From positions 62,001 to 126,000 of the forward strand of contig NZ_PDWT01000005.1 in assembly GCF_010093345.1 (NCBI RefSeq): a DNA stretch of 64,000 nucleotides. Reading direction: 5' to 3'. The notes under the pieces were generated by a model, which made no database searches, had not been told where the DNA came from, and worked only from the letters and a program-made list of their open reading frames with translations. The position numbers and the translations under genes are program-made. Of the stretch, positions 1 through 64,000 are shown one piece after another; positions within the stretch are counted from its first letter, which is position 1; each line of letters begins with the position of its first letter. The stretch is from Pseudoxanthomonas yeongjuensis (GTDB lineage Bacteria > Pseudomonadota > Gammaproteobacteria > Xanthomonadales > Xanthomonadaceae).

Positions 1-138
1 GACGGCGCGCACATGGGCGAGGAAGGTATCCAGATCGGTGCGTCCGTTCCCATCGAAGGCGACGGTGCGATCGCCACAGCCCACAGCCAGTGGCTGCGGC
101 CGGGACGATCCGGTCGAGGATTGGACGACTGCCGACAT
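1..138 (-). CDS. N-terminal fragment of an unidentified protein, cut by the window edge
   Basis: An open frame of 46 codons runs off the left edge. It starts at an ATG preceded by a strong ribosome binding site (AGGAG, 6 nt before the start), which makes a real gene likely. The visible protein begins MSAVVQSSTG and contains a stretch around VAFDGNGRTDLDTFL. That stretch resembles the N-terminal lead-in of acyl-CoA/AMP-dependent ligases, where a short 'DG' strand precedes a helix, but the fragment is too short to assign a family. It is divergent from the S9 peptidase gene, with 222 bp between the two starts. Confidence 0.55.
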   Translation of the reverse strand, partial: MSAVVQSSTGSSRPQPLAVGCGDRTVAFDGNGRTDLDTFLAHVRAV

Positions 139-360
139 TGCGTTGCGCTCTCCTGTGGTTATCCGGGACGCCGGCTTCCCCAGCCTCGCGGCCCCGCCTC
201 TTGCGCAGGTGCAGCGACCGGCCGAGGGCGCATGGATTGTGTCGGAAACGGCGTGACGAAGGAACCGCATGCGTTCAGCCAGCGGGCATGACCACTGGCC
301 GGGTCGGCGGTCGCGCCCGGCTGGTACCCTTGCGGTTCAGCGTATCCAACGGAAAAAACC

Positions 361-2751
361 ATGCGTCCCAGCCTGCCGGCCCGCCTGTCCGCGTTGTTGC
401 TTGCATTGCCTTTCTTGTTCGTCGTCCACAACGCATCCGCCCAGGACGCTGCGCCGCTGACCATCGAACAGGTGATGGCCGACCCGGACTGGATCGGTCC
501 GCCGGTGGAAAACGCATGGTGGGCCTGGGACGGCCGACAGGTGCAATACCAGCTCAAGCGCGAGGGCAGCCCGATCCGCGATACCTACCGGCAAGCGCTG
601 GACGGAAGCGCCGCGCAACGCGTGGCCGACGGCGAACGCGACCACCTGGATGCGGCCGCACCCGCCTACGACGCGCAACGCCAGCGCATGGCCTTTGTGC
701 GCAACGGCGATGTCTTCGTCCGCGACCTGCGCAGCGGCGCGCTGCAACAGTTGACCCGCAGCAACGACGAGGAATCGCAGCCGCGGTTTTCCCCCGATGG
801 CGGCGTGGTGTGGCGCGTGGGCAACCAGTGGTATCGCTGGACCCCGGGCGGCGGCGTGGCCCAGGCCGCGCTGGTCAAGGCCGAGAAGGATCCCGCGGCC
901 AAGCCCAAGGCGGATGCGTTGCGCGAACAGCAGCTGCGCACCCTGGAGACCCTGGCCCGCGACAAGGCCCAGCGCGAGGCGCAGCGCCAGCAGGGCGAGG
1001 CCTGGCGCAAGGCCGACCCCAGCCGCGCGCCGGCGCCGGTGTACCTGGGCGATGAAGTCGAGATCGTCGACACCGCTCTGTCTCCCGACGCGCGCTGGTT
1101 GCTGGTGGCCACGCAGAAGAAGGGCGCCGAGGCCGGCCAGGCCGGCAAGCTGCCGCGCTACGTCACCGAATCGGGCTACGAGGAATTCGAGGAAGTGCGC
1201 ACCCGCGTCGGCCGCAACGCGCCGCTGGCGCAGACCCTGTGGCTGGTGGACCTGGTTGCCTCCAGCGCGCGCGAACTGAAGTTCGATGCCCTGCCCGGCA
1301 TCCACGACGATCCGCTCGCCGCCCTGCGCAAGGCCGCCGGCAAGGAACCGCTCAAGGGCAACCGCGAGGTGCAGGTGGCGACCAGCGGCGACAACGGCGA
1401 CGCCTCGCTGCTGCGCTGGAGCGACGACGGCCGCAACGCCGCGATCATGGTGCGCGCGATCGACAACAAGGACCGCTGGATCGCCAGCGTGGACCTGGCC
1501 GCAGGCAAGCTGCAGCCGCGCCATCGCCTGACCGATCCGGCCTGGATCAACTGGGGCTTCAACGACTTCGGCTGGCTGCCGGACAACAGGACGCTGTGGT
1601 TCCTGTCCGAGCAATCCGGTTATTCGCACCTGTACACGCAGCGCGATTCCGGCAAGCCCATGCAGGTCACCTCCGGCGATTGGGAAGTGTCGCTGCCGCA
1701 ACCAACGCCCGCTGGCGATGGCTTTTTCTTCCTCTGCAACCGCAACGCTCCCGGCCGCTACGAAGTCTGTCGCGCGGACGGCGGCAAGGTCCGCGAACTC
1801 ACCGACCTGGGCGGCGTGGAGGACTTCACCCTGTCGCCGGACGGCCGCCAGTTGCTGTTGCATCGTTCCGGCAGCTACCTGCCCTCGCAGCTGAGCGTGG
1901 TCGGCGTCGAGGGTGGCGCGGCGACCGCACTGACCGACACGCGCACGCCAGCGTTCAAGGCGCGCGCGTGGATCGAACCGACCCTGGTCCAGGTGCCTTC
2001 GCAACACGGCGCGGGCAAGGTCTGGGCGAAATACTACGGCCCGCAGGCGATGGAACCGGGCAAGAAGTACCCGATCGTGATGTTCGTGCACGGCGCCGGC
2101 TACCTGCAGAACGTGCATGCGCGCTATCCGGCGTACTTCCGCGAGCAGATGTTCCACAACCTGCTGGTCCAGCGCGGCTACATCGTGCTGGACATGGACT
2201 ACCGCGGCAGCGAAGGCTACGGCCGCGACTGGCGCACCGCGATCTACCGCAACATGGGCCATCCGGAGCTGGAGGATTACCTGGACGGCCTCGACTGGCT
2301 GGTCGCCAACAAGCAGGGCGATCGCGACCGCGCCGGCATCTACGGTGGTTCCTACGGCGGCTTCATGACCTTCATGGCCCTGTTCCGCGAACCCGGCAAG
2401 TTCAAGGCCGGAGCCGCGCTGCGCCCCGTGGTCGACTGGACCCAGTACAACCACGAATACACCAGCAACATCCTCAACACGCCGGAACTCGACCCCGATG
2501 CCTACAAGGCGTCCTCACCGATCGAGTACGCCGCCGGCCTGCAGGACCACCTGCTGATCGCGCACGGCATGATCGACGACAACGTGTTCTTCCGCGATTC
2601 CGTGGTGCTGACCCAGAAGCTGATCGAGCTGCACAAGGACAACTGGGAAATCGCGCCCTATCCGCTGGAACGGCACGGCTTCACCCGCGCCGATTCGTGG
2701 CTGGACGAATACAAGCGGGTGCTGAAGCTGTTCGAGGAAAACCTGAAGTAG
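361..2751 (+). CDS. S9 family (dipeptidyl-peptidase IV-like) exported serine peptidase
   Basis: A 796-residue prolyl-oligopeptidase-family enzyme expected to cleave peptides in the periplasm. Residues 1-28 form a signal peptide (basic start, Leu-rich core, ending ASAQ). The middle part is a beta-propeller of DPPIV_N/PD40 type (for example the repeats FSPDGG, LSPDAR and LSPDGR). The C-terminal alpha/beta hydrolase domain carries the nucleophile in GGSYGG (S664), the acid in HGMIDDN (D739/D740) and the histidine in ERHGF (H772). Length and domain order fit S9B peptidases. The start has little ribosome binding site. The next gene begins 3 nt after the stop and may be co-transcribed. Substrate specificity cannot be read from the sequence. 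Confidence 0.92.
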   Translation: MRPSLPARLSALLLALPFLFVVHNASAQDAAPLTIEQVMADPDWIGPPVENAWWAWDGRQVQYQLKREGSPIRDTYRQALDGSAAQRVADGERDHLDAAAPAYDAQRQRMAFVRNGDVFVRDLRSGALQQLTRSNDEESQPRFSPDGGVVWRVGNQWYRWTPGGGVAQAALVKAEKDPAAKPKADALREQQLRTLETLARDKAQREAQRQQGEAWRKADPSRAPAPVYLGDEVEIVDTALSPDARWLLVATQKKGAEAGQAGKLPRYVTESGYEEFEEVRTRVGRNAPLAQTLWLVDLVASSARELKFDALPGIHDDPLAALRKAAGKEPLKGNREVQVATSGDNGDASLLRWSDDGRNAAIMVRAIDNKDRWIASVDLAAGKLQPRHRLTDPAWINWGFNDFGWLPDNRTLWFLSEQSGYSHLYTQRDSGKPMQVTSGDWEVSLPQPTPAGDGFFFLCNRNAPGRYEVCRADGGKVRELTDLGGVEDFTLSPDGRQLLLHRSGSYLPSQLSVVGVEGGAATALTDTRTPAFKARAWIEPTLVQVPSQHGAGKVWAKYYGPQAMEPGKKYPIVMFVHGAGYLQNVHARYPAYFREQMFHNLLVQRGYIVLDMDYRGSEGYGRDWRTAIYRNMGHPELEDYLDGLDWLVANKQGDRDRAGIYGGSYGGFMTFMALFREPGKFKAGAALRPVVDWTQYNHEYTSNILNTPELDPDAYKASSPIEYAAGLQDHLLIAHGMIDDNVFFRDSVVLTQKLIELHKDNWEIAPYPLERHGFTRADSWLDEYKRVLKLFEENLK

Positions 2752-2754
2752 GCG

Positions 2755-3303
2755 ATGGCGGTGAAGGCGATGCCGCGCTCGGAGTTCGTCACGGTCATGG
2801 CCTGGATTTCGCTGGCCCTGGGAATTGCGGGCGTGGCTTCGGGAATCGTGCAGGGCATGATGCTGCTGGCCCTGCCGACCGACCGCATGCTGCACGACTT
2901 CCTGGGCGTGATCGCGCCGGAAGCGCAATTGCCTCCGGCAATGTTGTGGGTATTCGGGAATCTCGGCCTGCTGAACTTCCTCTCGCTGCTGTCGTCGGCG
3001 TTGTTCGCCGCGGTTTCGTACGGCTTGTTGAAGCGTTTCGAGTGGGGACGCGTGGGCTTCGTGCTGTTCCTGGCCGCGAGCGCGCTGGCCGGCCTGCTCG
3101 GCGCCATCGCCTTCGTCCATGTCCTGTCGCTGGCGAGCGGAATGGGCGCCACCGACATCGCGGAGCTCGACCCCGCGTTCCAGAGCCTGCAGTCGGCCAT
3201 GAAAGTGGCGATGATCGCGGCCGCGCTGCTGGTCGCCATCCTGCATGGGGCCATCATCTGGAAGTTGTACCGACCGGAGATCCGCGCCGAGTTCACCCGC
3301 TGA
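2755..3303 (+). CDS. Four-helix integral membrane protein of unknown function
   Basis: A 182-residue hydrophobic protein with about four transmembrane segments (near residues 12-35, 62-90, 100-125 and 150-172) and a short charged C-terminus. I do not recognise the family. It starts 3 nt after the stop of the S9 peptidase gene, so it probably depends on the same transcript. An in-frame ATG at 2770 (MPRSEF) is a possible alternative start. The gene is followed by a palindromic repeat rather than by a clear terminator. Confidence 0.7.
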   Translation: MAVKAMPRSEFVTVMAWISLALGIAGVASGIVQGMMLLALPTDRMLHDFLGVIAPEAQLPPAMLWVFGNLGLLNFLSLLSSALFAAVSYGLLKRFEWGRVGFVLFLAASALAGLLGAIAFVHVLSLASGMGATDIAELDPAFQSLQSAMKVAMIAAALLVAILHGAIIWKLYRPEIRAEFTR

Positions 3304-3306
3304 GTC

Positions 3307-3434
3307 GTGTGGGAGCGGCGTAAGCCGCGAGCTCTTCCCTCCCTATGCTTTGCAGCTGGCGTTAATGAGCCAAAGTCAAAAGCTCGCGGCTTACGCCCCG
3401 AAGGAAGTCCCCTTGGGGGACGCCGCTCCCACAC
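3307..3434. repeat. Palindromic intergenic repeat (GTGTGGGAGCGG arms)
   Basis: The left arm GTGTGGGAGCGGCGTAAGCC is matched by an inverted right arm ending GCCGCTCCCACAC. The right arm is interrupted by about 24 bp (CCGAAGGAAGTCC...), so this copy looks rearranged or carries an insertion. It lies between the membrane protein gene and hemF. Confidence 0.8.
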
Positions 3435-3447
3435 TTCTACACGCCGC

Positions 3448-3453
3448 TAGAAT
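3448..3453 (+). promoter_or_regulatory. -10 box (TAGAAT) of a probable leaderless hemF promoter
   Basis: TAGAAT lies exactly 6 nt before the hemF ATG at 3460 and there is no Shine-Dalgarno sequence. Transcription would therefore start at or next to the A of the start codon. No good -35 box is visible. Confidence 0.55.
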
Positions 3454-3459
3454 GTGCGC

Positions 3460-4377
3460 ATGAACGAATTCGACCGCGTCCGCGATTACCTCACCGGCCT
3501 GCAGGACCGCCTCTGTGCCGCCATCGAAACCGCCGACGGTGGTGCGCATTTCATCGAAGATAACTGGACGCGCGCCGAAGGCGGTGGTGGCCGCACCCGG
3601 ATCCTCCGCGACGGCGCTGTGTTCGAGCAGGCCGGGATCGGCTTTTCCGATGTCTCCGGCACCAAGCTGCCGCCCTCCGCGTCCGCGCACCGGCCGGAAC
3701 TGGCCGGCGCCTCATGGCGCGCAGTCGGCGTGTCGCTGGTGTTCCATCCACGCAATCCCTACCTGCCCACCACCCACGCCAACGTGCGCCACTTCCGCGC
3801 CGAGCGCGACGGACAGGCCGTGGCCTGGTGGTTCGGCGGCGGCTTCGACCTGACCCCGTTCTATCCGTTCGACGAGGACGTGCTGCACTGGCACCGCACC
3901 GCGCGCGACCTGTGCGAGCCATTCGGCGGCGAGGAGCGCTACGACGCGCACAAGCGCTGGTGCGACGACTATTTCTTCCTCAAGCATCGCAATGAGACCC
4001 GCGGCGTGGGCGGGCTGTTCTTCGACGACCTGGGTGCGGACTTCGAGCGCGACTTCGCCTACCAGCGCGCGGTCGGCGATGGCTTCCTCGATGCCTACCT
4101 GCCGATCGTCGCGCAACGCAAGGACATGGCCTACGGCGAACGCGAGCGCGAGTTCCAGTTGTACCGGCGCGGCCGCTACGTGGAGTTCAACCTGGTCTAC
4201 GACCGCGGCACCCTGTTCGGCCTGCAAAGTGGCGGCCGTGCCGAATCGATCCTGATGAGCCTGCCGCCACGCGTGCGCTGGGAATACGGCTACGCCCCGG
4301 AAGACGGCAGCCCCGAATCGCGGCTGGCCGATTACCTCAAGCCGCGCGACTGGCTGCAGGAGCTCAAGACCCCGTAG
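3460..4377 (+). CDS. hemF: Oxygen-dependent coproporphyrinogen III oxidase
   Basis: Catalyses the aerobic oxidative decarboxylation of coproporphyrinogen III to protoporphyrinogen IX in heme synthesis, in the cytosol. The 305-residue protein has the family landmarks: [17 protein letters not shown], a [15 protein letters not shown] block, [13 protein letters not shown], the [10 protein letters not shown] stretch and the C-terminal YGLQSGGR-like [19 protein letters not shown]. An upstream GTG at 3454 is in frame, but it would overlap the base immediately after the -10 box, so ATG 3460 is preferred. The TAG stop (4375-4377) is part of the GTAGGAGCG edge of the following repeat. hemB lies about 14 kb away and is not linked. 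Confidence 0.95.
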
Positions 4378-4488
4378 GAGCGCCCCTTGGGCGCGATGCT
4401 CTTGTGGGAGCGGCTTTCCGCCGCGAGCTCTCCGTCCCGCGTCCGGGATCCCACCGAAGAGCATCGCGGGCAAGGCCCGCTCCTACAG
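4374..4488. repeat. Composite palindromic repeat between hemF and the DUF421 gene
   Basis: The outer left arm GTAGGAGCGCCCCTTGGGCG faces a right arm of the other subtype (GCATCGCGGGCAAGGCCCGC then TCCTAC). A third half-element (GTGGGAGCGGCTTTCCGCC) sits inside. Its first four bases include the hemF stop codon. Confidence 0.85.
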
Positions 4489-4494
4489 TCGTCG

Positions 4495-4986
4495 TCATGA
4501 CCTATCGCGCGTGACCAGGGTGATGTGGCCGTTGGTCTCCAGCACCGCCATGCGGATGTCGTCGAGATCCTCGACCCCGGATTCGCGCATGGCCTTGTCG
4601 AAATCCGCGCGGCTGATCAATTCGCGTCGCAACACGTCCTTGTAGACCTTGCCATCGCGCGCCAGCAACACCGGCACGCCTTCCACCAGCGCTTCCATCC
4701 TGGCGCTGCGCGCCGAGACCAGCCCGACCAGCCAGTTCAGCAACAGCAAGGTCGCCGCCAGCAGCAGGCCGCCGCCGACCGAGGTGTCCTGCCCCAACAA
4801 CGCGTTCTGCACCGCATTGCCCAGCAGCACCACCAGCAGCATGTCGAAAGGCGTGAACTGGCCCATGGTGCGTTTGCCGGAGGCGCGGATCAGCAACAGC
4901 AGGATGAAGTACACGATGCAGGCGCGCAGCACGAACGCCCACCACGGCATCGCCAGGTCGAACATCCCATCGAATGCATGCGCCAT
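4495..4986 (-). CDS. DUF421 (YetF-like) membrane protein
   Basis: A 163-residue protein starting MAHAFDGMFDLAMPW. Three hydrophobic segments (about residues 13-33, 42-60 and 67-85) precede a cytosolic domain with the typical DUF421 text: SGKRTMGQ after the first helix, then VEGVPVLLARDGKVYKDVL, ELISRADFDKAMRESG and a conserved end on a beta strand (GHITLVTR). The family's biochemical role is unknown. A longer frame reaches back to 5196, but that would cross the small RNA locus and its terminator, so the start at 4986 is preferred. It lies downstream of the polA-linked small RNA on the same strand. Confidence 0.85.
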   Translation of the reverse strand: MAHAFDGMFDLAMPWWAFVLRACIVYFILLLLIRASGKRTMGQFTPFDMLLVVLLGNAVQNALLGQDTSVGGGLLLAATLLLLNWLVGLVSARSARMEALVEGVPVLLARDGKVYKDVLRRELISRADFDKAMRESGVEDLDDIRMAVLETNGHITLVTRDRS

Positions 4987-5071
4987 GGTCGGATCCAGAA
5001 GAGTTTGGAGAGTGGGTGCGCGCACCTTAGCGCAACGCGCTTGCGGATCCGGAGGAAAAAAGGTTCCGCAA

Positions 5072-5194
5072 ATAAAAAGCCCCACCGACCAGGGGGGGGT
5101 CAGCGGGGCCAGGGAACTGGGCCTGGGGAGGGGCCTTCGTTCCAAGATCACTCCAGGGGATGGGAGGGATCCAGTGACAGACCTTGCATCTGTC
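5072..5194 (-). ncRNA. sX13-like small RNA downstream of polA
   Basis: The 388-bp gap between polA and the DUF421 gene holds no ORF, but on the minus strand it contains a run of stem-loops. There is a perfect 8-bp hairpin at 5174-5196, then three hairpins at 5146-5171, 5113-5143 and 5079-5109 whose loops are all C-rich (CATCCCCT, CCTCCCCA, CCCCCCT). The last is a terminator with a U tract. A possible -10 box (TATAGC, 5204-5199) predicts a start near 5193 and a transcript of about 120 nt; if the 5' hairpin is excluded it would be about 100 nt. Xanthomonas sX13 is a roughly 115-nt RNA, encoded next to polA, with three C-rich loops that pair with G-rich mRNA leaders. Position and structure agree here. 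The 5' end is inferred. Confidence 0.75.
5074..5109 (-). terminator. Rho-independent terminator of the small RNA
   Basis: On the minus strand a 12-bp stem (GCCCCGCTGACC against GGTCGGTGGGGC, two mismatches) encloses the loop CCCCCCT and is followed directly by TTTTT. The loop of pure C is unusual and belongs to the functional signature of the RNA. Confidence 0.85.
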
Positions 5195-5374
5195 ACGGGC
5201 TATATGACCAGACCGGGCATGGATAGTTCGTGAAGATTCCGATTAAAAAAACGTAATGTTTAGGGCGGATTCATTTTATTGAACTGGCCAGTATTGAATT
5301 TACAGCGCGCTCCCTCGCACAGGAACCCGCCGTAACCGCCCGCACGCCAACGGAATTGTGCTTGTTTCCGGCAC

Positions 5375-8146
5375 TCAGTGCGCTTCATCCCAGTTGTCGC
5401 CGACTCCACTGTCGACCACCAGCGGAACGGAGAGTTGCGCCGCGCCCGACATTCTCGTGGTGACCGCTGGCAGCAGCGTGTCGACGAAATCCTGTTCAGC
5501 TTCGAACACCAGTTCATCGTGCACCTGCAGGATCATCAACGCGCTCGAGGCGTGATCCATGAGCCAGGCATCCACCGAAACCATCGCGCGCTTGATGATA
5601 TCGGCGGCGGTGCCCTGCATCGGCGCATTGATCGCGGCGCGCTCGGCGCCGGCGCGCTGGCCCTGGGTGCCCTTGTTGATGTAGTCGAGATAGAGGCGGC
5701 GACCGAACACGGTCTCCACATAGCCCTGCTCGCGCGCCTGCTGGCGGGTCCGTTCCATGAAATCGCGCACGCCCGGATAACGGCTGAAGTACAGCGCGAT
5801 GTAATCCTGGGCCTCGCCGCGACCGATGCCGAGCTGGCGCGCCAGGCCGAAGGCGCTCATGCCGTACATCAGGCCGAAGTTGATCGCCTTGGCGGCGCGG
5901 CGTTCGTTGCCGGTGACTTCGTCGAGCTTGCGGCCGAACACTTCGGCCGCCGTGGCCTTGTGCACGTCCACGCCGGATTCGAAGGCGCGGGTGAGGCCGG
6001 GGTCCTCCGACAGGTGGGCCATGATCCGCAGTTCGATCTGCGAATAGTCGCATGCCACGATCTTGCGGCCCGCCGGTGCAACGAAGGCCTTGCGGATGCG
6101 GCGGCCGTCGTCGGTGCGGATCGGGATGTTCTGCAGGTTGGGATCGGAGGAAGACAGGCGTCCAGTCGCCGCGCCGGCCTGGTGGTAGCTGGTATGCACG
6201 CGGCCGGTGTCGGGATTGACCATTTCCGGCAGCTTGTCGGTATAGGTGCTGCGCAGCTTGGCCAGGCCGCGGTATTCCAGGATCACGCGCGGCAGTTCGT
6301 GCTGGTCGGCGATCGCCTCCAGCGCCTCCTCGTTGGTCGAAGGCTGGCCGGAAGGCGTCTTCACCATCACCGGCAGCTTGAGTTCCTCGAACAACAGCGC
6401 GCCCAGCTGCTTGGGCGAATCCAGGTTGAAGGTGCGCCCGGCCAGTTCGGTGGCTTTCTGCTGCGCGGCCAGCATGCGCTTGGACAGGTCGGCCGACTGC
6501 CGACGCAGCTCGTCGCCGTCGATGCTCACGCCATTGGCCTCGATGCGTTCCAGCACCGGCACCAGCGGCATCTCGATGTCCCGATACACGCTTTGCAGGC
6601 CGGGTTCCGCCGCGAGCTTCGGCGACAGCGTGCGATGCAGGCGCAGGGTGATGTCGGCGTCCTCGGCCGCATAGCGGGTGGCATCGTCCAGCGCGACCTG
6701 CGAGAACAGGATCTGCTTGGCGCCCTTGCCGGCGACCTGTTCGTACTTGATCGTGTCGTAGCCGAGATAGCGCCTGGCCAGGCTGTCCATGTCGTGGCGG
6801 CTGCTGCCCGAGTTCAGCACGAAGCTTTCGAGCATGGTGTCGTCGGCATAGCCGGCGACCTCGACGCCATGGCGGCGCAGCACGTGCAGGTCGTACTTGC
6901 CGTGCTGGCCGAGCTTCTTCTTGTTCGCATCGGCGAACAGCGGCGCCAATGCGGCCAGGGTCGCGGTGCGATCCAGTTGCGCGGGCGCGCCGGGATATTC
7001 GTGCGCCAGCGGCAGGTACACGGCCTTGCCGGGTTCCACCGCGAAGCTCAGGCCGACCAGATTGGCCTGCATCGGATCCAGGCTGTCGGTTTCGCTGTCG
7101 AAGGCGAACTCATCGGCTTTGCGCAGCACGCCGATCAAGGCGTCGAGCTGATCTCCGGTAAGCACGGTTGCGTATTCGCCCGGCGCGGACAACGCGGGAT
7201 CCAGCGCCACTGCATCGGTCGTGGCGGCAGCGGCGAAACCGGTTCCGCGCGCGCGGCCGGGCTCCTTTTCGGCGACGGGGCCAGAAGATGTCGCTGCCGA
7301 TCCGCTTTCCAGTTCTTTCAATGCCTGGTTGAAACCATAGCGCTGGTACAGCCGGCGCAGCGCTTCCACGTCGCGCTCGCGCAGGCCCAGGCTTTGCGCG
7401 TTGCCGTCGAGCGGGACGTCGACCTTGATCGTCACCAGTTCGCGATTCAGCGGCAGCCGCTCGAGCGCGGCGCGCAGGTTGTCGCCGATCTTGCCCTTGA
7501 TCTCGCCCGCATGCTCCATCACCCCGTCGAGCGTCGCGTATTCGGCCAGCCATTTGGCCGCGGTCTTGGGCCCGCACTTCTCGACGCCCGGTACGTTGTC
7601 GACCGCATCGCCCATCAGCGCGAGCAGGTCGACGATCTGGCCGGGCTTGACCCCGAATTTCTCGAACACCTTTTCGTCCGAATCCAGGCGGCTGCCGCTC
7701 ATGGTGTTGACCAGCTCCAGGCCCGGGCGCACCAGCTGGGCGAAATCCTTGTCGCTGGTGGAGATGGTCACGTCGATGCCGTCGTCGACCGCCTGCAGCG
7801 CCAGCGTGCCGATCACGTCGTCGGCTTCCACGCCATCCACACGGAGGATCGGCATGCCCAGCGCCTGCACGATCTCGCACATCGGCACGACCTGCGCGCG
7901 CAGGTCGTCGGGCATCGCCGCGCGGTTGGCCTTGTACAACGGATACAGGTCGTCGCGGAAGGTCTTGCCCGGCGCATCGACCACGAAGGCGAGGTATTCC
8001 GGATTCTCCTTCAGCGTCGCGCGCAGCATGTTGACCACACCGAACAACGCGCCGGTAGGCTCTCCCTCCGCATTGGTCAGCGGAGGCAGCGCGTGGAAGG
8101 CGCGATACAGATAACTGGAACCGTCGATCAGTACGAGTCTGGGCAT
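5375..8146 (-). CDS. polA: DNA polymerase I
   Basis: A 923-residue repair and Okazaki-fragment-processing polymerase. The N-terminal 5'-3' exonuclease domain (about 1-290) begins LVLIDGSSYLYRAFHA and contains VEADDVIGTLA and the DKDFAQLV metal-site region. The 3'-5' exonuclease domain (about 330-520) keeps the acidic motif FDSETDSLD. The polymerase domain shows the A-family motifs: motif A (CDYSQIELR), motif B (RRAAKAINFGLMYG) and motif C (VHDELVFE). Length is normal for the family. The start sits 6 nt after a TAGAAT box without a ribosome binding site. The downstream gap holds the small RNA. Confidence 0.97.
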   Translation of the reverse strand: MPRLVLIDGSSYLYRAFHALPPLTNAEGEPTGALFGVVNMLRATLKENPEYLAFVVDAPGKTFRDDLYPLYKANRAAMPDDLRAQVVPMCEIVQALGMPILRVDGVEADDVIGTLALQAVDDGIDVTISTSDKDFAQLVRPGLELVNTMSGSRLDSDEKVFEKFGVKPGQIVDLLALMGDAVDNVPGVEKCGPKTAAKWLAEYATLDGVMEHAGEIKGKIGDNLRAALERLPLNRELVTIKVDVPLDGNAQSLGLRERDVEALRRLYQRYGFNQALKELESGSAATSSGPVAEKEPGRARGTGFAAAATTDAVALDPALSAPGEYATVLTGDQLDALIGVLRKADEFAFDSETDSLDPMQANLVGLSFAVEPGKAVYLPLAHEYPGAPAQLDRTATLAALAPLFADANKKKLGQHGKYDLHVLRRHGVEVAGYADDTMLESFVLNSGSSRHDMDSLARRYLGYDTIKYEQVAGKGAKQILFSQVALDDATRYAAEDADITLRLHRTLSPKLAAEPGLQSVYRDIEMPLVPVLERIEANGVSIDGDELRRQSADLSKRMLAAQQKATELAGRTFNLDSPKQLGALLFEELKLPVMVKTPSGQPSTNEEALEAIADQHELPRVILEYRGLAKLRSTYTDKLPEMVNPDTGRVHTSYHQAGAATGRLSSSDPNLQNIPIRTDDGRRIRKAFVAPAGRKIVACDYSQIELRIMAHLSEDPGLTRAFESGVDVHKATAAEVFGRKLDEVTGNERRAAKAINFGLMYGMSAFGLARQLGIGRGEAQDYIALYFSRYPGVRDFMERTRQQAREQGYVETVFGRRLYLDYINKGTQGQRAGAERAAINAPMQGTAADIIKRAMVSVDAWLMDHASSALMILQVHDELVFEAEQDFVDTLLPAVTTRMSGAAQLSVPLVVDSGVGDNWDEAH

Positions 8147-8152
8147 GCGCCG

Positions 8153-8158
8153 ATTCTA
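8153..8158 (-). promoter_or_regulatory. -10 box (TAGAAT) of a probable leaderless polA promoter
   Basis: On the minus strand TAGAAT is followed by CGGCGC and then the polA ATG. This is the same spacing as at hemF, and no Shine-Dalgarno sequence is present. Confidence 0.5.
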
Positions 8159-8247
8159 CCCCTCATGCTTTGATCCTCATGCCCAGGAAACTCCTGTTCA
8201 TCCCTTTCGCCCCCAGAAGTCGGCAGCCGAAGGTCAAGAGCCTACTC

Positions 8248-8290
8248 GTTCCTCGTTCCTCACTCCTCTCACCCTCTCACCCTCTCACCC
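8248..8290. repeat. Heptamer repeat array of the (G/A)(T/C)TCCTC family
   Basis: GTTCCTC occurs twice and is followed by ACTCCTC, then by three TCACCCTC-like units, in the gap upstream of the DUF2782 gene. Similar heptamers occur near 55 kb and 63.3 kb in this window. Confidence 0.7.
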
Positions 8291-8346
8291 ACACTTAGCG
8301 CGCCCGGCGCATAATCCGCATCCGATACCGACCGCGAGGAATGGTC

Positions 8347-8640
8347 ATGAAAGCCTTGTTGATCGTCCCCCTGCTGGCGCTCGCCGGTTGCGCCGCGATG
8401 GGCTCGTCACGCAACGATCCGGCAGTGGACCTGGCCGATGCGCAGGTCGCCGTGCGCACCGAAGCCAATGGCGACGTGATCGAGGAATATCGCGTCGGCG
8501 GACTACTGCGCATGGTCAAGGTCACGCCTGCGCGCGGGCCGGCCTATTACCTGATGGACGAGAACGGCGACGGCCGCCTGGACAAGAGCAAGGGCGAAGG
8601 CCCGGTTTCCCCGGTGTACTGGAAGCTCTACGGATGGTGA
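8347..8640 (+). CDS. DUF2782 small lipoprotein
   Basis: A 97-residue protein with a lipoprotein signal (lipobox LAGC, Cys14 from the start at 8347) followed by a short domain. The EEYRVGGLLRMVKVTPARGP and YYLMDENGDGR text is typical of DUF2782 proteins, which are small envelope proteins of unknown function. ATG 8347 has GAGGA 6 nt upstream, whereas the earlier ATG at 8341 touches that ribosome binding site, so 8347 is chosen. A -10-like CATAAT lies about 30 nt upstream. It is divergent from polA. Confidence 0.8.
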   Translation: MKALLIVPLLALAGCAAMGSSRNDPAVDLADAQVAVRTEANGDVIEEYRVGGLLRMVKVTPARGPAYYLMDENGDGRLDKSKGEGPVSPVYWKLYGW

Positions 8641-8677
8641 ACGGCGCGATCGGCCCGGGCTGATTCCAGCACGTGGC

Positions 8678-8745
8678 GTAGGGCGGGCCATGGCCCACCT
8701 TGCGAGATTCCGAAATACCCCGAGGGTGGGCCAAGGCCCACCCTG
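8678..8745. repeat. GTAGGGCGGGCC-type palindromic repeat
   Basis: The arm GTAGGGCGGGCCATGGCCCA is mirrored by GTGGGCCAAGGCCCACCCTG. It lies in the gap between the convergent DUF2782 and signal peptidase genes and could fold into a long hairpin in either transcript. Confidence 0.75.
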
Positions 8746-8750
8746 CGCTG

Positions 8751-9380
8751 TTACAGCTTTTTCCAGCCAAGCCCTTCGCCACGCCGGTAATAGACCGCCA
8801 GCGCGCGTCCATACAGCCCGCTTGCCGGTACGAAACCGAAGAACCGGCCATCGTGGCTGTTGCCACGCGCATCGCCCAGCATCAGCACCTGGCCTGCCGG
8901 CACCGTGATCGCATGCAGGTCCGGACCTCCGCCGTAGGCGAGATTGAGGCGCGCGCGATGCTGCTCGAACAGTTCGGTATCCGCCTGGTCCAGCGCCTGC
9001 ATCGCCACGCCGTTGATGCTCAGCCGGCCTTCGACCAGGTCCACTTCGTCGCCGGCCACCGCCGCCACGCGCTTGATCAGGCGCACGCCGTCCTCCGGCG
9101 AATCGAAGATCGCGATATCCCCGCGCTCGGGCTTGCCGGTCGCCAGTAGCTGCACGTCGGTGAACGGCAGGCGCACGCCGTAGGCGCGCATGTCTACCGC
9201 CACCCGGTCGCCGACCTCCAGGGTGTGCTCCATCGAACCCGACGGCACGTAGTAATGATTGGCGAAGGAATCGCGCGCCGCGGCGAGCAGCAGCAGCATC
9301 AACAGCAGTTGCGGCAGTTCGGACCTCAGCCAGCGGGCAACCGGCTTGCGGCCTGGCGACGGCGTGGCGGTGGCATTCAT
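8751..9380 (-). CDS. lepB: Signal peptidase I (family S26)
   Basis: A 209-residue membrane peptidase that removes signal peptides on the outer face of the inner membrane. One N-terminal transmembrane helix (about residues 21-38) is followed by the catalytic serine in YVPSGSMEHTL (S49), the lysine base in RLIKRVAAVAGD (K103) and the family box near the C-terminus (MLGDARGNSHDGRFFGFV). It is shorter than E. coli LepB because the second N-terminal helix and the large insert are absent. It may be a second, minor signal peptidase, because it is not linked to lepA, rnc or era here. Confidence 0.88.
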   Translation of the reverse strand: MNATATPSPGRKPVARWLRSELPQLLLMLLLLAAARDSFANHYYVPSGSMEHTLEVGDRVAVDMRAYGVRLPFTDVQLLATGKPERGDIAIFDSPEDGVRLIKRVAAVAGDEVDLVEGRLSINGVAMQALDQADTELFEQHRARLNLAYGGGPDLHAITVPAGQVLMLGDARGNSHDGRFFGFVPASGLYGRALAVYYRRGEGLGWKKL

Positions 9381-9458
9381 GGCATGTCCGGTGGGGGCTA
9401 CGTCAGTGAATGTCCGCCATCGGCGGCCTGCGGGGCATGTGCCATGGGTAATAGCGGC

Positions 9459-10007
9459 TCAGCGGATCCGCGCGGGATTGCCCGCCACTGTCGCGGCCGC
9501 CGGCACATCGCGGGTCACCACGCTGCCGGCGCCGATCAGGGCGTCGTCGCCGATGCTCACGCCGGGCAGGATGATCGCGCCGCCGCCGATCCAGACGTTG
9601 CGGCCGATGCGCACCGGCTTTCCGGATTCGAGGCCGGTGCTGCGCAGCTGCGGATCGCGCGGATGGTCGGCGGTGTAGATCTGCACGGCCGGGCCGATCT
9701 GGGTGCCGTCGCCTATCGCCACTTCCACCACATCCAGGATCACGCAATCGAAGTTGAGGAAGACACCGGCGCCGAGATGGATGTTGTAGCCATAGTCGCA
9801 ATGGAACGGTGGCCGGATCACCGCGCCAGCGCCTACGCTGCCGAAGCGCTCGCGCAGCAATACATGGCGCGCTTCATTGCCGTGGTCGATCGCCGCGTTG
9901 TAACGCGCCAGCCAGGCCATGCTGGCGGCCTGATCGGCCTGGATCTCCGGCGAATCGGCGCGATACAGCTCGCCGGCCAGCATCTTTTCCTTTTCCGTCC
10001 TGCTCAT
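9459..10007 (-). CDS. Sugar O-acetyltransferase (maltose/galactoside acetyltransferase type)
   Basis: A 182-residue left-handed beta-helix acetyltransferase expected to transfer acetyl groups from acetyl-CoA to sugars. The N-terminus [20 protein letters not shown] matches the Maa/LacA N-terminal domain. The hexapeptide repeats follow, with the [12 protein letters not shown] block, the catalytic histidine in YTADHPRDP and the closing text [14 protein letters not shown] longer frame begins at 10193, but the start at 10007 has AGGAAA upstream and matches the family N-terminus. The natural acceptor is unknown. Confidence 0.88.
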
Positions 10008-10143
10008 GTGCGTTTCCTGCCCTGCGCCCGTTCGACGGGTATCGGACCACCTGCAGGTTGGCGTAGGCCGGCACCAGCCGCGCCGCGATCGAACCAAGGC
10101 GCCCTTTTCTCCAACGCTGCGCACCGCACGGAAGTCCATCCGC

Positions 10144-12318
10144 TCATGCGGAAGAGAGATTCGCATAGGCGAGAACCAGCCATTTACTCCCAACCTCGTC
10201 GAAGTTCACCTGCACGCGCGCATGGGCGCCGTTGCCTTCGTAGTCGGTGACCACGCCCTGGCCGAACTTGGGATGCATGACATTGGCGCCGAGCCTGAGC
10301 GGCGGCGCCTCGATGGCGGCGTGGCCGGGGTTGCGCGACGGACCCGATGAATACGTGCGCGACACCTGCACCTTGGGCCGCACTTCATTGAGCAGGTGCG
10401 GCGGGATCTCGCGCAGGAAGCGCGAGGGAATGCCGTACATGTCCTGGCCGTGGATGCGCCGGGTCTCGGCGTAACTCAGCATCAGTTTCTGCCGCGCACG
10501 GGTGATGCCCACGTAGGCCAGGCGCCGCTCCTCTTCCAGGCGTCCGCTTTCGTCCAGCGACTTGCCGCTGGGGAATAGGCCTTCCTCGAGACCGCCGAGG
10601 AACACCAGCGGGAATTCCAGGCCCTTGGCCGAATGCAGGGTCATCAACTGCACCCCGTCCTCGCCGGCCTGGGCCTGGCCTTCGCCGGCCTCGAGCGAAG
10701 CATAGGATAGGAACGCGACCAGTTCGCTCATCCCCTCGGTCTCTTCCTCGTCGCGGCGCACGAAGCGCGAGGCCACGGATACCAGTTCGTCGAGGTTATC
10801 AGTGCGCGAGTCCTGCTGGCCCTTGCTTTCGTTGAGGTAGAACTCGCGCAGGCCCGAGCGCATCAGCACGTGGTCGATCTTGTCCTTGAGGTCCAACGTG
10901 GCGGCTTCGACCGACAACGCCTCGACCAGGGCGATGAACCCGGCCAGCGCGTTGCGCGCGCGGCCGGCGAGTTCGTTGCCGATGGAGAGCTCGCGCGCCG
11001 ATTCGAACAGCGATTGCGACAGCGAACGCGCGCGCTTGCGCACTTCGTCCAGGGTGCGGTCGCCGATGCCGCGCGTGGGCGTGTTGACCGCGCGCTCGAA
11101 CGCCGCGTCGTCGGCGCGGTTGGTGATCATGCGCAGGTAGGCCAGGGTGTCCTTGATCTCGGCGCGCTCGAAGAAGCGCATGCCGCCGTAGACGCGGTAC
11201 GGCACCTGTTCGGCCAGCAGGACTTCTTCGAAGGCGCGCGACTGGGCGTTGCTGCGGTACAGGACGGCGGCCTCGCTGTAACTGCCGCCGTCGCGCACCC
11301 ATTGGCGGATGCGCTCGACCACGTAGCGCGCTTCGTCGACTTCGTTGTAGGCCGCGTACAGGTCGATGGTTTCGCCATCGCCGGTGTCGGTCCACAGCTG
11401 CTTGCCGATGCGGTCCGGGTTGTGCGCGATCACCGCATTGGCGGCATTGAGGATGTTGGCGCTGGAACGGTAATTCTGTTCCAGGCGGATGGTCTGCGCG
11501 CCGGGGAAGTCCTTGAGGAAACGCTGCACGTTCTCCACTTTCGCGCCGCGCCAGCCATAAATGGCCTGGTCGTCGTCGCCGACCACGAACACGTGGCCGC
11601 TGTCGCCCGCCAGCAATCGAACGAATCCGTACTGGATGGAGTTGGTGTCCTGGAATTCGTCGACCAGGATTTCGCGGAAGCGCGAACGGTAATGGTTGAG
11701 CAACGCCGGGTTGTCGCGCAGCACTTCATGCGCGCGCAGCAGCAGTTCGGCGAAATCCACCAGTCCGGCGCGGTCGCAACGCTCCTGGTACAGCGCGTAG
11801 GCGCGGCGCAGGGTATCGGTCCATTGATCGTCGCCGGGCTGGATGTGTTGCGCGCGGCGGCCTTCGTCCTTCTGCGCATTGATCCACCAGGCGATCTGCC
11901 GCGGCGGGAAGCGCGCCTCATCCAGTTCCATCTGCTGCACGACGCGCTTGGCCAGGCGCAGCTGGTCGTCGGAATCCAGCACCTGGAAGCTTTCGGGCAG
12001 TTTCGCTTCCTGCCAGTGCAGGCGCAGCAGGCGATGGGCGAGGCCGTGGAAGGTGCCGATCCACATGCCGCGGCTGCCGTTGCGCAACTGCGCATCGGCG
12101 CGGTGGCGCATCTCGCCGGCGGCCTTGTTGGTGAAGGTCACGGCGAAGATGCCGTGCACCGGCACGCCATGCACTTCGTTGAGCCAGGCGATGCGATGGG
12201 TGAGCACGCGGGTCTTGCCCGAACCGGCGCCGGCGAGCACGAGGTAATGCCCGGGCGCGGCGGAAACGGCTTCGCGCTGCGCCGGGTTCAGGTCATCGAG
12301 TAGGTGGGAGACATCCAC
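10144..12318 (-). CDS. uvrD: DNA helicase II
   Basis: A 724-residue superfamily 1A 3'-5' helicase acting in nucleotide excision and mismatch repair. Motif I is GAGSGKT (residues 30-36). Motif II is VDEFQDTN, followed by [12 protein letters not shown] (motif III), IRLEQNYRS (motif IV), [15 protein letters not shown] (motif V) and [15 protein letters not shown] (motif VI). The C-terminal tail ends in a small beta domain ([24 protein letters not shown]), as in UvrD proteins that contact RNA polymerase. It reads toward the acetyltransferase gene, 137 bp away. Confidence 0.96.
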
Positions 12319-12327
12319 TACGTGAGT

Positions 12328-12960
12328 TTAATGCGCAGCGGCCTTGGCCTTGTGATTGTCGTTCTGCATCAGTTTGTCGGTCCAGGCGATGCCGATGGCC
12401 GAAAGGATGAAGACCGTGTGGATGATCGTCTGCCAAAGCACGCCGATTTGCGTGACTGTCGTACAGGTTTTCAGCTTCGACTGCGCGGCACTGGCCATCT
12501 CGGCCGCCGCGAAGGCGTCGGCGGTACCGCAAAAAGGAAGCTCGCCCAATCCGCCCACCTCGATGAAGGTCTTGAGCAAGTGGATGGAGGAGATACCGAT
12601 AATGGCCATCGCCAGCTTCACCTTGAGGACTGAAGCGTTGACGTGGCTCAGCCATTCCGGCTGGTCGGGGTGGTTTTCCAGACGCAGACGCGAGACGAAG
12701 GTCTCATAGCCACCCACGATCACCATCATCAGCAGGTTCGAGATCATCACCACATCGATCAGACCCAGCACCAGCAGCATGATGTCCTGCTCGCTCAGGC
12801 TGATGGCGCCATGGACCAGGTGCCACAACTCCTTGATGAACAGCACCACGTACACGCCCTGGGCTACGATCAGGCCGAGGTAAAGCGGCAACTGCAGCCA
12901 GCGCGAGCTGAAGATCAGGGCAGGCAGGGGGCCAAGGCTTACGGGTTGCTTCTGTTGCAT
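12328..12960 (-). CDS. UPF0114 (YqhA/TIGR00645) membrane protein
   Basis: A 210-residue inner-membrane protein with about four transmembrane helices (near 28-50, 62-88, 112-135 and 175-195). The segments [21 protein letters not shown] and [23 protein letters not shown] are the recognisable core of the YqhA family, whose function is unknown. The insert of about 25 residues between the last two helices ([18 protein letters not shown]) is hydrophilic. It is 9 nt upstream of uvrD on the same strand and may be its first transcription unit partner. Confidence 0.88.
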
Positions 12961-13073
12961 GGGATCGGAATGCTGCGTTGCGGGAATGCGGCAGGTTACC
13001 GGCCGAGCGTGACGCTGCCAAGCACGAATCGCGGGCTAAACTCGCAATCCCCACGCCGCAACGAGTATGGAAC

Positions 13074-13790
13074 ATGATCGACCTGCACTACTGGCCCACC
13101 CCCAACGGCCACAAGATCACCCTGCTGCTGGAAGAGCTGGTCGATGCCGGCCATGCGCTGGAATACGCGGTCAAACCGGTGAACATCGGCGCCGGCGACC
13201 AGTTCAAGCCGGAATACCTGGCCATTTCCCCCAACAACAAGATGCCGGCCATCGTCGACCATGCGCCAGCCGATGGCGGTGCGCCGGTCAGCGTGTTCGA
13301 GTCCGGCGCGATCCTGCAGTACCTGGCCGAGAAGACCGGCCTGTTCCTGCCCGAGGATCTTCGCGGACGCACCGCGACCCTGGAATGGCTGTACTGGCAG
13401 ATGGGCGGACTGGGCCCGATGACCGGCCAGCGCGGCCATTTCCACGTCTATGCGCCGGAAAAGATTCCGTACGCGATGGACCGCTACGACCGCGAGGTCG
13501 CCCGCCTGCACGGCGTGCTGGACAAGCGCCTGGCCGACAACGCGTTCATCGCCGGCGACGGATACAGCATCGCCGACATGGCCAGCTATCCATGGATCGA
13601 CGCTTACGCCGGCCTGCCGCCGGATTTCGACGCCTTCCCGAACATGAAGCGCTGGTACGACGCCATCGCCGCACGGCCTGCGACCGCGCGCGCCTATGCG
13701 TGGGGGGAGAAAGTGAATCCGGATGCGGGCAAACCGATGAGCGACGAGGAACGCAAGCATCTGTTCGGCCAGGGAACGCAGAATCGATGA
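13074..13790 (+). CDS. Glutathione S-transferase, YfcG/YghU-like
   Basis: A 238-residue cytosolic glutathione transferase. The thioredoxin-like N-terminal domain begins MIDLHYWPTPNGHKI, and the TPNG motif is the glutathione-binding signature of the Nu-class (YfcG) enzymes, which act mainly as disulfide-bond reductases. SPNNKMPAIVDH and FESGAILQYLAEKTG complete the binding site. The helical C-terminal domain carries DNAFIAGDGYSIADMASYPW. The frame is open for 32 codons upstream, but the family N-terminus fixes the start at 13074. Confidence 0.88.
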   Translation: MIDLHYWPTPNGHKITLLLEELVDAGHALEYAVKPVNIGAGDQFKPEYLAISPNNKMPAIVDHAPADGGAPVSVFESGAILQYLAEKTGLFLPEDLRGRTATLEWLYWQMGGLGPMTGQRGHFHVYAPEKIPYAMDRYDREVARLHGVLDKRLADNAFIAGDGYSIADMASYPWIDAYAGLPPDFDAFPNMKRWYDAIAARPATARAYAWGEKVNPDAGKPMSDEERKHLFGQGTQNR

Positions 13791-13918
13791 CTTCGTCATT
13801 CCAGCGAACGCTGGAGGTGCTTTTCTACAGCCGCATGGCTGGTCATCCAGTTTGATCTTGGTCTTCCGGCATTTCGCGAAGATCAACATGGATCCCGGCG
13901 TACGCCGGGATGACGAAA
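13791..13918. repeat. Short inverted-repeat spacer
   Basis: The spacer carries CGTCATTCCAGCGAACGCTG near its start and CCCGGCGTACGCCGGGATGACG near its end. The outer CGTCAT/ATGACG and inner GCG/CGC pieces allow a hairpin, which is the common 'CGTCATTCC' type of intergenic repeat. No gene is seen in it. Confidence 0.5.
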
Positions 13919-13940
13919 CAGAATCCAACCGGGAAACGCC

Positions 13941-15266
13941 ATGCGCCACCTGATCCTCTCCCTGTTGCTCACCCCCCTCATCGCCTGCGCGACTCCACCC
14001 ATGCCCCCTCACGCACCCGTCGAAACAGCCAGCGCCGCCCTGGGCGGCATCGCCGAAGCGTATGTCCACCTGACCCTCGAGGCAGGCGAGCACGAACCAG
14101 GCTATGTCGACGCCTACTACGGTCCGGCGACATGGGCGGAACAGGCGAAAGCGGAAAAACGTTCCTTGCCGGACCTGCGCGCAGCGACCGACGGACTCAT
14201 CCAGCGCGCGCAAGCGATCGACACCGGTTCGCTCACCGCCCTTGAAATCCGCCGGAAGAAACTCCTCGTCGCCCAGCTGACCGCCGCCGCGACCCGCATG
14301 GCGATGATGGCGGGCGAGAAGCCGGCTTTCGATGACGAGGCCGAAGGCCTGTATGCATTGCGCCCCGTGCTGAAGCCGCTGGACGATTACGATCCGGCGC
14401 TGCAGCGACTCGAAGCGGTTTTCCCCGGCGATGGCCCGCTATGGCAGCGCGTCGATACGTTCGCCAGCACCACCGCGATCGCGCACGACAGGCTGGAGCA
14501 GGTGATGCATGCCTCGATCGACGAGTGCAAGCGCCGCACCCTGGCGCACATCGCCCTGCCCGCCGACGAGAAATTCACCCTGGAACTGGTCACCGGCCAG
14601 CCCTGGTCCGGCTACAACTGGTACAAGGGCGATGCGACCAGCGTGATCCAGATCAACACCGATCTGCCGGTGCTGATGAGCCGCGCGGTCGACCTGGGTT
14701 GCCACGAAGGCTATCCGGGACACCACGTGCTGAACATGCTGCTGGAGCAACGCCTGTACCGGCAGCGCGGCTGGATCGAGTTCACCGTGTATCCGCTGTA
14801 CAGCCCGATGTCGCTGATCGCCGAGGGTTCGGCCAATTTCGGCATCGAACTGGCCTTCCCCGGCGAAGAGAAACTGGCGTTCGAACGCGACGTGCTGTAT
14901 CCGCTGGCCGGACTGGATCCCGAACTGGCCGCACGCGATGCGCAACTGCAGCAGGCTCGCGCCGAACTGGCCGGCGCACGACTCAGCATCGCCCGCGACT
15001 ACCTGGACGGCCGCATCGACCGCGCCGAGGCGGTGCGGCTGGCGCAGAAGTACCAGCTGATGTCGCCGCAGCGCGCGGAACAATCCATCGCCTTCGTCGA
15101 CAGGTATCGCAGCTACGTCATCAACTACGGGCTGGGCCAGGACCTGGTTCGCGCACATGTGGATGCCGCCGGCAAAACGCCGGAAGCGCGGTGGACGGCC
15201 ATGGAGCGGATCCTTTCGGAGCCGACGATTCCGGGGGATTTGTTGCCTGGGTCGGGCAACAAATAG
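13941..15266 (+). CDS. DUF885 metallopeptidase-like lipoprotein
   Basis: A 441-residue protein. The N-terminus MRHLILSLLLTPLIACATPP has a lipobox-like LIAC, so it is probably an outer- or inner-membrane lipoprotein facing the periplasm. The core is a DUF885 fold with the zinc-type motif HEGYPGHHV (H255), followed about 40 residues later by the acidic segment AEGSANFGIELAFP. The layout is that of M32/M2-like helical peptidases. It is shorter than the other two DUF885 proteins in the window and differs at the motif (HEGYPGHH rather than HExxPGHxxQ). The substrate is unknown. Confidence 0.85.
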   Translation: MRHLILSLLLTPLIACATPPMPPHAPVETASAALGGIAEAYVHLTLEAGEHEPGYVDAYYGPATWAEQAKAEKRSLPDLRAATDGLIQRAQAIDTGSLTALEIRRKKLLVAQLTAAATRMAMMAGEKPAFDDEAEGLYALRPVLKPLDDYDPALQRLEAVFPGDGPLWQRVDTFASTTAIAHDRLEQVMHASIDECKRRTLAHIALPADEKFTLELVTGQPWSGYNWYKGDATSVIQINTDLPVLMSRAVDLGCHEGYPGHHVLNMLLEQRLYRQRGWIEFTVYPLYSPMSLIAEGSANFGIELAFPGEEKLAFERDVLYPLAGLDPELAARDAQLQQARAELAGARLSIARDYLDGRIDRAEAVRLAQKYQLMSPQRAEQSIAFVDRYRSYVINYGLGQDLVRAHVDAAGKTPEARWTAMERILSEPTIPGDLLPGSGNK

Positions 15267-15296
15267 TCTGATTCAAGAAAGGTGAAGCCGCGACGC

Positions 15297-15435
15297 TTCC
15301 CTTCTCCCGCCGGGAGAAGGTGGCGCGCAGCGACGGATAAGGGAAGGAGCCACCAGTTGCGAAATGCTTTCCATGGATCGGAATTCTCCCTCCCTCATCC
15401 GCCCTTCGGGCACCTTCTCCCGGAGGGAGAAGGGA
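15297..15435. repeat. Inverted repeat with TTCCCTTCTCCC arms
   Basis: The left arm TTCCCTTCTCCCGCCGGGAG and the right arm CTTCTCCCGGAGGGAGAAGG enclose GCAGCGACGGAT and CATCCGCCCTTCGGGC, which are themselves complementary in part. A near copy is at 18457-18596 and a related element at 41536-41694. Confidence 0.8.
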
Positions 15436-15521
15436 AATCACTAGCGTGACCTCCGGCGCATTGCCCGCCTGCCGCCGAACGCGTAGGGTCGGCGATCCTC
15501 CTTTCCGCTGGAACCTCGCCG

Positions 15522-17312
15522 ATGAAGCCACTCGTCCTCGCCATCGCCCTGGCGCTGTCCGCACCGCTGCCCGTCTTCGCACAAACTGCGGCCCCCACCG
15601 CACAGGCCAAGCCTGCCGCAGCACCTGCCTGGGTGGAAGCCAGCAATCGCAATGCGCAGATCCTGCTCGCCGCGCAGGCGCCGTTCCAGCCGGAATACGC
15701 CAGCTTCTTCGGCATTCCCGGTTACGACGACCAGGTCGCCGACCTGGGCCCGGACAACGGCAAGCGCTATCGCGACGCGACCGCCAAGGCCAGGGCCGAG
15801 TTGCAGGCCAAACTGCAGTCGGAGCGCGACGCCAACGTCCGCCAGGACCTGGAGATCATGATCAAGGCCGCCGACGAGAACATCGAAGGCAGCACGCTCA
15901 ACGAGAAATACCTGCTGCCGTGGAGCGACGCGCCGCAGATGGTGTTCAACGGCCTCAACGGCCTGCTTTCGGATCAGACCCCGGCGGAGCGACGCGCCAA
16001 GGCGCTGGACCGGCTGAAGCGCTATGTCGGCCTTGCTCCCGGCAGCACCGCGATCACCACGCTCGCGCGGCAACGCTATGAAGAGAAGCTGTCCGACACG
16101 GCCTTGTTGCAGCCGACCAAACTGGAAGTCGAGCGCGCGGTCGGCAATGTGGATACCTATGTGTCGGGCGTGCGCGACCTGTTCGCCAAGTACAGGATCG
16201 ACGGCGCCGAGGAAGCGCTGGACACGATGGAGAAGCAGCTCAAGGACTACAACGAATGGACCCGCAGCGAGGTCCTGCCGAAGGCGCGCACCGACACCCG
16301 CCTGCCGCCGGAGCTCTACGCCTACCAGCTCAAGCAGTACGGCATCGATATCGATCCGGCCTTGCTGATGCAGCGCGCGCAACTCGAATTCATGGAAACC
16401 CGCGCGGTGATGCAGCAATTGGCGCCGTTGGTGGCCAAGGCCAAGGGCATCGACGCCAGCGACTACCGCGACGTGATCAAGGCGCTGAAGAAGAACAGCA
16501 TCGCCAACGACCAGCTGGAAACCTACTACCGCGGCATCATCGACCGGATCGATCCGATCATCCGCAACGAGAAGATCGTCGACGTGCCCAACCGGCCGAT
16601 GCAGATGCGCCTGGGTTCGCCGGCCGAAAGCGCCGCGCAACCGGCGCCGCATTTCCTGCCGGCGCCGCTGGTCGGCAACACCGGCCAGCAGGGCACGTTC
16701 GTGCTGCCGCTGGGCAACCCGGACAAGGACGGAAAGGGCAAGAACTACGACGACTTCAATTTCGACTCGGTGGCGTGGACGCTGTCGGCGCACGAAGGAC
16801 GCCCGGGCCATGAGCTGCAGTTCACCGCGATGGTCGAACGCGGCATCTCGCTGGCGCGCAGCATGTTCGCGTTCAATTCGGTCAACGTGGAAGGCTGGGC
16901 GTTGTATGCCGAAGCCGAGATGGTGCCGTACGAGCCGCTGGACGGGCAGTTGATCGCGCTGCAGTTCCGCCTGATGCGCGCGGCGCGTGCGGTGCTCGAT
17001 CCCAGCCTCAACCTGGGCCTGATCGATCGCGAACGCGCGCGCCAGGTGCTGGAGGAAGACGTGGGCCTGTCCGAACCGATGGCGCGCCAGGAACTGGATC
17101 GCTACACCTTCAACGCGCCCGGACAGGCCGGCAGTTATTTCTACGGCTATACCCGGATCATGGAACTGCGCCTGCAGACCGAACTGGCGCTGGGCAAACA
17201 GTTCGACCGCAAGGCCTTCAATAATTTCCTGCTCGACCAGGGCCTGCTGCCGCCGGACCAGCTGGCCAAGGCGGTGAGGGAAACCTTCATTCCCGCGCAG
17301 CGGCGCAAGTAA
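15522..17312 (+). CDS. DUF885 family exported metallopeptidase-like protein
   Basis: A 596-residue protein with a signal peptide (residues 1-21, ending VFAQ) and a DUF885 domain. The zinc-type motif is HEGRPGHELQ (H424) and the downstream acidic motif is GWALYAEAEMV, in the spacing expected for HExxPGHxLQ peptidases. The C-terminal region FYGYTRIMELRLQTE is also family-typical. It lies 255 bp after the smaller DUF885 lipoprotein on the same strand, separated by a repeat, so the pair may have arisen by ancient duplication. It is expected to act in the periplasm on peptides, but the substrate is unknown. Confidence 0.88.
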   Translation: MKPLVLAIALALSAPLPVFAQTAAPTAQAKPAAAPAWVEASNRNAQILLAAQAPFQPEYASFFGIPGYDDQVADLGPDNGKRYRDATAKARAELQAKLQSERDANVRQDLEIMIKAADENIEGSTLNEKYLLPWSDAPQMVFNGLNGLLSDQTPAERRAKALDRLKRYVGLAPGSTAITTLARQRYEEKLSDTALLQPTKLEVERAVGNVDTYVSGVRDLFAKYRIDGAEEALDTMEKQLKDYNEWTRSEVLPKARTDTRLPPELYAYQLKQYGIDIDPALLMQRAQLEFMETRAVMQQLAPLVAKAKGIDASDYRDVIKALKKNSIANDQLETYYRGIIDRIDPIIRNEKIVDVPNRPMQMRLGSPAESAAQPAPHFLPAPLVGNTGQQGTFVLPLGNPDKDGKGKNYDDFNFDSVAWTLSAHEGRPGHELQFTAMVERGISLARSMFAFNSVNVEGWALYAEAEMVPYEPLDGQLIALQFRLMRAARAVLDPSLNLGLIDRERARQVLEEDVGLSEPMARQELDRYTFNAPGQAGSYFYGYTRIMELRLQTELALGKQFDRKAFNNFLLDQGLLPPDQLAKAVRETFIPAQRRK

Positions 17313-17327
17313 GTAGGGAACGGCTTT

Positions 17328-17405
17328 TGTGGGAGCGGCGTAAGCCGCGAGCTCTTCAGGCACTCAAACGACCATCAAGAGCTCGCGGCTTACGCCGCTC
17401 CCACA
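17328..17405. repeat. Near-perfect palindrome (TGTGGGAGCGGCGTAAGCC)
   Basis: The 27-bp arms TGTGGGAGCGGCGTAAGCC...GAGCTC and their exact inverse enclose about 24 bp of unrelated sequence. It is among the most symmetrical copies of the repeat family in the window. Confidence 0.9.
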
Positions 17406-17428
17406 ATGTCGCTCCCACAGAAGCCGAC

Positions 17429-17857
17429 CTAAGGTTGCGCCGGTTCCGCCCCCGGCGGCACGTAGATCGCTACGCCAGCCGCTTTCTTCTGCGTGGTCGG
17501 GATGCCGATGCCGACGCCGCCTGCGCTATGGCGTCCATAACTGCCGGCGCCGACCGACATGCCGACCGGCGAACCGCTGGAACCCACGCCCATCAGGATC
17601 ACGCCGTTGGCGCCCAGCGCCGCGGCTTCGCGCTTGAGCCGGGCGACGGCGGCATCGGTCTGGCCCTGGGTGCCGAAGCCGACCGCGCTGGAGGATTCGA
17701 GCTGGGCGATTTCCACCGAGCCCGGCGGCGGCGTGGTGTAGATGCGGACCTGGGCCGGATCGACCGGCGGGCGCGCCTGCCCGAGCATGACCTTGGAGGT
17801 GCCGGCGCAGGCCGTCAGGGCGAGGACGAAGAGGACGAGTGCGGGACGAAGGCTCAT
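17429..17857 (-). CDS. Small lipoprotein of unknown function
   Basis: A 142-residue protein with a clean lipoprotein signal ([17 protein letters not shown], lipobox LTAC) and a ribosome binding site (AGGGAGC) upstream. The mature part begins with a beta strand pattern VRIYTTPPPGSVEIAQLESSS and a helix with DAAVARLKREAAALGANGVILMG. This resembles the YbjQ/RcsF-like 'ANGVI' fold in which a heptad helix packs on strands. The C-terminal half is Gly-rich. I cannot name the family with confidence. The frame is open upstream to 17977, but the signal peptide fixes the start. Confidence 0.7.
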   Translation of the reverse strand: MSLRPALVLFVLALTACAGTSKVMLGQARPPVDPAQVRIYTTPPPGSVEIAQLESSSAVGFGTQGQTDAAVARLKREAAALGANGVILMGVGSSGSPVGMSVGAGSYGRHSAGGVGIGIPTTQKKAAGVAIYVPPGAEPAQP

Positions 17858-18024
17858 GGCGGTGCTCCCTGGAACAGGGACCAGATGATCGGTCCGAGGG
17901 ACTGAATGCTCGCACACCCGTTGCCCGCCTGGCGGTGACGGCGTCCGTATTCCATGACCATCGGGTCTCGGGGCCACGGCGGTCGGGGGTTATAGTCGAC
18001 CCCATTCAACCAAGGAGCAAACTC

Positions 18025-18273
18025 ATGGGCCTGATCAGTGTGTTGTGGGGCGTAGTGGCCATGATCTGGATGGTGCTGGCGCTGATTCCGCTACTGGGCT
18101 GGGGCAACTGGTTCCTGATTCCGTTCGCCGCGGTCGGCGCGGTCATCGCCGCCATCGGCATCCTGTTCACTTCCAGCGCCAAGACCGGGCGTGCCAAGGC
18201 CGGCCTGCTGCTCAATGGCATCGTCATCGTGGTCGCCATCGTGCGCCTGGGCATCGGCGGCGGGATAGTTTGA
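18025..18273 (+). CDS. Small two-to-three-helix membrane protein
   Basis: An 82-residue hydrophobic protein (MGLISVLWGVVAMIWMV) with transmembrane segments near residues 3-22, 28-48 and 62-80. A strong ribosome binding site (AAGGAG, 7 nt before the ATG) supports translation. The segment FTSSAKTGRAKAGLLLNGIVIVVAIVRLG resembles DUF4190-type or small 'permease-like' proteins, with no known function. It is divergent from the lipoprotein gene. Confidence 0.7.
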   Translation: MGLISVLWGVVAMIWMVLALIPLLGWGNWFLIPFAAVGAVIAAIGILFTSSAKTGRAKAGLLLNGIVIVVAIVRLGIGGGIV

Positions 18274-18456
18274 TCCGCGTGTGGGAGCGGCTTCCAGCCG
18301 CGAGCTCCTGCTCTTGTCTGGCCCGGAAATCATCTTGCCGGAGCGAATCGAAGCTTCCGTAGGAGCGACGTGAGTCGCGAAATGTCGGCGAATTAAACAT
18401 CCAATCCGGCAGGGTCTCCTTCGCGACTCACGTCGCTCCTACGCGTTGGTAGACGC
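18274..18456. repeat. Repeat-filled spacer, first part (GTAGGAGCGACG palindrome)
   Basis: A half-element GTGTGGGAGCGGCTTCCAGC lies at 18280-18306. A full palindrome follows at 18360-18442, with arms GTAGGAGCGACGTGAGTCGC and its inverse around about 40 bp. No ORF is credible in this 367-bp gap before hemB. Confidence 0.85.
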
Positions 18457-18596
18457 TTCCCTTCTCCCACCGGAAGAAGGTGGCGCGCAGCGACGGATGA
18501 GGGAAGGAGAATAAGTAACCCAGTAATTTCAGCAGAATCTGATAGCTCACTCCCTCATCCGCCCTTCGGGCACCTTCTCCCGGAGGGAGAAGGGAA
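18457..18596. repeat. Second copy of the TTCCCTTCTCCC inverted repeat
   Basis: Nearly identical to 15297-15435 in both arms and in the GGTGGCGCGCAGCGACGGAT block. Only the central 40 bp differ. It ends 45 bp before the hemB start. Confidence 0.85.
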
Positions 18597-18625
18597 AAGC
18601 GCGCAGGCGTATCATTCGCGCATAG

Positions 18626-19630
<1,005 letters not shown>

Positions 19631-19633
19631 CCT

Positions 19634-19780
19634 GTAGGAGCGGGCCTTGCCCGCGATGCTTCCGCCTTTGCCTTGTCCCCCAAGGAGACTTCCTTCGGTG
19701 CGTAGAGCCGAGCTTGCTCGGCTGCTTTCCGCGAAGATCAAGAGCAGCGATCAAGAGCAGCCGAGCAAGCTCGGCTCTAC
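19634..19780. repeat. Two adjacent repeats: GTAGGAGCGGGCC half-element and GTAGAGCCGAGC palindrome
   Basis: A single left arm GTAGGAGCGGGCCTTGCCCG lies at 19634. A full palindrome follows at 19702-19780 (GTAGAGCCGAGCTTGCTCGG and its inverse). The last bases of the palindrome supply the TAG stop codon (19779-19777) of the convergent PD40 gene. Confidence 0.85.
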
Positions 19781-20682
19781 AACGGCAAACAACCTGGCTT
19801 GCCGTGGCTGGTCGGGGCCAGCGCGCGATAGATGTCGAGCTTGCCCGCCTTCGGCGATGGCGCCGAGCCGGTGACCAGCAGTTCATTCGGCCGGGAAACA
19901 TCCTGCACCGGGCCCAGCGTGGAACCGTCGGCGGTGTTGAACGACAACGTCCATGGCGCAATATCGGTATAGGCCCTGCCGTCGCAATGCGCGACCTGCA
20001 GCTGGATCGGCTTGCTTTCCACATCGCCGGAACGCGCGAACACGATCGCCCTGCCACCGTCGATCCAGGCCGCGTCGAATTCGTCGATCCTGGAGTTCAC
20101 GCCCGGCACCGGTTGCGGATCGACGAAGGCCTTGCCGTTCCAGCGCGCCACGAACAGGTCGTGCCCGCCGACGCTGCCGAATCCATCGCTCGCGAACAGC
20201 AGCTGGCGGCCATCGGCGCTGGGCGTCGGCGCCCATTCGTCGCCAGTACCATTGACGCCTGGGCCGAGGTTCTCCGGCGCGCCGAAACTCCCGTCGGCAA
20301 GAATCGCGGCGCGATAGAGATCGTCGCCGCCCTGCCCGCCCTCGCGGTTGGAAAAGAAGTACAGCCACTCGCCGTCGGCGCTGAGCAGCGGATCGAAATC
20401 GTTGGCCGCCGAATTGATCGGCAACGGTTGCGGGTCGCTCCAGCGCTTGTCCTGCAGGCGCGCCTGCCACAGGTCCCAGCCGCCGGCGCCACCGGTGCGA
20501 TTGGTGCTGCCCCAGACGATGCGCTGGCCATCGGCGCTGACGCTGGCGCGGACTTCGGTGTCGCGCGTGGACACCACGCCCATGCCCTCGATGCCGAATT
20601 CGGCCAGCTGCGCCACGGCGGCGGCCGAGAGTAGACTGCAAGCCAGGGCGGCAATCGCGAACCTGCGTTTCATGGTTTTCAT
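19777..20682 (-). CDS. Exported PD40/TolB-like beta-propeller protein
   Basis: A 301-residue protein with a signal peptide ([25 protein letters not shown]). At least four WD40-like PD40 repeats follow, shown by the repeated pattern of SADG, WYFxSNRxGGxGxxDLY and [19 protein letters not shown]. Such periplasmic propellers usually act as binding platforms; the partner here is unknown. Two ATGs (20682 and 20673) could serve as start. The stop codon and last residues lie at the edge of a palindromic repeat. It is divergent from aroE with only 42 bp between the starts. Confidence 0.82.
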
Positions 20683-20724
20683 TCCCGCCTACGCATCCCT
20701 TCCCGACTGCCTTTATACCAAGCC

Positions 20725-21573
20725 ATGACAAACCATCACTACGCTGTGTTCGGCCATCCGGTTTCGCACTCGCTGTCGCCGCGTATCCACGCCGCGTTCG
20801 GCCGCCAGACCGGGATAGGACTGGAGTACACCGCCATCGATGCCGCGCCGGAAGCGTTCGCGCCGGCGCTGGAGTCGTTCGCGGCCGGTGGCGGCAAGGG
20901 CGCCAACGTCACCCTGCCGCTGAAGGAAGCCGCTTTCGCCTTGTGCGCCACCACCAGCGAACGCGCGCGACGCGCCGGTTCGGTGAATACGCTGATCCGC
21001 AACGACGGCCAATGGCAGGGCGACAACACCGACGGCATCGGCCTGGTCCGCGACCTGACCGAACGCCTCGGCCTGGACCTGCGCGGACGCCGCGCCCTGC
21101 TGCTCGGCGCCGGCGGTTCGGCGCGCGGGGTGGCGCCGGCGTTGCTGGATGCGGGCGTTTCCGAATTGATGATCGCCAACCGCACTTCCGAACGCGCCGA
21201 TGCGCTGGCTGATGCGCTGGGCGAACCGGCACGCGCGCATTCGCGTTACTGGGATGACCTGGTCAACGAGGGCGACTTCGCCCTGGTCGTCAACGCCACT
21301 TCGCTGGGGCGTGACGGCGGCAGCGAATTCCGCCTGCCCTTCCAGTTGTCCACGCCGCGCACGCTGGCGGTGGACCTCAACTACGGCGAAGCGGCGATCC
21401 CGTTCCTGGCCTGGGCGCGCACCGCCGGCTGCCGCGACGTGGTCGATGGCCTGGGCATGCTGGTGGAACAGGCCGCCGCGAGCTTCGAGTTGTGGCACGG
21501 CGTGCGCCCGGAGACGGCGCCGGTGTATGCGGCGTTGCGCGGCAAGGATGCGTCGCTGGTCACGGCCGACTGA
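20725..21573 (+). CDS. aroE: Shikimate dehydrogenase
   Basis: Reduces 3-dehydroshikimate to shikimate with NADPH in aromatic amino-acid synthesis. The 282-residue protein has the substrate site ([30 protein letters not shown] with the catalytic lysine, [11 protein letters not shown]) and the nucleotide-binding loop [14 protein letters not shown] with [18 protein letters not shown] box 6 nt before the ATG could again be a leaderless -10 box, but it is a weaker match. The next gene begins 10 nt downstream. Confidence 0.96.
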
Positions 21574-21583
21574 GGAGCCATCG

Positions 21584-21931
21584 ATGGACTCCTTCCTGAT
21601 TCCTGCGCTGACCACGCTCGGTTATTCGTTCCCGGAACTGCTGGCCTGCGGCATCGCGTTGGCGATGCTGTGGACCGCAGCGCGACCGGGCAAGCCGCGG
21701 CAACTCGGTTTGATCGGCGCAGGGCTGATGCTGGCTTGCGCCGTGTTGCAGTTGGCGCTGGGGCTTTACCAGAGCTGGGTGATCCAGGCCGCGAATGCGG
21801 GTGCAGCGACGGAGATCAGCGTGATCTTCGCCCGACTCGGCATCGTGCGCATGCTGGTCAACTGTGTGTCGCTGACGGGGTTGGTGATGATTGTTTGGGG
21901 GTTGTGCGGGGCTACGCGGTCAGAAAAATAG
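21584..21931 (+). CDS. Three-helix membrane protein of unknown function
   Basis: A 115-residue protein starting MDSFLIPALTTLGYSFPELLACG with a GAGGAGC ribosome binding site that overlaps the aroE stop region. Hydrophobic segments lie near residues 12-32, 42-66 and 84-106. It is probably cotranscribed with aroE. It is the last gene before the low-GC cassette, so read-through of this transcript may also express the cassette genes. Confidence 0.65.
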   Translation: MDSFLIPALTTLGYSFPELLACGIALAMLWTAARPGKPRQLGLIGAGLMLACAVLQLALGLYQSWVIQAANAGAATEISVIFARLGIVRMLVNCVSLTGLVMIVWGLCGATRSEK

Positions 21932-21984
21932 TTCAAGTCCGACTTCTTCTCGGGGTAATGTCTTAGTTTCACGGTCTAAATCTA

Positions 21985-21991
21985 GTTAGGT
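21985..21991 (+). other. Left core recombination site of the gene cassette (GTTAGGT)
   Basis: GTTAGGT fits the integron core consensus GTTRRRY. It starts a 13-base sequence (GTTAGGTGGCCAA, 21985-21997) that is repeated exactly in inverted form at the right end of the island (23508-23520). In a circular cassette this base run and the R'' box of attC are complementary, as expected. Confidence 0.8.
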
Positions 21992-22009
21992 GGCCAAGGG
22001 GAGACCATA

Positions 22010-22582
22010 GTGATTCCAAGCTTCAATCAATCGGGCGTCCTGCCCCCGTTTTTGCCTCAACCGGGACCAACCGTTTCGAGTGCAATGGCGCCTTACCCGA
22101 CAGACCTACTGGAGATCGCACAAACCCTCTGCAACTCGACAGAACGTAGAGACATCTTGCTTGGACTCATTGACTACCGCGACAGCCTACGAGCTGCAGG
22201 GATAACGAACGGGTTCCAATGGATCGCTGGCAGTTTCCTTGAAGACTGTGAGAACCAGCGCCAACGCCCCCCGAAAGATATCGACATTGTGACCTTCGCC
22301 AGACGTCCAGCATCAGCTCAGTCGCAGCAAGACTGGGTAACGTTCTATGGTGCAAACCCCCATCTGTTTGATCAGAACATTACTCAATCTGACCATAAGT
22401 GCGACGCCTACTACGTCGACCTCCATTTACCGCCAGAAGCCATCGTGAGCAGGTCAAGGTTCTGGTTTGGCCTCTTCTCCCATCAACGAGACACGTACAT
22501 CTGGAAGGGCTTGCTAGAATTGTCTCTTGCCTCAAACGACGACTCTGCGAGGCGATTTTTAGGAGGCGCTTATGCTCCGTAG
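22010..22582 (+). CDS. DUF6932-like nucleotidyltransferase-fold protein, first cassette gene
   Basis: A 190-residue protein from a GTG start with an AAGGGGAG ribosome binding site. The N-terminal IPSFNQSGVLPPFL matches the opening of DUF6932-type proteins. The centre shows a nucleotidyltransferase pattern: GS at residues 74-75, then DID (D90, D92) after a 14-residue spacer, and a third acidic residue in YYVDLHL (D137). Several such minimal nucleotidyltransferases are antitoxins or toxins of MNT/HEPN-type pairs, but a role here is inference. The next gene overlaps its last 11 bp. GC content is clearly lower than in the core genes. The 5' region has no visible promoter, which fits a cassette expressed from outside. 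Confidence 0.75.
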   Translation: MIPSFNQSGVLPPFLPQPGPTVSSAMAPYPTDLLEIAQTLCNSTERRDILLGLIDYRDSLRAAGITNGFQWIAGSFLEDCENQRQRPPKDIDIVTFARRPASAQSQQDWVTFYGANPHLFDQNITQSDHKCDAYYVDLHLPPEAIVSRSRFWFGLFSHQRDTYIWKGLLELSLASNDDSARRFLGGAYAP

Positions 22583-23519
22583 ACTTCGCCTAGATGCACT
22601 TAGAGCAGAGCTCGGGAGTGTTCGCGCTCAGGTTGAGATGTCGGACCAGTACGGCGATATTGTGGGTAGTGGTCAATTTCGCCGTCGCCTAGAACAGATT
22701 CAAGAAGAGCTTTCTGTTCTTGAGCTCCAAGACCCCACGAGAGCGTCGGTTGCTCTGTACTTCAGCGGGCGCCCTGTTCTTGGCACTCGCGGAATTGCCG
22801 CGGATTTCGCTGGGCGCTGCCTAGAGAACTACCAAGACCTCGTATCAAAGACATTTGCGCGGCGCGAGCTTGGCGCACTGGGTGAGCGCGGCCCAATTCC
22901 TCTCCGACAAAACACGGAAATGATGGTCACTGGTGTAACCCATGGCTCGTTTGGCTTCATCCTTGACGAGATGTCCGACCAAACATCAATTCTTGACACG
23001 CAACTCAAAGAAGTAGTTAAAGAAGTCTCCCTAACGCTTGAAAAATTCAGCGCTGACAGCGACTCGGAGTTCCTGGAGTTCGCCTCCGAGATTGACCAGA
23101 GGACAGTCATTTCCCTTAGGAATTTCTTCCAAGAAATGGACAACTCTTCGGCTACTGTTCGGATAGTTGAGGACATCCACGAGCTCAATCTGGATGGACC
23201 TGCCGTTCTAAGAGCGAGGCAGCGAGCTGAATCCTCAACCATCGAGGATGAGGCCACTGACATACAAGGCACGTCGATTCATGTGCTTCCTGAACACCGG
23301 ACGTTTGAGTTCAGGACGCTCACCGGGGATGTGCTATTCGGCAAGGCTCATGCTGACGCAGTAGAGTCCTATCTCAGCGCGATCGCAATGCAAGTAAATG
23401 TTGCCAACTCGCGCATGACGGCGCACATGCAAGTACGTACAGTTCACGCGCTTAACCGCGAACCAAGAAGTACTTATCGGCTGCGCAATTTGTCAATTGA
23501 GGGCGGTTTGGCCACCTAA
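22572..23519 (+). CDS. Uncharacterised 315-residue partner protein, second cassette gene
   Basis: I do not recognise a named family. The ATG is preceded by a perfect AGGAGG with a 5-nt spacer inside the end of the first gene, so the two are translationally coupled. Residues 1-55 are a charged helical region with coiled-coil character (RRRLEQIQEELSVLELQD). Residues 58-95 carry ALYFSGRPVLGTRGIAADFAG, and residues 118-131 carry VTGVTHGSFGFILDE, a glycine-rich strand-turn motif. A helical middle part follows, and a C-terminal beta-rich part (EFRTLTGDVLFGKAHADAV, MQVRTVHAL). No catalytic motif or membrane segment is evident. The TAA stop is contained in the attC R'' box. Confidence 0.75.
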   Translation: MLRRLRLDALRAELGSVRAQVEMSDQYGDIVGSGQFRRRLEQIQEELSVLELQDPTRASVALYFSGRPVLGTRGIAADFAGRCLENYQDLVSKTFARRELGALGERGPIPLRQNTEMMVTGVTHGSFGFILDEMSDQTSILDTQLKEVVKEVSLTLEKFSADSDSEFLEFASEIDQRTVISLRNFFQEMDNSSATVRIVEDIHELNLDGPAVLRARQRAESSTIEDEATDIQGTSIHVLPEHRTFEFRTLTGDVLFGKAHADAVESYLSAIAMQVNVANSRMTAHMQVRTVHALNREPRSTYRLRNLSIEGGLAT

Positions 23520-23611
23520 CAATTCGTTTTAGCCGAGACCGCTTCGCGGCCTCGGCAACGGCATCAATGATTGCATCATTGCCGCGGTCCGGCTTAACTC
23601 AAGCGTTAGCC
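23514..23611 (+). other. attC recombination site (59-base-element type)
   Basis: R'' is ACCTAAC (23514-23520), which fits RYYYAAC, and R' is GTTAGCC (23605-23611). Between them the L'' and L' arms AGCCG/CGGCT (23531-23535 and 23590-23594) and GACCGC/GCGGTC (23537-23542 and 23584-23589) pair with a single bulged A at 23536. This is the extrahelical-base feature of attC. The text CTAACAATTCGTTTTAGCCG and CGGCTTAACTCAAGCGTTAG closely resembles sites of aadA-type cassettes. An inner hairpin (CAATGA/TCATTG) forms the variable end structure. The left core GTTAGGT is the exact complement of this R''. Confidence 0.88.
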
Positions 23612-23693
23612 CGCGTAGGGCGGAACCGCCAAAGGCGATTCCGCCGCATGTATCGCGGCGTATTCGGCGGAAACGGCTACGCGGGTTCCGCCC
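23612..23693. repeat. CCGCGTAGGGCGGAA inverted repeat next to attC
   Basis: CCGCGTAGGGCGGAACCGCC and GGCTACGCGGGTTCCGCCC form an inverted pair with two further inner repeats (GGCGATTCCGCC). The element begins one base after the attC R' box, so it probably was part of the original insertion site rather than of the cassette. Confidence 0.7.
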
Positions 23694-23754
23694 AACGAGC
23701 TCTACCCAAGTTAAGTGACTTGATTCAACATCAGGCACCAGGAGATTTCTTGCG

Positions 23755-24243
23755 ATGGACCACAAACCACCCTTCCTGCTTGCTGCCTTGGCAATCCTTA
23801 TACTTTCGCCCTGTGTAGCTGCAGCTGCGGAAAACCCTGTAGAGCTTCAGGGACATTACCGCGTCAGAGGGGAGTGTGCCGAGCAACTTGAGGACGGAAG
23901 CTACAGAGATTGTGTTTCCTGGAACACGCTGACGCTTGTGCACCGTCCTGATGGCCGTTTCGACTACTCCCTCGACACGTCCACATTCGCCACTACCCAA
24001 GGCGGCTGCAGTTCGTCTGGAATTCTCTCCTTGGGCAGGAGTGGTCGGGATGAAATCCTCCACGGGACCGACGCACAAGATGCAATGTGTCGGATATCAC
24101 TCAGGATTGCACCGAAGCGCATTGAGTTGATTGAGCCATCGCAAGATGAGCTGGGGTGCAAGTCAATCTGCGCCTACAATTCGTCGCTCTATACAGACCC
24201 ATTCCTGCGCAGCAGCAAGCGCATAGCCCCGCACGATCCCTGA
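23755..24243 (+). CDS. Cys-rich exported protein of unknown function
   Basis: A 162-residue protein with a signal peptide (about residues 1-25, ending AAAA) and six cysteines in the mature part (in RGEC, YRDC, GGCSS, AMCR, LGC and KSIC). This is enough for three disulfides. No family is recognised. GGAG lies 12-15 nt before the ATG. GC content is intermediate, and the gene sits just downstream of the integron cassette, but it has no attC of its own (no R''/R' pair was found between its stop and 24.4 kb). It may be part of the same accessory region or a resident gene. Confidence 0.7.
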   Translation: MDHKPPFLLAALAILILSPCVAAAAENPVELQGHYRVRGECAEQLEDGSYRDCVSWNTLTLVHRPDGRFDYSLDTSTFATTQGGCSSSGILSLGRSGRDEILHGTDAQDAMCRISLRIAPKRIELIEPSQDELGCKSICAYNSSLYTDPFLRSSKRIAPHDP

Positions 24244-24249
24244 GAACAC

Positions 24250-24413
24250 GTAGGGTGGGCCTTGGCCCACCATCGCCAAGTCTCAACCTGCGATGGCTGT
24301 CGAACGAAGTCGTGTTTCCAGATGCAATGACGCCATGACGAAAAGCGATGGGCTTAAGCCCACCCTACAAAAATTGTAGAGCGAAGAGCTCGCGGCTGGA
24401 AGCCGCTCCTACA
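24250..24413. repeat. GTAGGGTGGGCC palindrome and an adjacent GTAGGAGCGGC half-element
   Basis: GTAGGGTGGGCCTTGGCCCA at 24250 is mirrored by GGGCTTAAGCCCACCCTAC near 24367. A right half-element (GAGCTCGCGGCTGGAAGCCG, then CTCCTACAA) follows at 24387-24413 and supplies the TAG stop (24411-24409) of the DUF58 gene. Confidence 0.8.
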
Positions 24414-25707
24414 ACAACCCATCCCGTTTGACCGCCAGGTAACGCTCCACCAACGCCGCAGGCAATTCCTCGCTGGCGACATCCAGAACCATGACCCGGT
24501 GGCTGCGCAAGGCTTCGTGCGCAGCGGTGCGCTGTTCCAGGTAGCGCGCGACCGCGGCGGCGCGGATCGCGCCGGGCAGGTCGTGGACTTCCTCGTTGAT
24601 CGCCTCGTCCAGCGCGCGCTCGCGCAGGCTGGCGACGCAGACCAGGTGCCGCTTCTGCAGCAGGCGCACCGCGGCCAGCAGATCCTCGATGTCCTCGTCG
24701 CGCACGTTGGTCACCAGCATCACCAGCGAACGCTTGCGCTGGCGCAGCGACAACTCCGTGGCCGCGGCCAGGTAGTCGGTCGCCACCGCCTGCGGCTGCA
24801 GGTCGTAGCTGGCGCGCAGCAGCGTGTCGATCGCGGCCATGCCGCGCTTGGGCGCGACCCAGCGCGACTCGCCGCCGCTGGCGAACAGGCCCACCGCATC
24901 GCCCTGGCGCAAGGCGAGGTAGGAAACGACCAGCGTCGCGTTCAACACATGGTCGAAATGGGCGATCTCGCCTTCCTGCGCCATCATCCGCCGGCCGGTA
25001 TCGACCATCATCACCAGCTGCTGGTTCTTCTCGTCCTGGTACTCGCGCGAAATGAGTTTCCGCGAACGCGAGGTCGCCTTCCAGTCGATCTGACGCAGGC
25101 TGTCGCCGACGCGGTATTCGCGCATCTGGTTGAAATCGGTGCCCTCGCCGCGACGGCGCTTGAGGTGCGCGCCTACCAGGCGCGAGGCCTGTTCCGCGCT
25201 GAACAAGGCGAACTTGGTCAGCGGCGCGAAATTGGGATACACCCGCACCTGCTGCGGCGCGCCGGCGATGCGCGACTGGCGCCACAGGCGCAACGGCGAA
25301 GCCAGGCGCAACTGCACGCCTTCGAAGATCGCGTCGCCGCGCGCGACCGGGCGCAGGCGGTAGCTGAAGGTGGACGCGGTGGCCGGCGCCAGCTTCAGTC
25401 GCTGCGGCAAACCTTGCGCCGGCCATGCGCCTGGATGCAGGTCGAACACGTCGATGCGCTGGCGGGTCATCGATTCCACGCGCAGGGTGACGTCGCGTTC
25501 GATGCCCAGCGGCAGCGCTTCGGGGATTTCGCGGGTGACCTGCGGGGTTTCGCGGCGGCGCAGGAACAGAGCATCCAGTGTCGCAAGCAAGACAAGGCCG
25601 ATGCCGGTCGATTGCCACGCAAGCATCGGCACATCTGCGAACAGCACCGCCAGGCCGGACAGGCCGAACAACACCAGCAATGCGATCAGTAGCGGTGCGG
25701 GTCTCAC
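24409..25707 (-). CDS. DUF58 domain protein, last gene of the MoxR cluster
   Basis: A 432-residue protein from a GTG start. Two transmembrane helices lie at residues 5-25 and 30-48. A beta-rich region follows, then the DUF58 core GTDFNQMREYRVGDSLRQIDWKATSR (RxYxxGDxxRxIDWxAxAR type) and a von Willebrand-like part with VMMVDTGRRM as its MIDAS-like strand. DUF58 proteins accompany MoxR ATPases, probably as their membrane-bound clients or adaptors. Its stop codon lies in a repeat edge, so its C-terminal residues (RDGLL) may have been altered by the repeat. Confidence 0.88.
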   Translation of the reverse strand: MRPAPLLIALLVLFGLSGLAVLFADVPMLAWQSTGIGLVLLATLDALFLRRRETPQVTREIPEALPLGIERDVTLRVESMTRQRIDVFDLHPGAWPAQGLPQRLKLAPATASTFSYRLRPVARGDAIFEGVQLRLASPLRLWRQSRIAGAPQQVRVYPNFAPLTKFALFSAEQASRLVGAHLKRRRGEGTDFNQMREYRVGDSLRQIDWKATSRSRKLISREYQDEKNQQLVMMVDTGRRMMAQEGEIAHFDHVLNATLVVSYLALRQGDAVGLFASGGESRWVAPKRGMAAIDTLLRASYDLQPQAVATDYLAAATELSLRQRKRSLVMLVTNVRDEDIEDLLAAVRLLQKRHLVCVASLRERALDEAINEEVHDLPGAIRAAAVARYLEQRTAAHEALRSHRVMVLDVASEELPAALVERYLAVKRDGLL

Positions 25708-25719
25708 ACAAGGACCGGC

Positions 25720-25805
25720 GTAGGAGCGACGTAAGTCGCGACTGAAAAGCCGGAAACTTCCCGACAGCGAGGCAAATCACAGTCGCGACTCACGTCGCTC
25801 CTACG
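25720..25805. repeat. GTAGGAGCGACG palindrome between MoxR and DUF58 genes
   Basis: Arms GTAGGAGCGACGTAAGTCGC and CGCGACTCACGTCGCTCCTAC enclose about 40 bp. It lies within the cluster, where it could form a strong hairpin in the mRNA and separate expression of the last gene. Confidence 0.85.
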
Positions 25806-25822
25806 TTGGATATTGCTCTGCT

Positions 25823-26818
25823 TCATTTCCGCGGCGCTTCCACCTTGGCCAGCAGCGCGTGCAGGGCATCGTCCGGCGACTGGCCCTCGATCTGCAATTC
25901 CGGGGACAGGGTGATGCGATGGCGCAGCGCCGGCTTGGCGATGTCGCGCACGTCGTCGGGGGTGACGAAGTCGCGGCCCTGCAGCACCGCCTGGGCACGG
26001 GCGGCGCGGACCAGGGCGATGCTGCCGCGCGGACCGGCGCCGAGCGAGATGCCCGGCCACTTGCGCGTGGCCGCCACTATCCGCACCGCGTAGTCGACCA
26101 CCTGTTCGTCCACCGTCACCGCGGCGGTGCCTTGCTGCATGGCGACGATGTCGGCGGCGCCGAGCACGCGCCGCACCTGCGACAGGTCGAAGTCGCCGGC
26201 GCTGCGGCCGGTGGTGATCGCATCGACCATGCGCTTCTCGTCGGCCAGCGCCGGATAGTCGATGAGGATCTTCAGCAGGAAACGATCCAGCTGCGCCTCC
26301 GGCAGCGGATAGGTGCCTTCCTGGTCCACCGGGTTCTGCGTGGCCAGGGTCAGGAACGGCGGCGACAGCTCGAACGGCTTGCCCTCGATGGTGACCTGGC
26401 CTTCCTGCATCACTTCCAGCAGCGCCGACTGGGTCTTCGCCGGCGCGCGGTTGATTTCGTCGGCCAGCAACAGGTTGGTGAACACCGGGCCGCGGCGGAT
26501 CTTGAAGCTCTCGGTCTTCGGGTCGTAGACCGCATGGCCGCTGACGTCGCTGGGCATCAGGTCGGAAGTGAACTGCACGCGCGCGTAGTTCAGTTCCAGT
26601 GCCTGCGCCAATGCACGCACCAGCAGGGTCTTGCCGAGCCCGGGCACGCCTTCGATCAGCACGTGGCCGCCGGCCAGCAGCGCGATCAGGATCTGGTCCA
26701 GTACCTCCGGCTGGCCGATGAAGGCCTTGGAAACTTCCTCGCGCACGGCAGCGGCGCGTTCGGCCAGCGCTTCGCCGGTGATGGGGGCGATCGAAACGGT
26801 TGCGGTTGCATCGTTCAT
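25823..26818 (-). CDS. MoxR-family AAA+ ATPase
   Basis: A 331-residue AAA+ ATPase. Walker A is GVPGLGKT (residues 57-64), Walker B is LLLADEINRAPAKTQ and the sensor 1 region is FLTLATQNPVDQEGTYPLPEAQLDRF, the most recognisable MoxR block. Such ATPases work as chaperones that insert cofactors or mature partner proteins together with vWA or DUF58 proteins. The start overlaps the previous stop (ATGA), so translation is coupled to the DUF4350 gene. Confidence 0.93.
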   Translation of the reverse strand: MNDATATVSIAPITGEALAERAAAVREEVSKAFIGQPEVLDQILIALLAGGHVLIEGVPGLGKTLLVRALAQALELNYARVQFTSDLMPSDVSGHAVYDPKTESFKIRRGPVFTNLLLADEINRAPAKTQSALLEVMQEGQVTIEGKPFELSPPFLTLATQNPVDQEGTYPLPEAQLDRFLLKILIDYPALADEKRMVDAITTGRSAGDFDLSQVRRVLGAADIVAMQQGTAAVTVDEQVVDYAVRIVAATRKWPGISLGAGPRGSIALVRAARAQAVLQGRDFVTPDDVRDIAKPALRHRITLSPELQIEGQSPDDALHALLAKVEAPRK

Positions 26819-27999
26819 AGACGGTTTCTCAGCTGGATCAAAGTGGAAATGCGGTGGCGGAACGCGGACTTGTCGTGCGAAGGCGGCGCCTGCAGGGCGA
26901 TGCGCACCGCTTCGGCGGGAATGCCGAGGCGCTCGGCGATGGCGCCGACCTGCGGTTCGCCGCTCAAGGCAGCGGCAACCGGATCGCGACGGCGCAGGCG
27001 AGCCAGGAAGGAATTGCGTACCGACGCATACAGCAACGCGCGCCTGTTGTAACGGAACAGGTGTTCGCCGCTGGCGCGCACGTGTTCCAGCAACGAACGG
27101 CGCTCGCCCGCCGGCGCGGGCCGCAGCGGGCCGAAGCGTTGCATGCGCAGCCACAGCCAGGCCAGCAGGGCCAGCAGCAACGGCGCCCACACCGGCCAGC
27201 CACGCTGCAGGACCATGCGCCACAACGACGGCATCTGCGCGGCGTAGACCAGGTGCATGGTGCCGTGGCCGTAGTTGGGCGCCAGCAACTGCCGCGCCAG
27301 GGCGCGATGCGGGCCGTCGCGCAGGCCACCGGACCGCGGATCCTCGTCGGGAGCGAAAAGATCGCTTCGCCGGTTGCCGTTGTTGGTCAGGAAATCGAAA
27401 TCCGCCAGCACGTCGACATGGCCTTCGCCATGGGCCAGGCGCGCGTACACGTAGGCTGCCTGCAGGTCGCCCCAGGCCAGTTCCGGTTCGACCTGGTCGA
27501 AGAAGAAGCGACGCCCTCGGCAGAATTCGATGTGTTGTTCTTCGTTCGGCACCTGCAGCGGCGCGCACTCCGGTGCATCGTCGGTCAGCAGTATGTGCAG
27601 CGCTTCCAGCAGCGGCACGCCGGTTTCCTGGTTGCGGCTGCCGGCCGGCGGCGTACGCAACAGCAAGTGGCCGCCGCCGGCCACCCATTCCAGCAATCGG
27701 CGCGAATCGACCGGGGTCATCGCCCGCGGGTCGTTGAGGATCAGCAGGGTGTCGCGTTTGCCCAACTGCGCCGTGGACAGGTTCAGGCGCTGGCGTGAGT
27801 CGACCTTGAGGCGATCGGCCTGCAAGGTCTTCTTCAGCGCGTAAAGGGGGTTGTGGCTGGCTTCGCCGCGCGGCGGCAGGGCGATTTCCTTTTCCACTTT
27901 CTCGTAGGCGTGCAGGAACCAGGCGACCCCTGCCGCGACCAGGCCCGCGCCCAGCAATACGATCAGGGCGATGCGCACGCTGCTGCCGAGGCGGCTCAT
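26815..27999 (-). CDS. DUF4350 domain membrane protein
   Basis: A 394-residue protein with an N-terminal transmembrane helix (about residues 9-30), a periplasmic Rossmann-like DUF4350 domain (NPLYALKKTLQADRL, TLLILNDPRAMTP, LLEWVAGGGHLLLRTP) and a second transmembrane helix near residues 270-287. A basic cytosolic tail follows (HVRASGEHLFRYNRRALLYASVRNSFLARL). It is conserved as part of MoxR clusters and its role is unknown. Its start overlaps the stop of the DUF4129 gene (ATGA). Confidence 0.88.
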   Translation of the reverse strand: MSRLGSSVRIALIVLLGAGLVAAGVAWFLHAYEKVEKEIALPPRGEASHNPLYALKKTLQADRLKVDSRQRLNLSTAQLGKRDTLLILNDPRAMTPVDSRRLLEWVAGGGHLLLRTPPAGSRNQETGVPLLEALHILLTDDAPECAPLQVPNEEQHIEFCRGRRFFFDQVEPELAWGDLQAAYVYARLAHGEGHVDVLADFDFLTNNGNRRSDLFAPDEDPRSGGLRDGPHRALARQLLAPNYGHGTMHLVYAAQMPSLWRMVLQRGWPVWAPLLLALLAWLWLRMQRFGPLRPAPAGERRSLLEHVRASGEHLFRYNRRALLYASVRNSFLARLRRRDPVAAALSGEPQVGAIAERLGIPAEAVRIALQAPPSHDKSAFRHRISTLIQLRNRL

Positions 28000-29519
28000 G
28001 CGGCCCACCGGTAGCGCCGCTGCAGGGTGGACACCAGGTCGTCGAACTCTTCCGCCGCCGGCAACTGCTGCGCATAGGCCGCGTACTGCCAGGTCCGGAC
28101 CATGCGCGCGAACAGGCTGCGGTCCTCGCCGTCGGGCATGCGCCGCGAGGCGCGCAGGCATTCGGATTCGGTCGCGCCCGGCACCAGGGCGACACCGGCG
28201 CGCTGGGCCATGGTTTCCACGCTGGCCCGGTACAGCAGCGCCAGCGCGTGACGCGGCCTGCCTTGCGACCACAACCTGCGCGCTTCGGTGGGAACGTCGT
28301 CGGGCAGGATTTCGGGGATCGCCAGCGCTTCGGTTTCCACCTCCGCGGGCAGCGGCTTGTGCCGGCGCAGCGAGCCGCGCATCCACGGCAGCCAGTAACG
28401 CATCGACAGCAGCAACAGCACCGCCAGGATCGCGACCACGAGCCACAGGCCCCATTCGGCGATGAAGGCGAAGAACGTGCCGATGCCGGACAGCCACGAC
28501 AGGTCGGTCTTTCTGGGCTCCTTGGGCTTGGTCTTGTCGCGCTTTTCCCAGGTCGTCTGCTTGAGCTTGCCGTTGAGCAGCGGGTCCCGGTAAGCCCGGT
28601 CGACGGCCTTGCGGAAGGCCTGGTCGTCGACGAGCTGGTCGCCGAACACTTCTGCGGGCGTGGCCGCCGGCTCCGGTGGCGGATTCTTTTCCTGCGCCTG
28701 CGCCGGGAACTGGATCGTCGCGCCCAGCAATGCCAGCACCAGCGCGAACGAGGTTGCGGCCGCAGTCAGTCGCGAGCGCAAGCGGCGGAAGGCGATCTCC
28801 ACGTCCCAGGCCTCGATCTGGGTGCGGCGGTTGAGATACAGGCCGAAGCCGGCGCCGACGAAGAACGGTTCGATGATCGAGGTGGCGATCCAGGCGAACA
28901 GGTTGCAGGCCAGCTGCACCCACCATGGCATCTGTTCGGTGATCAGCGACCAGCCGGCGCGCATGGTTTCCGGCAGCTCGTCGATCGGCAGGAACATCAG
29001 GATCGAGGCGATGCAGGCGAAGAACAGCGACGCCTCGAAATTGAGGCAGACCAGAGTCAGCAAGGCGGCATTGCCGTAGACCGCGCCGCCGAGCACCCGC
29101 CGGCGTTCGCGCAGACGCGTGCCGTGCACGCCCTCGAGCAGGTCGATCGGCAGGAACAGCGAACGCGCCGGACTGAGGCGTCGCCAGGTCAGGTAGTGCA
29201 GCAACGGTTTCCAGCCCCAGCGCAATTGCGCGGCCAGGGTCTCGCGCAGGGCCGGCGTCGCGCCGAAGGTGGCGCGCGAGATCACGAACAGCGGGATGCG
29301 GTCGAAGGCCGGCTTCAGCCACCACATCAGGAATCCGGCCAGCCACAGGCTGTCGATCCACCAGGTCGCGGCGTTGAGGACGACGAACACGGGCAGCGTG
29401 AGCAGGAGCCACGGCTTCCAGATCGCCGCCGCATGCCGGCGGACCAGGGCGGTGCCGAGCTCGACCGCTTCCCAGGCCGAACGCTCGCGCAGGTGCACGG
29501 TCATCTGCTCAAGACGCAT
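27996..29519 (-). CDS. DUF4129 domain membrane protein
   Basis: A 507-residue protein beginning MRLEQMTVHLRERSAWEAVEL. The N-terminal half has about five transmembrane segments. A periplasmic stretch (about 280-360) separates it from a further transmembrane helix near residue 372. The cytosolic C-terminal DUF4129 domain has the pattern SQGRPRHALALLYRASVETMAQRAG and ECLRASRR. A longer frame starts at 29555, but the ATG at 29519 has GGAG eight nt upstream and only an 11-bp overlap with the preceding gene, so it is preferred. Confidence 0.85.
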   Translation of the reverse strand: MRLEQMTVHLRERSAWEAVELGTALVRRHAAAIWKPWLLLTLPVFVVLNAATWWIDSLWLAGFLMWWLKPAFDRIPLFVISRATFGATPALRETLAAQLRWGWKPLLHYLTWRRLSPARSLFLPIDLLEGVHGTRLRERRRVLGGAVYGNAALLTLVCLNFEASLFFACIASILMFLPIDELPETMRAGWSLITEQMPWWVQLACNLFAWIATSIIEPFFVGAGFGLYLNRRTQIEAWDVEIAFRRLRSRLTAAATSFALVLALLGATIQFPAQAQEKNPPPEPAATPAEVFGDQLVDDQAFRKAVDRAYRDPLLNGKLKQTTWEKRDKTKPKEPRKTDLSWLSGIGTFFAFIAEWGLWLVVAILAVLLLLSMRYWLPWMRGSLRRHKPLPAEVETEALAIPEILPDDVPTEARRLWSQGRPRHALALLYRASVETMAQRAGVALVPGATESECLRASRRMPDGEDRSLFARMVRTWQYAAYAQQLPAAEEFDDLVSTLQRRYRWAA

Positions 29520-30549
29520 CGGCGTCTCCGGGCCAGCTGGCTGCGGGCTGGTCATCTATGGGCCGGTTGCGCCCGCCGCGCCACAGCCACAGCAGCACCA
29601 GCGTCCACAGCACGCCCGACACGCTGAACTTGATCGCGGCCGGAATGGATTGGGTCGAGGACCAGAACGCCTCGATGAAAGCGGCGACCAGCAGCATGAA
29701 GGCCACGCCCAGGCACAATTTCGCGCCCTTGATCCCGGCGACCACCAGCGCGTCGACGCGTCGGCGCCGTCCCGGCGCGATCAGGTTGAGTCCCAGCTGC
29801 AGGCCGGCGCCGCCGGCAATCACTATCGCGGTCAACTCGAACGGCGCATGCCCGGCGACGAAGCGCCACAGCGGATCGCCGGAACCGATCTGCTGCAGGT
29901 GGCCGAAGGTCGCGCCGATGCTTATTCCATTCGCGATCAGCACCACCACCGAGCCCACGCAGAAGACCAGTCCGCTGGCGAAGGTCTTCAGGCCGATGCT
30001 GATGTTGTTCATGATGTAGTAGCCGAACATCTGCCAGTCGCTGCCGCTGTCGCGGCCCAGCTTGCTGTGTTCGGCGGCGGGATCGAAGCTGCGTTCGGCC
30101 TGCGCGATCTGCGCCGGGTCCATGATTCCGTGGATCAGTTCCGGATACCACTGCAGCAGCACGAACATGGTCGCCAGCGGGACCACGAACAAGGCGGCCG
30201 CGGCCCACATGGCGCCGGCTTCGCTGCGCACCAGGCGCGGGAAATCGGCGAGCAGGAATTCCACCGCGCGCTGCCAGCGCGGCGGCGGCGTGCGATAGAG
30301 CAGGTTGTGCCCGCGCTGCATCAGCATTTGCAGGCGCGCGGTGACCATCGGGCTGTAGCCGCGCTTGCGCGCCAGCGCCAGCTGCTGGCACAGGCGCCGG
30401 TAGCGCGCGGGGACGTCCTCGTCGCCGATCTCGCCGGTATTGCGTTCGGCGCCGGCCTTGCGCGCATCGCCACGGGTCTCCAGCCAGTGCTCGAAGGCCT
30501 GCCATTCGCGCTGGTAGCGGGCGACGAACTGCTCCTGCCTCATCCGCAT
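29509..30549 (-). CDS. SpoIIM-like (DUF95) membrane protein
   Basis: A 346-residue protein with a cytosolic basic N-terminus (residues 1-100) and about five transmembrane helices, including GYYIMNNISIGLKTFASGLVFCVGS and AGHAPFELTAIVIAGGAGLQLG. Those are the characteristic SpoIIM/DUF95 segments. In sporulators SpoIIM acts in engulfment, but in these non-sporulating bacteria the family accompanies MoxR clusters and its role is unknown. Confidence 0.9.
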   Translation of the reverse strand: MRMRQEQFVARYQREWQAFEHWLETRGDARKAGAERNTGEIGDEDVPARYRRLCQQLALARKRGYSPMVTARLQMLMQRGHNLLYRTPPPRWQRAVEFLLADFPRLVRSEAGAMWAAAALFVVPLATMFVLLQWYPELIHGIMDPAQIAQAERSFDPAAEHSKLGRDSGSDWQMFGYYIMNNISIGLKTFASGLVFCVGSVVVLIANGISIGATFGHLQQIGSGDPLWRFVAGHAPFELTAIVIAGGAGLQLGLNLIAPGRRRRVDALVVAGIKGAKLCLGVAFMLLVAAFIEAFWSSTQSIPAAIKFSVSGVLWTLVLLWLWRGGRNRPIDDQPAASWPGDADAS

Positions 30550-30589
30550 CCCCCCGTAGAGCGGGGCGCGACGGCATCGTTCGAAAATT

Positions 30590-31270
30590 TCATCGCCGCC
30601 CCAGCAGCCAGTTGGCCATGCCGTACAGGCGCAGCACCCCGGCCTCGCCGCGCGCGCCGGTCAGCGGTTCGGCGAGATCGGCCACTTCCACCTGGCGCGC
30701 GGGCGTGAGCAGCGGCGCGCGTTCGGCGAAGGCGACTACCGCCCTCTGTTCGCCCGGCCGCAGCGCCAGGCTCGGCGCCAGCACCGCATTGATCGGCGCG
30801 GGTGCGTGCTCGCGTTCGCGCACGTCATGCACGACCAGGGTCCCGGCGACCAGGTCGCCCAGGCGGCGGCCGTAGGGATCGGCCAGGCTGGAGATCAGAC
30901 CGGCGGCGTAACCGAACGGCAGCATGTCCACGGTGCGCAGCAGGTTGCGGGTGATCGAGGCGAGCCAGCCGACTGGCGCGCCGTCGCCGGCGACCACGCG
31001 CAGGGACATCGCCTTCTTGCCGGGCGTCTGTCCGTTCCAGACCGCCTCGAGCACGATCGGATAACCCCAGAACACCAGGAAGTAGGCGACCAGGTACAGG
31101 CCCATGCCGGCCGCGCCCAACAATCCCAGCATGGTGCCCAGCAACATCAGGATGCCGAGGCGGATGGCCAGGTCGATGACCCAGGCCACCGCGCGCGGCA
31201 CCGGGCCGGCGGCGGGCAGGTGCAGGGCCACGCCTTCGGGCGTGATCACTTCGCGATAGGTGTCGAGCAT
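30590..31270 (-). CDS. RDD family membrane protein, first gene of the MoxR cluster
   Basis: A 226-residue protein with an RDD domain: the VAWVIDLAIRLG motif at about residues 28-39, then three transmembrane helices and NGQTPGKKAMSLRVV and RNLLRTVDMLPFGYA, both typical. The C-terminal cytosolic tail is about 85 residues. The gene lies 40 bp upstream of the SpoIIM gene on the same strand, so the six genes 31270-24409 probably form one operon broken only by a repeat before DUF58. Confidence 0.9.
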   Translation of the reverse strand: MLDTYREVITPEGVALHLPAAGPVPRAVAWVIDLAIRLGILMLLGTMLGLLGAAGMGLYLVAYFLVFWGYPIVLEAVWNGQTPGKKAMSLRVVAGDGAPVGWLASITRNLLRTVDMLPFGYAAGLISSLADPYGRRLGDLVAGTLVVHDVREREHAPAPINAVLAPSLALRPGEQRAVVAFAERAPLLTPARQVEVADLAEPLTGARGEAGVLRLYGMANWLLGRR

Positions 31271-31453
31271 CAGGCGCGCACCGCGCGCCGGCCGGTTCCC
31301 GTGCGGATCGAAGCAGGCGCCGCCAGCGGTTGCCGGCGTCCTGGCCGTGGGGCTTTGCTGCGCGGCATGCGCGATTCCTGTTCCATTATCCCTGTCGACA
31401 CGACTTTAGCGGCGAAATCACGGCTTGCCCAGCGCGATTAGACTGTCGCGATC

Positions 31454-31723
31454 ATGCAAACCCGAACCTTCGAGTGCCGCGCCCATTGCGCCGCCTGCTG
31501 CATCGCGCCGTCGATCAACTCGCCGATCCCCGGCATGCCGCAGGGAAAGCCGGCCGGGGTCGCCTGCGTGCAGCTCGACGAGCAATTGCGTTGCAGGCTG
31601 TTCGGCAAACCGGAACGGCCGGCGTTCTGCGTGTCGTTGCGGCCGTCGCTGGAGATGTGCGGGAATGATCGCGGCGAGGCGTCGGCCTACCTCACCAGAC
31701 TGGAAATCGCGACCTCCCCGTAG
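31454..31723 (+). CDS. YkgJ-type cysteine cluster protein
   Basis: An 89-residue protein with the metal-binding pattern C-x3-C-x2-CC (C8, C12, C15, C16) and further cysteines at CVQLDEQLRC, FCV and MCG. This is the UPF0153 (YkgJ) pattern of small zinc- or iron-binding proteins. A TAGACT box lies 9 nt before the ATG. The stop codon TAG (31721-31723) is the edge of the following repeat and the preceding residues (TSP) may derive from it. Confidence 0.85.
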   Translation: MQTRTFECRAHCAACCIAPSINSPIPGMPQGKPAGVACVQLDEQLRCRLFGKPERPAFCVSLRPSLEMCGNDRGEASAYLTRLEIATSP

Positions 31724-31888
31724 GAGCGCCCCTTGGGCGCGATGCCTTCGCTTTGTAGATCCGAGCTTGCTCGGATGTTTTTGATTTGCGCGAAGAGCAT
31801 CCGAGCAAGCTCGGATCTACAAAGCGAAGAGCTCTTGGTTGTTTCGCGGTCGGATCGGAGAGCATCGCGCCCAAGGGGCGCTCCTACG
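31720..31888. repeat. Nested palindromes separating two convergent genes
   Basis: The outer element (GTAGGAGCGCCCCTTGGGCG and inverse) contains an inner element of another subtype (GTAGATCCGAGCTTGCTCGG at 31757 and inverse near 31820). Each outer edge supplies a stop codon: TAG at 31721-31723 for the YkgJ-type gene and at 31886-31884 for the carbonic anhydrase gene. Confidence 0.9.
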
Positions 31889-32423
31889 GGGCGGCGTCGA
31901 GGTACTGGTCCTTCAGGCGCACGTAATGCTGCGCCGAATACAGCAGGCTCTCGATCTCCCTGTCGCCCAGCTTGCGCGCGAAGCGACCGGGGTTGCCCAG
32001 CCAGAGCTCGCCTTCGCCCACCACCTTGCCCGGGCCGATGATGGCGCCGGCGCCGACGAAACCATGGGTCATCACCGTGGCGCCATCCAGGATGCAGGCG
32101 CCCATGCCGATCAGGCAGCGGTCGCCGATGCTGCAGGCGTGGATGATGGTGCCGTGGCCGACGGTGACGTCCTCGCCGATCAGGGTCGGATGGCCGGCCT
32201 GGTTGTAGGGGCTGTGGTGGCTGACATGGATGATGGTGCCGTCCTGCACATTGGTGCGCGCGCCGATGCGGATGAAGTTCACGTCGCCGCGGATGACGGT
32301 GCCGGGCCAGATCGAAACATCGTCGCCCAGCTCCACGTCGCCGATGACGGTGGCGGCCGGGTCCAGGTAAACGCGTTGGCCGAGGGTGGGAAGCCGGCCA
32401 AGATAGGGGCGTAGTGCGGTCAT
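31884..32423 (-). CDS. Gamma-class carbonic anhydrase-like protein (YrdA type)
   Basis: A 179-residue left-handed beta-helix protein. Hexapeptide repeats start near residue 18 (VYLDPAATVIGDVELGDDVSIWPG). The zinc-ligand region has the histidines of DGTIIHVSHHSPY and GHGTIIHACSIGD. Members bind zinc, and many lack clear carbonic anhydrase activity, so the reaction is uncertain. The start has a TACAAT box 6 nt upstream and no ribosome binding site. It is divergent from the aldehyde dehydrogenase gene, with 62 bp between the starts. Confidence 0.9.
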   Translation of the reverse strand: MTALRPYLGRLPTLGQRVYLDPAATVIGDVELGDDVSIWPGTVIRGDVNFIRIGARTNVQDGTIIHVSHHSPYNQAGHPTLIGEDVTVGHGTIIHACSIGDRCLIGMGACILDGATVMTHGFVGAGAIIGPGKVVGEGELWLGNPGRFARKLGDREIESLLYSAQHYVRLKDQYLDAAP

Positions 32424-32429
32424 CCTCGC

Positions 32430-32435
32430 ATTGTA
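32430..32435 (-). promoter_or_regulatory. -10 box (TACAAT) of a probable leaderless promoter
   Basis: On the minus strand TACAAT precedes the gamma-carbonic anhydrase ATG by 6 nt (GCGAGG), with no Shine-Dalgarno sequence at a usable distance. Confidence 0.5.
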
Positions 32436-32472
32436 GTGGACAGGGGTGTGGGCAGGCCCGCGGAGCCCGGAC

Positions 32473-32478
32473 TACACT
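32473..32478 (+). promoter_or_regulatory. -10 box (TACACT) of a probable leaderless promoter
   Basis: TACACT is followed by seven bases and the ATG of the aldehyde dehydrogenase gene. The two divergent starts in this 62-bp gap would each be leaderless. Confidence 0.4.
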
Positions 32479-32485
32479 GCGGCGT

Positions 32486-33895
32486 ATGGAACCTTCAGCC
32501 GACACTCCCCGCACCGAATTGCCGCCCACCCTGGCCCGTTTGCGCGCGGCCTGGCAGGGCAGGCGCCCGGATTACCAACAACGCCGCGACGACCTGCAGC
32601 GCCTGCGCGACGCGCTGAAACGGCGTCTGGAGGAAATGGCCGAGACCATCGCTTCCGACTTCGGCCAGCGTTCGCGCCATGAGTCCCTGATCGCCGACGG
32701 CATGACCGTGCTCAACGAGATCGACCACCTGCGCAGCCACCTGCGCCGCTGGATGAAACCCCGGCGCGTCGGCGTGGGCTGGCGCTTCTGGCCGGCGCGC
32801 GCGGAGATCCGCTCCGAACCGGTCGGCGTGGTCGGGGTGATCGCGCCCTGGAACTATCCGGTCAACCTGGCCCTGATTCCGCTGGCCACCGCGATCGCCG
32901 CCGGCAACCACGTCTACCTGAAACCTTCCGAGCACACGCCCAACACCACCGGTTTCCTGCGCAGCCTCCTGGCCGAAGTGTTCCCCGCCGATCGCGTGGC
33001 CGTGGCCGCTGGTGGCGCAGAGGTGGCGGGCGCCTTCGCCGCGCTGCCGTTCGACCACCTGGTGTTCACCGGTTCCACCGCGGTCGGGCGCAAGGTCATG
33101 GCCGCGGCGGCGCCGAACCTCACCCCGCTGACCCTGGAGCTGGGCGGCAAGTCGCCAGCGATCGTTTGCGCGGATTTCCCGGTCGAACAGGCCGCGGCGC
33201 GGCTGGCCACCGGCAAGTGGTTCAACGGCGGCCAGACCTGCATCGCGCCGGACTATGTGCTGATCGACGAAGGCCGCGCGCCCGCGCTGGCCGAGGCCCT
33301 GCGCGAACAGGTGCGCGCCCGCTACGGCGCGCTCGCCGATTCGGCCGACTACACCCGCATCATCAACGACGGGCAGTACGCGCGCCTGCAAGGCTACCTG
33401 GAAGACGCGCGCGCGCGCGGCCTGCAGGTGCTGCCGCTGGGCGAAAACGGCAGGGACGGCGAACGCCTGTTCGCACCGACGCTGGTACTGGAGCCGGGCG
33501 ACGACGCCAGGGTGATGCAGGAAGAGATCTTCGGGCCGATCCTGCCGATCAAGTCCTATCGCAACCTCGACGAGGCCATCGCCTACGTCAACGCGCACGA
33601 CCGTCCGCTGTCGCTGTATCCCTTCAGCCACGACCGCGGCAAGGTCGAGAAGATCCTGCGCGGCACCCTGGCCGGCGGCGTCACCGTCAACGACACGGTG
33701 CTGCATTTCGGCATCAACGCCCTGCCCTTCGGCGGCATCGGCCCCAGCGGCATGGGCGCCTACCACGGTCGCGCCGGCTTCGACGCGATGAGCAAAGCCC
33801 TGCCGATCCTGTGGCAGCCGCGCCGCGCCGGCAGCGACATGCTGAAGCCGCCGTATTCGAAGGTGGCGCGCTTCATCGACTTCATCATCCGCTAG
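32486..33895 (+). CDS. calB: Coniferyl aldehyde dehydrogenase
   Basis: A 469-residue NAD(P)-dependent aldehyde dehydrogenase. The alignment-worthy parts are APWNYPVNLALIPLATAIAAGNHVYLKPSEHTPN (substrate tunnel and cofactor lysine), FTGSTAVGRKV, LTLELGGKSPAIVC (general-base glutamate), GQTCIAPDYVL (catalytic cysteine) and EEIFGPILPI. The short N-terminus and C-terminal RFIDFIIR text match the CalB subgroup, which oxidises lignin-derived coniferyl aldehyde to ferulate; other aromatic or aliphatic aldehydes are equally possible. A frame from 32414 is open, but the family N-terminus favours 32486. Confidence 0.88.
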   Translation: MEPSADTPRTELPPTLARLRAAWQGRRPDYQQRRDDLQRLRDALKRRLEEMAETIASDFGQRSRHESLIADGMTVLNEIDHLRSHLRRWMKPRRVGVGWRFWPARAEIRSEPVGVVGVIAPWNYPVNLALIPLATAIAAGNHVYLKPSEHTPNTTGFLRSLLAEVFPADRVAVAAGGAEVAGAFAALPFDHLVFTGSTAVGRKVMAAAAPNLTPLTLELGGKSPAIVCADFPVEQAAARLATGKWFNGGQTCIAPDYVLIDEGRAPALAEALREQVRARYGALADSADYTRIINDGQYARLQGYLEDARARGLQVLPLGENGRDGERLFAPTLVLEPGDDARVMQEEIFGPILPIKSYRNLDEAIAYVNAHDRPLSLYPFSHDRGKVEKILRGTLAGGVTVNDTVLHFGINALPFGGIGPSGMGAYHGRAGFDAMSKALPILWQPRRAGSDMLKPPYSKVARFIDFIIR

Positions 33896-33947
33896 GCGGT
33901 CGGTCACACATCGCACATTCGCCCTCCGAAGGGACTTCCTTCCGGGC

Positions 33948-34017
33948 GTAGGAGCGGGCCTTGCCCGCGATGCCTTACCCTTGAGGCAAGAGCATCGCGG
34001 GCAAGGCCCGCTCCTAC
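33948..34017. repeat. GTAGGAGCGGGCC palindrome upstream of xthA
   Basis: Arms GTAGGAGCGGGCCTTGCCCG and their exact inverse are separated by about 20 bp. The right edge lies 13 bp before the xthA start, so the repeat occupies the whole usual promoter region of that gene. Confidence 0.9.
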
Positions 34018-34029
34018 GGAATCGATGTC

Positions 34030-34800
34030 ATGAAAATCGCCAGCTGGAACGTCAACTCGCTCAACGTGCGCCTGCCGCACCTGCAGCAATGGCTGGGCGC
34101 GTTCGCGCCGGACGTGGTCGGCATCCAGGAAACCAAGCTGGAGGACCACAAGTTCCCGGACACGGTGCTGGCCGAAGCGGGTTACCGCAGCGTGTTCGCC
34201 GGGCAGAAGACCTACAACGGCGTGGCCATCGTCTCGCGCCTGCCGATCGCCGACGTGCAGGTCGGGATCCCGAACTTCGAGGACGAACAGAAGCGCGCGA
34301 TCGCCGCGACCGTGGGCGACACCCGCATCGTCAACCTGTACGTGGTCAACGGCCAGGACGTGGGCACCGACAAGTACGCCTACAAGCTGCGCTGGCTGGA
34401 AGCAGTCCACGCCTGGCTGGAACAGGAATTGCGCGAGCATCCGAAGCTGGTGGTGCTGGGCGATTTCAACATCGCGCCCGACGATCGCGACGTGCACGAT
34501 CCTGCGGTATGGAACGATTCCCACATCCTCACCTCCACCGCCGAACGCGACGCGCTCAAGCGCCTGTACGCGCTGGGCCTGCACGATGGTTACCGCCTGC
34601 ACCACGAGGAAGGCGGTGTGTTCAGCTGGTGGGACTACCGCATGGCCGGTTTCCGCCGCGACCTGGGCCTGCGCATCGACCTCACCCTGGTGTCCGAAGC
34701 GCTGCGCGAGCGCACGGCCTCCGCCGGCATCGACCGCGAACCGCGCACCTGGGAACGCCCGAGCGACCACGCGCCTGCGTGGGTGCAGCTCGAGGATTGA
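34030..34800 (+). CDS. xthA: Exodeoxyribonuclease III
   Basis: A 256-residue AP endonuclease and 3'-5' exonuclease of the EEP fold. Landmarks are MKIASWNVNSLNVRL, the metal-binding glutamate in GIQETKLED, YNGVAIVSR, LVVLGDFNIAP (catalytic D and N), RRDLGLRIDLTLVS and the catalytic histidine in PSDHAPAWV. It repairs abasic and 3'-blocked ends in DNA. A palindromic repeat lies immediately upstream. It is followed by a bidirectional terminator. Confidence 0.95.
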   Translation: MKIASWNVNSLNVRLPHLQQWLGAFAPDVVGIQETKLEDHKFPDTVLAEAGYRSVFAGQKTYNGVAIVSRLPIADVQVGIPNFEDEQKRAIAATVGDTRIVNLYVVNGQDVGTDKYAYKLRWLEAVHAWLEQELREHPKLVVLGDFNIAPDDRDVHDPAVWNDSHILTSTAERDALKRLYALGLHDGYRLHHEEGGVFSWWDYRMAGFRRDLGLRIDLTLVSEALRERTASAGIDREPRTWERPSDHAPAWVQLED

Positions 34801-34848
34801 TCCTCGCCGTTGCGGGATGGCTACCCACGGAAATGGCGCCAAACGAAC

Positions 34849-34874
34849 AAAGGCCCGGCATTGCCGGGCCTTTG
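34849..34874. terminator. Bidirectional rho-independent terminator
   Basis: An 11-bp G/C stem (AAAGGCCCGGC and GCCGGGCCTTT) with a short ATT loop lies between the convergent xthA and GlsB-type genes. A and T runs flank both sides, so it can serve either direction. Confidence 0.85.
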
Positions 34875-34929
34875 CGGTGCCACGAACCATGGGTGCGTCT
34901 TGTTAGCGCACGCGGTCGCAGCGAAACGT

Positions 34930-35184
34930 TTACCGCGCCTTGCCGCGCGTAAACAGGTTGACGATCAACAGCAGGACGACCGCGCCGATGAAGGCGGTGA
35001 TCAGGAAGCCGAGGGTACCGCCCATGGCGAAACCGAGTTGCGGCAACAGCCAGCCGCCCAGGAAACCACCGATGATGCCGACGACCACGTTGAGGATGAT
35101 GCCTTGCGAACCATCGCGCTTCATCACGATGCTGGCGAGCCAGCCTGCGATACCACCGACAATCAGATAGATCAGGAAATTCAT
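34930..35184 (-). CDS. GlsB/YeaQ/YmgE-type small membrane protein
   Basis: An 84-residue protein with three hydrophobic segments. The pattern LIYLIVGGIAGWLASIVMKRDG and LNVVVGIIGGFLGGWLLPQLG, followed by GTLGFLITAFIGAVVLLLIVNLF, is the signature of the transglycosylase-associated (GlsB/YeaQ/YmgE) family, which is often induced by stress. GGAG lies before the ATG. Confidence 0.93.
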   Translation of the reverse strand: MNFLIYLIVGGIAGWLASIVMKRDGSQGIILNVVVGIIGGFLGGWLLPQLGFAMGGTLGFLITAFIGAVVLLLIVNLFTRGKAR

Positions 35185-35395
35185 CCAGTGTTCTCCTTTG
35201 TCACTTTCGGAAGGAGCCCCTGCATCTCTGCAGGAACCGTTGGGACGAGCTTCTCAAGTGGATCGATTTAAGGCTTCGATGCGTGAAGCCGCTGTTAAAC
35301 CCGCGTCCTGGTGGGGCCTTCTCCTTCTTGCCCTGCTAGATAGCGCAAACCACTGGCGCATGCACGCCGCCGCGCAGCAGAAAACCGGCTTCGGC

Positions 35396-35401
35396 TACAT
35401 T
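35396..35401 (+). promoter_or_regulatory. -10 box (TACATT) of a probable leaderless promoter
   Basis: TACATT is followed by GGCACC and the phosphopantetheinyl transferase ATG. It is a weaker -10 match than the TAGAAT and TACAAT boxes in the window, but the spacing is the same. Confidence 0.35.
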
Positions 35402-35407
35402 GGCACC

Positions 35408-36007
35408 ATGCCCTTCACTCCACCGCCCACTCCCGCACGCCTGTGGCTGTTGCCGCACCCCCGCCGCGGACGCGGCGAGCCCGCGGCGCGGCCGTTGTTG
35501 TGCGAGGCACTGGCCTGCAGCGACGAGCAACTGCCGCTGCACCGCAGCCTGCAGGGGCGCCCGCTGCTGGGTCCGCCGTACGAACGCTTCGACACCGGCT
35601 GGAGCCACAGCGGCGAGGCGCTGCTGCTTGCCCTGGGCGAGTCCATCCAGCTCGGCGTGGATCTGGAACAGGTTCGCCCGCGACCGCGCGCGCGCGAACT
35701 CGCCCGGCGCTTCTTCCATGCCGACGAAGTGCGCTGGCTGGAAGCAGGCGCTGCCGACGCCATGGAATCCTCGTTCCTGCGCCTGTGGTGCGCCAAGGAG
35801 GCGCTGCTGAAGGCGCACGGCCAGGGCTTGTCGTTCGGCCTGGACAAGCTGGTCTTCGCCGAGCAGCAAAACACCATGAAACTGGTCGCCTGCGATGCCG
35901 CGCTCGGCGCGCCGGATGACTGGACCGTGCATGAGTGGACGCCGCTGGACGGCTACCGCGCCGCGCTGGCGTGGCGGCCGCTGACCGCCGGTGCAGGAGC
36001 GGTGTAG
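35408..36007 (+). CDS. 4'-Phosphopantetheinyl transferase superfamily protein
   Basis: A 199-residue enzyme expected to move the phosphopantetheine arm of CoA to a carrier protein serine. Motifs are GVDLE (residues 83-87), FFHADEVRWLEA and WCAKEALLKAHGQGL (residues 127-141), which carry the magnesium- and CoA-binding acids and lysine. It is stand-alone; no polyketide or peptide synthetase gene is nearby, so it may serve a cluster elsewhere or fatty acid synthesis. The start at 35408 has TACATT 6 nt upstream and no ribosome binding site. A longer frame from 35198 is open but lacks family similarity. The stop TAG is in a repeat edge. Confidence 0.85.
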   Translation: MPFTPPPTPARLWLLPHPRRGRGEPAARPLLCEALACSDEQLPLHRSLQGRPLLGPPYERFDTGWSHSGEALLLALGESIQLGVDLEQVRPRPRARELARRFFHADEVRWLEAGAADAMESSFLRLWCAKEALLKAHGQGLSFGLDKLVFAEQQNTMKLVACDAALGAPDDWTVHEWTPLDGYRAALAWRPLTAGAGAV

Positions 36008-36082
36008 GAGCGGTGTAGGAGCGACGTGAGTCGCGACTTGACGCCTTGGATCAACACCCTTCGCGACTTACGTCGCTCCTAC
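36004..36082. repeat. GTAGGAGCGACG palindrome with a doubled left edge
   Basis: GTAGGAGCGGT is followed at 36015 by GTAGGAGCGACGTGAGTCGC and the inverse arm ending CGCTCCTAC. The first edge contains the stop codon (36005-36007) of the phosphopantetheinyl transferase gene. A partial tandem edge like this is seen only here in the window. Confidence 0.85.
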
Positions 36083-36112
36083 ACCGCCCCTACGCCGGCA
36101 CGGGATGGCTGC

Positions 36113-36118
36113 GATAAT
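36113..36118 (+). promoter_or_regulatory. -10 box (GATAAT) of a probable leaderless promoter
   Basis: GATAAT lies 7 nt before the ATG at 36126. ATG codons also occur at 36105 and 36117, but the first is upstream of the box and the second overlaps it, so a leaderless start at 36126 fits best. Confidence 0.5.
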
Positions 36119-36125
36119 GTCGGCG

Positions 36126-36800
36126 ATGAACAACCCTGCCTTCCCTGCCGCGCTGCGCGACGAACTCCATCGCGGCCTGACGGCATTGCATCTGGACGCC
36201 GACGCCCTGGCCCCGCCCTTGCTCGCCTACCTGGCCTTGCTGGATCGCTGGAACCGCACCTACAACCTGACCGCGATCCGCGACCCGGGCGAGATGGTGA
36301 CGCGCCACTTGCTCGATTCGCTGGCGATGCATGCTTTCGTCGAGGACGGCGCGCTGGCCGACCTGGGCACCGGCCCCGGCCTTCCCGGCATCCCGCTGGC
36401 CATCGCCAAACCGCAATTGCAGGTCACCCTGGTGGAAAGCAACGGCAAGAAGGCGCGCTTCCTGCGCGAAGCCGTGCGCACGCTGGGCCTGGCCAATGCG
36501 CGCGTGGCCGAATCGCGGGCCGAGGCGCTGGACGTCCACGTCCATAACAGCGGGGTCGCCTACGACGCCATCACCGCGCGCGCGCTGGACACGCTGGCGG
36601 GAATCATCGGGGTCGGCGGGCATCTGCTGAAACCGGGCGGAAAGCTGCTGGCGATGAAAGGAATACGACCGGAAGAGGAAATCGCCGCCTTGCCGGCCGG
36701 CTGGACGGTTTCGGCCGTGCATCCCCTGGCCGTTCCCGGCCTGACGGGCGAACGGCATCTGGTCGTCGTGAGTCGCGAAGCGTCCCCGTCGAGCCAATAA
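36126..36800 (+). CDS. rsmG: 16S rRNA (guanine527-N7)-methyltransferase
   Basis: A 224-residue SAM-dependent methyltransferase that modifies G527 in the 530 loop of 16S rRNA. The family text is clear: [47 protein letters not shown] (SAM site), [15 protein letters not shown] and [11 protein letters not shown]. Upstream it has three possible ATGs, and 36126 is chosen because of the -10 box. The order rsmG-parA-parB is a conserved neighbourhood; mnmG, often adjacent, is absent here. Confidence 0.95.
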
Positions 36801-36808
36801 GGTCCCCT

Positions 36809-36872
36809 GTGGGAGGGCTTCAGCCCCGACGCTCTTTCCGGAAAAGCGTCGGGGCTGAAGCCCTTCCCACAT
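36809..36872. repeat. TGTGGGAGGGCTTCAGCCCC palindrome
   Basis: A close inverted pair (TGTGGGAGGGCTTCAGCCCC and GGGGCTGAAGCCCTTCCCACA) with a short spacer occupies most of the rsmG-parA gap. Confidence 0.85.
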
Positions 36873-36978
36873 GTCGTCAGGCCCCGTTTTCCGCCCTTGG
36901 CGGACGGGGTTCCCCAAACTTGCCGCCTTCATCCCGCATAATCCCCGACCCACCAGGGTTCCACGAGGCGCTCCACAC

Positions 36979-37803
36979 ATGGCCCGTATCATCGCCATCG
37001 CCAACCAGAAAGGCGGGGTCGGCAAGACCACCACCGCGGTCAACCTGGCCGCCGCGCTGGCTCGTGCGCCCAAGCGCGTGCTGCTGGTGGACCTGGATTC
37101 GCAAGGCAACGCGACCATGGGCAGCGGCGTGGACAAGCGCGAGCTGGAAGCCTCCAGCTACGACGTGCTGCTGCAGGAAGCCGAAGCGCGCGCGGTGATC
37201 GTGAAGACCCCGGAAGACTTCGACCTGCTGCCGGGCAACATCGACCTGACCGCGGCCGAAATCCAGCTGATGCAGCTCGAGGATCGCGAACAGCGCCTGA
37301 AGCTGGCGCTGGATCCGCTGCGCGGCGATTACGACTTCATCCTCATTGATTGCCCGCCGGCTTTGTCGCTGCTCACCTTGAATGCATTGACCGCGGCCGA
37401 CTCGGTGCTGGTGCCGATGCAGTGCGAGTACTACGCGCTGGAAGGCCTCAGCGCGCTGATCGAGACCATCGATGCGCTGAAGGCGCGGCTGAACCCGGCA
37501 CTCGAGATCGAAGGCGTGCTGCGGACCATGTTCGACGTGCGCAACAACCTGGCCAATGCGGTCTCGGGCGAACTCACCAACCATTTCGGCGACAAGGTGT
37601 TCCGCACCATCGTGCCGCGCAACGTGCGCGTGGCCGAGGCGCCCAGCCACGGCCAGAGCATCGTCGGTTACGACCGCGCCTCGCGCGGCGGCGTCGCCTA
37701 CCTGGGTCTGGCCGGCGAGATCCTGCGCCGCCAGTCCGAACGCAACAAGCAGCAAGTCCGACTGCAACCCCGGCTGCAACCCAGTTCTACGGAGAACGTG
37801 TAA
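36979..37803 (+). CDS. parA: Chromosome partitioning ATPase ParA
   Basis: A 274-residue deviant-Walker ATPase of the MinD/ParA family that drives origin segregation together with ParB. The Walker A is KGGVGKT (residues 11-17), the switch region is FILIDCPPALSLLTLNAL, and the PHGxSI-type text APSHGQSIVGYDRASRGG is characteristic of ParA/Soj. Length is typical. parB begins at the next base after the stop, so the two are translated together. No consensus parS was found in the window. Confidence 0.95.
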   Translation: MARIIAIANQKGGVGKTTTAVNLAAALARAPKRVLLVDLDSQGNATMGSGVDKRELEASSYDVLLQEAEARAVIVKTPEDFDLLPGNIDLTAAEIQLMQLEDREQRLKLALDPLRGDYDFILIDCPPALSLLTLNALTAADSVLVPMQCEYYALEGLSALIETIDALKARLNPALEIEGVLRTMFDVRNNLANAVSGELTNHFGDKVFRTIVPRNVRVAEAPSHGQSIVGYDRASRGGVAYLGLAGEILRRQSERNKQQVRLQPRLQPSSTENV

Positions 37804-38718
37804 ATGCCTGCCCCCAAGAACATGCCGGCGAAAAAGCGCGGCCTCGGCCGCGGCCTGGAAGCCCTGCTCGGCCCCAAGGCCGCCGCGACCCCGCCGCCGG
37901 AAGCCCAGCCGGGCGAGGTCCTGCGCCAGATCCCGGTCAAGCAGCTGCAGCCCGGCAAGTACCAGCCGCGCATGGCCATGGACCCGGCCAAGCTGAGCGA
38001 ACTGGCCGAGTCGATCAAGGCCCAGGGCGTGATCCAGCCGATCGTGGTCCGCGAGTTGTCCGCCGGAAAGTTCGAGATCGTGGCCGGCGAACGCCGCTGG
38101 CGCGCCTCGCAGGAAGCCGGCCTGGCCAGCGTGCCGGTGGTGGTGCGCGAGCTGGACGACCGCACCGTCATCGCCATGGCCCTGATCGAGAACATCCAGC
38201 GCGAGGACCTCAATCCGCTGGAGGAAGCGCAGTCGCTGCAGCGGCTGATCGGCGAGTTCTCGCTGACCCACGCCGAAGCCGCCGAAGCGGTCGGCCGTTC
38301 GCGCGCCGCGGTGTCCAACCTGCTGCGCCTGCTGGAGCTGCCGCCGGCTATCCGTGCGCTGCTGGAGGCGCGGCGTCTGGAAATGGGCCATGCGCGCGCA
38401 TTGCTGACCCTGTCGCCGGAGCTGGCCAGCAAACTGGCCTCCGAAGCCGCCGACCAGGGCTGGTCGGTGCGCGAGGTCGAACACCGCGCACAGCAATTCG
38501 CCGCCGGCAAGGTGCCGGTCAATGGCGGCAAGAAGGCCAAGCCCGGCAAGGCCACGCCGCAGGCCGACATCGCCTCGCTGGAAACCGAGTTGTCCGAATC
38601 GCTGGGCACCAGGGTCGCCATCGCCCACGGCCGTGGCGGCAAGGGCAAGCTGGTGATCCACTACACCGACCTGGATACGCTGGACGGCGTGCTGGAAAGG
38701 CTGCGCGCGCCGCGCTGA
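37804..38718 (+). CDS. parB: Chromosome partitioning protein ParB
   Basis: A 304-residue CTP-dependent DNA-binding clamp. The N-terminus (KKRGLGRGLEALLG) is the ParA-contacting box. The CTPase domain has PGKYQPRMAMD, GVIQPIVVREL and the signature motif GERRWRASQEAGL, followed by ALIENIQREDLNPLEEAQ. The helix-turn-helix lies at LTHAEAAEAVGRSRAAVSNLLRLLEL, and the C-terminal dimerisation region follows. The start ATG touches the parA stop. Confidence 0.95.
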   Translation: MPAPKNMPAKKRGLGRGLEALLGPKAAATPPPEAQPGEVLRQIPVKQLQPGKYQPRMAMDPAKLSELAESIKAQGVIQPIVVRELSAGKFEIVAGERRWRASQEAGLASVPVVVRELDDRTVIAMALIENIQREDLNPLEEAQSLQRLIGEFSLTHAEAAEAVGRSRAAVSNLLRLLELPPAIRALLEARRLEMGHARALLTLSPELASKLASEAADQGWSVREVEHRAQQFAAGKVPVNGGKKAKPGKATPQADIASLETELSESLGTRVAIAHGRGGKGKLVIHYTDLDTLDGVLERLRAPR

Positions 38719-38734
38719 AGCAGCCCCCGCTTTT

Positions 38735-38818
38735 GTAGGAGCGGGCCTTGCCCGCGATGCTCTTCGTAAGGATCGTGGATACGTACCGAAGAGCATCGCG
38801 CCCAAGGGGCGCTCCTAC
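38735..38818. repeat. Palindromic repeat with unlike arms
   Basis: The left arm is of the GTAGGAGCGGGCCTTGCCCG subtype, but the right arm is of the GCCCAAGGGGCGCTCCTAC subtype. A similar mixed element is at 45111-45184. The element separates parB from the DUF885 gene. Confidence 0.85.
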
Positions 38819-38854
38819 GATGCGACCCGTTCGCGCGTCATTGCCGTCGCAGCA

Positions 38855-40672
38855 ATGCGATCATTCGTGCTTCCCTTGCTGCGGACAATCCTCGTGAAGC
38901 AATTCCTCATCCTTGCGCTGCTGGCGCTGTTCCTTGCCGGTACTCCCGCCGCGCCGGCGAAAGAGAGTCCTGCCGACCGGCAGTTCCAGTCCCTCTACGA
39001 GAAGGAATGGAAATGGCGCGTCGAGAGCTTCGGCAGCGTCGACGAGGACAGCGACAACAGCGCCGGCAACGACCACCTGCCGGACGTCGGCGCCACCGCC
39101 CAGGCCGAGCGGCTGAAGGTGTGGACCGATGTTCTGCGCCAGCTGGACACGATCGATCCGGCGGCGCTTTCGCCCGACAACCGCATCAACCTGGCCGTGT
39201 ACCGGCCGCAGGTCGAGAACCTGGCTGCCGAAGTGCGCCTGCGCGGCTATGAAATGCCGTTCAATTCGGACTCCTCGTTCTGGTCCGACCTCGGCTTCAT
39301 GGCCCGGCAGCAGATGCGCGGCGTCGGCGAATACGACGCCTACCTCGCCCGGCTCAACGACGTGCCGCGCTATTTCGACCAGCAGATCGACAACATGCGC
39401 GCCGGCCTGGCCCGCGGCTTCAGCGTGCCGCGCGCGGTGCTGGACGGCCGCGAGGTGTCGATCGCGTCGATGGCCGAGCTGAAGGATCCGACCGCCGCCA
39501 ATTTCTACGAACCGTTCAAGCACTTGCCGGCGCAGATCCCGGCCGCCGAACAACAGCGCCTGCGCACTGCCGCCGCCGCCGCCATCGGCCAGCGCATGAT
39601 CCCCGCCTACGCCAAACTGCTGAAATTCTTCCGTGAGGAATACGTGCCGCAGGCACGCACCACCCTGGCCGCCGAAGCCATGCCCGAGGGCCAGGCCTAT
39701 TACCGCCAGCAGATCCGCGAATACACCACCCTGGACCTGGATCCGGAACAGATCCACCGGGTCGGCCTGGACGAAGTGGCGCGGATCCAGGCGCAGATGG
39801 ACGCGATCATCAAGCAGGTCGGGTTCAAGGCCCCGCCCGGGGAGGAGGTGTTTCCCGCCTTCCTGCAGTTCCTGCGTACCGACCCGCAATTCTATGCAGC
39901 CACCCCGCAGGCCCTGCTGGACCGTGCCGCGTGGATCTCCAAGCGCGTCGATGGCCAGGTCGGCAAATTCATCGGCACCCTGCCGCGCGGCCGCTTCACC
40001 ATCGTCCCGGTGCCCGCCGACATCGCCCCGTTCTGGACCTCCGGCCGCGGTGGCGCCGATACCTATTGGCTCAACACCTACAACCTGCCGGCGCGGCCGC
40101 TGTACAACCTGCCGGCGCTGACCCTGCATGAGTCCTCGCCCGGCCATTCGCTGCAGGGCGCGCTGGCGAAAGAGCAGGACGGGCAGCCCGAGTTCCGCCG
40201 CCGCAACTACATCTCCGCGTATGGAGAGGGCTGGGGCCTGTACAGCGAGAAGCTGGGCAAGGAAATGGGCATCTACGAGACCCCGTACGAGGATTTCGGC
40301 CGCCTGACCTACGAAATGTGGCGCGCCTGCCGGCTGGTGATCGACACCGGCCTGCACCACGAGGGCTGGACCCGCGACCAGGCCCTGGCCTACCTGCGCG
40401 ACCGCACCGCGCTGAGCGAACACGAAATCACCACCGAAGTGGACCGCTACATCTCCTGGCCGGGCCAGGCCCTGAGCTACAAGCTGGGCGAACTGGCGAT
40501 CGTGCGCCTGCGCGCCGAGGCCGAGGTCGAGCTGGGCGACCGTTTCGACATCAAGGCCTTCCACGACGCCGTGCTGCGCCAGGGCTCGGTGCCGTTGCCG
40601 GTGCTGGAACAGCAGATCCAGGCCTTCATCGCCGAGAGCAGGGCCAAGCCGCTGGCCAGGGCCGACGACTGA
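38855..40672 (+). CDS. DUF885 family exported metallopeptidase-like protein (third copy)
   Basis: A 605-residue protein with an N-terminal export signal. The ATG at 38855 gives a long signal, whereas a GTG at 38894 (VKQFLILALLALFLAG) gives a more typical one; neither has a good ribosome binding site. The mature protein is a DUF885 fold with HESSPGHSLQ (H425), GEGWGLYSEKLGKEMG about 30 residues later, and the conserved C-terminal region around YISWPGQALSYKLGELAI. Three DUF885 proteins occur in this window, the other two near 14 and 16 kb. It is expected to be periplasmic, and the substrate is unknown. Confidence 0.88.
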   Translation: MRSFVLPLLRTILVKQFLILALLALFLAGTPAAPAKESPADRQFQSLYEKEWKWRVESFGSVDEDSDNSAGNDHLPDVGATAQAERLKVWTDVLRQLDTIDPAALSPDNRINLAVYRPQVENLAAEVRLRGYEMPFNSDSSFWSDLGFMARQQMRGVGEYDAYLARLNDVPRYFDQQIDNMRAGLARGFSVPRAVLDGREVSIASMAELKDPTAANFYEPFKHLPAQIPAAEQQRLRTAAAAAIGQRMIPAYAKLLKFFREEYVPQARTTLAAEAMPEGQAYYRQQIREYTTLDLDPEQIHRVGLDEVARIQAQMDAIIKQVGFKAPPGEEVFPAFLQFLRTDPQFYAATPQALLDRAAWISKRVDGQVGKFIGTLPRGRFTIVPVPADIAPFWTSGRGGADTYWLNTYNLPARPLYNLPALTLHESSPGHSLQGALAKEQDGQPEFRRRNYISAYGEGWGLYSEKLGKEMGIYETPYEDFGRLTYEMWRACRLVIDTGLHHEGWTRDQALAYLRDRTALSEHEITTEVDRYISWPGQALSYKLGELAIVRLRAEAEVELGDRFDIKAFHDAVLRQGSVPLPVLEQQIQAFIAESRAKPLARADD

Positions 40673-40790
40673 GGGTGGGGCCCGGGCGGCAATGACCCGG
40701 GCCGTCCTCGGCGGGCGAGCCTTCCCGCCCCACGGCCCGGCTGAGGGGCTGCCGGACTGCGGTGGCCCGGGCTTGGGCCCGGGCTAAGTG
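40673..40790. repeat. GC-rich palindromic spacer before rpmB
   Basis: The first part of the 321-bp gap contains GGGGCCCGGGC-type inverted pieces (for example GCCCGGGCTTGGGCCCGGGC at 40768-40787) that can form stable hairpins. No ORF is seen. It may act as a terminator of the DUF885 gene, but there is no U tract. Confidence 0.5.
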
Positions 40791-40791
40791 T

Positions 40792-40820
40792 TTGCGCCAC
40801 AAGGGGAAGCCGGGCATAAT
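40792..40820 (+). promoter_or_regulatory. Sigma-70 type promoter for rpmB-rpmG
   Basis: TTGCGC at 40792-40797 and CATAAT at 40815-40820 are separated by exactly 17 bp. The -10 box matches five of six consensus positions and the -35 box three. The predicted start lies about 165 nt before rpmB, leaving a long 5' leader. Confidence 0.55.
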
Positions 40821-40993
40821 GCGCGGCTCGCTGCGTCCGGATCCGTCCGGATTTGCGCCCGGAAGTGCGATTCCGGCCCGCCCCGGCAGTGGACCCATTA
40901 CCCGTATCGCGCGATGGCCACCCCACCTGGAGCCGTCATCGGGGCCGCCGTCTCCCTGGCTAAGGGCGACAAAAACAACCATCGAGGTGCGTA

Positions 40994-41230
40994 ATGTCCC
41001 GCGTATGCCAAGTGTCCGGCAAGCGTGTGATGACGGGTAACAACGTCAGCCACGCCAACAACAAAACCCGTCGTCGTTTCCTGCCCAACCTGCACGAGCG
41101 CCGCTTCTGGGTCGCCAGCGAAAACCGCTGGATCAAGCTGAAAGTATCCGCGCATTCGCTGCGCACCATCGACAAGAATGGCATCGACTCCGTTCTGAAA
41201 GAGCTGCGCGCGCGCGGCGAAAAGGTCTGA
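40994..41230 (+). CDS. rpmB: 50S ribosomal protein L28
   Basis: A 78-residue ribosomal protein starting [27 protein letters not shown], which is unmistakable for L28. GAGGTG lies before the ATG. The gene heads a two-gene operon with rpmG, whose start is 11 nt after its stop. Confidence 0.98.
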
Positions 41231-41241
41231 GGAGATAAGAC

Positions 41242-41406
41242 ATGGCAGGCAAACGCGACAAGATCCGTCTGATTTCCTCGGCCGGTACGGGCCACTTCTA
41301 CACGACGGACAAGAACAAGAAGAACACCCCGGGCAAGATGGAAATGAGCAAGTACGACCCGGTCGTGCGCAAGCACGTCGTCTACAAGGAAGGCAAGATC
41401 AAGTGA
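41242..41406 (+). CDS. rpmG: 50S ribosomal protein L33
   Basis: A 54-residue protein ([20 protein letters not shown]...YKEGKIK). The text FYTTDKNKK and [15 protein letters not shown] is diagnostic of L33. The ATG has GAGGAGA upstream. No Zn-ligand cysteines are present, so this is the cysteine-free (C-) type. Confidence 0.98.
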
Positions 41407-41480
41407 CGCATTGGCCCGCGCGCTAGCGCGGCTTTGCCAATGCGTCATCCCCGCGAAGGCGGGGATCCAGCGCCTTACAA

Positions 41481-41508
41481 GACAAACCCGCCGAAAGGCG
41501 GGTTTGTC
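41481..41508 (+). terminator. Rho-independent terminator of rpmB-rpmG
   Basis: A perfect 12-bp stem (GACAAACCCGCC and its inverse) closed by a GAAA tetraloop. It is preceded by another small hairpin around 41440-41470. The U-run is short (TTTGT). Confidence 0.8.
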
Positions 41509-41535
41509 GTATCCGGATTTCAAACTTGCGCCCCC

Positions 41536-41694
41536 CCCCTCTCCCCTTGCGGAAGAGGGACAGCTTCGCGCAGCGAAGCAGAGCCTGCCCCCGCGAAGGC
41601 GAGGGAGAGGGGTCTGTCGCGTAAAGCATGCCGGGCTTCGCCCGGGCACCTCTCATCCGCCCTTCGGGCACCTTCTCCCACAAGGGGAGAAGGA
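41536..41694. repeat. CCCCCTCTCCCC-type inverted repeat
   Basis: The left side has CCCCCTCTCCCCTTGCGGAA and the right side CTCATCCGCCC...CTTCTCCCACAAGGGGAGAA. It is related to the repeats at 15297 and 18457 and to the block at 43.2-43.6 kb. The rest of the 360-bp gap holds nothing recognisable. Confidence 0.7.
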
Positions 41695-41754
41695 CGCATC
41701 TCGACTTCAAGTCCTGGGGCGGATCACGCCTTTGTCGTTTCCCGCGCCAGCCCG

Positions 41755-41760
41755 CAGAAT
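41755..41760 (+). promoter_or_regulatory. -10 box (CAGAAT) of a probable leaderless promoter
   Basis: CAGAAT is followed by CGGCGC and the ATG of the phospholipase D-like gene, exactly as TAGAAT-CGGCGC-ATG at polA. Confidence 0.45.
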
Positions 41761-41766
41761 CGGCGC

Positions 41767-43227
41767 ATGAACTCCCTCCTCCATCAGTTCGCCGATTGGG
41801 CGGCGCCGTTTTCCACCGGCGTCTGGCTGCTGGCGCTGGACTGGGTCATCCGCCTGGCCGCGCTGTTGTGGATCCCCACCCGCACCACCCCGGCCGCGGC
41901 ACGCAGCTGGTTGTTGCTGGTGGGTTTCCTGCCGCTGGTGGGATTGCCGCTGTACCTGCTGTTCGGCCATCCGTGGCTGTCGCGCGAGCGCGTGCGCCGG
42001 CAGGCGCTGGCTTCCGAGGTAATCCGCGCGGAGCAGGCTCCGCATGGCGCATTGCGCTGGTCGCCCAGCGGATCACCCGACGGATCCGGCGCGGCCGTCG
42101 AAATGGTGCCGCTGGTCGAACGCCTGGGCGACTTCATGCCCACGCATGGCAATGCGGTGGAATTGCTGGACGACTACGACGCCTCGCTGCGCGCATTGCT
42201 GATCGACATCGACGGCGCCAGGGAACGCGCGCACCTGCTGTATTACCTGTTGTTCGACGACGCGGTCGGCGAAGCGGTCTGCCAGGCGCTGGAGCGCGCC
42301 GCCGCGCGTGGCGTGCACTGTCGGCTGCTGCTCGACGCGGTCGGCGCCAAACGCGGGCTGAAGCATTATGCGCGACGCCTGCGCGCGGCCGGCGTCGACC
42401 TGCAGGTGATGCTGCCGGGCGGTCTGCGCTGGCGCCGCAGCGGGCGCATGGACCTGCGCAACCACCGCAAGCTCGCGGTGATCGACAGCGGCGCGGGCTA
42501 CGTCGGTTCGCAGAACCTGGCCGATGCGATGTTCGTGCGCGGTTTCCCCAATCGCGAACTGGTGGCGCGGGTGCAGGGGCCGGTGGTGGCGCACCTGGAA
42601 GGCGTGTTCGCCAGCGACTGGTATATCGAAACCGGCGAGCGCCTGCAGGTGAAGCCGGTGCCCGTCAGCAGCGATGCCAACGTGGCCATGCAACTGCTGC
42701 CCAGCGGTCCGGCGTATCCGTTCGGGAATGCGCGCGATACGGTCAACGCGTTGATCCATCTGGCCCGGCACAGGATCGTGCTGACCACGCCCTACTTCGT
42801 GCCCGACGACGCCACCCTCAGTGCGTTGCGCATCGCCGCGTTGTCCGGCGTGGAAGTGCAGCTGATCCTGTCGGCCAGCAACAACCAGCGATTGACCGCA
42901 TGGGCGCAAGACTCGTACTACGACGAACTGCTGGCCAGCGGAGTGAGGATCGCCCTGTACCGGCCGCATTTCCTCCACGCCAAGCACTTGAGCGTGGACG
43001 ACGACATCGCCCTGGTGGGTTCGATCAACCTGGACATCCGTTCGTTCGCGCTCAATGCCGAAATCGGCCTGCTCTGCTACGACCGCGAGGTGGTCGCGCG
43101 GATGCGCGAGGTGGAAGCCGATTACCTCGCCGATGCGGACACCGTCACCATGGAGCAGTGGCGCCGTCGTCCCGCCTGGCGACGCAGTCGCGAAGGCATC
43201 GCACGGTTGGCCGATTCGCTGATGTAG
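41767..43227 (+). CDS. Cardiolipin synthase-like phospholipase D family protein
   Basis: A 486-residue membrane enzyme with two N-terminal transmembrane helices (about residues 15-37 and 45-62) and two HKD motifs, HRKLAVID and HAKHLSVD, each followed by GSxN (VGSQN, VGSIN). This layout is that of bacterial cardiolipin synthases, which join two phosphatidylglycerol molecules or transfer phosphatidyl groups in the inner membrane. The frame is open from 41434, but the transmembrane start and the -10 box support 41767. Confidence 0.87.
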   Translation: MNSLLHQFADWAAPFSTGVWLLALDWVIRLAALLWIPTRTTPAAARSWLLLVGFLPLVGLPLYLLFGHPWLSRERVRRQALASEVIRAEQAPHGALRWSPSGSPDGSGAAVEMVPLVERLGDFMPTHGNAVELLDDYDASLRALLIDIDGARERAHLLYYLLFDDAVGEAVCQALERAAARGVHCRLLLDAVGAKRGLKHYARRLRAAGVDLQVMLPGGLRWRRSGRMDLRNHRKLAVIDSGAGYVGSQNLADAMFVRGFPNRELVARVQGPVVAHLEGVFASDWYIETGERLQVKPVPVSSDANVAMQLLPSGPAYPFGNARDTVNALIHLARHRIVLTTPYFVPDDATLSALRIAALSGVEVQLILSASNNQRLTAWAQDSYYDELLASGVRIALYRPHFLHAKHLSVDDDIALVGSINLDIRSFALNAEIGLLCYDREVVARMREVEADYLADADTVTMEQWRRRPAWRRSREGIARLADSLM

Positions 43228-43246
43228 CGCTTTCCAGCATGCTTTT

Positions 43247-43640
43247 CCCCTCTCCCTTTACGGGAGAGGGAAAGGCGCGCAGCACCGAGGGAGAGGGTTC
43301 GGCTTTTGATCCTGCTCGCCGGTAGCCTTCCTTCCGAACCCGGAACGCCTGACGCAATCGGAAGCACCTTCGCTCCGTTCTCCCCTCTCCCGCCGCGCAA
43401 GCGCATCGACCCCGTATCAAGTGCTGGGCAAGCTCTCTCCCGCAAGGGGAGAGGTGGATCAAGCCAGCAATTTTTCCCCCTCTCCCTTTTCGGGAGAGGG
43501 AAAGGCGCGCAGCGCCGAGGGAGAGGGTTCGGCTTTTGATCTTGCTCGCCGATAGCCTTCCTTCCGAACCCGGAACGCTCGACACAATCGGAAACATCCT
43601 CGCTCCGTTCCCCTCTCCCGCCGCGCTAGCGCGGCGACCT
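43247..43640. repeat. Duplicated ~150-bp intergenic block
   Basis: A block beginning CCCCTCTCCCTTTACGGG (43247) and ending near 43401 recurs from about 43476 to 43631. It is displaced by 230 bp, in the same direction, with only scattered substitutions. Both copies include GGTTCGGCTTTTGATC and GCCTTCCTTCCGAACCCGGA. This fills most of the 495-bp gap before the FAD oxidoreductase gene; no gene is seen in it. Confidence 0.85.
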
Positions 43641-43709
43641 CTCCCACGAGGGGAGGGGTGGACCAGGTCAATTCCCGGCAGCAAAAACCGGGCATCGCGG
43701 ACCATCGCC

Positions 43710-43715
43710 TACAAT
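43710..43715 (+). promoter_or_regulatory. -10 box (TACAAT) of a probable leaderless promoter
   Basis: TACAAT is separated by seven bases from the ATG of the FAD oxidoreductase at 43723. No Shine-Dalgarno sequence is present. Confidence 0.5.
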
Positions 43716-43722
43716 ATCGCCC

Positions 43723-45114
43723 ATGACTGCAGATCAATCACTCGCCGATTTCGATATCGCCATCATCGGCGGTGGCGCCGGAGGCGTGCTCACCGCGATC
43801 CATGCGCTGCGCCTGGCCGATGCCGGTGCCCGCATCGCCTTGATCGAGCCCGTCGCGCGGTTGGCGCAAGGCGTGGCCTATGCCACCACCCATGGCGAAC
43901 ACCTGCTCAACGTGCCCGCGCGGCGCATGAGCGCGTACAAGGACCGGCCGGACGACTTCGTCGACTTCCTGGTGGCCAGCGAGGGCGAAGACGCGCGCGA
44001 CGCTATCGCCGTGGCCTACGCCGAGCGTCGGCGCTACGGCGACTACCTGCGCGATCGCCTGCAGCTTGCGCGCAGCGGCAGCGCGGCGCATTTCGAGGTA
44101 CTGCAGGATCGCGTCACCGGCATCGATGGCGAAGAGGGAAGCGGACGCCTGCGCCTGCAACTGGAATCGGGCACGGAGTTGCGCGCACGCGGCGCGGTGC
44201 TGGCGGTGGGCAACAATCCCAAGCCGTTGCCGGCGCGTGGCGCGGCCGGTCTGCCGGCGGGGTCGGTGCTGGAAGCCTGGGATTTCGATGCGATCAAGCG
44301 CATTCCCGCCGAGGCGGAAATCTGCATCGCCGGTTCCGGCCTGAGCATGGTCGATACCGTGCTGAGCCTGGCCGCCAACGACCATCGCGGCCGCATCCAT
44401 GTGCTGTCGCGGCATGCGCTGCTGCCGCTGCCGCATACGAAGCACGCGGTGGCCGGATTCGAAGCGGAAACACTGTTGGCGATGCCGCTGCGCCAACGCA
44501 TGCGCGCCCTGCGCGAAGCCGCACGCGATGCCGAACGACAGGGCCTGCCGTGGCAGGCAGTGATGGAAACCGCGCGCCCGCTGGTGCGGGAGTTGTGGTG
44601 CACGTTGAGCTACGACGAGCAGCGCCGATTCCTGCGCCATGTGGTCCGTTACTGGGACGTGCACCGTCATCGCATCGCCCCGCAGGTCCATGCGCAGCTC
44701 GAAACCTTGCAGGCCAGCGGCCAGTTGCGACTGCACCGTGGCCGCTTGCAGACCGTGGCCCGCGAAGGCACGCGCATCCGCGTCAGCGTGTCGATGCGCG
44801 ACCGTCGCTCGCTGGAACTCGACGTGGACCGCATCGTCAATGCCACCGGCGTGGAGATGCGCGCGCAGCTGATGCGCAATCCGTTGCTGTCGGACCTGCT
44901 GGGCAAGGGATTCGCACGCCCGGGTCCGCACGGCATCGGCATCGACACCTGCGCCGAGGGCGAACTGGTCGATGCGCAGGGTCGCAACCTGCCCGCCATC
45001 GCCGTGGTCGGCAGCCTGCGCATCGGCAGGCTGTGGGAAAGCATCGCAGTGCCGGAGCTGCGTGGACAGGCGGAGACCGCCGCAAGACGGTTGCTGGCGC
45101 ACGCTCGAGAGTAG
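43723..45114 (+). CDS. FAD/NAD(P)-binding protein, YdhS/COG4529 type
   Basis: A 463-residue flavoprotein of the FAD-NAD(P)-binding family (PF13454 type). The dinucleotide fold starts at residue 12 with FDIAIIGGGAGGVLTAIHAL and has EPVARLAQGVAYATTHGEHLLNVPARRMS, the characteristic region of this family. A second Rossmann part is near EICIAGSGLSMVDTVLSL. The conserved VNATGVEM occurs in the last third. The reaction is unknown. Its TAG stop is in the repeat edge that also supplies the stop of the convergent gluconokinase gene. Confidence 0.8.
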   Translation: MTADQSLADFDIAIIGGGAGGVLTAIHALRLADAGARIALIEPVARLAQGVAYATTHGEHLLNVPARRMSAYKDRPDDFVDFLVASEGEDARDAIAVAYAERRRYGDYLRDRLQLARSGSAAHFEVLQDRVTGIDGEEGSGRLRLQLESGTELRARGAVLAVGNNPKPLPARGAAGLPAGSVLEAWDFDAIKRIPAEAEICIAGSGLSMVDTVLSLAANDHRGRIHVLSRHALLPLPHTKHAVAGFEAETLLAMPLRQRMRALREAARDAERQGLPWQAVMETARPLVRELWCTLSYDEQRRFLRHVVRYWDVHRHRIAPQVHAQLETLQASGQLRLHRGRLQTVAREGTRIRVSVSMRDRRSLELDVDRIVNATGVEMRAQLMRNPLLSDLLGKGFARPGPHGIGIDTCAEGELVDAQGRNLPAIAVVGSLRIGRLWESIAVPELRGQAETAARRLLAHARE

Positions 45115-45184
45115 GAGCGGGCCTTGCCCGCGATGCTCTTGCGCGAACTGGACGAAGGGCATCGCGCCCAAGGGGCGCTCCTAC
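45111..45184. repeat. Mixed-arm palindromic repeat between convergent genes
   Basis: The left edge GTAGGAGCGGGCCTTGCCCG and the right edge GCCCAAGGGGCGCTCCTAC are of different subtypes. Both TAG stop codons come from the edges: 45112-45114 for the FAD protein and 45183-45181 for the gluconokinase. Confidence 0.9.
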
Positions 45185-45708
45185 ACCAAGTGGTCGTGCA
45201 AGGGTACGCCGAGGACCTGCAGTGCAAGACGCAGTTGCGCATCAGGCGGCAAGTCGACCGGTAGCACCACGACGTCGTCCTCGTCGCCGGGCTCCTCCAG
45301 CGTGGCGAACTGGCTGTCGAGCAGCGACACCGGCATGTAGTGGCCACTGCGACCGCGCATGCGTTCGCCGATCAGCGCCGCCTCGCCGCGCAGGAACAGG
45401 AATTGCAACGGCAAGCCCGCGGCGCGCAGCAGGTCGCGGTGCTGGCGGCGCAGTCCGGAGAAGGCCAGGGTCACGCGCGCTCCGTCGGCCACGCGGCGTT
45501 GCAGCTCGGTGGCGATACCCGCCGCCCACGGCTGGCGCATCTCGTCGGTCAGCGGCTCGCCTCGCGCCATCAACTCCCTGGCCTCATCGCTGTGGAAATC
45601 GTCGGCGTCGAGGAAGGTCGCCTCCCATGCCCCGGCCAGCGCGCGCGCCAGCGTGGTCTTGCCGCTGCCGGACACGCCCATCACCACGCCCCCGCGCACG
45701 CCGCTCAT
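45181..45708 (-). CDS. gntK: Gluconokinase
   Basis: A 175-residue kinase converting D-gluconate to 6-phosphogluconate. The P-loop is GVSGSGKTT (residues 11-19). [28 protein letters not shown] is the substrate and lid region of GntK-type kinases, and [30 protein letters not shown] is the C-terminal signature. Its ATG overlaps the stop of the GH94 gene, so gluconate released by that enzyme would be used immediately. Confidence 0.93.
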
Positions 45709-48107
45709 GCCGGCCCCGCCTCACCCGGTAATTCCACCCGGACCTGGTACTGCCGCCCCATCTCGATGCCGGAAAAGGCGTCGCCGTCCAGCCATCGGCC
45801 ATCCACCGCGACCCGGGCCTCGGTGCGGCCGGCGACGCGCTCGATCTCCACTTCGAACTCGGCCCCGCGGAATCGCCGCCAAGCGCGCGCGCGCGGCCAG
45901 TGCGAGGGCAGTTGCGGCGCGAACCGCAGCGCCTGGCCGTCGCCGCGCAGGCCGAACAGTTCCTCCACCAGGCAGCGGTACATCCACGCCGCAGTGCCGG
46001 TGTTGAACAGCTGGCTGGAGCGGCCGGCGGTGCGCGGATGCAGGCGCCAGGCGCCGCGGTAGTAGTTGGGCACGAACACCGGCAGTTGTCCGCGCCGCAG
46101 GCAGTCCTCCAGGTCCGGGCCGGACAGCATCGCGCGCAACACGTTCCAGGCGCGGTCCGCTTCGCCGGCCTTGTACAGGCTGTGCAGGTAGAAGGCGGCG
46201 GCATGGTTGTAGACCGCGCCATTCTCGGCCGAGCCGGGGAATTTCTGGGTCAGCCGACCGATGTCGTCGCGCATGCCGGTGTATGGCGGGTCGAGCATGG
46301 CCACGCCGTACGGCGAGACCAGCTGCGCGTCGACCGCGGCCAGCAGGAGCGCGCGGCGCGGCGCATCGGCCGCGCCGCTGAGCATCGCCCAGCTCTGCGG
46401 GTTGAGGTAGATGCGGCCCTCGCTGTCGGCGCGCACGCCGAACACCACGCCGTCATCGGTGATGCCGCGGCCGTACCAGTCGCCATCCCACAGATGGGCG
46501 TTGACCGCGGCATTGAGCGCTTCGGCGCCGGCTTCGAAGCGCGCGGCCTGCGCAGCGCGTCCGTTGCGTGCGCAGACCGCGGCCCACAGCCGCAGCGCAT
46601 GCGCGCTGGCCAGCGACAGCCAGCCGGAGACGCCTTGCCCCTTCCAGCCGACCATGTTCATCGGATCGCACCAGTCGCCCTGGGCGATGTAGCTGAGCCC
46701 GCGCGCGTCGCGCGCCTGCAGCAGCCAGTCCATCGCCCGGTCGATGCGTTCGGCGACGCTGGCCGCATCGCCCTCGCGGTCGGTCACCGTCGCCTCGAGC
46801 AGGGCGTCGTCGCCGGTCTCGTCCAGGTAGGCCTGCAGGCATACCGGCAGCCACACGCAGTGATCGGCATGCGGCACCTGGTTGATGTACTTCAGCTCCG
46901 CGCCTTCGATCAGCAGGATGCCGTCGGGCATCGCGCCGCCGGGCTCCTGCTGCGACAGCGCATGCAGGAAGGCGGCCCGCGCCGTCGCCGGCCGCAGGTA
47001 GGCCATGCCCATGTGGTCCTGCAGGTAGTTGCGGGTCTGCGGGTCGGTGGTCAGGCGGTTGCAATCGCCGTGGTAGTAGACCTGCCGCGGCAGCCAATGG
47101 TTGGCGAAGTCGTCCAGCCACGGATCCGGGGTCTCGATCCGCAGGCAGCCGCGGCCTTCGTCCAGATAGGACGCATGAGCCGTGGCGGCGTCGGCGAAAC
47201 CATCCGCGGACAGGTAGCGCGCGCGCAGCGCGGCGGTCCCGGCGTCGTCGCGGGCTGGAGCGAAGACGAAGCGGAAGGTTTCTTCGCCCTCCGCCGCCAG
47301 GGCGATGCGGTACTGCAGCACCGCCGCCGGCATCTCGTACAGCGCATCGCCGCCCGCCAGCCGCTCATGCGCGGTGACGGCGGTCGGTGCGTGCAATCCA
47401 CCCTCGCCCTCGAACGCGGCCTGGTTCGCTTCCCAGGCATCGGGCTGGCGCTCGTGCAGCAGCACGGTACGGTCCTTGAATTCGCGCTGGCGGAAATGGT
47501 CGACCACCTTCTGGTACGGGGTGACGCTGTCGCAAACGATCCCGCCCAGGTCGGCGCGATAGCGGCCGGACTGGTTCATCCACGACATGTAGCCGACCGG
47601 GAAGTACGGATACAGGCTGATCCGGCGCGCACGACCGCAACGGTTGCGCACGCGCACGGTCCACAGTTCGGCGACGTCCTCCACCGGCAATCGCACCGAG
47701 ATCTCCACCTCGATGCCATCGCACTGCACCGTCCAGGCGACATCGCCTTGGCCGACCGAGAAGGAAAACGCATCCGGTGCGCGATTCACCGGCGCGTGCG
47801 GCGCCGAGAACAGCAGGTCGCTTTCCTCGTCCTTGACGTAGTAGAAGCGGCCGGGATGGTGCGTGTAGTACGGCTGCTCCGGCTGCATGAAGCTTTTGGC
47901 CTCCAGCGTCGGCGCGTGCGCGTACCTGGCCGGCTCCGGTTGCATGAACTGCGCGGTGGCGTAGCCGCGGCAATTCAGCTGCAGCAGCATCCGCCGGTTC
48001 CACAGGAAGGTGGAGGCCTGCGGCATCGCGGTGGGACTGGTCAGGACGAAGCGCCGGCCCTGTTCCTCGAAGCCGCAGATTCCGGTTCCGGAGGGAACGC
48101 CGCTCAT
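45705..48107 (-). CDS. GH94 phosphorylase, probable cellobionic acid phosphorylase
   Basis: An 800-residue enzyme of glycoside hydrolase family 94. The N-terminal beta-sandwich has [26 protein letters not shown] and the helical (alpha/alpha)6 barrel has [27 protein letters not shown]. The general acid lies in [14 protein letters not shown] (D481). Cellobionate phosphorylases of this family, described from Xanthomonas campestris, cleave 4-O-beta-D-glucosyl-D-gluconate with phosphate into alpha-glucose 1-phosphate and gluconate. The ATGA-coupled gluconokinase and the upstream GPH-family transporter fit that substrate better than cellobiose or chitobiose. Identification as the cellobionate enzyme is inferred from context plus the GDWCDPMNM motif. 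Confidence 0.82.
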
Positions 48108-49495
48108 GCCATCGCCTCGCGCCGCGCCTGCAGCTCGGCCTGCACCCGGGCCAGGGTCGGATCGTCGAGCGGATAGAAGCGCATCACCCAGGCCGCGACC
48201 AGCGCCACCACGCCCGGGATCACGGTCAGCAGCAGCACGATCCCGTGCCGCGACGCATCCGATTGCGCCTGGTTGGCGACATAACCCATCGCCGCCAGCA
48301 TCCAGGCGATCACCGCGGAGGCCAGCGCACCGCCGAACTTCTGCGAGAACGCCGCCGCGGCGAAGGTCATCGCGGTGGCGCGGCGCCCGGTCTTCCATTC
48401 GGTGTAGTCGGCGCAGTCGGCATACATGGAGAACGCCAGCGGCGACTTCGGTCCGAGCAGCAGGCCGATCAGCAGGTTGAGCGCCAGCATCGTCCCGATC
48501 GCCTCCTTCGGCACGAAGTACATCGCGCAGCTGAGCACGCCGACACCGGCCATCAGCCAGATCAGCAGGCGCCGCTTGTCGATGAAGCGGGTCAGCAACG
48601 GGGTCGATGCCGCGCCCGCCGCCAGCGCCAGCGAATAGCTGCCGAGGAACAGCCCGGTCAGTTCCGGCCGCGCCACGTGGTACTTGAGGTAGTACACCAG
48701 CGAGCCGCTGCGCATCACGATCGTGACCATGATGATCAGCGCCAGCACGAACAGCACCAGCCATGGCCGGTTGCGCAGCAGGTCCAGCACATCCTGGCGC
48801 ATCGTGCTGCGCTGCTGCGCTGGCGGCTCGATCCGCTCGCGCGTGGACAGGAATACCGCGGCGAAGCAGGCCGCCGCGATGATGCCGTACAGGCCCAGGG
48901 TCAACTGCCAGCCCAGCGGCTCGTTGCCGCGGCCGAGCCAGCGCACCAGGTCCAGGGTCAACCAGCTGACCACCGTGGTGCCGGCGAACGCGGCGATGAA
49001 ACGGAAGCTGATCAGCGTGGTCCGCTGCTGGCTGTCGGCGGTCATCACGCCCGACAGCGCCGAGTACGGCATCGACAGGACGGTATAGGCCAGCATCATC
49101 AGGGTGAAGGTGGCATAGGCCCACAGCAGCCGGCCGCCGCCGTCCAGATCAGGCACGGTCCAGGTCAGCACGCCGGTGAAAGCCAGCGGCAACGCGCCGA
49201 ACAGCAGGTACGGCCGGAACCGGCCCCAGCGGCTGCGGGTACGATCGGCGATGGCGCCCATGAAGGGATCGGTCACCGCATCGACCAGCTTGGTGACCAG
49301 CATCATGGTGCCGACCGCGCCGGCGGCCAGGCCCATCACGTCGGTGTAGAAGATCAACAGGAAGGCCGAGATATTGGCCCAGTAGAGGTTGAAGCCGAAG
49401 TCGCCGATGCCGTAGCCGATCTTCTCGTGCAGCGGCAGGCGCACGGCGGTCGCGCGCTTGTTCCCGGCTCCTGCCATGTCCTGATCCTGCCTCAT
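48104..49495 (-). CDS. MFS sugar transporter of the GPH family, probable cellobionate transporter
   Basis: A 463-residue protein with about twelve transmembrane helices. The text [34 protein letters not shown] and [11 protein letters not shown] with DRTRSRWG are hallmarks of glycoside-pentoside-hexuronide:cation symporters. Two in-frame ATGs (49495 and 49477) can start it; the former is used. The stop overlaps the GH94 start (ATGA), so transport, phosphorolysis and gluconate kinase form one operon. The substrate is inferred from the operon. Confidence 0.87.
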
Positions 49496-49653
49496 GCCTT
49501 TGCCCCGGAAGACCGGCATGCCAGCGCACCTCGCGCGCATGCACCAGCTGTTGACCGCATTTCAGCTTGCCGACATCGCCCGGCGCAGGCAAGCAGGCAG
49601 CCGGGCGAGGCGGCACGGCATACACTCGCAGGCCCAAGATACGGAGCGCCGCA

Positions 49654-52600
49654 TTGGTTTCCAGCTGGATCCTGCTGTTGGTGTCGATCGGCTACGCCGC
49701 GTTGCTGTTCGGCGTGGCCTGGTGGGGCGACCGCCGCCCGATGTATCCGGACCGGCCGTGGCTGCGGCCGGTGGTCTACAGCCTGGCCCTGGCCGTGTAC
49801 TGCTCGTCGTGGACGTTCTACGGCGCGGTCGGCAGCGCGGTGCGCAACGGCATCGGCTACCTGCCGATCTATCTCGGCCCCCTGCTGCTGTTCCTGTTCG
49901 GCTGGCGCATCATCGAGCGCCTGGCGCTGATCGCACGCAGCCATAACACCGTTTCCATCGCCGATTTCATTTCCTCGCGCTATGGCCGTTCGCGCCGGCT
50001 GGCGGCGCTGGTCACGGTGATCGCCCTGATCGGCGTGGTCCCGTACCTGGCGCTGCAGTACAAGGCGGTGGCCTTGAGCCTGGGCGTGCTGACCGGCCAG
50101 GGCGCCGGCAACACCGGTTTCTTCACCGATCCGGCCCTATACGTGGCGCTGTTGATGGCGCTGTTCGCGGCCTTGTTCGGCACCCGCCAGGTGGATGCGA
50201 CCGAGCACCACCACGGCATGATGCTGGCGATCGCGCTGGAATCGCTGATCAAGCTGCTGGCGATGATCGCGTTGGGCGTGTTCGCCTACCTGTGGCTGGG
50301 CGGCAAGGCACTGCACGTCGAGCAATCGGCGCGCACCTTGTTCGAGAACGCGCCGCCGGTGGGTTTCTTCACCCAGACCCTGCTCGGCTTCCTTGCCATC
50401 GTCTGCCTGCCGCGCCAGTTCCACGTGGCGGTAGTGGAATGCAGCGACGTGGGCGACATCCGCAAGGCGCGCTGGCTGTTCGGCATTTACCTGATCCTGA
50501 TCTCGGTGATGGTGGTGCCGATCGCCGCCGCCGGCGTGGCCATGTTCGGCGGCGACGGTTCGGCCAGCGATACCTTCGTGCTGGCGCTGCCGCTGACCGC
50601 GGGCAACAACGCGCTGGCGCTGGTGGCTTACGTGGGCGGCTTTTCCGCGGCCACCGGCATGGTGATCGTGGCCAGCATCGCCCTGGCCACCATGGTCAGC
50701 AACGACCTGGTCATGCCGGTGCTGCTGCGCCGTGGCTGGGCCGAGCGCCATGCCGAGGCCGACGTGGCCACGCGCGTGCTGTGGATCCGGCGCATCGCGA
50801 TCCTGATGCTGGCGTTGTGCGCGTATGTCTATTACCGCAACAGCGGCAACGACAATTCGCTGGCCTCGTACGGCCTGATCGCGTTCGCCGCGGTCGCCCA
50901 GTTCGCCCCCGGCCTGCTCGGCGGTCTGTACTGGCGCGGCGCGAGCCGGCGCGGGGTGGAAATCGGCATGCTGGTCGGCTTCGCCACCTGGATCTACACG
51001 CTGCTGCTGCCGACCCTGTCGGCCTCGGGCTGGTTGGGTCCGGAGTGGTTGCAGACCGGCCCGTTCGGCATCCCCTGGTTGCGGCCGCAGCAGCTGTTCA
51101 ACCTGACCGGCTGGGATCCGCTGACCCACGGCACCTTCTGGTCGCTGCTGCTCAACGCCGGGGTGATGATGCTGGTGTCGGCGCGCTGGCGCCCGAGCGT
51201 CGACGAGCGTCTGCGTATCGCCCCGTTCCTGGATCCGTACGCGCAGCGCCAGACCCTGGTCGCCGGCGAATGGCCGGGCAACGTGCGCATTTCCGACCTG
51301 TTGTCGCTGGCCGAACGCATCGTCGGCGAGCGTCATGCACGCCGTGCTTTCGCCGAGCAGGCCGCCACCCTGCAGCGCGAACTGCAGCCCGCCGCGGTCG
51401 CCGACCGTGCCTGGGTGCAGTTCACCGAACGCCTGCTGGCCGCGTCGATCGGCGCGGCGTCGGCACGGCTGGTGCTGACCAGCGTGCTGCGCGGCTCGGG
51501 CATGGAACTGGCCGAGGTGGTGGCGGTGCTGGACGAAGCCGGGCAGGAGCTGCGCTTCAACCGCGACATCCTCTCGGCGACCCTGGAGAACATCAGCGCC
51601 GGGATCAGCGTGGTCGATCCCGACATGCGCCTGGTGGCGTGGAACCGCAGCTACCAGCGCATGTTCGGTTATCCCCTGGGCATGCTTTACGTCGGCCGGC
51701 CGGTGGCCGACCTGATCCGCTACAACGCCGAGCGTGGCGAACTGGGCGAAGGCGACCGCGGGGAAAAGGTCGCCAAGCGCATCGAGTACATGCGCACCGG
51801 TTCGCCGCATATCTTCGAACGCGTGCGCAGCGACGGCAGCGTGATCGAGATGCGTGGACAACCATTGCCGGGGGGCGGCTACGTCACCAGCTACAACGAC
51901 ATCACCGATTTCAAGCGCGCCGAGACCGCCCTGCTCGAGGCCAACGAGAACCTGGAGCAGCGCGTGGCCGACCGCAGCCGCGAAGCCGAGGCCGCGCAGC
52001 AATCCAAGACGCGCTTCCTGGCCGCGATCAGCCACGATGTGCTGCAGCCGTTGAATGCGGCGCGCCTGTTCACCTCGGCGTTGCGCGACACCGAAGAACC
52101 CGACGAACAGCGCCATCTCGCCGAACGGGTCGATGCCTCGCTGCGCGCGGCGGAGGAATTGCTGGACGGCTTGCTGGACGTCTCGCGCCTGGACGCCGGC
52201 GGCATGCATACCGAGATCAGCGACTTCGATGCCGGCGCGCTGCTGCGCGAACTCGCCGCGCAATACGCACCGGTCGCCGCCGGGCGCGGCCTGGATCTGC
52301 GCGTGCATGCCGCCGCGCTGGCGGTACGCAGCGACCGCCGCCTGTTGCGCCGGGTGCTGCAGAACTTCATCGCCAATGCGCTGCGCTACACCCGCAGCGG
52401 CCGCATCGTGCTGGGCATGCGCCGTCGTGGCGGAAACCTGGAACTGCAGGTGTGGGACACCGGCCCGGGCATCCCCGAGCATCACATGCGGCAGATCTTC
52501 GACGAGTTCCACCGTTACCCGCAGCCGTTCGACTGGGGCGAACAGGGGCTGGGGCTGGGGCTGTCCATCTGCCAGCGCATTTCGCGCCTGCTCGGCCACG

Positions 52601-53094
52601 ACCTGGGCGCGCACAGCGTGGTCGGCCACGGCAGCATGTTCTCGATCACGCTGCCGCGCGCGGCGCGCGCCTCCGCCGTCGCGTACGAGCCGAAACCGGC
52701 GCTGCGCGCCGCCGATTCGCTGGCCGGCCTGCGGGTGCTGTGCGTGGACAACGACCACGAGATCCTCGACGGCATGCGCGCCCTGCTCGGACGCTGGGGA
52801 GTGGAAGTGATCACCGCCGCGACCGTGGACGAGGCCCTGCAGGAGATCGCCGCGATGCCGGCGGTGATGCTGGTCGACTACCACCTGCACGACCGCCTGG
52901 ACGGCCTGGAGACGCTGGATGCGTTGCGCGCCGCCAGTCCCTCGCCCATCGCCGGCGCATTGTTGACCGCCGATGGCCGCGACGAACTGAAGCAGCTCGC
53001 CCGCGAGCGCGGTTACCGGCTGCTGACCAAGCCGGTGAAGCCGGCCTCGCTGCGCGCCTTCCTGGCCGCGCACCACCAGGCGCTCACGGCCTGA
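49654..53094 (+). CDS. Hybrid sensor histidine kinase with SLC5 transporter domain (CrbS/MxtR-like)
   Basis: A 1,146-residue protein from a TTG start with GGAG 9 nt upstream; the first residues MVSSWILLLVSIGYAALLF form a transmembrane helix. Residues 1-480 are a sodium:solute symporter (SLC5) domain with about 13 helices. After a linker come a PAS domain (about 625-745, with NISAGISVVDPDMRLVAWNRSY), a phosphoacceptor in ISHDVLQPLNAARLFTSAL (H794), an ATPase domain (NFIANALRYT, DTGPGIPEHH, GLGLGLSICQRI) and a receiver domain (D1075 in VMLVDYHL). CrbS/MxtR kinases of this build activate acs through a LuxR-type regulator. Both genes lie nearby here, which supports that assignment. Confidence 0.9.
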   Translation: MVSSWILLLVSIGYAALLFGVAWWGDRRPMYPDRPWLRPVVYSLALAVYCSSWTFYGAVGSAVRNGIGYLPIYLGPLLLFLFGWRIIERLALIARSHNTVSIADFISSRYGRSRRLAALVTVIALIGVVPYLALQYKAVALSLGVLTGQGAGNTGFFTDPALYVALLMALFAALFGTRQVDATEHHHGMMLAIALESLIKLLAMIALGVFAYLWLGGKALHVEQSARTLFENAPPVGFFTQTLLGFLAIVCLPRQFHVAVVECSDVGDIRKARWLFGIYLILISVMVVPIAAAGVAMFGGDGSASDTFVLALPLTAGNNALALVAYVGGFSAATGMVIVASIALATMVSNDLVMPVLLRRGWAERHAEADVATRVLWIRRIAILMLALCAYVYYRNSGNDNSLASYGLIAFAAVAQFAPGLLGGLYWRGASRRGVEIGMLVGFATWIYTLLLPTLSASGWLGPEWLQTGPFGIPWLRPQQLFNLTGWDPLTHGTFWSLLLNAGVMMLVSARWRPSVDERLRIAPFLDPYAQRQTLVAGEWPGNVRISDLLSLAERIVGERHARRAFAEQAATLQRELQPAAVADRAWVQFTERLLAASIGAASARLVLTSVLRGSGMELAEVVAVLDEAGQELRFNRDILSATLENISAGISVVDPDMRLVAWNRSYQRMFGYPLGMLYVGRPVADLIRYNAERGELGEGDRGEKVAKRIEYMRTGSPHIFERVRSDGSVIEMRGQPLPGGGYVTSYNDITDFKRAETALLEANENLEQRVADRSREAEAAQQSKTRFLAAISHDVLQPLNAARLFTSALRDTEEPDEQRHLAERVDASLRAAEELLDGLLDVSRLDAGGMHTEISDFDAGALLRELAAQYAPVAAGRGLDLRVHAAALAVRSDRRLLRRVLQNFIANALRYTRSGRIVLGMRRRGGNLELQVWDTGPGIPEHHMRQIFDEFHRYPQPFDWGEQGLGLGLSICQRISRLLGHDLGAHSVVGHGSMFSITLPRAARASAVAYEPKPALRAADSLAGLRVLCVDNDHEILDGMRALLGRWGVEVITAATVDEALQEIAAMPAVMLVDYHLHDRLDGLETLDALRAASPSPIAGALLTADGRDELKQLARERGYRLLTKPVKPASLRAFLAAHHQALTA

Positions 53095-54172
53095 GGGCGG
53101 GATCCTGCAGCGTTGGAACCGCATACTGCGGCAAACGCGCCACTTCGATGCAATCGCGGCCGCGGCGCTTGGCCGCGTACAGCGCCGCGTCGGCGCGGTT
53201 GATCCAGTCGGTCGCGCTGGCGATGGATGAGTTGACCTCGGACAAGCCGACGCTGATCGTGCAGTGCAGGTCGATGCCCGCGAACGCATACGCCGCCACC
53301 TGCCTGCGCAGGCGCTCGGCCGCGACGATGGCTTCTTCCCAACGCGTTTCCGGCATGACGATGCCGAACTCGTCGCCACCGTAGCGCCCGCCGCTGTCCA
53401 TGTCGCGCAAGCAGGCCTTCATCAACCGCGCGAATTCTTCGATCACGTTGTCGCCCACGACATGGCCATGGCCGTCGTTGATCTGCTTGAAGCAATCGAT
53501 ATCGATCATCAGCAGCACCGCCGGGCGTCCGGTGCGGACGAACCGGCTCAGTTCCAGGTTGGCCGCATACAGCCACTGCTGGCGATTCAGCAGCCCGGTG
53601 GCCGCGTCGAAACGCGAGGTCTTCTCCAGCATGCGCTTCTGCTGCAGCGTCTTCTGCGCCAGCAGGCGACTGGTGCCGCCGATCACCAACGGCAACACCA
53701 CCAGTATCGGCAGGCAGGCCAGCATGGTCCGGTAGCTGGTGACCGGCTGCAGCGGAAAGCCGAGCAGAGCGCTGGTCAGCAGGCAGGCCACGGCCATGCT
53801 CGCCAGGGTCTTGGCCCCGAAGCGGCGCCCGCCGACGATGATCTGGTTCATGGTCAGGATGATCGCCAGCAGCACGCTGGGCAGGGTGTCGAAGGCCATC
53901 GCCGCGATCCAGAAGCCGACCAGCGCCGAATCGACGAACAGGTTGCGGTATTCGGCGCGCAATGGATCGCGGCTGCGCAGGGCCAGGGCGTAGGCCAGGT
54001 GCGCCCACAGCAAGCCACACAAAACCAGCAGCGCCCACAGCCAGCGTGGGCTTTGGTGCTCCAGCAGCACCGCGCCCACGCACACTGCGCCCAGCGCGAA
54101 GCCCGCGGCACGCAGCGGGTGCATGCGCTTGCTGAAGTTGAGGCGGCGCCTCTCACCCCGGTCGCTGTCCAT
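53084..54172 (-). CDS. MASE2-GGDEF diguanylate cyclase
   Basis: A 362-residue protein. The N-terminal MASE2 membrane domain has about six helices, recognisable by RMHPLRAAGFALGAV, LAYALALRSRDPLRAEYRNLFVDSALVGFWIAAMAF and MNQIIVGGRRFGAK. A GGDEF domain follows with RYGGDEFGIVMPE and an upstream RDMD inhibitory site five residues before GGDEF. It makes cyclic-di-GMP from two GTP, probably feedback-inhibited. The start at 54172 is preceded by GATAAT six bases upstream and no ribosome binding site; a longer TTG frame to 54238 is possible. Its end overlaps the convergent histidine kinase end by 11 bp. Confidence 0.93.
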   Translation of the reverse strand: MDSDRGERRRLNFSKRMHPLRAAGFALGAVCVGAVLLEHQSPRWLWALLVLCGLLWAHLAYALALRSRDPLRAEYRNLFVDSALVGFWIAAMAFDTLPSVLLAIILTMNQIIVGGRRFGAKTLASMAVACLLTSALLGFPLQPVTSYRTMLACLPILVVLPLVIGGTSRLLAQKTLQQKRMLEKTSRFDAATGLLNRQQWLYAANLELSRFVRTGRPAVLLMIDIDCFKQINDGHGHVVGDNVIEEFARLMKACLRDMDSGGRYGGDEFGIVMPETRWEEAIVAAERLRRQVAAYAFAGIDLHCTISVGLSEVNSSIASATDWINRADAALYAAKRRGRDCIEVARLPQYAVPTLQDPALRP

Positions 54173-54178
54173 GGACGG

Positions 54179-54184
54179 ATTATC
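54179..54184 (-). promoter_or_regulatory. -10 box (GATAAT) of a probable leaderless promoter
   Basis: On the minus strand GATAAT is followed by CCGTCC and the ATG of the diguanylate cyclase gene. Confidence 0.45.
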
Positions 54185-54261
54185 GGCCAATGGAGGTGGT
54201 CGGACCGTGTCCTGGGTCATCCGGGAGCGAGCGTTCAAGGCGCAGGCAACAGGCGCCGTCG

Positions 54262-54930
54262 CTAGTCGGGCTCTTCCGGCGGCAATACCAGCGTATCGGG
54301 GTCCACCGACAGGCGCCCGGCCATCAGCACCGCCTGGGTGCGGTTGGTCACGCCGAGCTTGCGCAGGATCGCGGTGACATGGGCCTTGATGGTGGCTTCG
54401 GACACGCCCAGGTCGTAGGCGATCTGTTTGTTCAAACGGCCGGCGCCGAGCATCTGCAGCACGCGGAACTGCTGCGGCGTGAGTTCGCGCAGGCGTTGCG
54501 CCACTTCGTATTCGTCGCGGCCGATGCCCGGTGCGGCATGCGCTGCCGGCGGCGCCCAGCGCTCGCCTTCCAGGACCTGGCCGATGGCCTCGCCGATGGT
54601 GTCGGAGGACGCCGACTTGGGAATGAAACCGAGCGCGCCGTGGTCCAGCGCGCGCCGCATCACCCCGGGTTCCTCGCGCGCGGACACCACCACCACGGGC
54701 AGTTGCGGATGCAAGGCGCGCAGATGGACCAGGGCATTGAAACCGTGCGCGCCCGGCATGTTGAGGTCCATCAGCAACAGGTCGGCATCCGGATGGGCCT
54801 CGACCAGCGCATACAGCGCATCGACGCTGTCGGCTTCATGCAGCTTCACCCCCGGCATCACCCGCTGCACCGCCCCGCGCAGGGCCTCGCGGAACAGGGG
54901 GTGGTCGTCGGCGATCAGCAGGGTGGTCAT
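54262..54930 (-). CDS. LuxR-type response regulator (CrbR/ErdR-like)
   Basis: A 222-residue regulator. The receiver domain starts MTTLLIADDHPLFREALRGA with D55 (LLLMDLNMPG) as phosphoacceptor. After a linker (about 130-150) comes a LuxR-type helix-turn-helix: LTPQQFRVLQMLGAGRLNKQIAYDLGVSEATIKAHVTAILRKLGVTNRTQAVL. In gammaproteobacteria a regulator of this type next to acs (CrbR, ErdR) activates acetate use. The start at 54930 has little ribosome binding site. acs lies 135 bp upstream on the same strand, and the SLC5-fused kinase is about 1.2 kb away. Confidence 0.9.
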   Translation of the reverse strand: MTTLLIADDHPLFREALRGAVQRVMPGVKLHEADSVDALYALVEAHPDADLLLMDLNMPGAHGFNALVHLRALHPQLPVVVVSAREEPGVMRRALDHGALGFIPKSASSDTIGEAIGQVLEGERWAPPAAHAAPGIGRDEYEVAQRLRELTPQQFRVLQMLGAGRLNKQIAYDLGVSEATIKAHVTAILRKLGVTNRTQAVLMAGRLSVDPDTLVLPPEEPD

Positions 54931-55065
54931 GGAGGGGCGAGGAACCAATAGAGAGGAACGAGTGGAGAGAAACGAGGAACGAGGAGTGAGGGACGAGTCG
55001 GGAAAACGCCGTTGCTTTTGCTTTTGCTTTTACTCGTTCCTCACTCCTCGTTCCTCGTTCCTGCC
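54931..55065. repeat. Inverted heptamer arrays with TTGCTT hexamers between acs and the regulator
   Basis: The left arm has GAGGAAC, GAGGAGT, GAGGGAC at 54974-54994 and the right arm has GTTCCTC, ACTCCTC, GTTCCTC, GTTCCTG at 55036-55063. Between them TTGCTT occurs three times in tandem. The two arms are inverted versions of the heptamer array seen near 8.2 and 63.3 kb, and would form a hairpin in the acs transcript. Confidence 0.8.
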
Positions 55066-57009
<1,944 letters not shown>

Positions 57010-57124
57010 GGAGTTCTCCTTGCGGATAGATACGGGAACAGTGAGCGGCCGAGGGTACGTGCGCGCGATGCCGCAAGTCTACGCATTCAGGCAAGCCTCC
57101 ATCTAGCACGAACCTTAGACCTTG

Positions 57125-57148
57125 GTCGTATTCGCATGCGATTACGAC
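57125..57148. promoter_or_regulatory. 24-bp palindromic operator candidate between acs and the porin
   Basis: GTCGTA...TACGAC (outer half-sites) surround the perfect 10-bp core TCGCATGCGA (57132-57141). Of 24 positions only the two bases beside the core do not pair. It lies 116 bp upstream of acs and 94 bp upstream of the porin gene, where a shared regulator could act on both. Confidence 0.55.
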
Positions 57149-57241
57149 TAATGGCGAATAGGCGCGGCGGGAAGCGGCGCGCAGGCTCCCGGTTGCCGTG
57201 CCTACTGCGCGGTTCACTCATGCGTTATCGGGAGAGGGGTA

Positions 57242-58618
57242 ATGAGCAAACGCTTTGTATCGATGTCGCGACGGCCCTTGGCCGCAGCACTGTTCGTCGC
57301 CCTGATCGCGCCGGGCGTGGCCTTCGCCGAAACCGCGAAGGAAAAGGAACTGGAGGCGCGCGTGGCCCATCTGGAACAGCAGATCCAGGCGCTGCTGTCT
57401 TCGCAGCAACAACAGCAGGCTGCGATCACCGAGACCCAGGCGCAGGTCAGCGAGGTCAAGACGGCGCAGGCCGCGCCCGCCGACGGCAAGCCGCGGATCC
57501 AGACTTCGCCGATCATGCCCGGCGCCAATCCGGGCACGGTCTTCTCGTATGGCGGCTTCATCAAGATGGACGCAATGGCCACCGACACCAGCGATGGCCG
57601 CATCGCCGACGGTTCGTCCGGCCGGTTGTTCTACCTGCCCAGCACGATTCCCGTCGGCGCCGATGGCGTCGATGGCGGCGACCCGTACACGGACTTCCAC
57701 GCCCAGTTCTCGCGCTTCTGGCTGAGCGCCGATACGGTCACCGACTCGGGCAACAAGTTGAAGGCCTATATCGAAGCCGACTTCTTCGGCGGCGGCAGCA
57801 ACGCCCTGGCCGGCAACGAAACCTCGACCAACACCTATGCGGTCACCCTGCGCCAGGCCTACGTCAGCTGGAACAACTGGCTGGCCGGCCAGACCTGGTC
57901 CAACTTCATGGATACGGCGGCGCTGCCCGACGCGGTCGACTTCGTCGGCACCACCGACGGCACCGTATTCGTGCGCCAGGCCCAGTTGCGCTACACCAAG
58001 GGACCGTGGTCGTTCTCCGCGGAAAACCCGCAGACCACCATCACCCCGTACCTCAACAATGGCGCGCGCTTCAACAGCGGGGACAACGTGATGCCCGACC
58101 TGACCGCGCGCTGGACCAGCAAGGGCGACTGGGGCCACTTCAGCGTCGCCGGCCTGGCGCGCCAGTTCAAATACCTGGACGAGACCGAAACCGGCGCCGC
58201 GGTCAGCGTCTCGGGCAAGTTCAACCTGGGCAAGAGCGACGACCTGCGCTATGCGGTCAACGCCGGCAGCGGCATCGGCCGCTACCTGGCCTTCGGCCTG
58301 GGCAGCGACACGGTCCTCGACGCCAATGGCGACCTGGATGCGCTCGATGGTTATGGCGCGTTCGTTTCCTGGCGCCATGTGTTCAGTCCGCAGCTGCGCG
58401 GCAACCTGATGTATTCGGCCGCCAGTTTCGACAACGACAAGGCCATCACCGGCCTTGGCGTGACCGAACGCGCGCAATCGCTGCACGCCAACCTGATCTA
58501 CTCGCCGATCCCGAAGCTGGATCTCGGCGCCGAGCTGATCTGGGGCCAACGTTCGCTCGAGGATGAGCGCGAAGGCGATCTGAAACGCCTGCAAACCTCC
58601 GTCAAGTACAGCTTCTAA
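57242..58618 (+). CDS. DcaP-like trimeric outer-membrane porin
   Basis: A 458-residue protein with a signal peptide (ending AFAE after about 29 residues) and an N-terminal coiled coil (about 33-75, LEARVAHLEQQIQALL), which forms the trimer stalk in DcaP porins. The barrel follows, with strand-like pairs such as GGFIKMDAMATD, RQAYVSWNNWLAGQTWSNFMD and a terminal aromatic residue in SVKYSF. DcaP porins pass small dicarboxylates or other anions. GAGAGGGG precedes the start. The MFS gene follows 12 bp downstream, so porin and inner-membrane transporter are probably co-expressed. Confidence 0.88.
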   Translation: MSKRFVSMSRRPLAAALFVALIAPGVAFAETAKEKELEARVAHLEQQIQALLSSQQQQQAAITETQAQVSEVKTAQAAPADGKPRIQTSPIMPGANPGTVFSYGGFIKMDAMATDTSDGRIADGSSGRLFYLPSTIPVGADGVDGGDPYTDFHAQFSRFWLSADTVTDSGNKLKAYIEADFFGGGSNALAGNETSTNTYAVTLRQAYVSWNNWLAGQTWSNFMDTAALPDAVDFVGTTDGTVFVRQAQLRYTKGPWSFSAENPQTTITPYLNNGARFNSGDNVMPDLTARWTSKGDWGHFSVAGLARQFKYLDETETGAAVSVSGKFNLGKSDDLRYAVNAGSGIGRYLAFGLGSDTVLDANGDLDALDGYGAFVSWRHVFSPQLRGNLMYSAASFDNDKAITGLGVTERAQSLHANLIYSPIPKLDLGAELIWGQRSLEDEREGDLKRLQTSVKYSF

Positions 58619-58629
58619 GGGGAGCCAAC

Positions 58630-60297
58630 ATGTCCACGACAACAGCAAACGGCGCCTTGCCCACGGGCAAGCCGCTGACCGCGGGCCACAAGAAGGTCAT
58701 CTTCGCCTCCAGCCTGGGCACGGTCTTCGAGTGGTACGACTTCTACCTGTACGGATCGCTCGCCGCGATCATCGCCGCCCAGTTCTTCTCGGCGCTGAAT
58801 CCGGCCAGCGGCTTCATCTTCGCCCTGCTCGCCTTCGCCGCCGGTTTCGCGGTGCGTCCGTTCGGCGCGCTGGTGTTCGGCCGCCTGGGCGACATGATCG
58901 GACGCAAGTACACCTTCCTGGTGACCATCGTGATCATGGGCTCGGCGACCTTCCTGGTCGGCATATTGCCCAGCTACAACACCATCGGCGTGGCCGCACC
59001 GATCATCCTGATCGGCCTGCGCATGCTGCAGGGCCTGGCCCTGGGTGGCGAATACGGTGGCGCCGCCACCTACGTCGCCGAGCATGCGCCCAACGGCAAG
59101 CGCGGGCTGTACACCAGCTTCATCCAGACCACCGCGACCCTGGGCCTGTTCCTGTCGCTGCTGGTGATCCTGGGTTGCCGCTTCGCCCTGGGCAACGAGG
59201 CGTTCGAGGCCTGGGGCTGGCGCATTCCGTTCCTGATGTCGATCGTGCTGCTGGGCGTGTCGGTGTGGATCCGCCTGCAGCTGGCCGAATCGCCGCTGTT
59301 CCAGGAAATGAAGGACAACGGCAAGCTGTCGAAGGCGCCGCTGACCGAGAGCTTCTTCTCCAAGAACGGCAAGATCGTGCTGCTGGCGCTGCTGGGCGCG
59401 ACCGCGGGCCAGGCGGTGGTCTGGTACGCGGGCCAGTTCTACTCGCTGTTCTTCCTCACCCAGACCCTGAAGATCGATGGCACCACGGCCAACCTGCTGA
59501 TCGCCGGCGGGTTGATCATCGGCACCCCGTTCTTCATCTTCTTCGGCTGGCTGTCGGACAAGGTGGGGCGCAAGCCGATCATCATGGGCGGCTGCCTGAT
59601 CGCCGCGCTGACCTTCTTCCCGATCTTCAAGGCCCTGACCCATTACGGCAACCCGGCGATGGAAGAAGCCGTGGCGACCAGCCCGGTGGTGGTGGTGGCC
59701 GATCCGGCGACCTGCAAATTCCAGTTCGACCCGGTGGGCAAGAAGGTCTTCACCAGCAGCTGCGACATCGCCAAGGGCGCCCTGGCCAAGGCCGGCGTGA
59801 CCTATTCCAACCAGGATGCACCGGCCGGCACGGTCGCGCACATCCAGGTGGGCAACGCGACGGTGGAAGCGTTCGAGGGCGGCGGCATGGAGGCGGCCGC
59901 GTTCAAGGCCCAGTCGGGTGATTTCGGCAAGGCCTTGTCGGCGAGCCTGACCGAGCACGGCTATCCGGCGAAGGCCGATCCGGACCGCATCAACATCCCG
60001 ATGATGCTGGTGCTGCTGTCGATCCTGGTGATCTACGTGACCATGGTCTACGGCCCGATCGCGGCCTGGCTGGTGGAACTGTTCCCGACCCAGATCCGCT
60101 ACACCTCGATGTCGCTGCCGTACCACATCGGCAACGGCTGGTTCGGCGGCTTCCTGCCGACCATCGCCTTCGCCATGGTCGTGGCCAGCGGCAACATCTA
60201 CCAGGGCCTGTGGTATCCGATCATCATCGCGGCGATGACCCTGGTGATCGGCACCCTGTTCCTGCCGGAAACCAAGGACGTCGACATCACCAAATAG
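58630..60297 (+). CDS. MFS transporter (metabolite:H+ symporter type) with a central insertion
   Basis: A 555-residue transporter with 12 helices. GTVFEWYDFYLYGSLAAIIA, RPFGALVFGRLGDMIGRKYTFL and RMLQGLALGGEYGGAATYVAEHAP are the MHS (ProP/KgtP-like) landmarks. A hydrophilic segment of about 110 residues (near 340-450, containing two cysteines in CKFQF and SSCDIA) is inserted between helices, so it is longer than typical members. It follows the DcaP-like porin. Carboxylate transport is plausible, but the substrate is unknown. Confidence 0.88.
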   Translation: MSTTTANGALPTGKPLTAGHKKVIFASSLGTVFEWYDFYLYGSLAAIIAAQFFSALNPASGFIFALLAFAAGFAVRPFGALVFGRLGDMIGRKYTFLVTIVIMGSATFLVGILPSYNTIGVAAPIILIGLRMLQGLALGGEYGGAATYVAEHAPNGKRGLYTSFIQTTATLGLFLSLLVILGCRFALGNEAFEAWGWRIPFLMSIVLLGVSVWIRLQLAESPLFQEMKDNGKLSKAPLTESFFSKNGKIVLLALLGATAGQAVVWYAGQFYSLFFLTQTLKIDGTTANLLIAGGLIIGTPFFIFFGWLSDKVGRKPIIMGGCLIAALTFFPIFKALTHYGNPAMEEAVATSPVVVVADPATCKFQFDPVGKKVFTSSCDIAKGALAKAGVTYSNQDAPAGTVAHIQVGNATVEAFEGGGMEAAAFKAQSGDFGKALSASLTEHGYPAKADPDRINIPMMLVLLSILVIYVTMVYGPIAAWLVELFPTQIRYTSMSLPYHIGNGWFGGFLPTIAFAMVVASGNIYQGLWYPIIIAAMTLVIGTLFLPETKDVDITK

Positions 60298-60337
60298 GTT
60301 TCCCCTGCGTCACCCGGATCCATGATCCGGTTTTACC

Positions 60338-60368
60338 AGCGCCGACTCGCAAGGGCCGGCGCTTTTTT
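60338..60368 (+). terminator. Rho-independent terminator of the porin-transporter operon
   Basis: A 7-bp stem AGCGCCG/CGGCGCT with a 12-nt loop is followed directly by six T. It lies 41 bp after the transporter stop codon. Confidence 0.88.
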
Positions 60369-60383
60369 GTGGGCCGGCTTTTT

Positions 60384-60460
60384 GTAGGAGCGGCGCAAGC
60401 CGCGAGCCTTTGGCTTTACTTTGGAGCAGGCAAAGAGCTCGCGGCTTGCGCCGCTCCTAC
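60384..60460. repeat. GTAGGAGCGGCGCAAGCC palindrome
   Basis: Arms GTAGGAGCGGCGCAAGCCGC and their inverse are separated by about 25 bp, right after the terminator and before the EF-hand gene end. Confidence 0.88.
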
Positions 60461-60480
60461 AAGAAGCAGCTCCCACGCGG

Positions 60481-60795
60481 CTACTGCGGCGGCGCCGCCA
60501 GCTCTTTCGCGCTGAGGAAACCATCGCCATCGACGTCCTGCTTCTTGAATGTGGCCGCCAGCCGCTCGCGGTGCTCCGTGCGGGTGATGGCCCGGCCTTT
60601 TCCGCCAGGCAGTTCGTCCGCGCTCAACACGCCGTCGCGATCGGCATCGCGCGCATCGAAGGCATAGCTCATCCAGTCCAGGTATTCGTCCACGCCGACC
60701 CGCCCATCGGCGTTGGCGTCCATGCGCGCCAGGTAATCGCTGGTGGCGGCGACCTGGGCGAAGGCAGGCGCTGCGGCGAGCGCAAGCACGAACAC
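60481..60795 (-). CDS. EF-hand protein with a disturbed 5' end
   Basis: A 104-residue product from a GTG at 60795 that consists of a short export-like segment (VFVLALAAAPAFAQ) and three EF-hand loops (DANADGRVGVDE, DADRDGVLSADE, DVDGDGFLSAKE). The signal lacks the usual positive N-terminus and start codon, because a palindromic repeat (60796-60869) lies exactly at the expected start. The frame is open through the repeat back to a possible ATG near 60930. The gene may therefore be translated with an odd leader or may be damaged. It probably encodes a periplasmic calcium-binding protein. Confidence 0.65.
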   Translation of the reverse strand: MFVLALAAAPAFAQVAATSDYLARMDANADGRVGVDEYLDWMSYAFDARDADRDGVLSADELPGGKGRAITRTEHRERLAATFKKQDVDGDGFLSAKELAAPPQ

Positions 60796-60869
60796 GCAGG
60801 AGCGGGCCTTGCCCGCGATGCTCTTGCATGAGCCCGAGGAAGAGCATCGCGGGCAAGGCCCGCTCCTAC
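60796..60869. repeat. GCAGGAGCGGGCC palindrome at the EF-hand gene start
   Basis: The left arm starts GCAGGAGCGGGCC rather than GTAGGAGCGGGCC, and its exact inverse ends CTCCTAC at 60869. The element touches the coding part of the EF-hand signal peptide. Confidence 0.88.
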
Positions 60870-60938
60870 GCCCCGAAGGAAATCCCGTTGGGGGGCAAAG
60901 GCAATATCGCGACGCGACCGCGTTTGTCATGGCACTGG

Positions 60939-62141
60939 TCAATGCGCGACCAGCGCGTAGCCCTTGAGGCGCTCGGCGTATTCCTGCAACGCGCGGATAC
61001 CGCTGGCCTCGGCTTCCTGGCACCAGGCCTGCAATTGCTTCAAGCGCTCGGAGGCGTCGTGGGTCCGCGCTTCCAGCAGAGCGCTGAGGCGCGCGCGGTG
61101 TTCGACCAGGGCGTGGATGCGTGGACGCTGCAAGACCCAGCGCTGCAATTGTTCGCGCGCATCGGGCTGCAGCCAGCGGCCGTCGTCGGCCAGGCCCTTG
61201 CGCAGGCGGCGCGGCAGCAGGCGGCGCAATTTCTCGCCGGCCAGACGCGCTTCTTCCTTCAACGCCGGCTTCAGCACGTTGCGCTGGTAATCGGTCATGG
61301 CCAGGAAACGATGCGCGAGCAAGGCCTTCAGCGTGTCGGTATCGGGCACGGCGATGTTCGGGCGGACGTCCAGGGCAGGCGCGACGCGCAGCACCTTGGC
61401 CAGGCCCACGGATTCCATCAGCTTGATCATCGCCCAGCCGATGTCCACTTCCCAGCGCCGCATCGAAAAGCGCGCCGAGCTGGGAAAGGCATGATGGTTG
61501 TTGTGCAGTTCTTCACCGCCGATCCACACGCCCCATGGCGAAAGGTTGGTGGAAGTGTCGGCGGTTTCGAAATTGCGGTAGCCCCACCAGTGGCCCAGGC
61601 CGTTGACCACTCCCGCGGCCCAGAACGGGATCCACGCCATCTGGATAGCCCACAGGGCGACACCGGGAATGCCGAACAGGAGGAAGTCGAGGAACAGCAA
61701 GGCGATCGGGCCGAAGGTCGCGTGCGGCGTGTACAGATGGCGTTCGATCCGGTCGTCCGGCGCGCCCTTGCCGTACTGCTCGATGTCCCCGCGCTGCCAG
61801 CGCGCTTCGCGGTACAACTCGACGCCACGCCAGAACACATTGCCGATGCCCTTGAACTGCGGGCTGTGCGGATCCTCGTCGGTCTCCACCTTGGCGTGGT
61901 GCTTGCGGTGGATCGCGACCCATTCCCTGGTGATCATCGACGTGGTCAGCCAGGTCCAGAAACGGAAGAAATGGCTGACCACGGGATGGAAATCCACGCC
62001 GCGGTGAGCCTGGCTGCGATGCAGGTACAGGGTCACCGAGAAGATGGTCAGCTGGGTGAAGACCAGCAGCACCACGAGCATGCCCAGCCAACCAAGCCCG
62101 AGCAGGCCTCCGGAAAGGAAGTCGAACAGGAAATCGGGCAT
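60939..62141 (-). CDS. Acyl-CoA/fatty acid desaturase (delta-9 type)
   Basis: A 400-residue membrane desaturase with the three histidine boxes HRSQAH (41-46), HRKHH (78-82) and HNNHH (213-217), in the spacing of delta-9 acyl-CoA/acyl-lipid desaturases. About four transmembrane helices lie between the boxes. The C-terminal 150 residues are helical and basic, longer than in yeast-type enzymes without a cytochrome b5 domain. A longer frame reaches 62306, but the homologous start is 62141. It probably introduces a cis double bond into membrane fatty acids. Confidence 0.9.
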   Translation of the reverse strand: MPDFLFDFLSGGLLGLGWLGMLVVLLVFTQLTIFSVTLYLHRSQAHRGVDFHPVVSHFFRFWTWLTTSMITREWVAIHRKHHAKVETDEDPHSPQFKGIGNVFWRGVELYREARWQRGDIEQYGKGAPDDRIERHLYTPHATFGPIALLFLDFLLFGIPGVALWAIQMAWIPFWAAGVVNGLGHWWGYRNFETADTSTNLSPWGVWIGGEELHNNHHAFPSSARFSMRRWEVDIGWAMIKLMESVGLAKVLRVAPALDVRPNIAVPDTDTLKALLAHRFLAMTDYQRNVLKPALKEEARLAGEKLRRLLPRRLRKGLADDGRWLQPDAREQLQRWVLQRPRIHALVEHRARLSALLEARTHDASERLKQLQAWCQEAEASGIRALQEYAERLKGYALVAH

Positions 62142-62289
62142 TGCAGGGCTCCAGCAGCAGACGGAAGCATCGGTGGATCCGATGCCGATCCAGTGATGAT
62201 GGAGTCTGGCCAGGCAAATTTCACCCGTCGCCGGGGTATGGTATTCATCCGCCGCTGTCCCGTCCGCGCCTCCAGAATTCGCCCCTTCC

Positions 62290-63123
62290 ATGTCCCTGTC
62301 CCCCACCGGGATCGCCCCGGATCCCGTTGTTCACCAGCCCCTGATCGAGCTCGACCGCGCCACCGTGGTCCGTGGCGACGCCGCGGTGCTGCACGCGCTG
62401 TCGCTGCGCATCGTCGCCGGCCAGCACACCGCGATCCTCGGAGCCAATGGCAGCGGCAAGTCCAGCTTCATCAAGCTGATCAACCGCGAGCTGTATCCGC
62501 TGGCGCGCGAGGGCGAATCGCCGGTCAGGGTCATGGGTCTAGATCGCTGGAACGTGAACGAACTGCGCACGCACCTGGGCGTGGTCACCGGCGACCTCGG
62601 CCGCGATCTGCTGGAGATGCCGGGACAGGGCGTGGAGGACGCGGTGCTTACCGGCTTCTTCGCCACGCTGATGCTGCACCCGGACGTGGAAATCGACGCC
62701 GGGCAGCGCCAGCGCGCGCGCGAAGCACTGGCCCGCGTGGGCGCGACCGCGCTGGCGCCGCGGCGATACGCCGAACTGTCCACCGGCGAAATGCGCCGCG
62801 TGCTGATCGCCCGCGCGCTGGTCAACCGCCCGCAGGCGCTGTTGCTGGACGAGCCCACCGCGGGGCTGGATCTGGTGGCGCAGCGCGATTTCCTGGATTT
62901 GTTGCGTGGACTGGCACGGCAGGGCATCACCCTGGTGCTGGTGACGCACCACCTGGAGGAAATCATCGCCGAGATCGATCGGGTGATCCTGTTGCGCGCC
63001 GGCAGCGTGCTGGCCGACGGCGCACGCGCGGACGTGCTGACGTCGGAATTGCTTTCGCAGGCCTACGGCGGGCCATTGAGGGTTCGCCGGGAAGGCGACG
63101 CGTATTCGGCCAGTGGCGGATGA
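62290..63123 (+). CDS. ABC transporter ATP-binding protein
   Basis: A 277-residue ABC ATPase. Walker A is GANGSGKS (residues 51-58), the signature is STGEMRRVLIARALV, and the Walker B is ALLLDEPTAGLD, followed by LVLVTHHLEEII (H-loop). The build resembles the molybdate/iron-type single-domain ATPases (ModF/YlmA-like). No permease gene is adjacent, so the partner is unknown. It is divergent from the desaturase. Confidence 0.88.
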   Translation: MSLSPTGIAPDPVVHQPLIELDRATVVRGDAAVLHALSLRIVAGQHTAILGANGSGKSSFIKLINRELYPLAREGESPVRVMGLDRWNVNELRTHLGVVTGDLGRDLLEMPGQGVEDAVLTGFFATLMLHPDVEIDAGQRQRAREALARVGATALAPRRYAELSTGEMRRVLIARALVNRPQALLLDEPTAGLDLVAQRDFLDLLRGLARQGITLVLVTHHLEEIIAEIDRVILLRAGSVLADGARADVLTSELLSQAYGGPLRVRREGDAYSASGG

Positions 63124-63150
63124 TCGTTTTTATTGCCCGTCATTACTTTA

Positions 63151-63272
63151 TTGCCCGTCATTCCCGCGCAGGCGGGAATCGCTCATGCTTTGTAAAGTCG
63201 AACAACTCCGGCCCTACAAAGCAAAGGCAGTGAAGCAAGAGCGATTCCCGCCTGCGCGGGAATGACGGGCAA
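63151..63272. repeat. Inverted repeat with TTGCCCGTCATTCCCGCG arms
   Basis: TTGCCCGTCATTCCCGCGCA and its inverse (CGCGGGAATGACGGGCAA) enclose about 70 bp between the ABC gene and mutM. The arm type is the same 'CGTCATTCC' class as at 13.8 kb. Confidence 0.88.
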
Positions 63273-63293
63273 AAGCGATTACGCTTCCTCCTC

Positions 63294-63349
63294 ACTCCTC
63301 ACTCCTCACTCCTCACTCCTCACTCCTCACTCCTCACTTCTCGTTCCTC
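63294..63349. repeat. Tandem heptamer array (six exact ACTCCTC plus two variants)
   Basis: ACTCCTC is repeated six times at 63294-63335, then ACTTCTC and GTTCCTC follow. It lies immediately upstream of mutM (start 63355), so it occupies the position of the ribosome binding site and leader. Confidence 0.9.
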
Positions 63350-63354
63350 ACCCC

Positions 63355-64000
63355 ATGCCCGAACTGCCCGAAGTCGAAACCACGCGCCGTGGCCTTGACC
63401 CGCACCTCGTGGGCAAGCGCATCCGCCACGTCGTGCTGCGCCGCCCGGACCTGCGCTGGCCGATTCCCTACGACGTGGTCGAGACGCTGCCCGGGCAGCG
63501 CATCGACGCGGTGCGCCGCCGCGCCAAGTACCTGCTGATCGACACGAAGGCCGGCAGCGCACTGCTGCACCTGGGCATGAGCGGCAGCCTGCGTGTGCTG
63601 CCGGAGAAGACCCCGGTCACAACGCACGACCATGTCGACATCGCCATCGCCGGCGGCCGCGTGCTGCGCTTCAACGATCCGCGCCGTTTCGGCTGCCTGC
63701 TGTGGCAGCCCTCCGGCCAGGTTCATGAACTGCTGCAAGCGCTGGGACCTGAACCGCTGTCGGAGGAGTTCGACGGCGAGCACCTGTTCGAACGCAGCCG
63801 CGGGCGCACCGCGCCGGTCAAGACCTTCCTGATGGACCAGCGCGTGGTCGTCGGCGTAGGCAACATCTACGCCGCCGAAAGCCTGTTCCGCGCCGGCATC
63901 TCGCCGCTGCGCGAGGCGGGCAGGGTTTCGCGCGAACGCTACGTGCTGCTGGCGCAGGCGGTGAAGGAAATCCTCGCGTCCGCCATCGCCCGCGGCGGCA
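63355..64000 (+). CDS. mutM: Formamidopyrimidine-DNA glycosylase (truncated by window edge)
   Basis: The first 215 residues of a DNA repair glycosylase that removes oxidised purines such as 8-oxoguanine. PELPEVE at the N-terminus has the catalytic proline (P2) and glutamate. [27 protein letters not shown] and [12 protein letters not shown] are typical, and [11 protein letters not shown] and [17 protein letters not shown] complete the helix-two-turn-helix region. The C-terminal zinc finger lies beyond the window. The start directly follows a heptamer repeat array with no ribosome binding site. Confidence 0.95.

Follow-up and report, generated by a model that had tools for sequence, protein, structure and literature searches.

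A single two-gene integron cassette, probably inserted at an attI-like site outside the resident integron of a Pseudoxanthomonas genome

The integron integrase IntI recognises the attC site as a folded bottom strand and the attI site as a double-stranded sequence, in the account given in part of PMC8191803. For IntI1, passages of PMC10127599 state that little is needed beyond GNT, which can be extended to GTTRRRY, and that attI-like sites are frequent across genomes. SALIN, an established IntegronFinder term, denotes a single attC site lacking an integrase, as used in the relevant portion of PMC12690207. CALINs, integrase-less clusters of attC sites, occur away from intI in about half of Xanthomonas genomes according to a passage of PMC12444791, and Loot et al. 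2024 reported that cassettes insert at attG sites, as described in passages of PMC12444791, PMC12901181 and PMC11200725. Capture of a cassette at a secondary site is thus already a known kind of event, as these passages present it. The unit described here appears to be a clear example of such capture in nature.

The unit lies in a 64-kb stretch of DNA that was analysed as a whole (the window), C24:62001-126000 of a 3.94-Mb genome in 28 contigs. It is a single two-gene integron cassette of 1,620 bp, and its features are collected in Table 1. Both junctions are GTT core boxes of a target that is not an attC, with the crossovers at G21985^TT and G23605^TT. A sequence-only reading of this DNA had named three core boxes, GTTAGGT, ACCTAAC and GTTAGCC, all of which are present where it placed them; the extent of 21985..23611 that it gave to the unit becomes 21986-23605 under the usual definition of a cassette. 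It also correctly put the last stop codon in R'' (the TAA of ORF2, at 23517-23519) and the first start 24 bp from the left edge (GTG 22010, counted from the first cassette base, 21986). The two ORFs overlap, are read towards the attC and fill 22010-23519. The same reading had taken the left 13 bases for the inverse complement of the R'' side, and the match is exact: GTTAGGTGGCCAA (21985-21997) is the reverse complement of 23508-23520 over 13 of 13 nt, with a mismatch at the 14th, which is what a formerly circular cassette with R' paired to R'' would leave. Of the GTT/AAC pairs in the window that are separated by 200-4000 bp, one other, 50558/51316, shows inverse complementarity over 13 nt, and there the attC model described below gives nothing above noise. 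The cassette has a GC content of 0.533 (0.532 in ORF1 and 0.530 in ORF2), to be compared with 0.673 in the 2 kb to its left and 0.557-0.562 in the resident cassette array.

Table 1. Positions of the cassette, its recombination sites, its genes and its borders within the window.
Feature	Position	Strand	Basis or remark
attI-like core GGTCTA-N6-GTTA of the target	21973..21988	+	runs into the first cassette bases; spacing as in most congeneric attIs
Left core box GTTAGGT	21985..21991	+	crossover after G21985 (sequence)
Integron gene cassette	21986..23605	+	G^TT at both edges, from the TT after the left crossover to the G of R'
ORF1, 190 aa, DUF6932 (Pfam PF22014)	22010..22582	+	GTG start behind AGGGGAG
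ORF2, 315 aa	22572..23519	+	overlaps ORF1 by 11 nt; PHROG 18731, E 2.3e-37
attC site, 98 bp	23514..23611	+	covariance model R1, 59.1 bits
R'' box ACCTAAC	23514..23520	+	sequence; model alignment
L'' box GTTTTAGCCG, altered from GTTCAAGCCG	23526..23535	+	alignment of 59 attCs
L' box CGGCTTAAC	23590..23598	+	model alignment
R' box GTTAGCC	23605..23611	+	right crossover, after G23605; TTAGCC.. forms the right half of the target
Palindromic repeat that flanks the target on its right-hand side, outside the cassette	23614..23697	.	inverted repeat I1

For the attC site we used a covariance model (R1) trained on 14 attCs of the same genome, with the attC of the window left out. Under this model the site reaches E 1.3e-14 over the 64 kb with filters off, and E 7.9e-13 in a search of the whole genome. 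The 16 other listed matches in the window all score 14.3 bits or less, a gap of 45 bits, so that the site stands out from chance. No second attC rises above noise in the window with this model, which leaves one attC where a CALIN has at least two.

The attC had been described as intact, which holds for the R boxes and fails for the L'' box. In 55 of the 59 aligned attCs the L'' box contains TTCAAGCC, and the attC of the cassette is the only one with TTTTAGCC. This change puts T opposite T in L''/L', where a clean pairing with one extrahelical base had been proposed, and forcing the arms in the bottom strand gives a structure 3.7 kcal/mol worse than the best fold. Amongst four array attCs, the best fold is the attC fold in three, and the fourth comparison is unreliable since a non-pair was forced. 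The attC fold in general has covariation in its favour, with 9 of its 20 pairs changed on both sides across the 59 attCs versus 3.4 in shuffles, in an alignment that was itself fitted to the structure. In a comparison with five congeneric regions picked for attC similarity, the closest full-length relative is an attC in the attC array of one genome (G008), 78% identical over 119 columns; it has TTCAAGCC plus 11 bases that are missing from the attC of the window. The altered L'' makes the present-day mobility of the cassette doubtful.

The cassette had also been said to be far from any integrase. This is right for the window, since none of the seven matches to TIGR02249 in the genome falls there, in agreement with the earlier statement that the window has no intI. 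It is wrong for the contig: a full-length intI (C24:9047-9988), accompanied by an attI and an array, is found there at a distance of about 74 kb from the cassette. This intI scores 490 bits to TIGR02249 and is the only one of the seven matches to exceed the cut-off; its product aligns over the full length with the IntI4 of PDB 2a3v (327.7 bits), including the HTLRH and Y regions. The canonical attI is at C24:8818-8833, and the array extends leftwards from it, on the minus strand, to the end of the contig. Contig C22 likewise ends in an attC array of matching orientation, and the two ends presumably join as one main array. Together they hold 47 (19 on C24 and 28 on C22) of the 69 attCs that pass a threshold of E 1e-6; all these counts are lower bounds, since 150 of 2758 first-look candidates were scored in the genome search.

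The other attCs, at least 22 of the 69, are away from the main array: five at C22:87-91 kb, five at C27:80-83 kb and 12 elsewhere, the attC of the window included. For two of these 12 scattered attCs, at least 12 nt of a left edge are complementary to the R'' side, in a search that reached up to 4 kb upstream within the DNA stretches examined. One is the unit in the window. The other, at C11:1230175-1230233, closes a second lone unit (C11:1229653-1230233) with a 12-nt edge complement and an altered R' box. This second unit (L069 2654-3234) is absent at the homologous place in genome G015, which has about 110 bp in place of about 1.74 kb in the genome studied here. The gene whose end carries the unit we would read as a diguanylate cyclase. 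The remaining ten scattered attCs look like relics: R'' is altered in nine of them (to CTGAC from CTAAC, for example) and R' in the tenth. The view that such events are rarely caught intact thus gives way before this second lone unit, at least 20 further attCs or relics off the main array, and the attG cassettes already described.

In nine of the loci inspected (L067, L068 and L070-L076) we see scattered attC-like palindromes of about 55-65 bp in which the AAC of R'' is often changed to GAC. Changes in R' partly compensate, as at C2:37927, which combines CCTGAC with GTCAGG. This looks like retention of the hairpin beyond the loss of the recombination boxes. At 16 scattered sites, pair changes on both sides are somewhat commoner than in shuffles: 16 cells versus 8.7, a value reached by 3 of 500 shuffles, and 8 pairs with both-side changes versus 5.6, reached by 43 of 500.

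Two cassette clusters in the genome have attI-like heads, one at C22:86639-86759 (L021 6640-6760) and one on the minus strand of C27 (L020 12020-12150). No match to an integron integrase was found near either cluster. The stretches upstream of the two share 76% identity with each other over 199 bp, and both lie behind a terminator-like palindrome.

The left junction of the cassette is itself attI-like. Beside intI, the attI core in the genus reads GGTCTA, six bases, GTTA, as seen in 23 sites collected by pattern from 27 loci, of which four (L094, L105, L106 and L107) are misregistered or spurious; the same sites trained an attI matrix. The left edge of the window unit reads GGTCTAAATCTA and then GTTAGG, with the attI spacing, so that the core GRTCTA-N6-GTTA of the genus attIs is present at the target, in a window that had been held to lack any attI-like sequence. 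The edge agrees with the attI of locus L101 at 15 of 18 bases and with the attI of its own genome at 13 of 18. The pattern GRKCTANNNNNNGTTA has five hits in the genome, namely the canonical attI, the heads of the C22 and C27 clusters, the window and an unrelated site at C21:422968. A reversed control pattern has 18, so the small count alone is no proof, and the weight lies on the match falling exactly on the cassette edge. Against nine hand-chosen attIs, the left edge is the best of 156 GTTA sites sampled from the window and from 16 further loci of the genome, sharing 9 of 12 upstream bases with one of the nine, while the next best site shares 8. With the attI matrix it scores 5.08 and ranks second of the 1411 GTT sites in the window, behind one unrelated site; the attI-like head on C27 scores only -0.5. 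The upstream attI part CCCC..GGGG is absent from 21932-21985, and no intI is adjacent. That attI-likeness caused the insertion to happen here is about an even bet, since the likeness was noticed after attI sites had been seen and since in the lone unit on C11 a GATCTA lies three bases further from GTT than the attI spacing.

We also considered the left flank as a decayed attC. The stretch TTCAAGTCCGA at 21932 resembles an L'' box, and the flank has no match to model R1, which bears out the earlier statement that the upstream sequence is not an attC. Two loci of other congeneric genomes, L106 (G024) and L107 (G037), have a second, lower-scoring integron integrase and an attI-like site that reads CCGGCTATTAGGTA and then GTTAGG.

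Taking these observations together, we consider it probable that the cassette was inserted outside the integron by the resident IntI, at a secondary attI-like site, as an element of the SALIN/attG type. The sequence-only interpretation had at its core the capture, at a secondary chromosomal site, of a cassette that was once circular, and this stays the best-supported reading. In the course of events that we propose, there would have been a free circular cassette in which the R'' box ACCTAAC was paired with GTTAGGT, and the resident IntI would have acted on it in trans. The folded bottom strand of the attC would have recombined with the double-stranded attI-like site GGTCTAAATCTAG^TTAGCCCG, in a target between the gene next to aroE and the palindromic repeat. 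Once the insertion had been fixed by replication, the left half of the target would lie next to the cassette and the right half would serve as the new R' end. The L'' box of the attC would have decayed later, which may have slowed excision.

The attI-like core with its attI spacing is also what would be left by the dismantling of a second integron, if the left flank were the last piece of a true attI and the intI and the other cassettes had been deleted. The genome does have the two other attI-headed clusters with no integron integrase nearby, and the gene downstream of the cassette (23755-24243) is itself cassette-like in composition (GC 0.556, GC3 0.595). We regard such an origin as unlikely. 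The space from the upstream stop codon (21931) to the core is only 41 bp and the CCCC..GGGG part of an attI is missing from it, the window has neither a TIGR02249 match nor a second attC above noise, and no attC match lies within about 1.5 kb of the homologues of the downstream gene, which a search of 390 genomes located in four, all belonging to a single other genus. For the same two reasons, no attC of its own and homologues free of attC matches over that distance, a second cassette from 23606 to about 24250 was rejected.

Insertion in trans by the resident integrase could have a wider counterpart in this genome. It is conceivable, though rather doubtful, that one integrase would serve scattered attI-like docking sites (the window, C22:86736 and C27:82024), each with its own cassettes, as a dispersed integron in which attI copies, and not arbitrary GTT sites, would set where off-array cassettes settle.

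We next turn to the chromosomal place itself, where an empty site had been predicted to read AATCTAG joined directly to TTAGCCCGCG. This 21-base pattern is found in none of the 38 congeneric genomes, the studied one included, at up to two mismatches; one match with three mismatches is at C5:1293210 of genome G019, about 189 kb from the aroE of that genome. In a whole-locus DNA search, the aroE side is matched in all 37 other congeneric genomes, and among the matches listed for these genomes none falls in the cassette except for pieces of the attC and the repeat. The unique right flank has no listed DNA match outside repeats in about 394-395 genomes of the family. The stretch from the aroE-linked gene to the gene starting at 24409 is variable in the genus, with other genes occupying the place in G010, G030 and G004, so the missing empty site neither supports nor refutes capture. 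The gene at this place in G004 (L027 after 2681) is, we assume, DUF1801-like, and one of the last genes of the C27 cluster (L020 10000-10470) looks similar. The repeat that borders the target has partial copies at C11:379478 and C11:388283 and in congeneric genomes. A second, different palindromic intergenic repeat is at 24250-24368, and both repeats have partial matches in congeneric and family genomes. Elsewhere in the window, the sRNA sX13 of Xanthomonadaceae is found at 5073-5185 on the minus strand, with 87.4 bits, and it helps to assign the genome to that family.

The variability of this stretch, together with a downstream neighbour that is low in GC and present in no other congeneric genome, would suit a cassette brought in as part of a larger island, or on a segment that already carried it and was acquired through homologous recombination. 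We find either very improbable, because each junction coincides exactly with a G^TT core box and the cassette ends match, as insertion by an integrase predicts. Finally, intergenic palindromes are common here, and a chance hairpin that mimics an attC has practically no standing against an E-value of 1.3e-14, the 45-bit gap to the next match and the 13-nt edge complement.

The cargo is a two-gene module that plasmids and viral contigs carry as well, most plausibly an accessory one of the defence type. ORF1 matches Pfam PF22014 with E 2.7e-29 and PHROG 9194 with E 1.5e-27; our search of the literature found no paper on DUF6932. ORF2 has no Pfam match above the cut-off, no NCBIfam match and no PADLOC family. 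By sequence comparison with PDB chains, the ORF1 family finds nothing and the ORF2 family only chance-level matches (E 0.16 or worse). ORF2 is present in five of 395 genomes of the family, its own included, and in none of the 37 other congeneric genomes. In a collection of 84,980 species we find homologues of ORF2 at 18 loci of named genomes. ORF1 is directly upstream at 15 of these, with a partial or split match in four of the 15; the match is missing at L114, which is at a contig edge, and at L120 and L121. The same order is seen at all three plasmid loci scanned and at all six viral-contig loci; in phage records ORF2 has no match, although the six viral contigs carry it. In a fourth plasmid record, two overlapping genes annotated as hypothetical share this layout, after a site-specific integrase and before helix-turn-helix and Arc-family genes. 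Neighbours of the pair include a helicase and a DNA methyltransferase on one plasmid and a ThiF/multiubiquitin set on another; a third plasmid has none of these. With the model from our own genome, which other types of attC could escape, no attC is found near the four family homologues or the 18 named loci. The pair is thus an accessory module carried by mobile DNA of several kinds, and at least in the genome studied here it was packaged as a cassette.

Our best guess for the function of this module, one that we would put somewhat below even, is a role in defence. ORF1 resembles the candidate defence model PDC-M63A of PADLOC-DB 2.0.0 (E 1.7e-9, weaker than its DUF6932 match). The difference is in its usual partner, since ORF2 matches no PADLOC model, and neither does any of the five members of its family compared. 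We know of no activity test of PDC-M63A.

With edges that can still be read, this locus is an example from a natural genome of how a cassette may come to lie away from the array in a host whose integron is sedentary, and resemblance to the integron's own attI is a candidate reason for the place. The attCs at several stages of decay in the same genome provide material on how cassettes become ordinary chromosomal genes, and the cargo is a two-gene module common to an integron cassette, plasmids and viral contigs. The points of most interest are the attI-like target and the attI-headed satellites within one genome. As far as the cited passages describe attG insertions, the unit shares with them a cassette off the integron, at a non-attC chromosomal site, in a genome that has an integrase. 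It differs in that its target resembles the resident cognate attI in both sequence and spacing (it may also resemble the attG consensus), that the host has a sedentary integron, and that the case is known from sequence alone. With SALINs and CALINs, as defined in the passages cited, it shares an attC-bearing cassette with no adjacent intI; its one attC puts it under the CALIN threshold of two, and it differs further in having kept at its edges the signature of a once-circular cassette.
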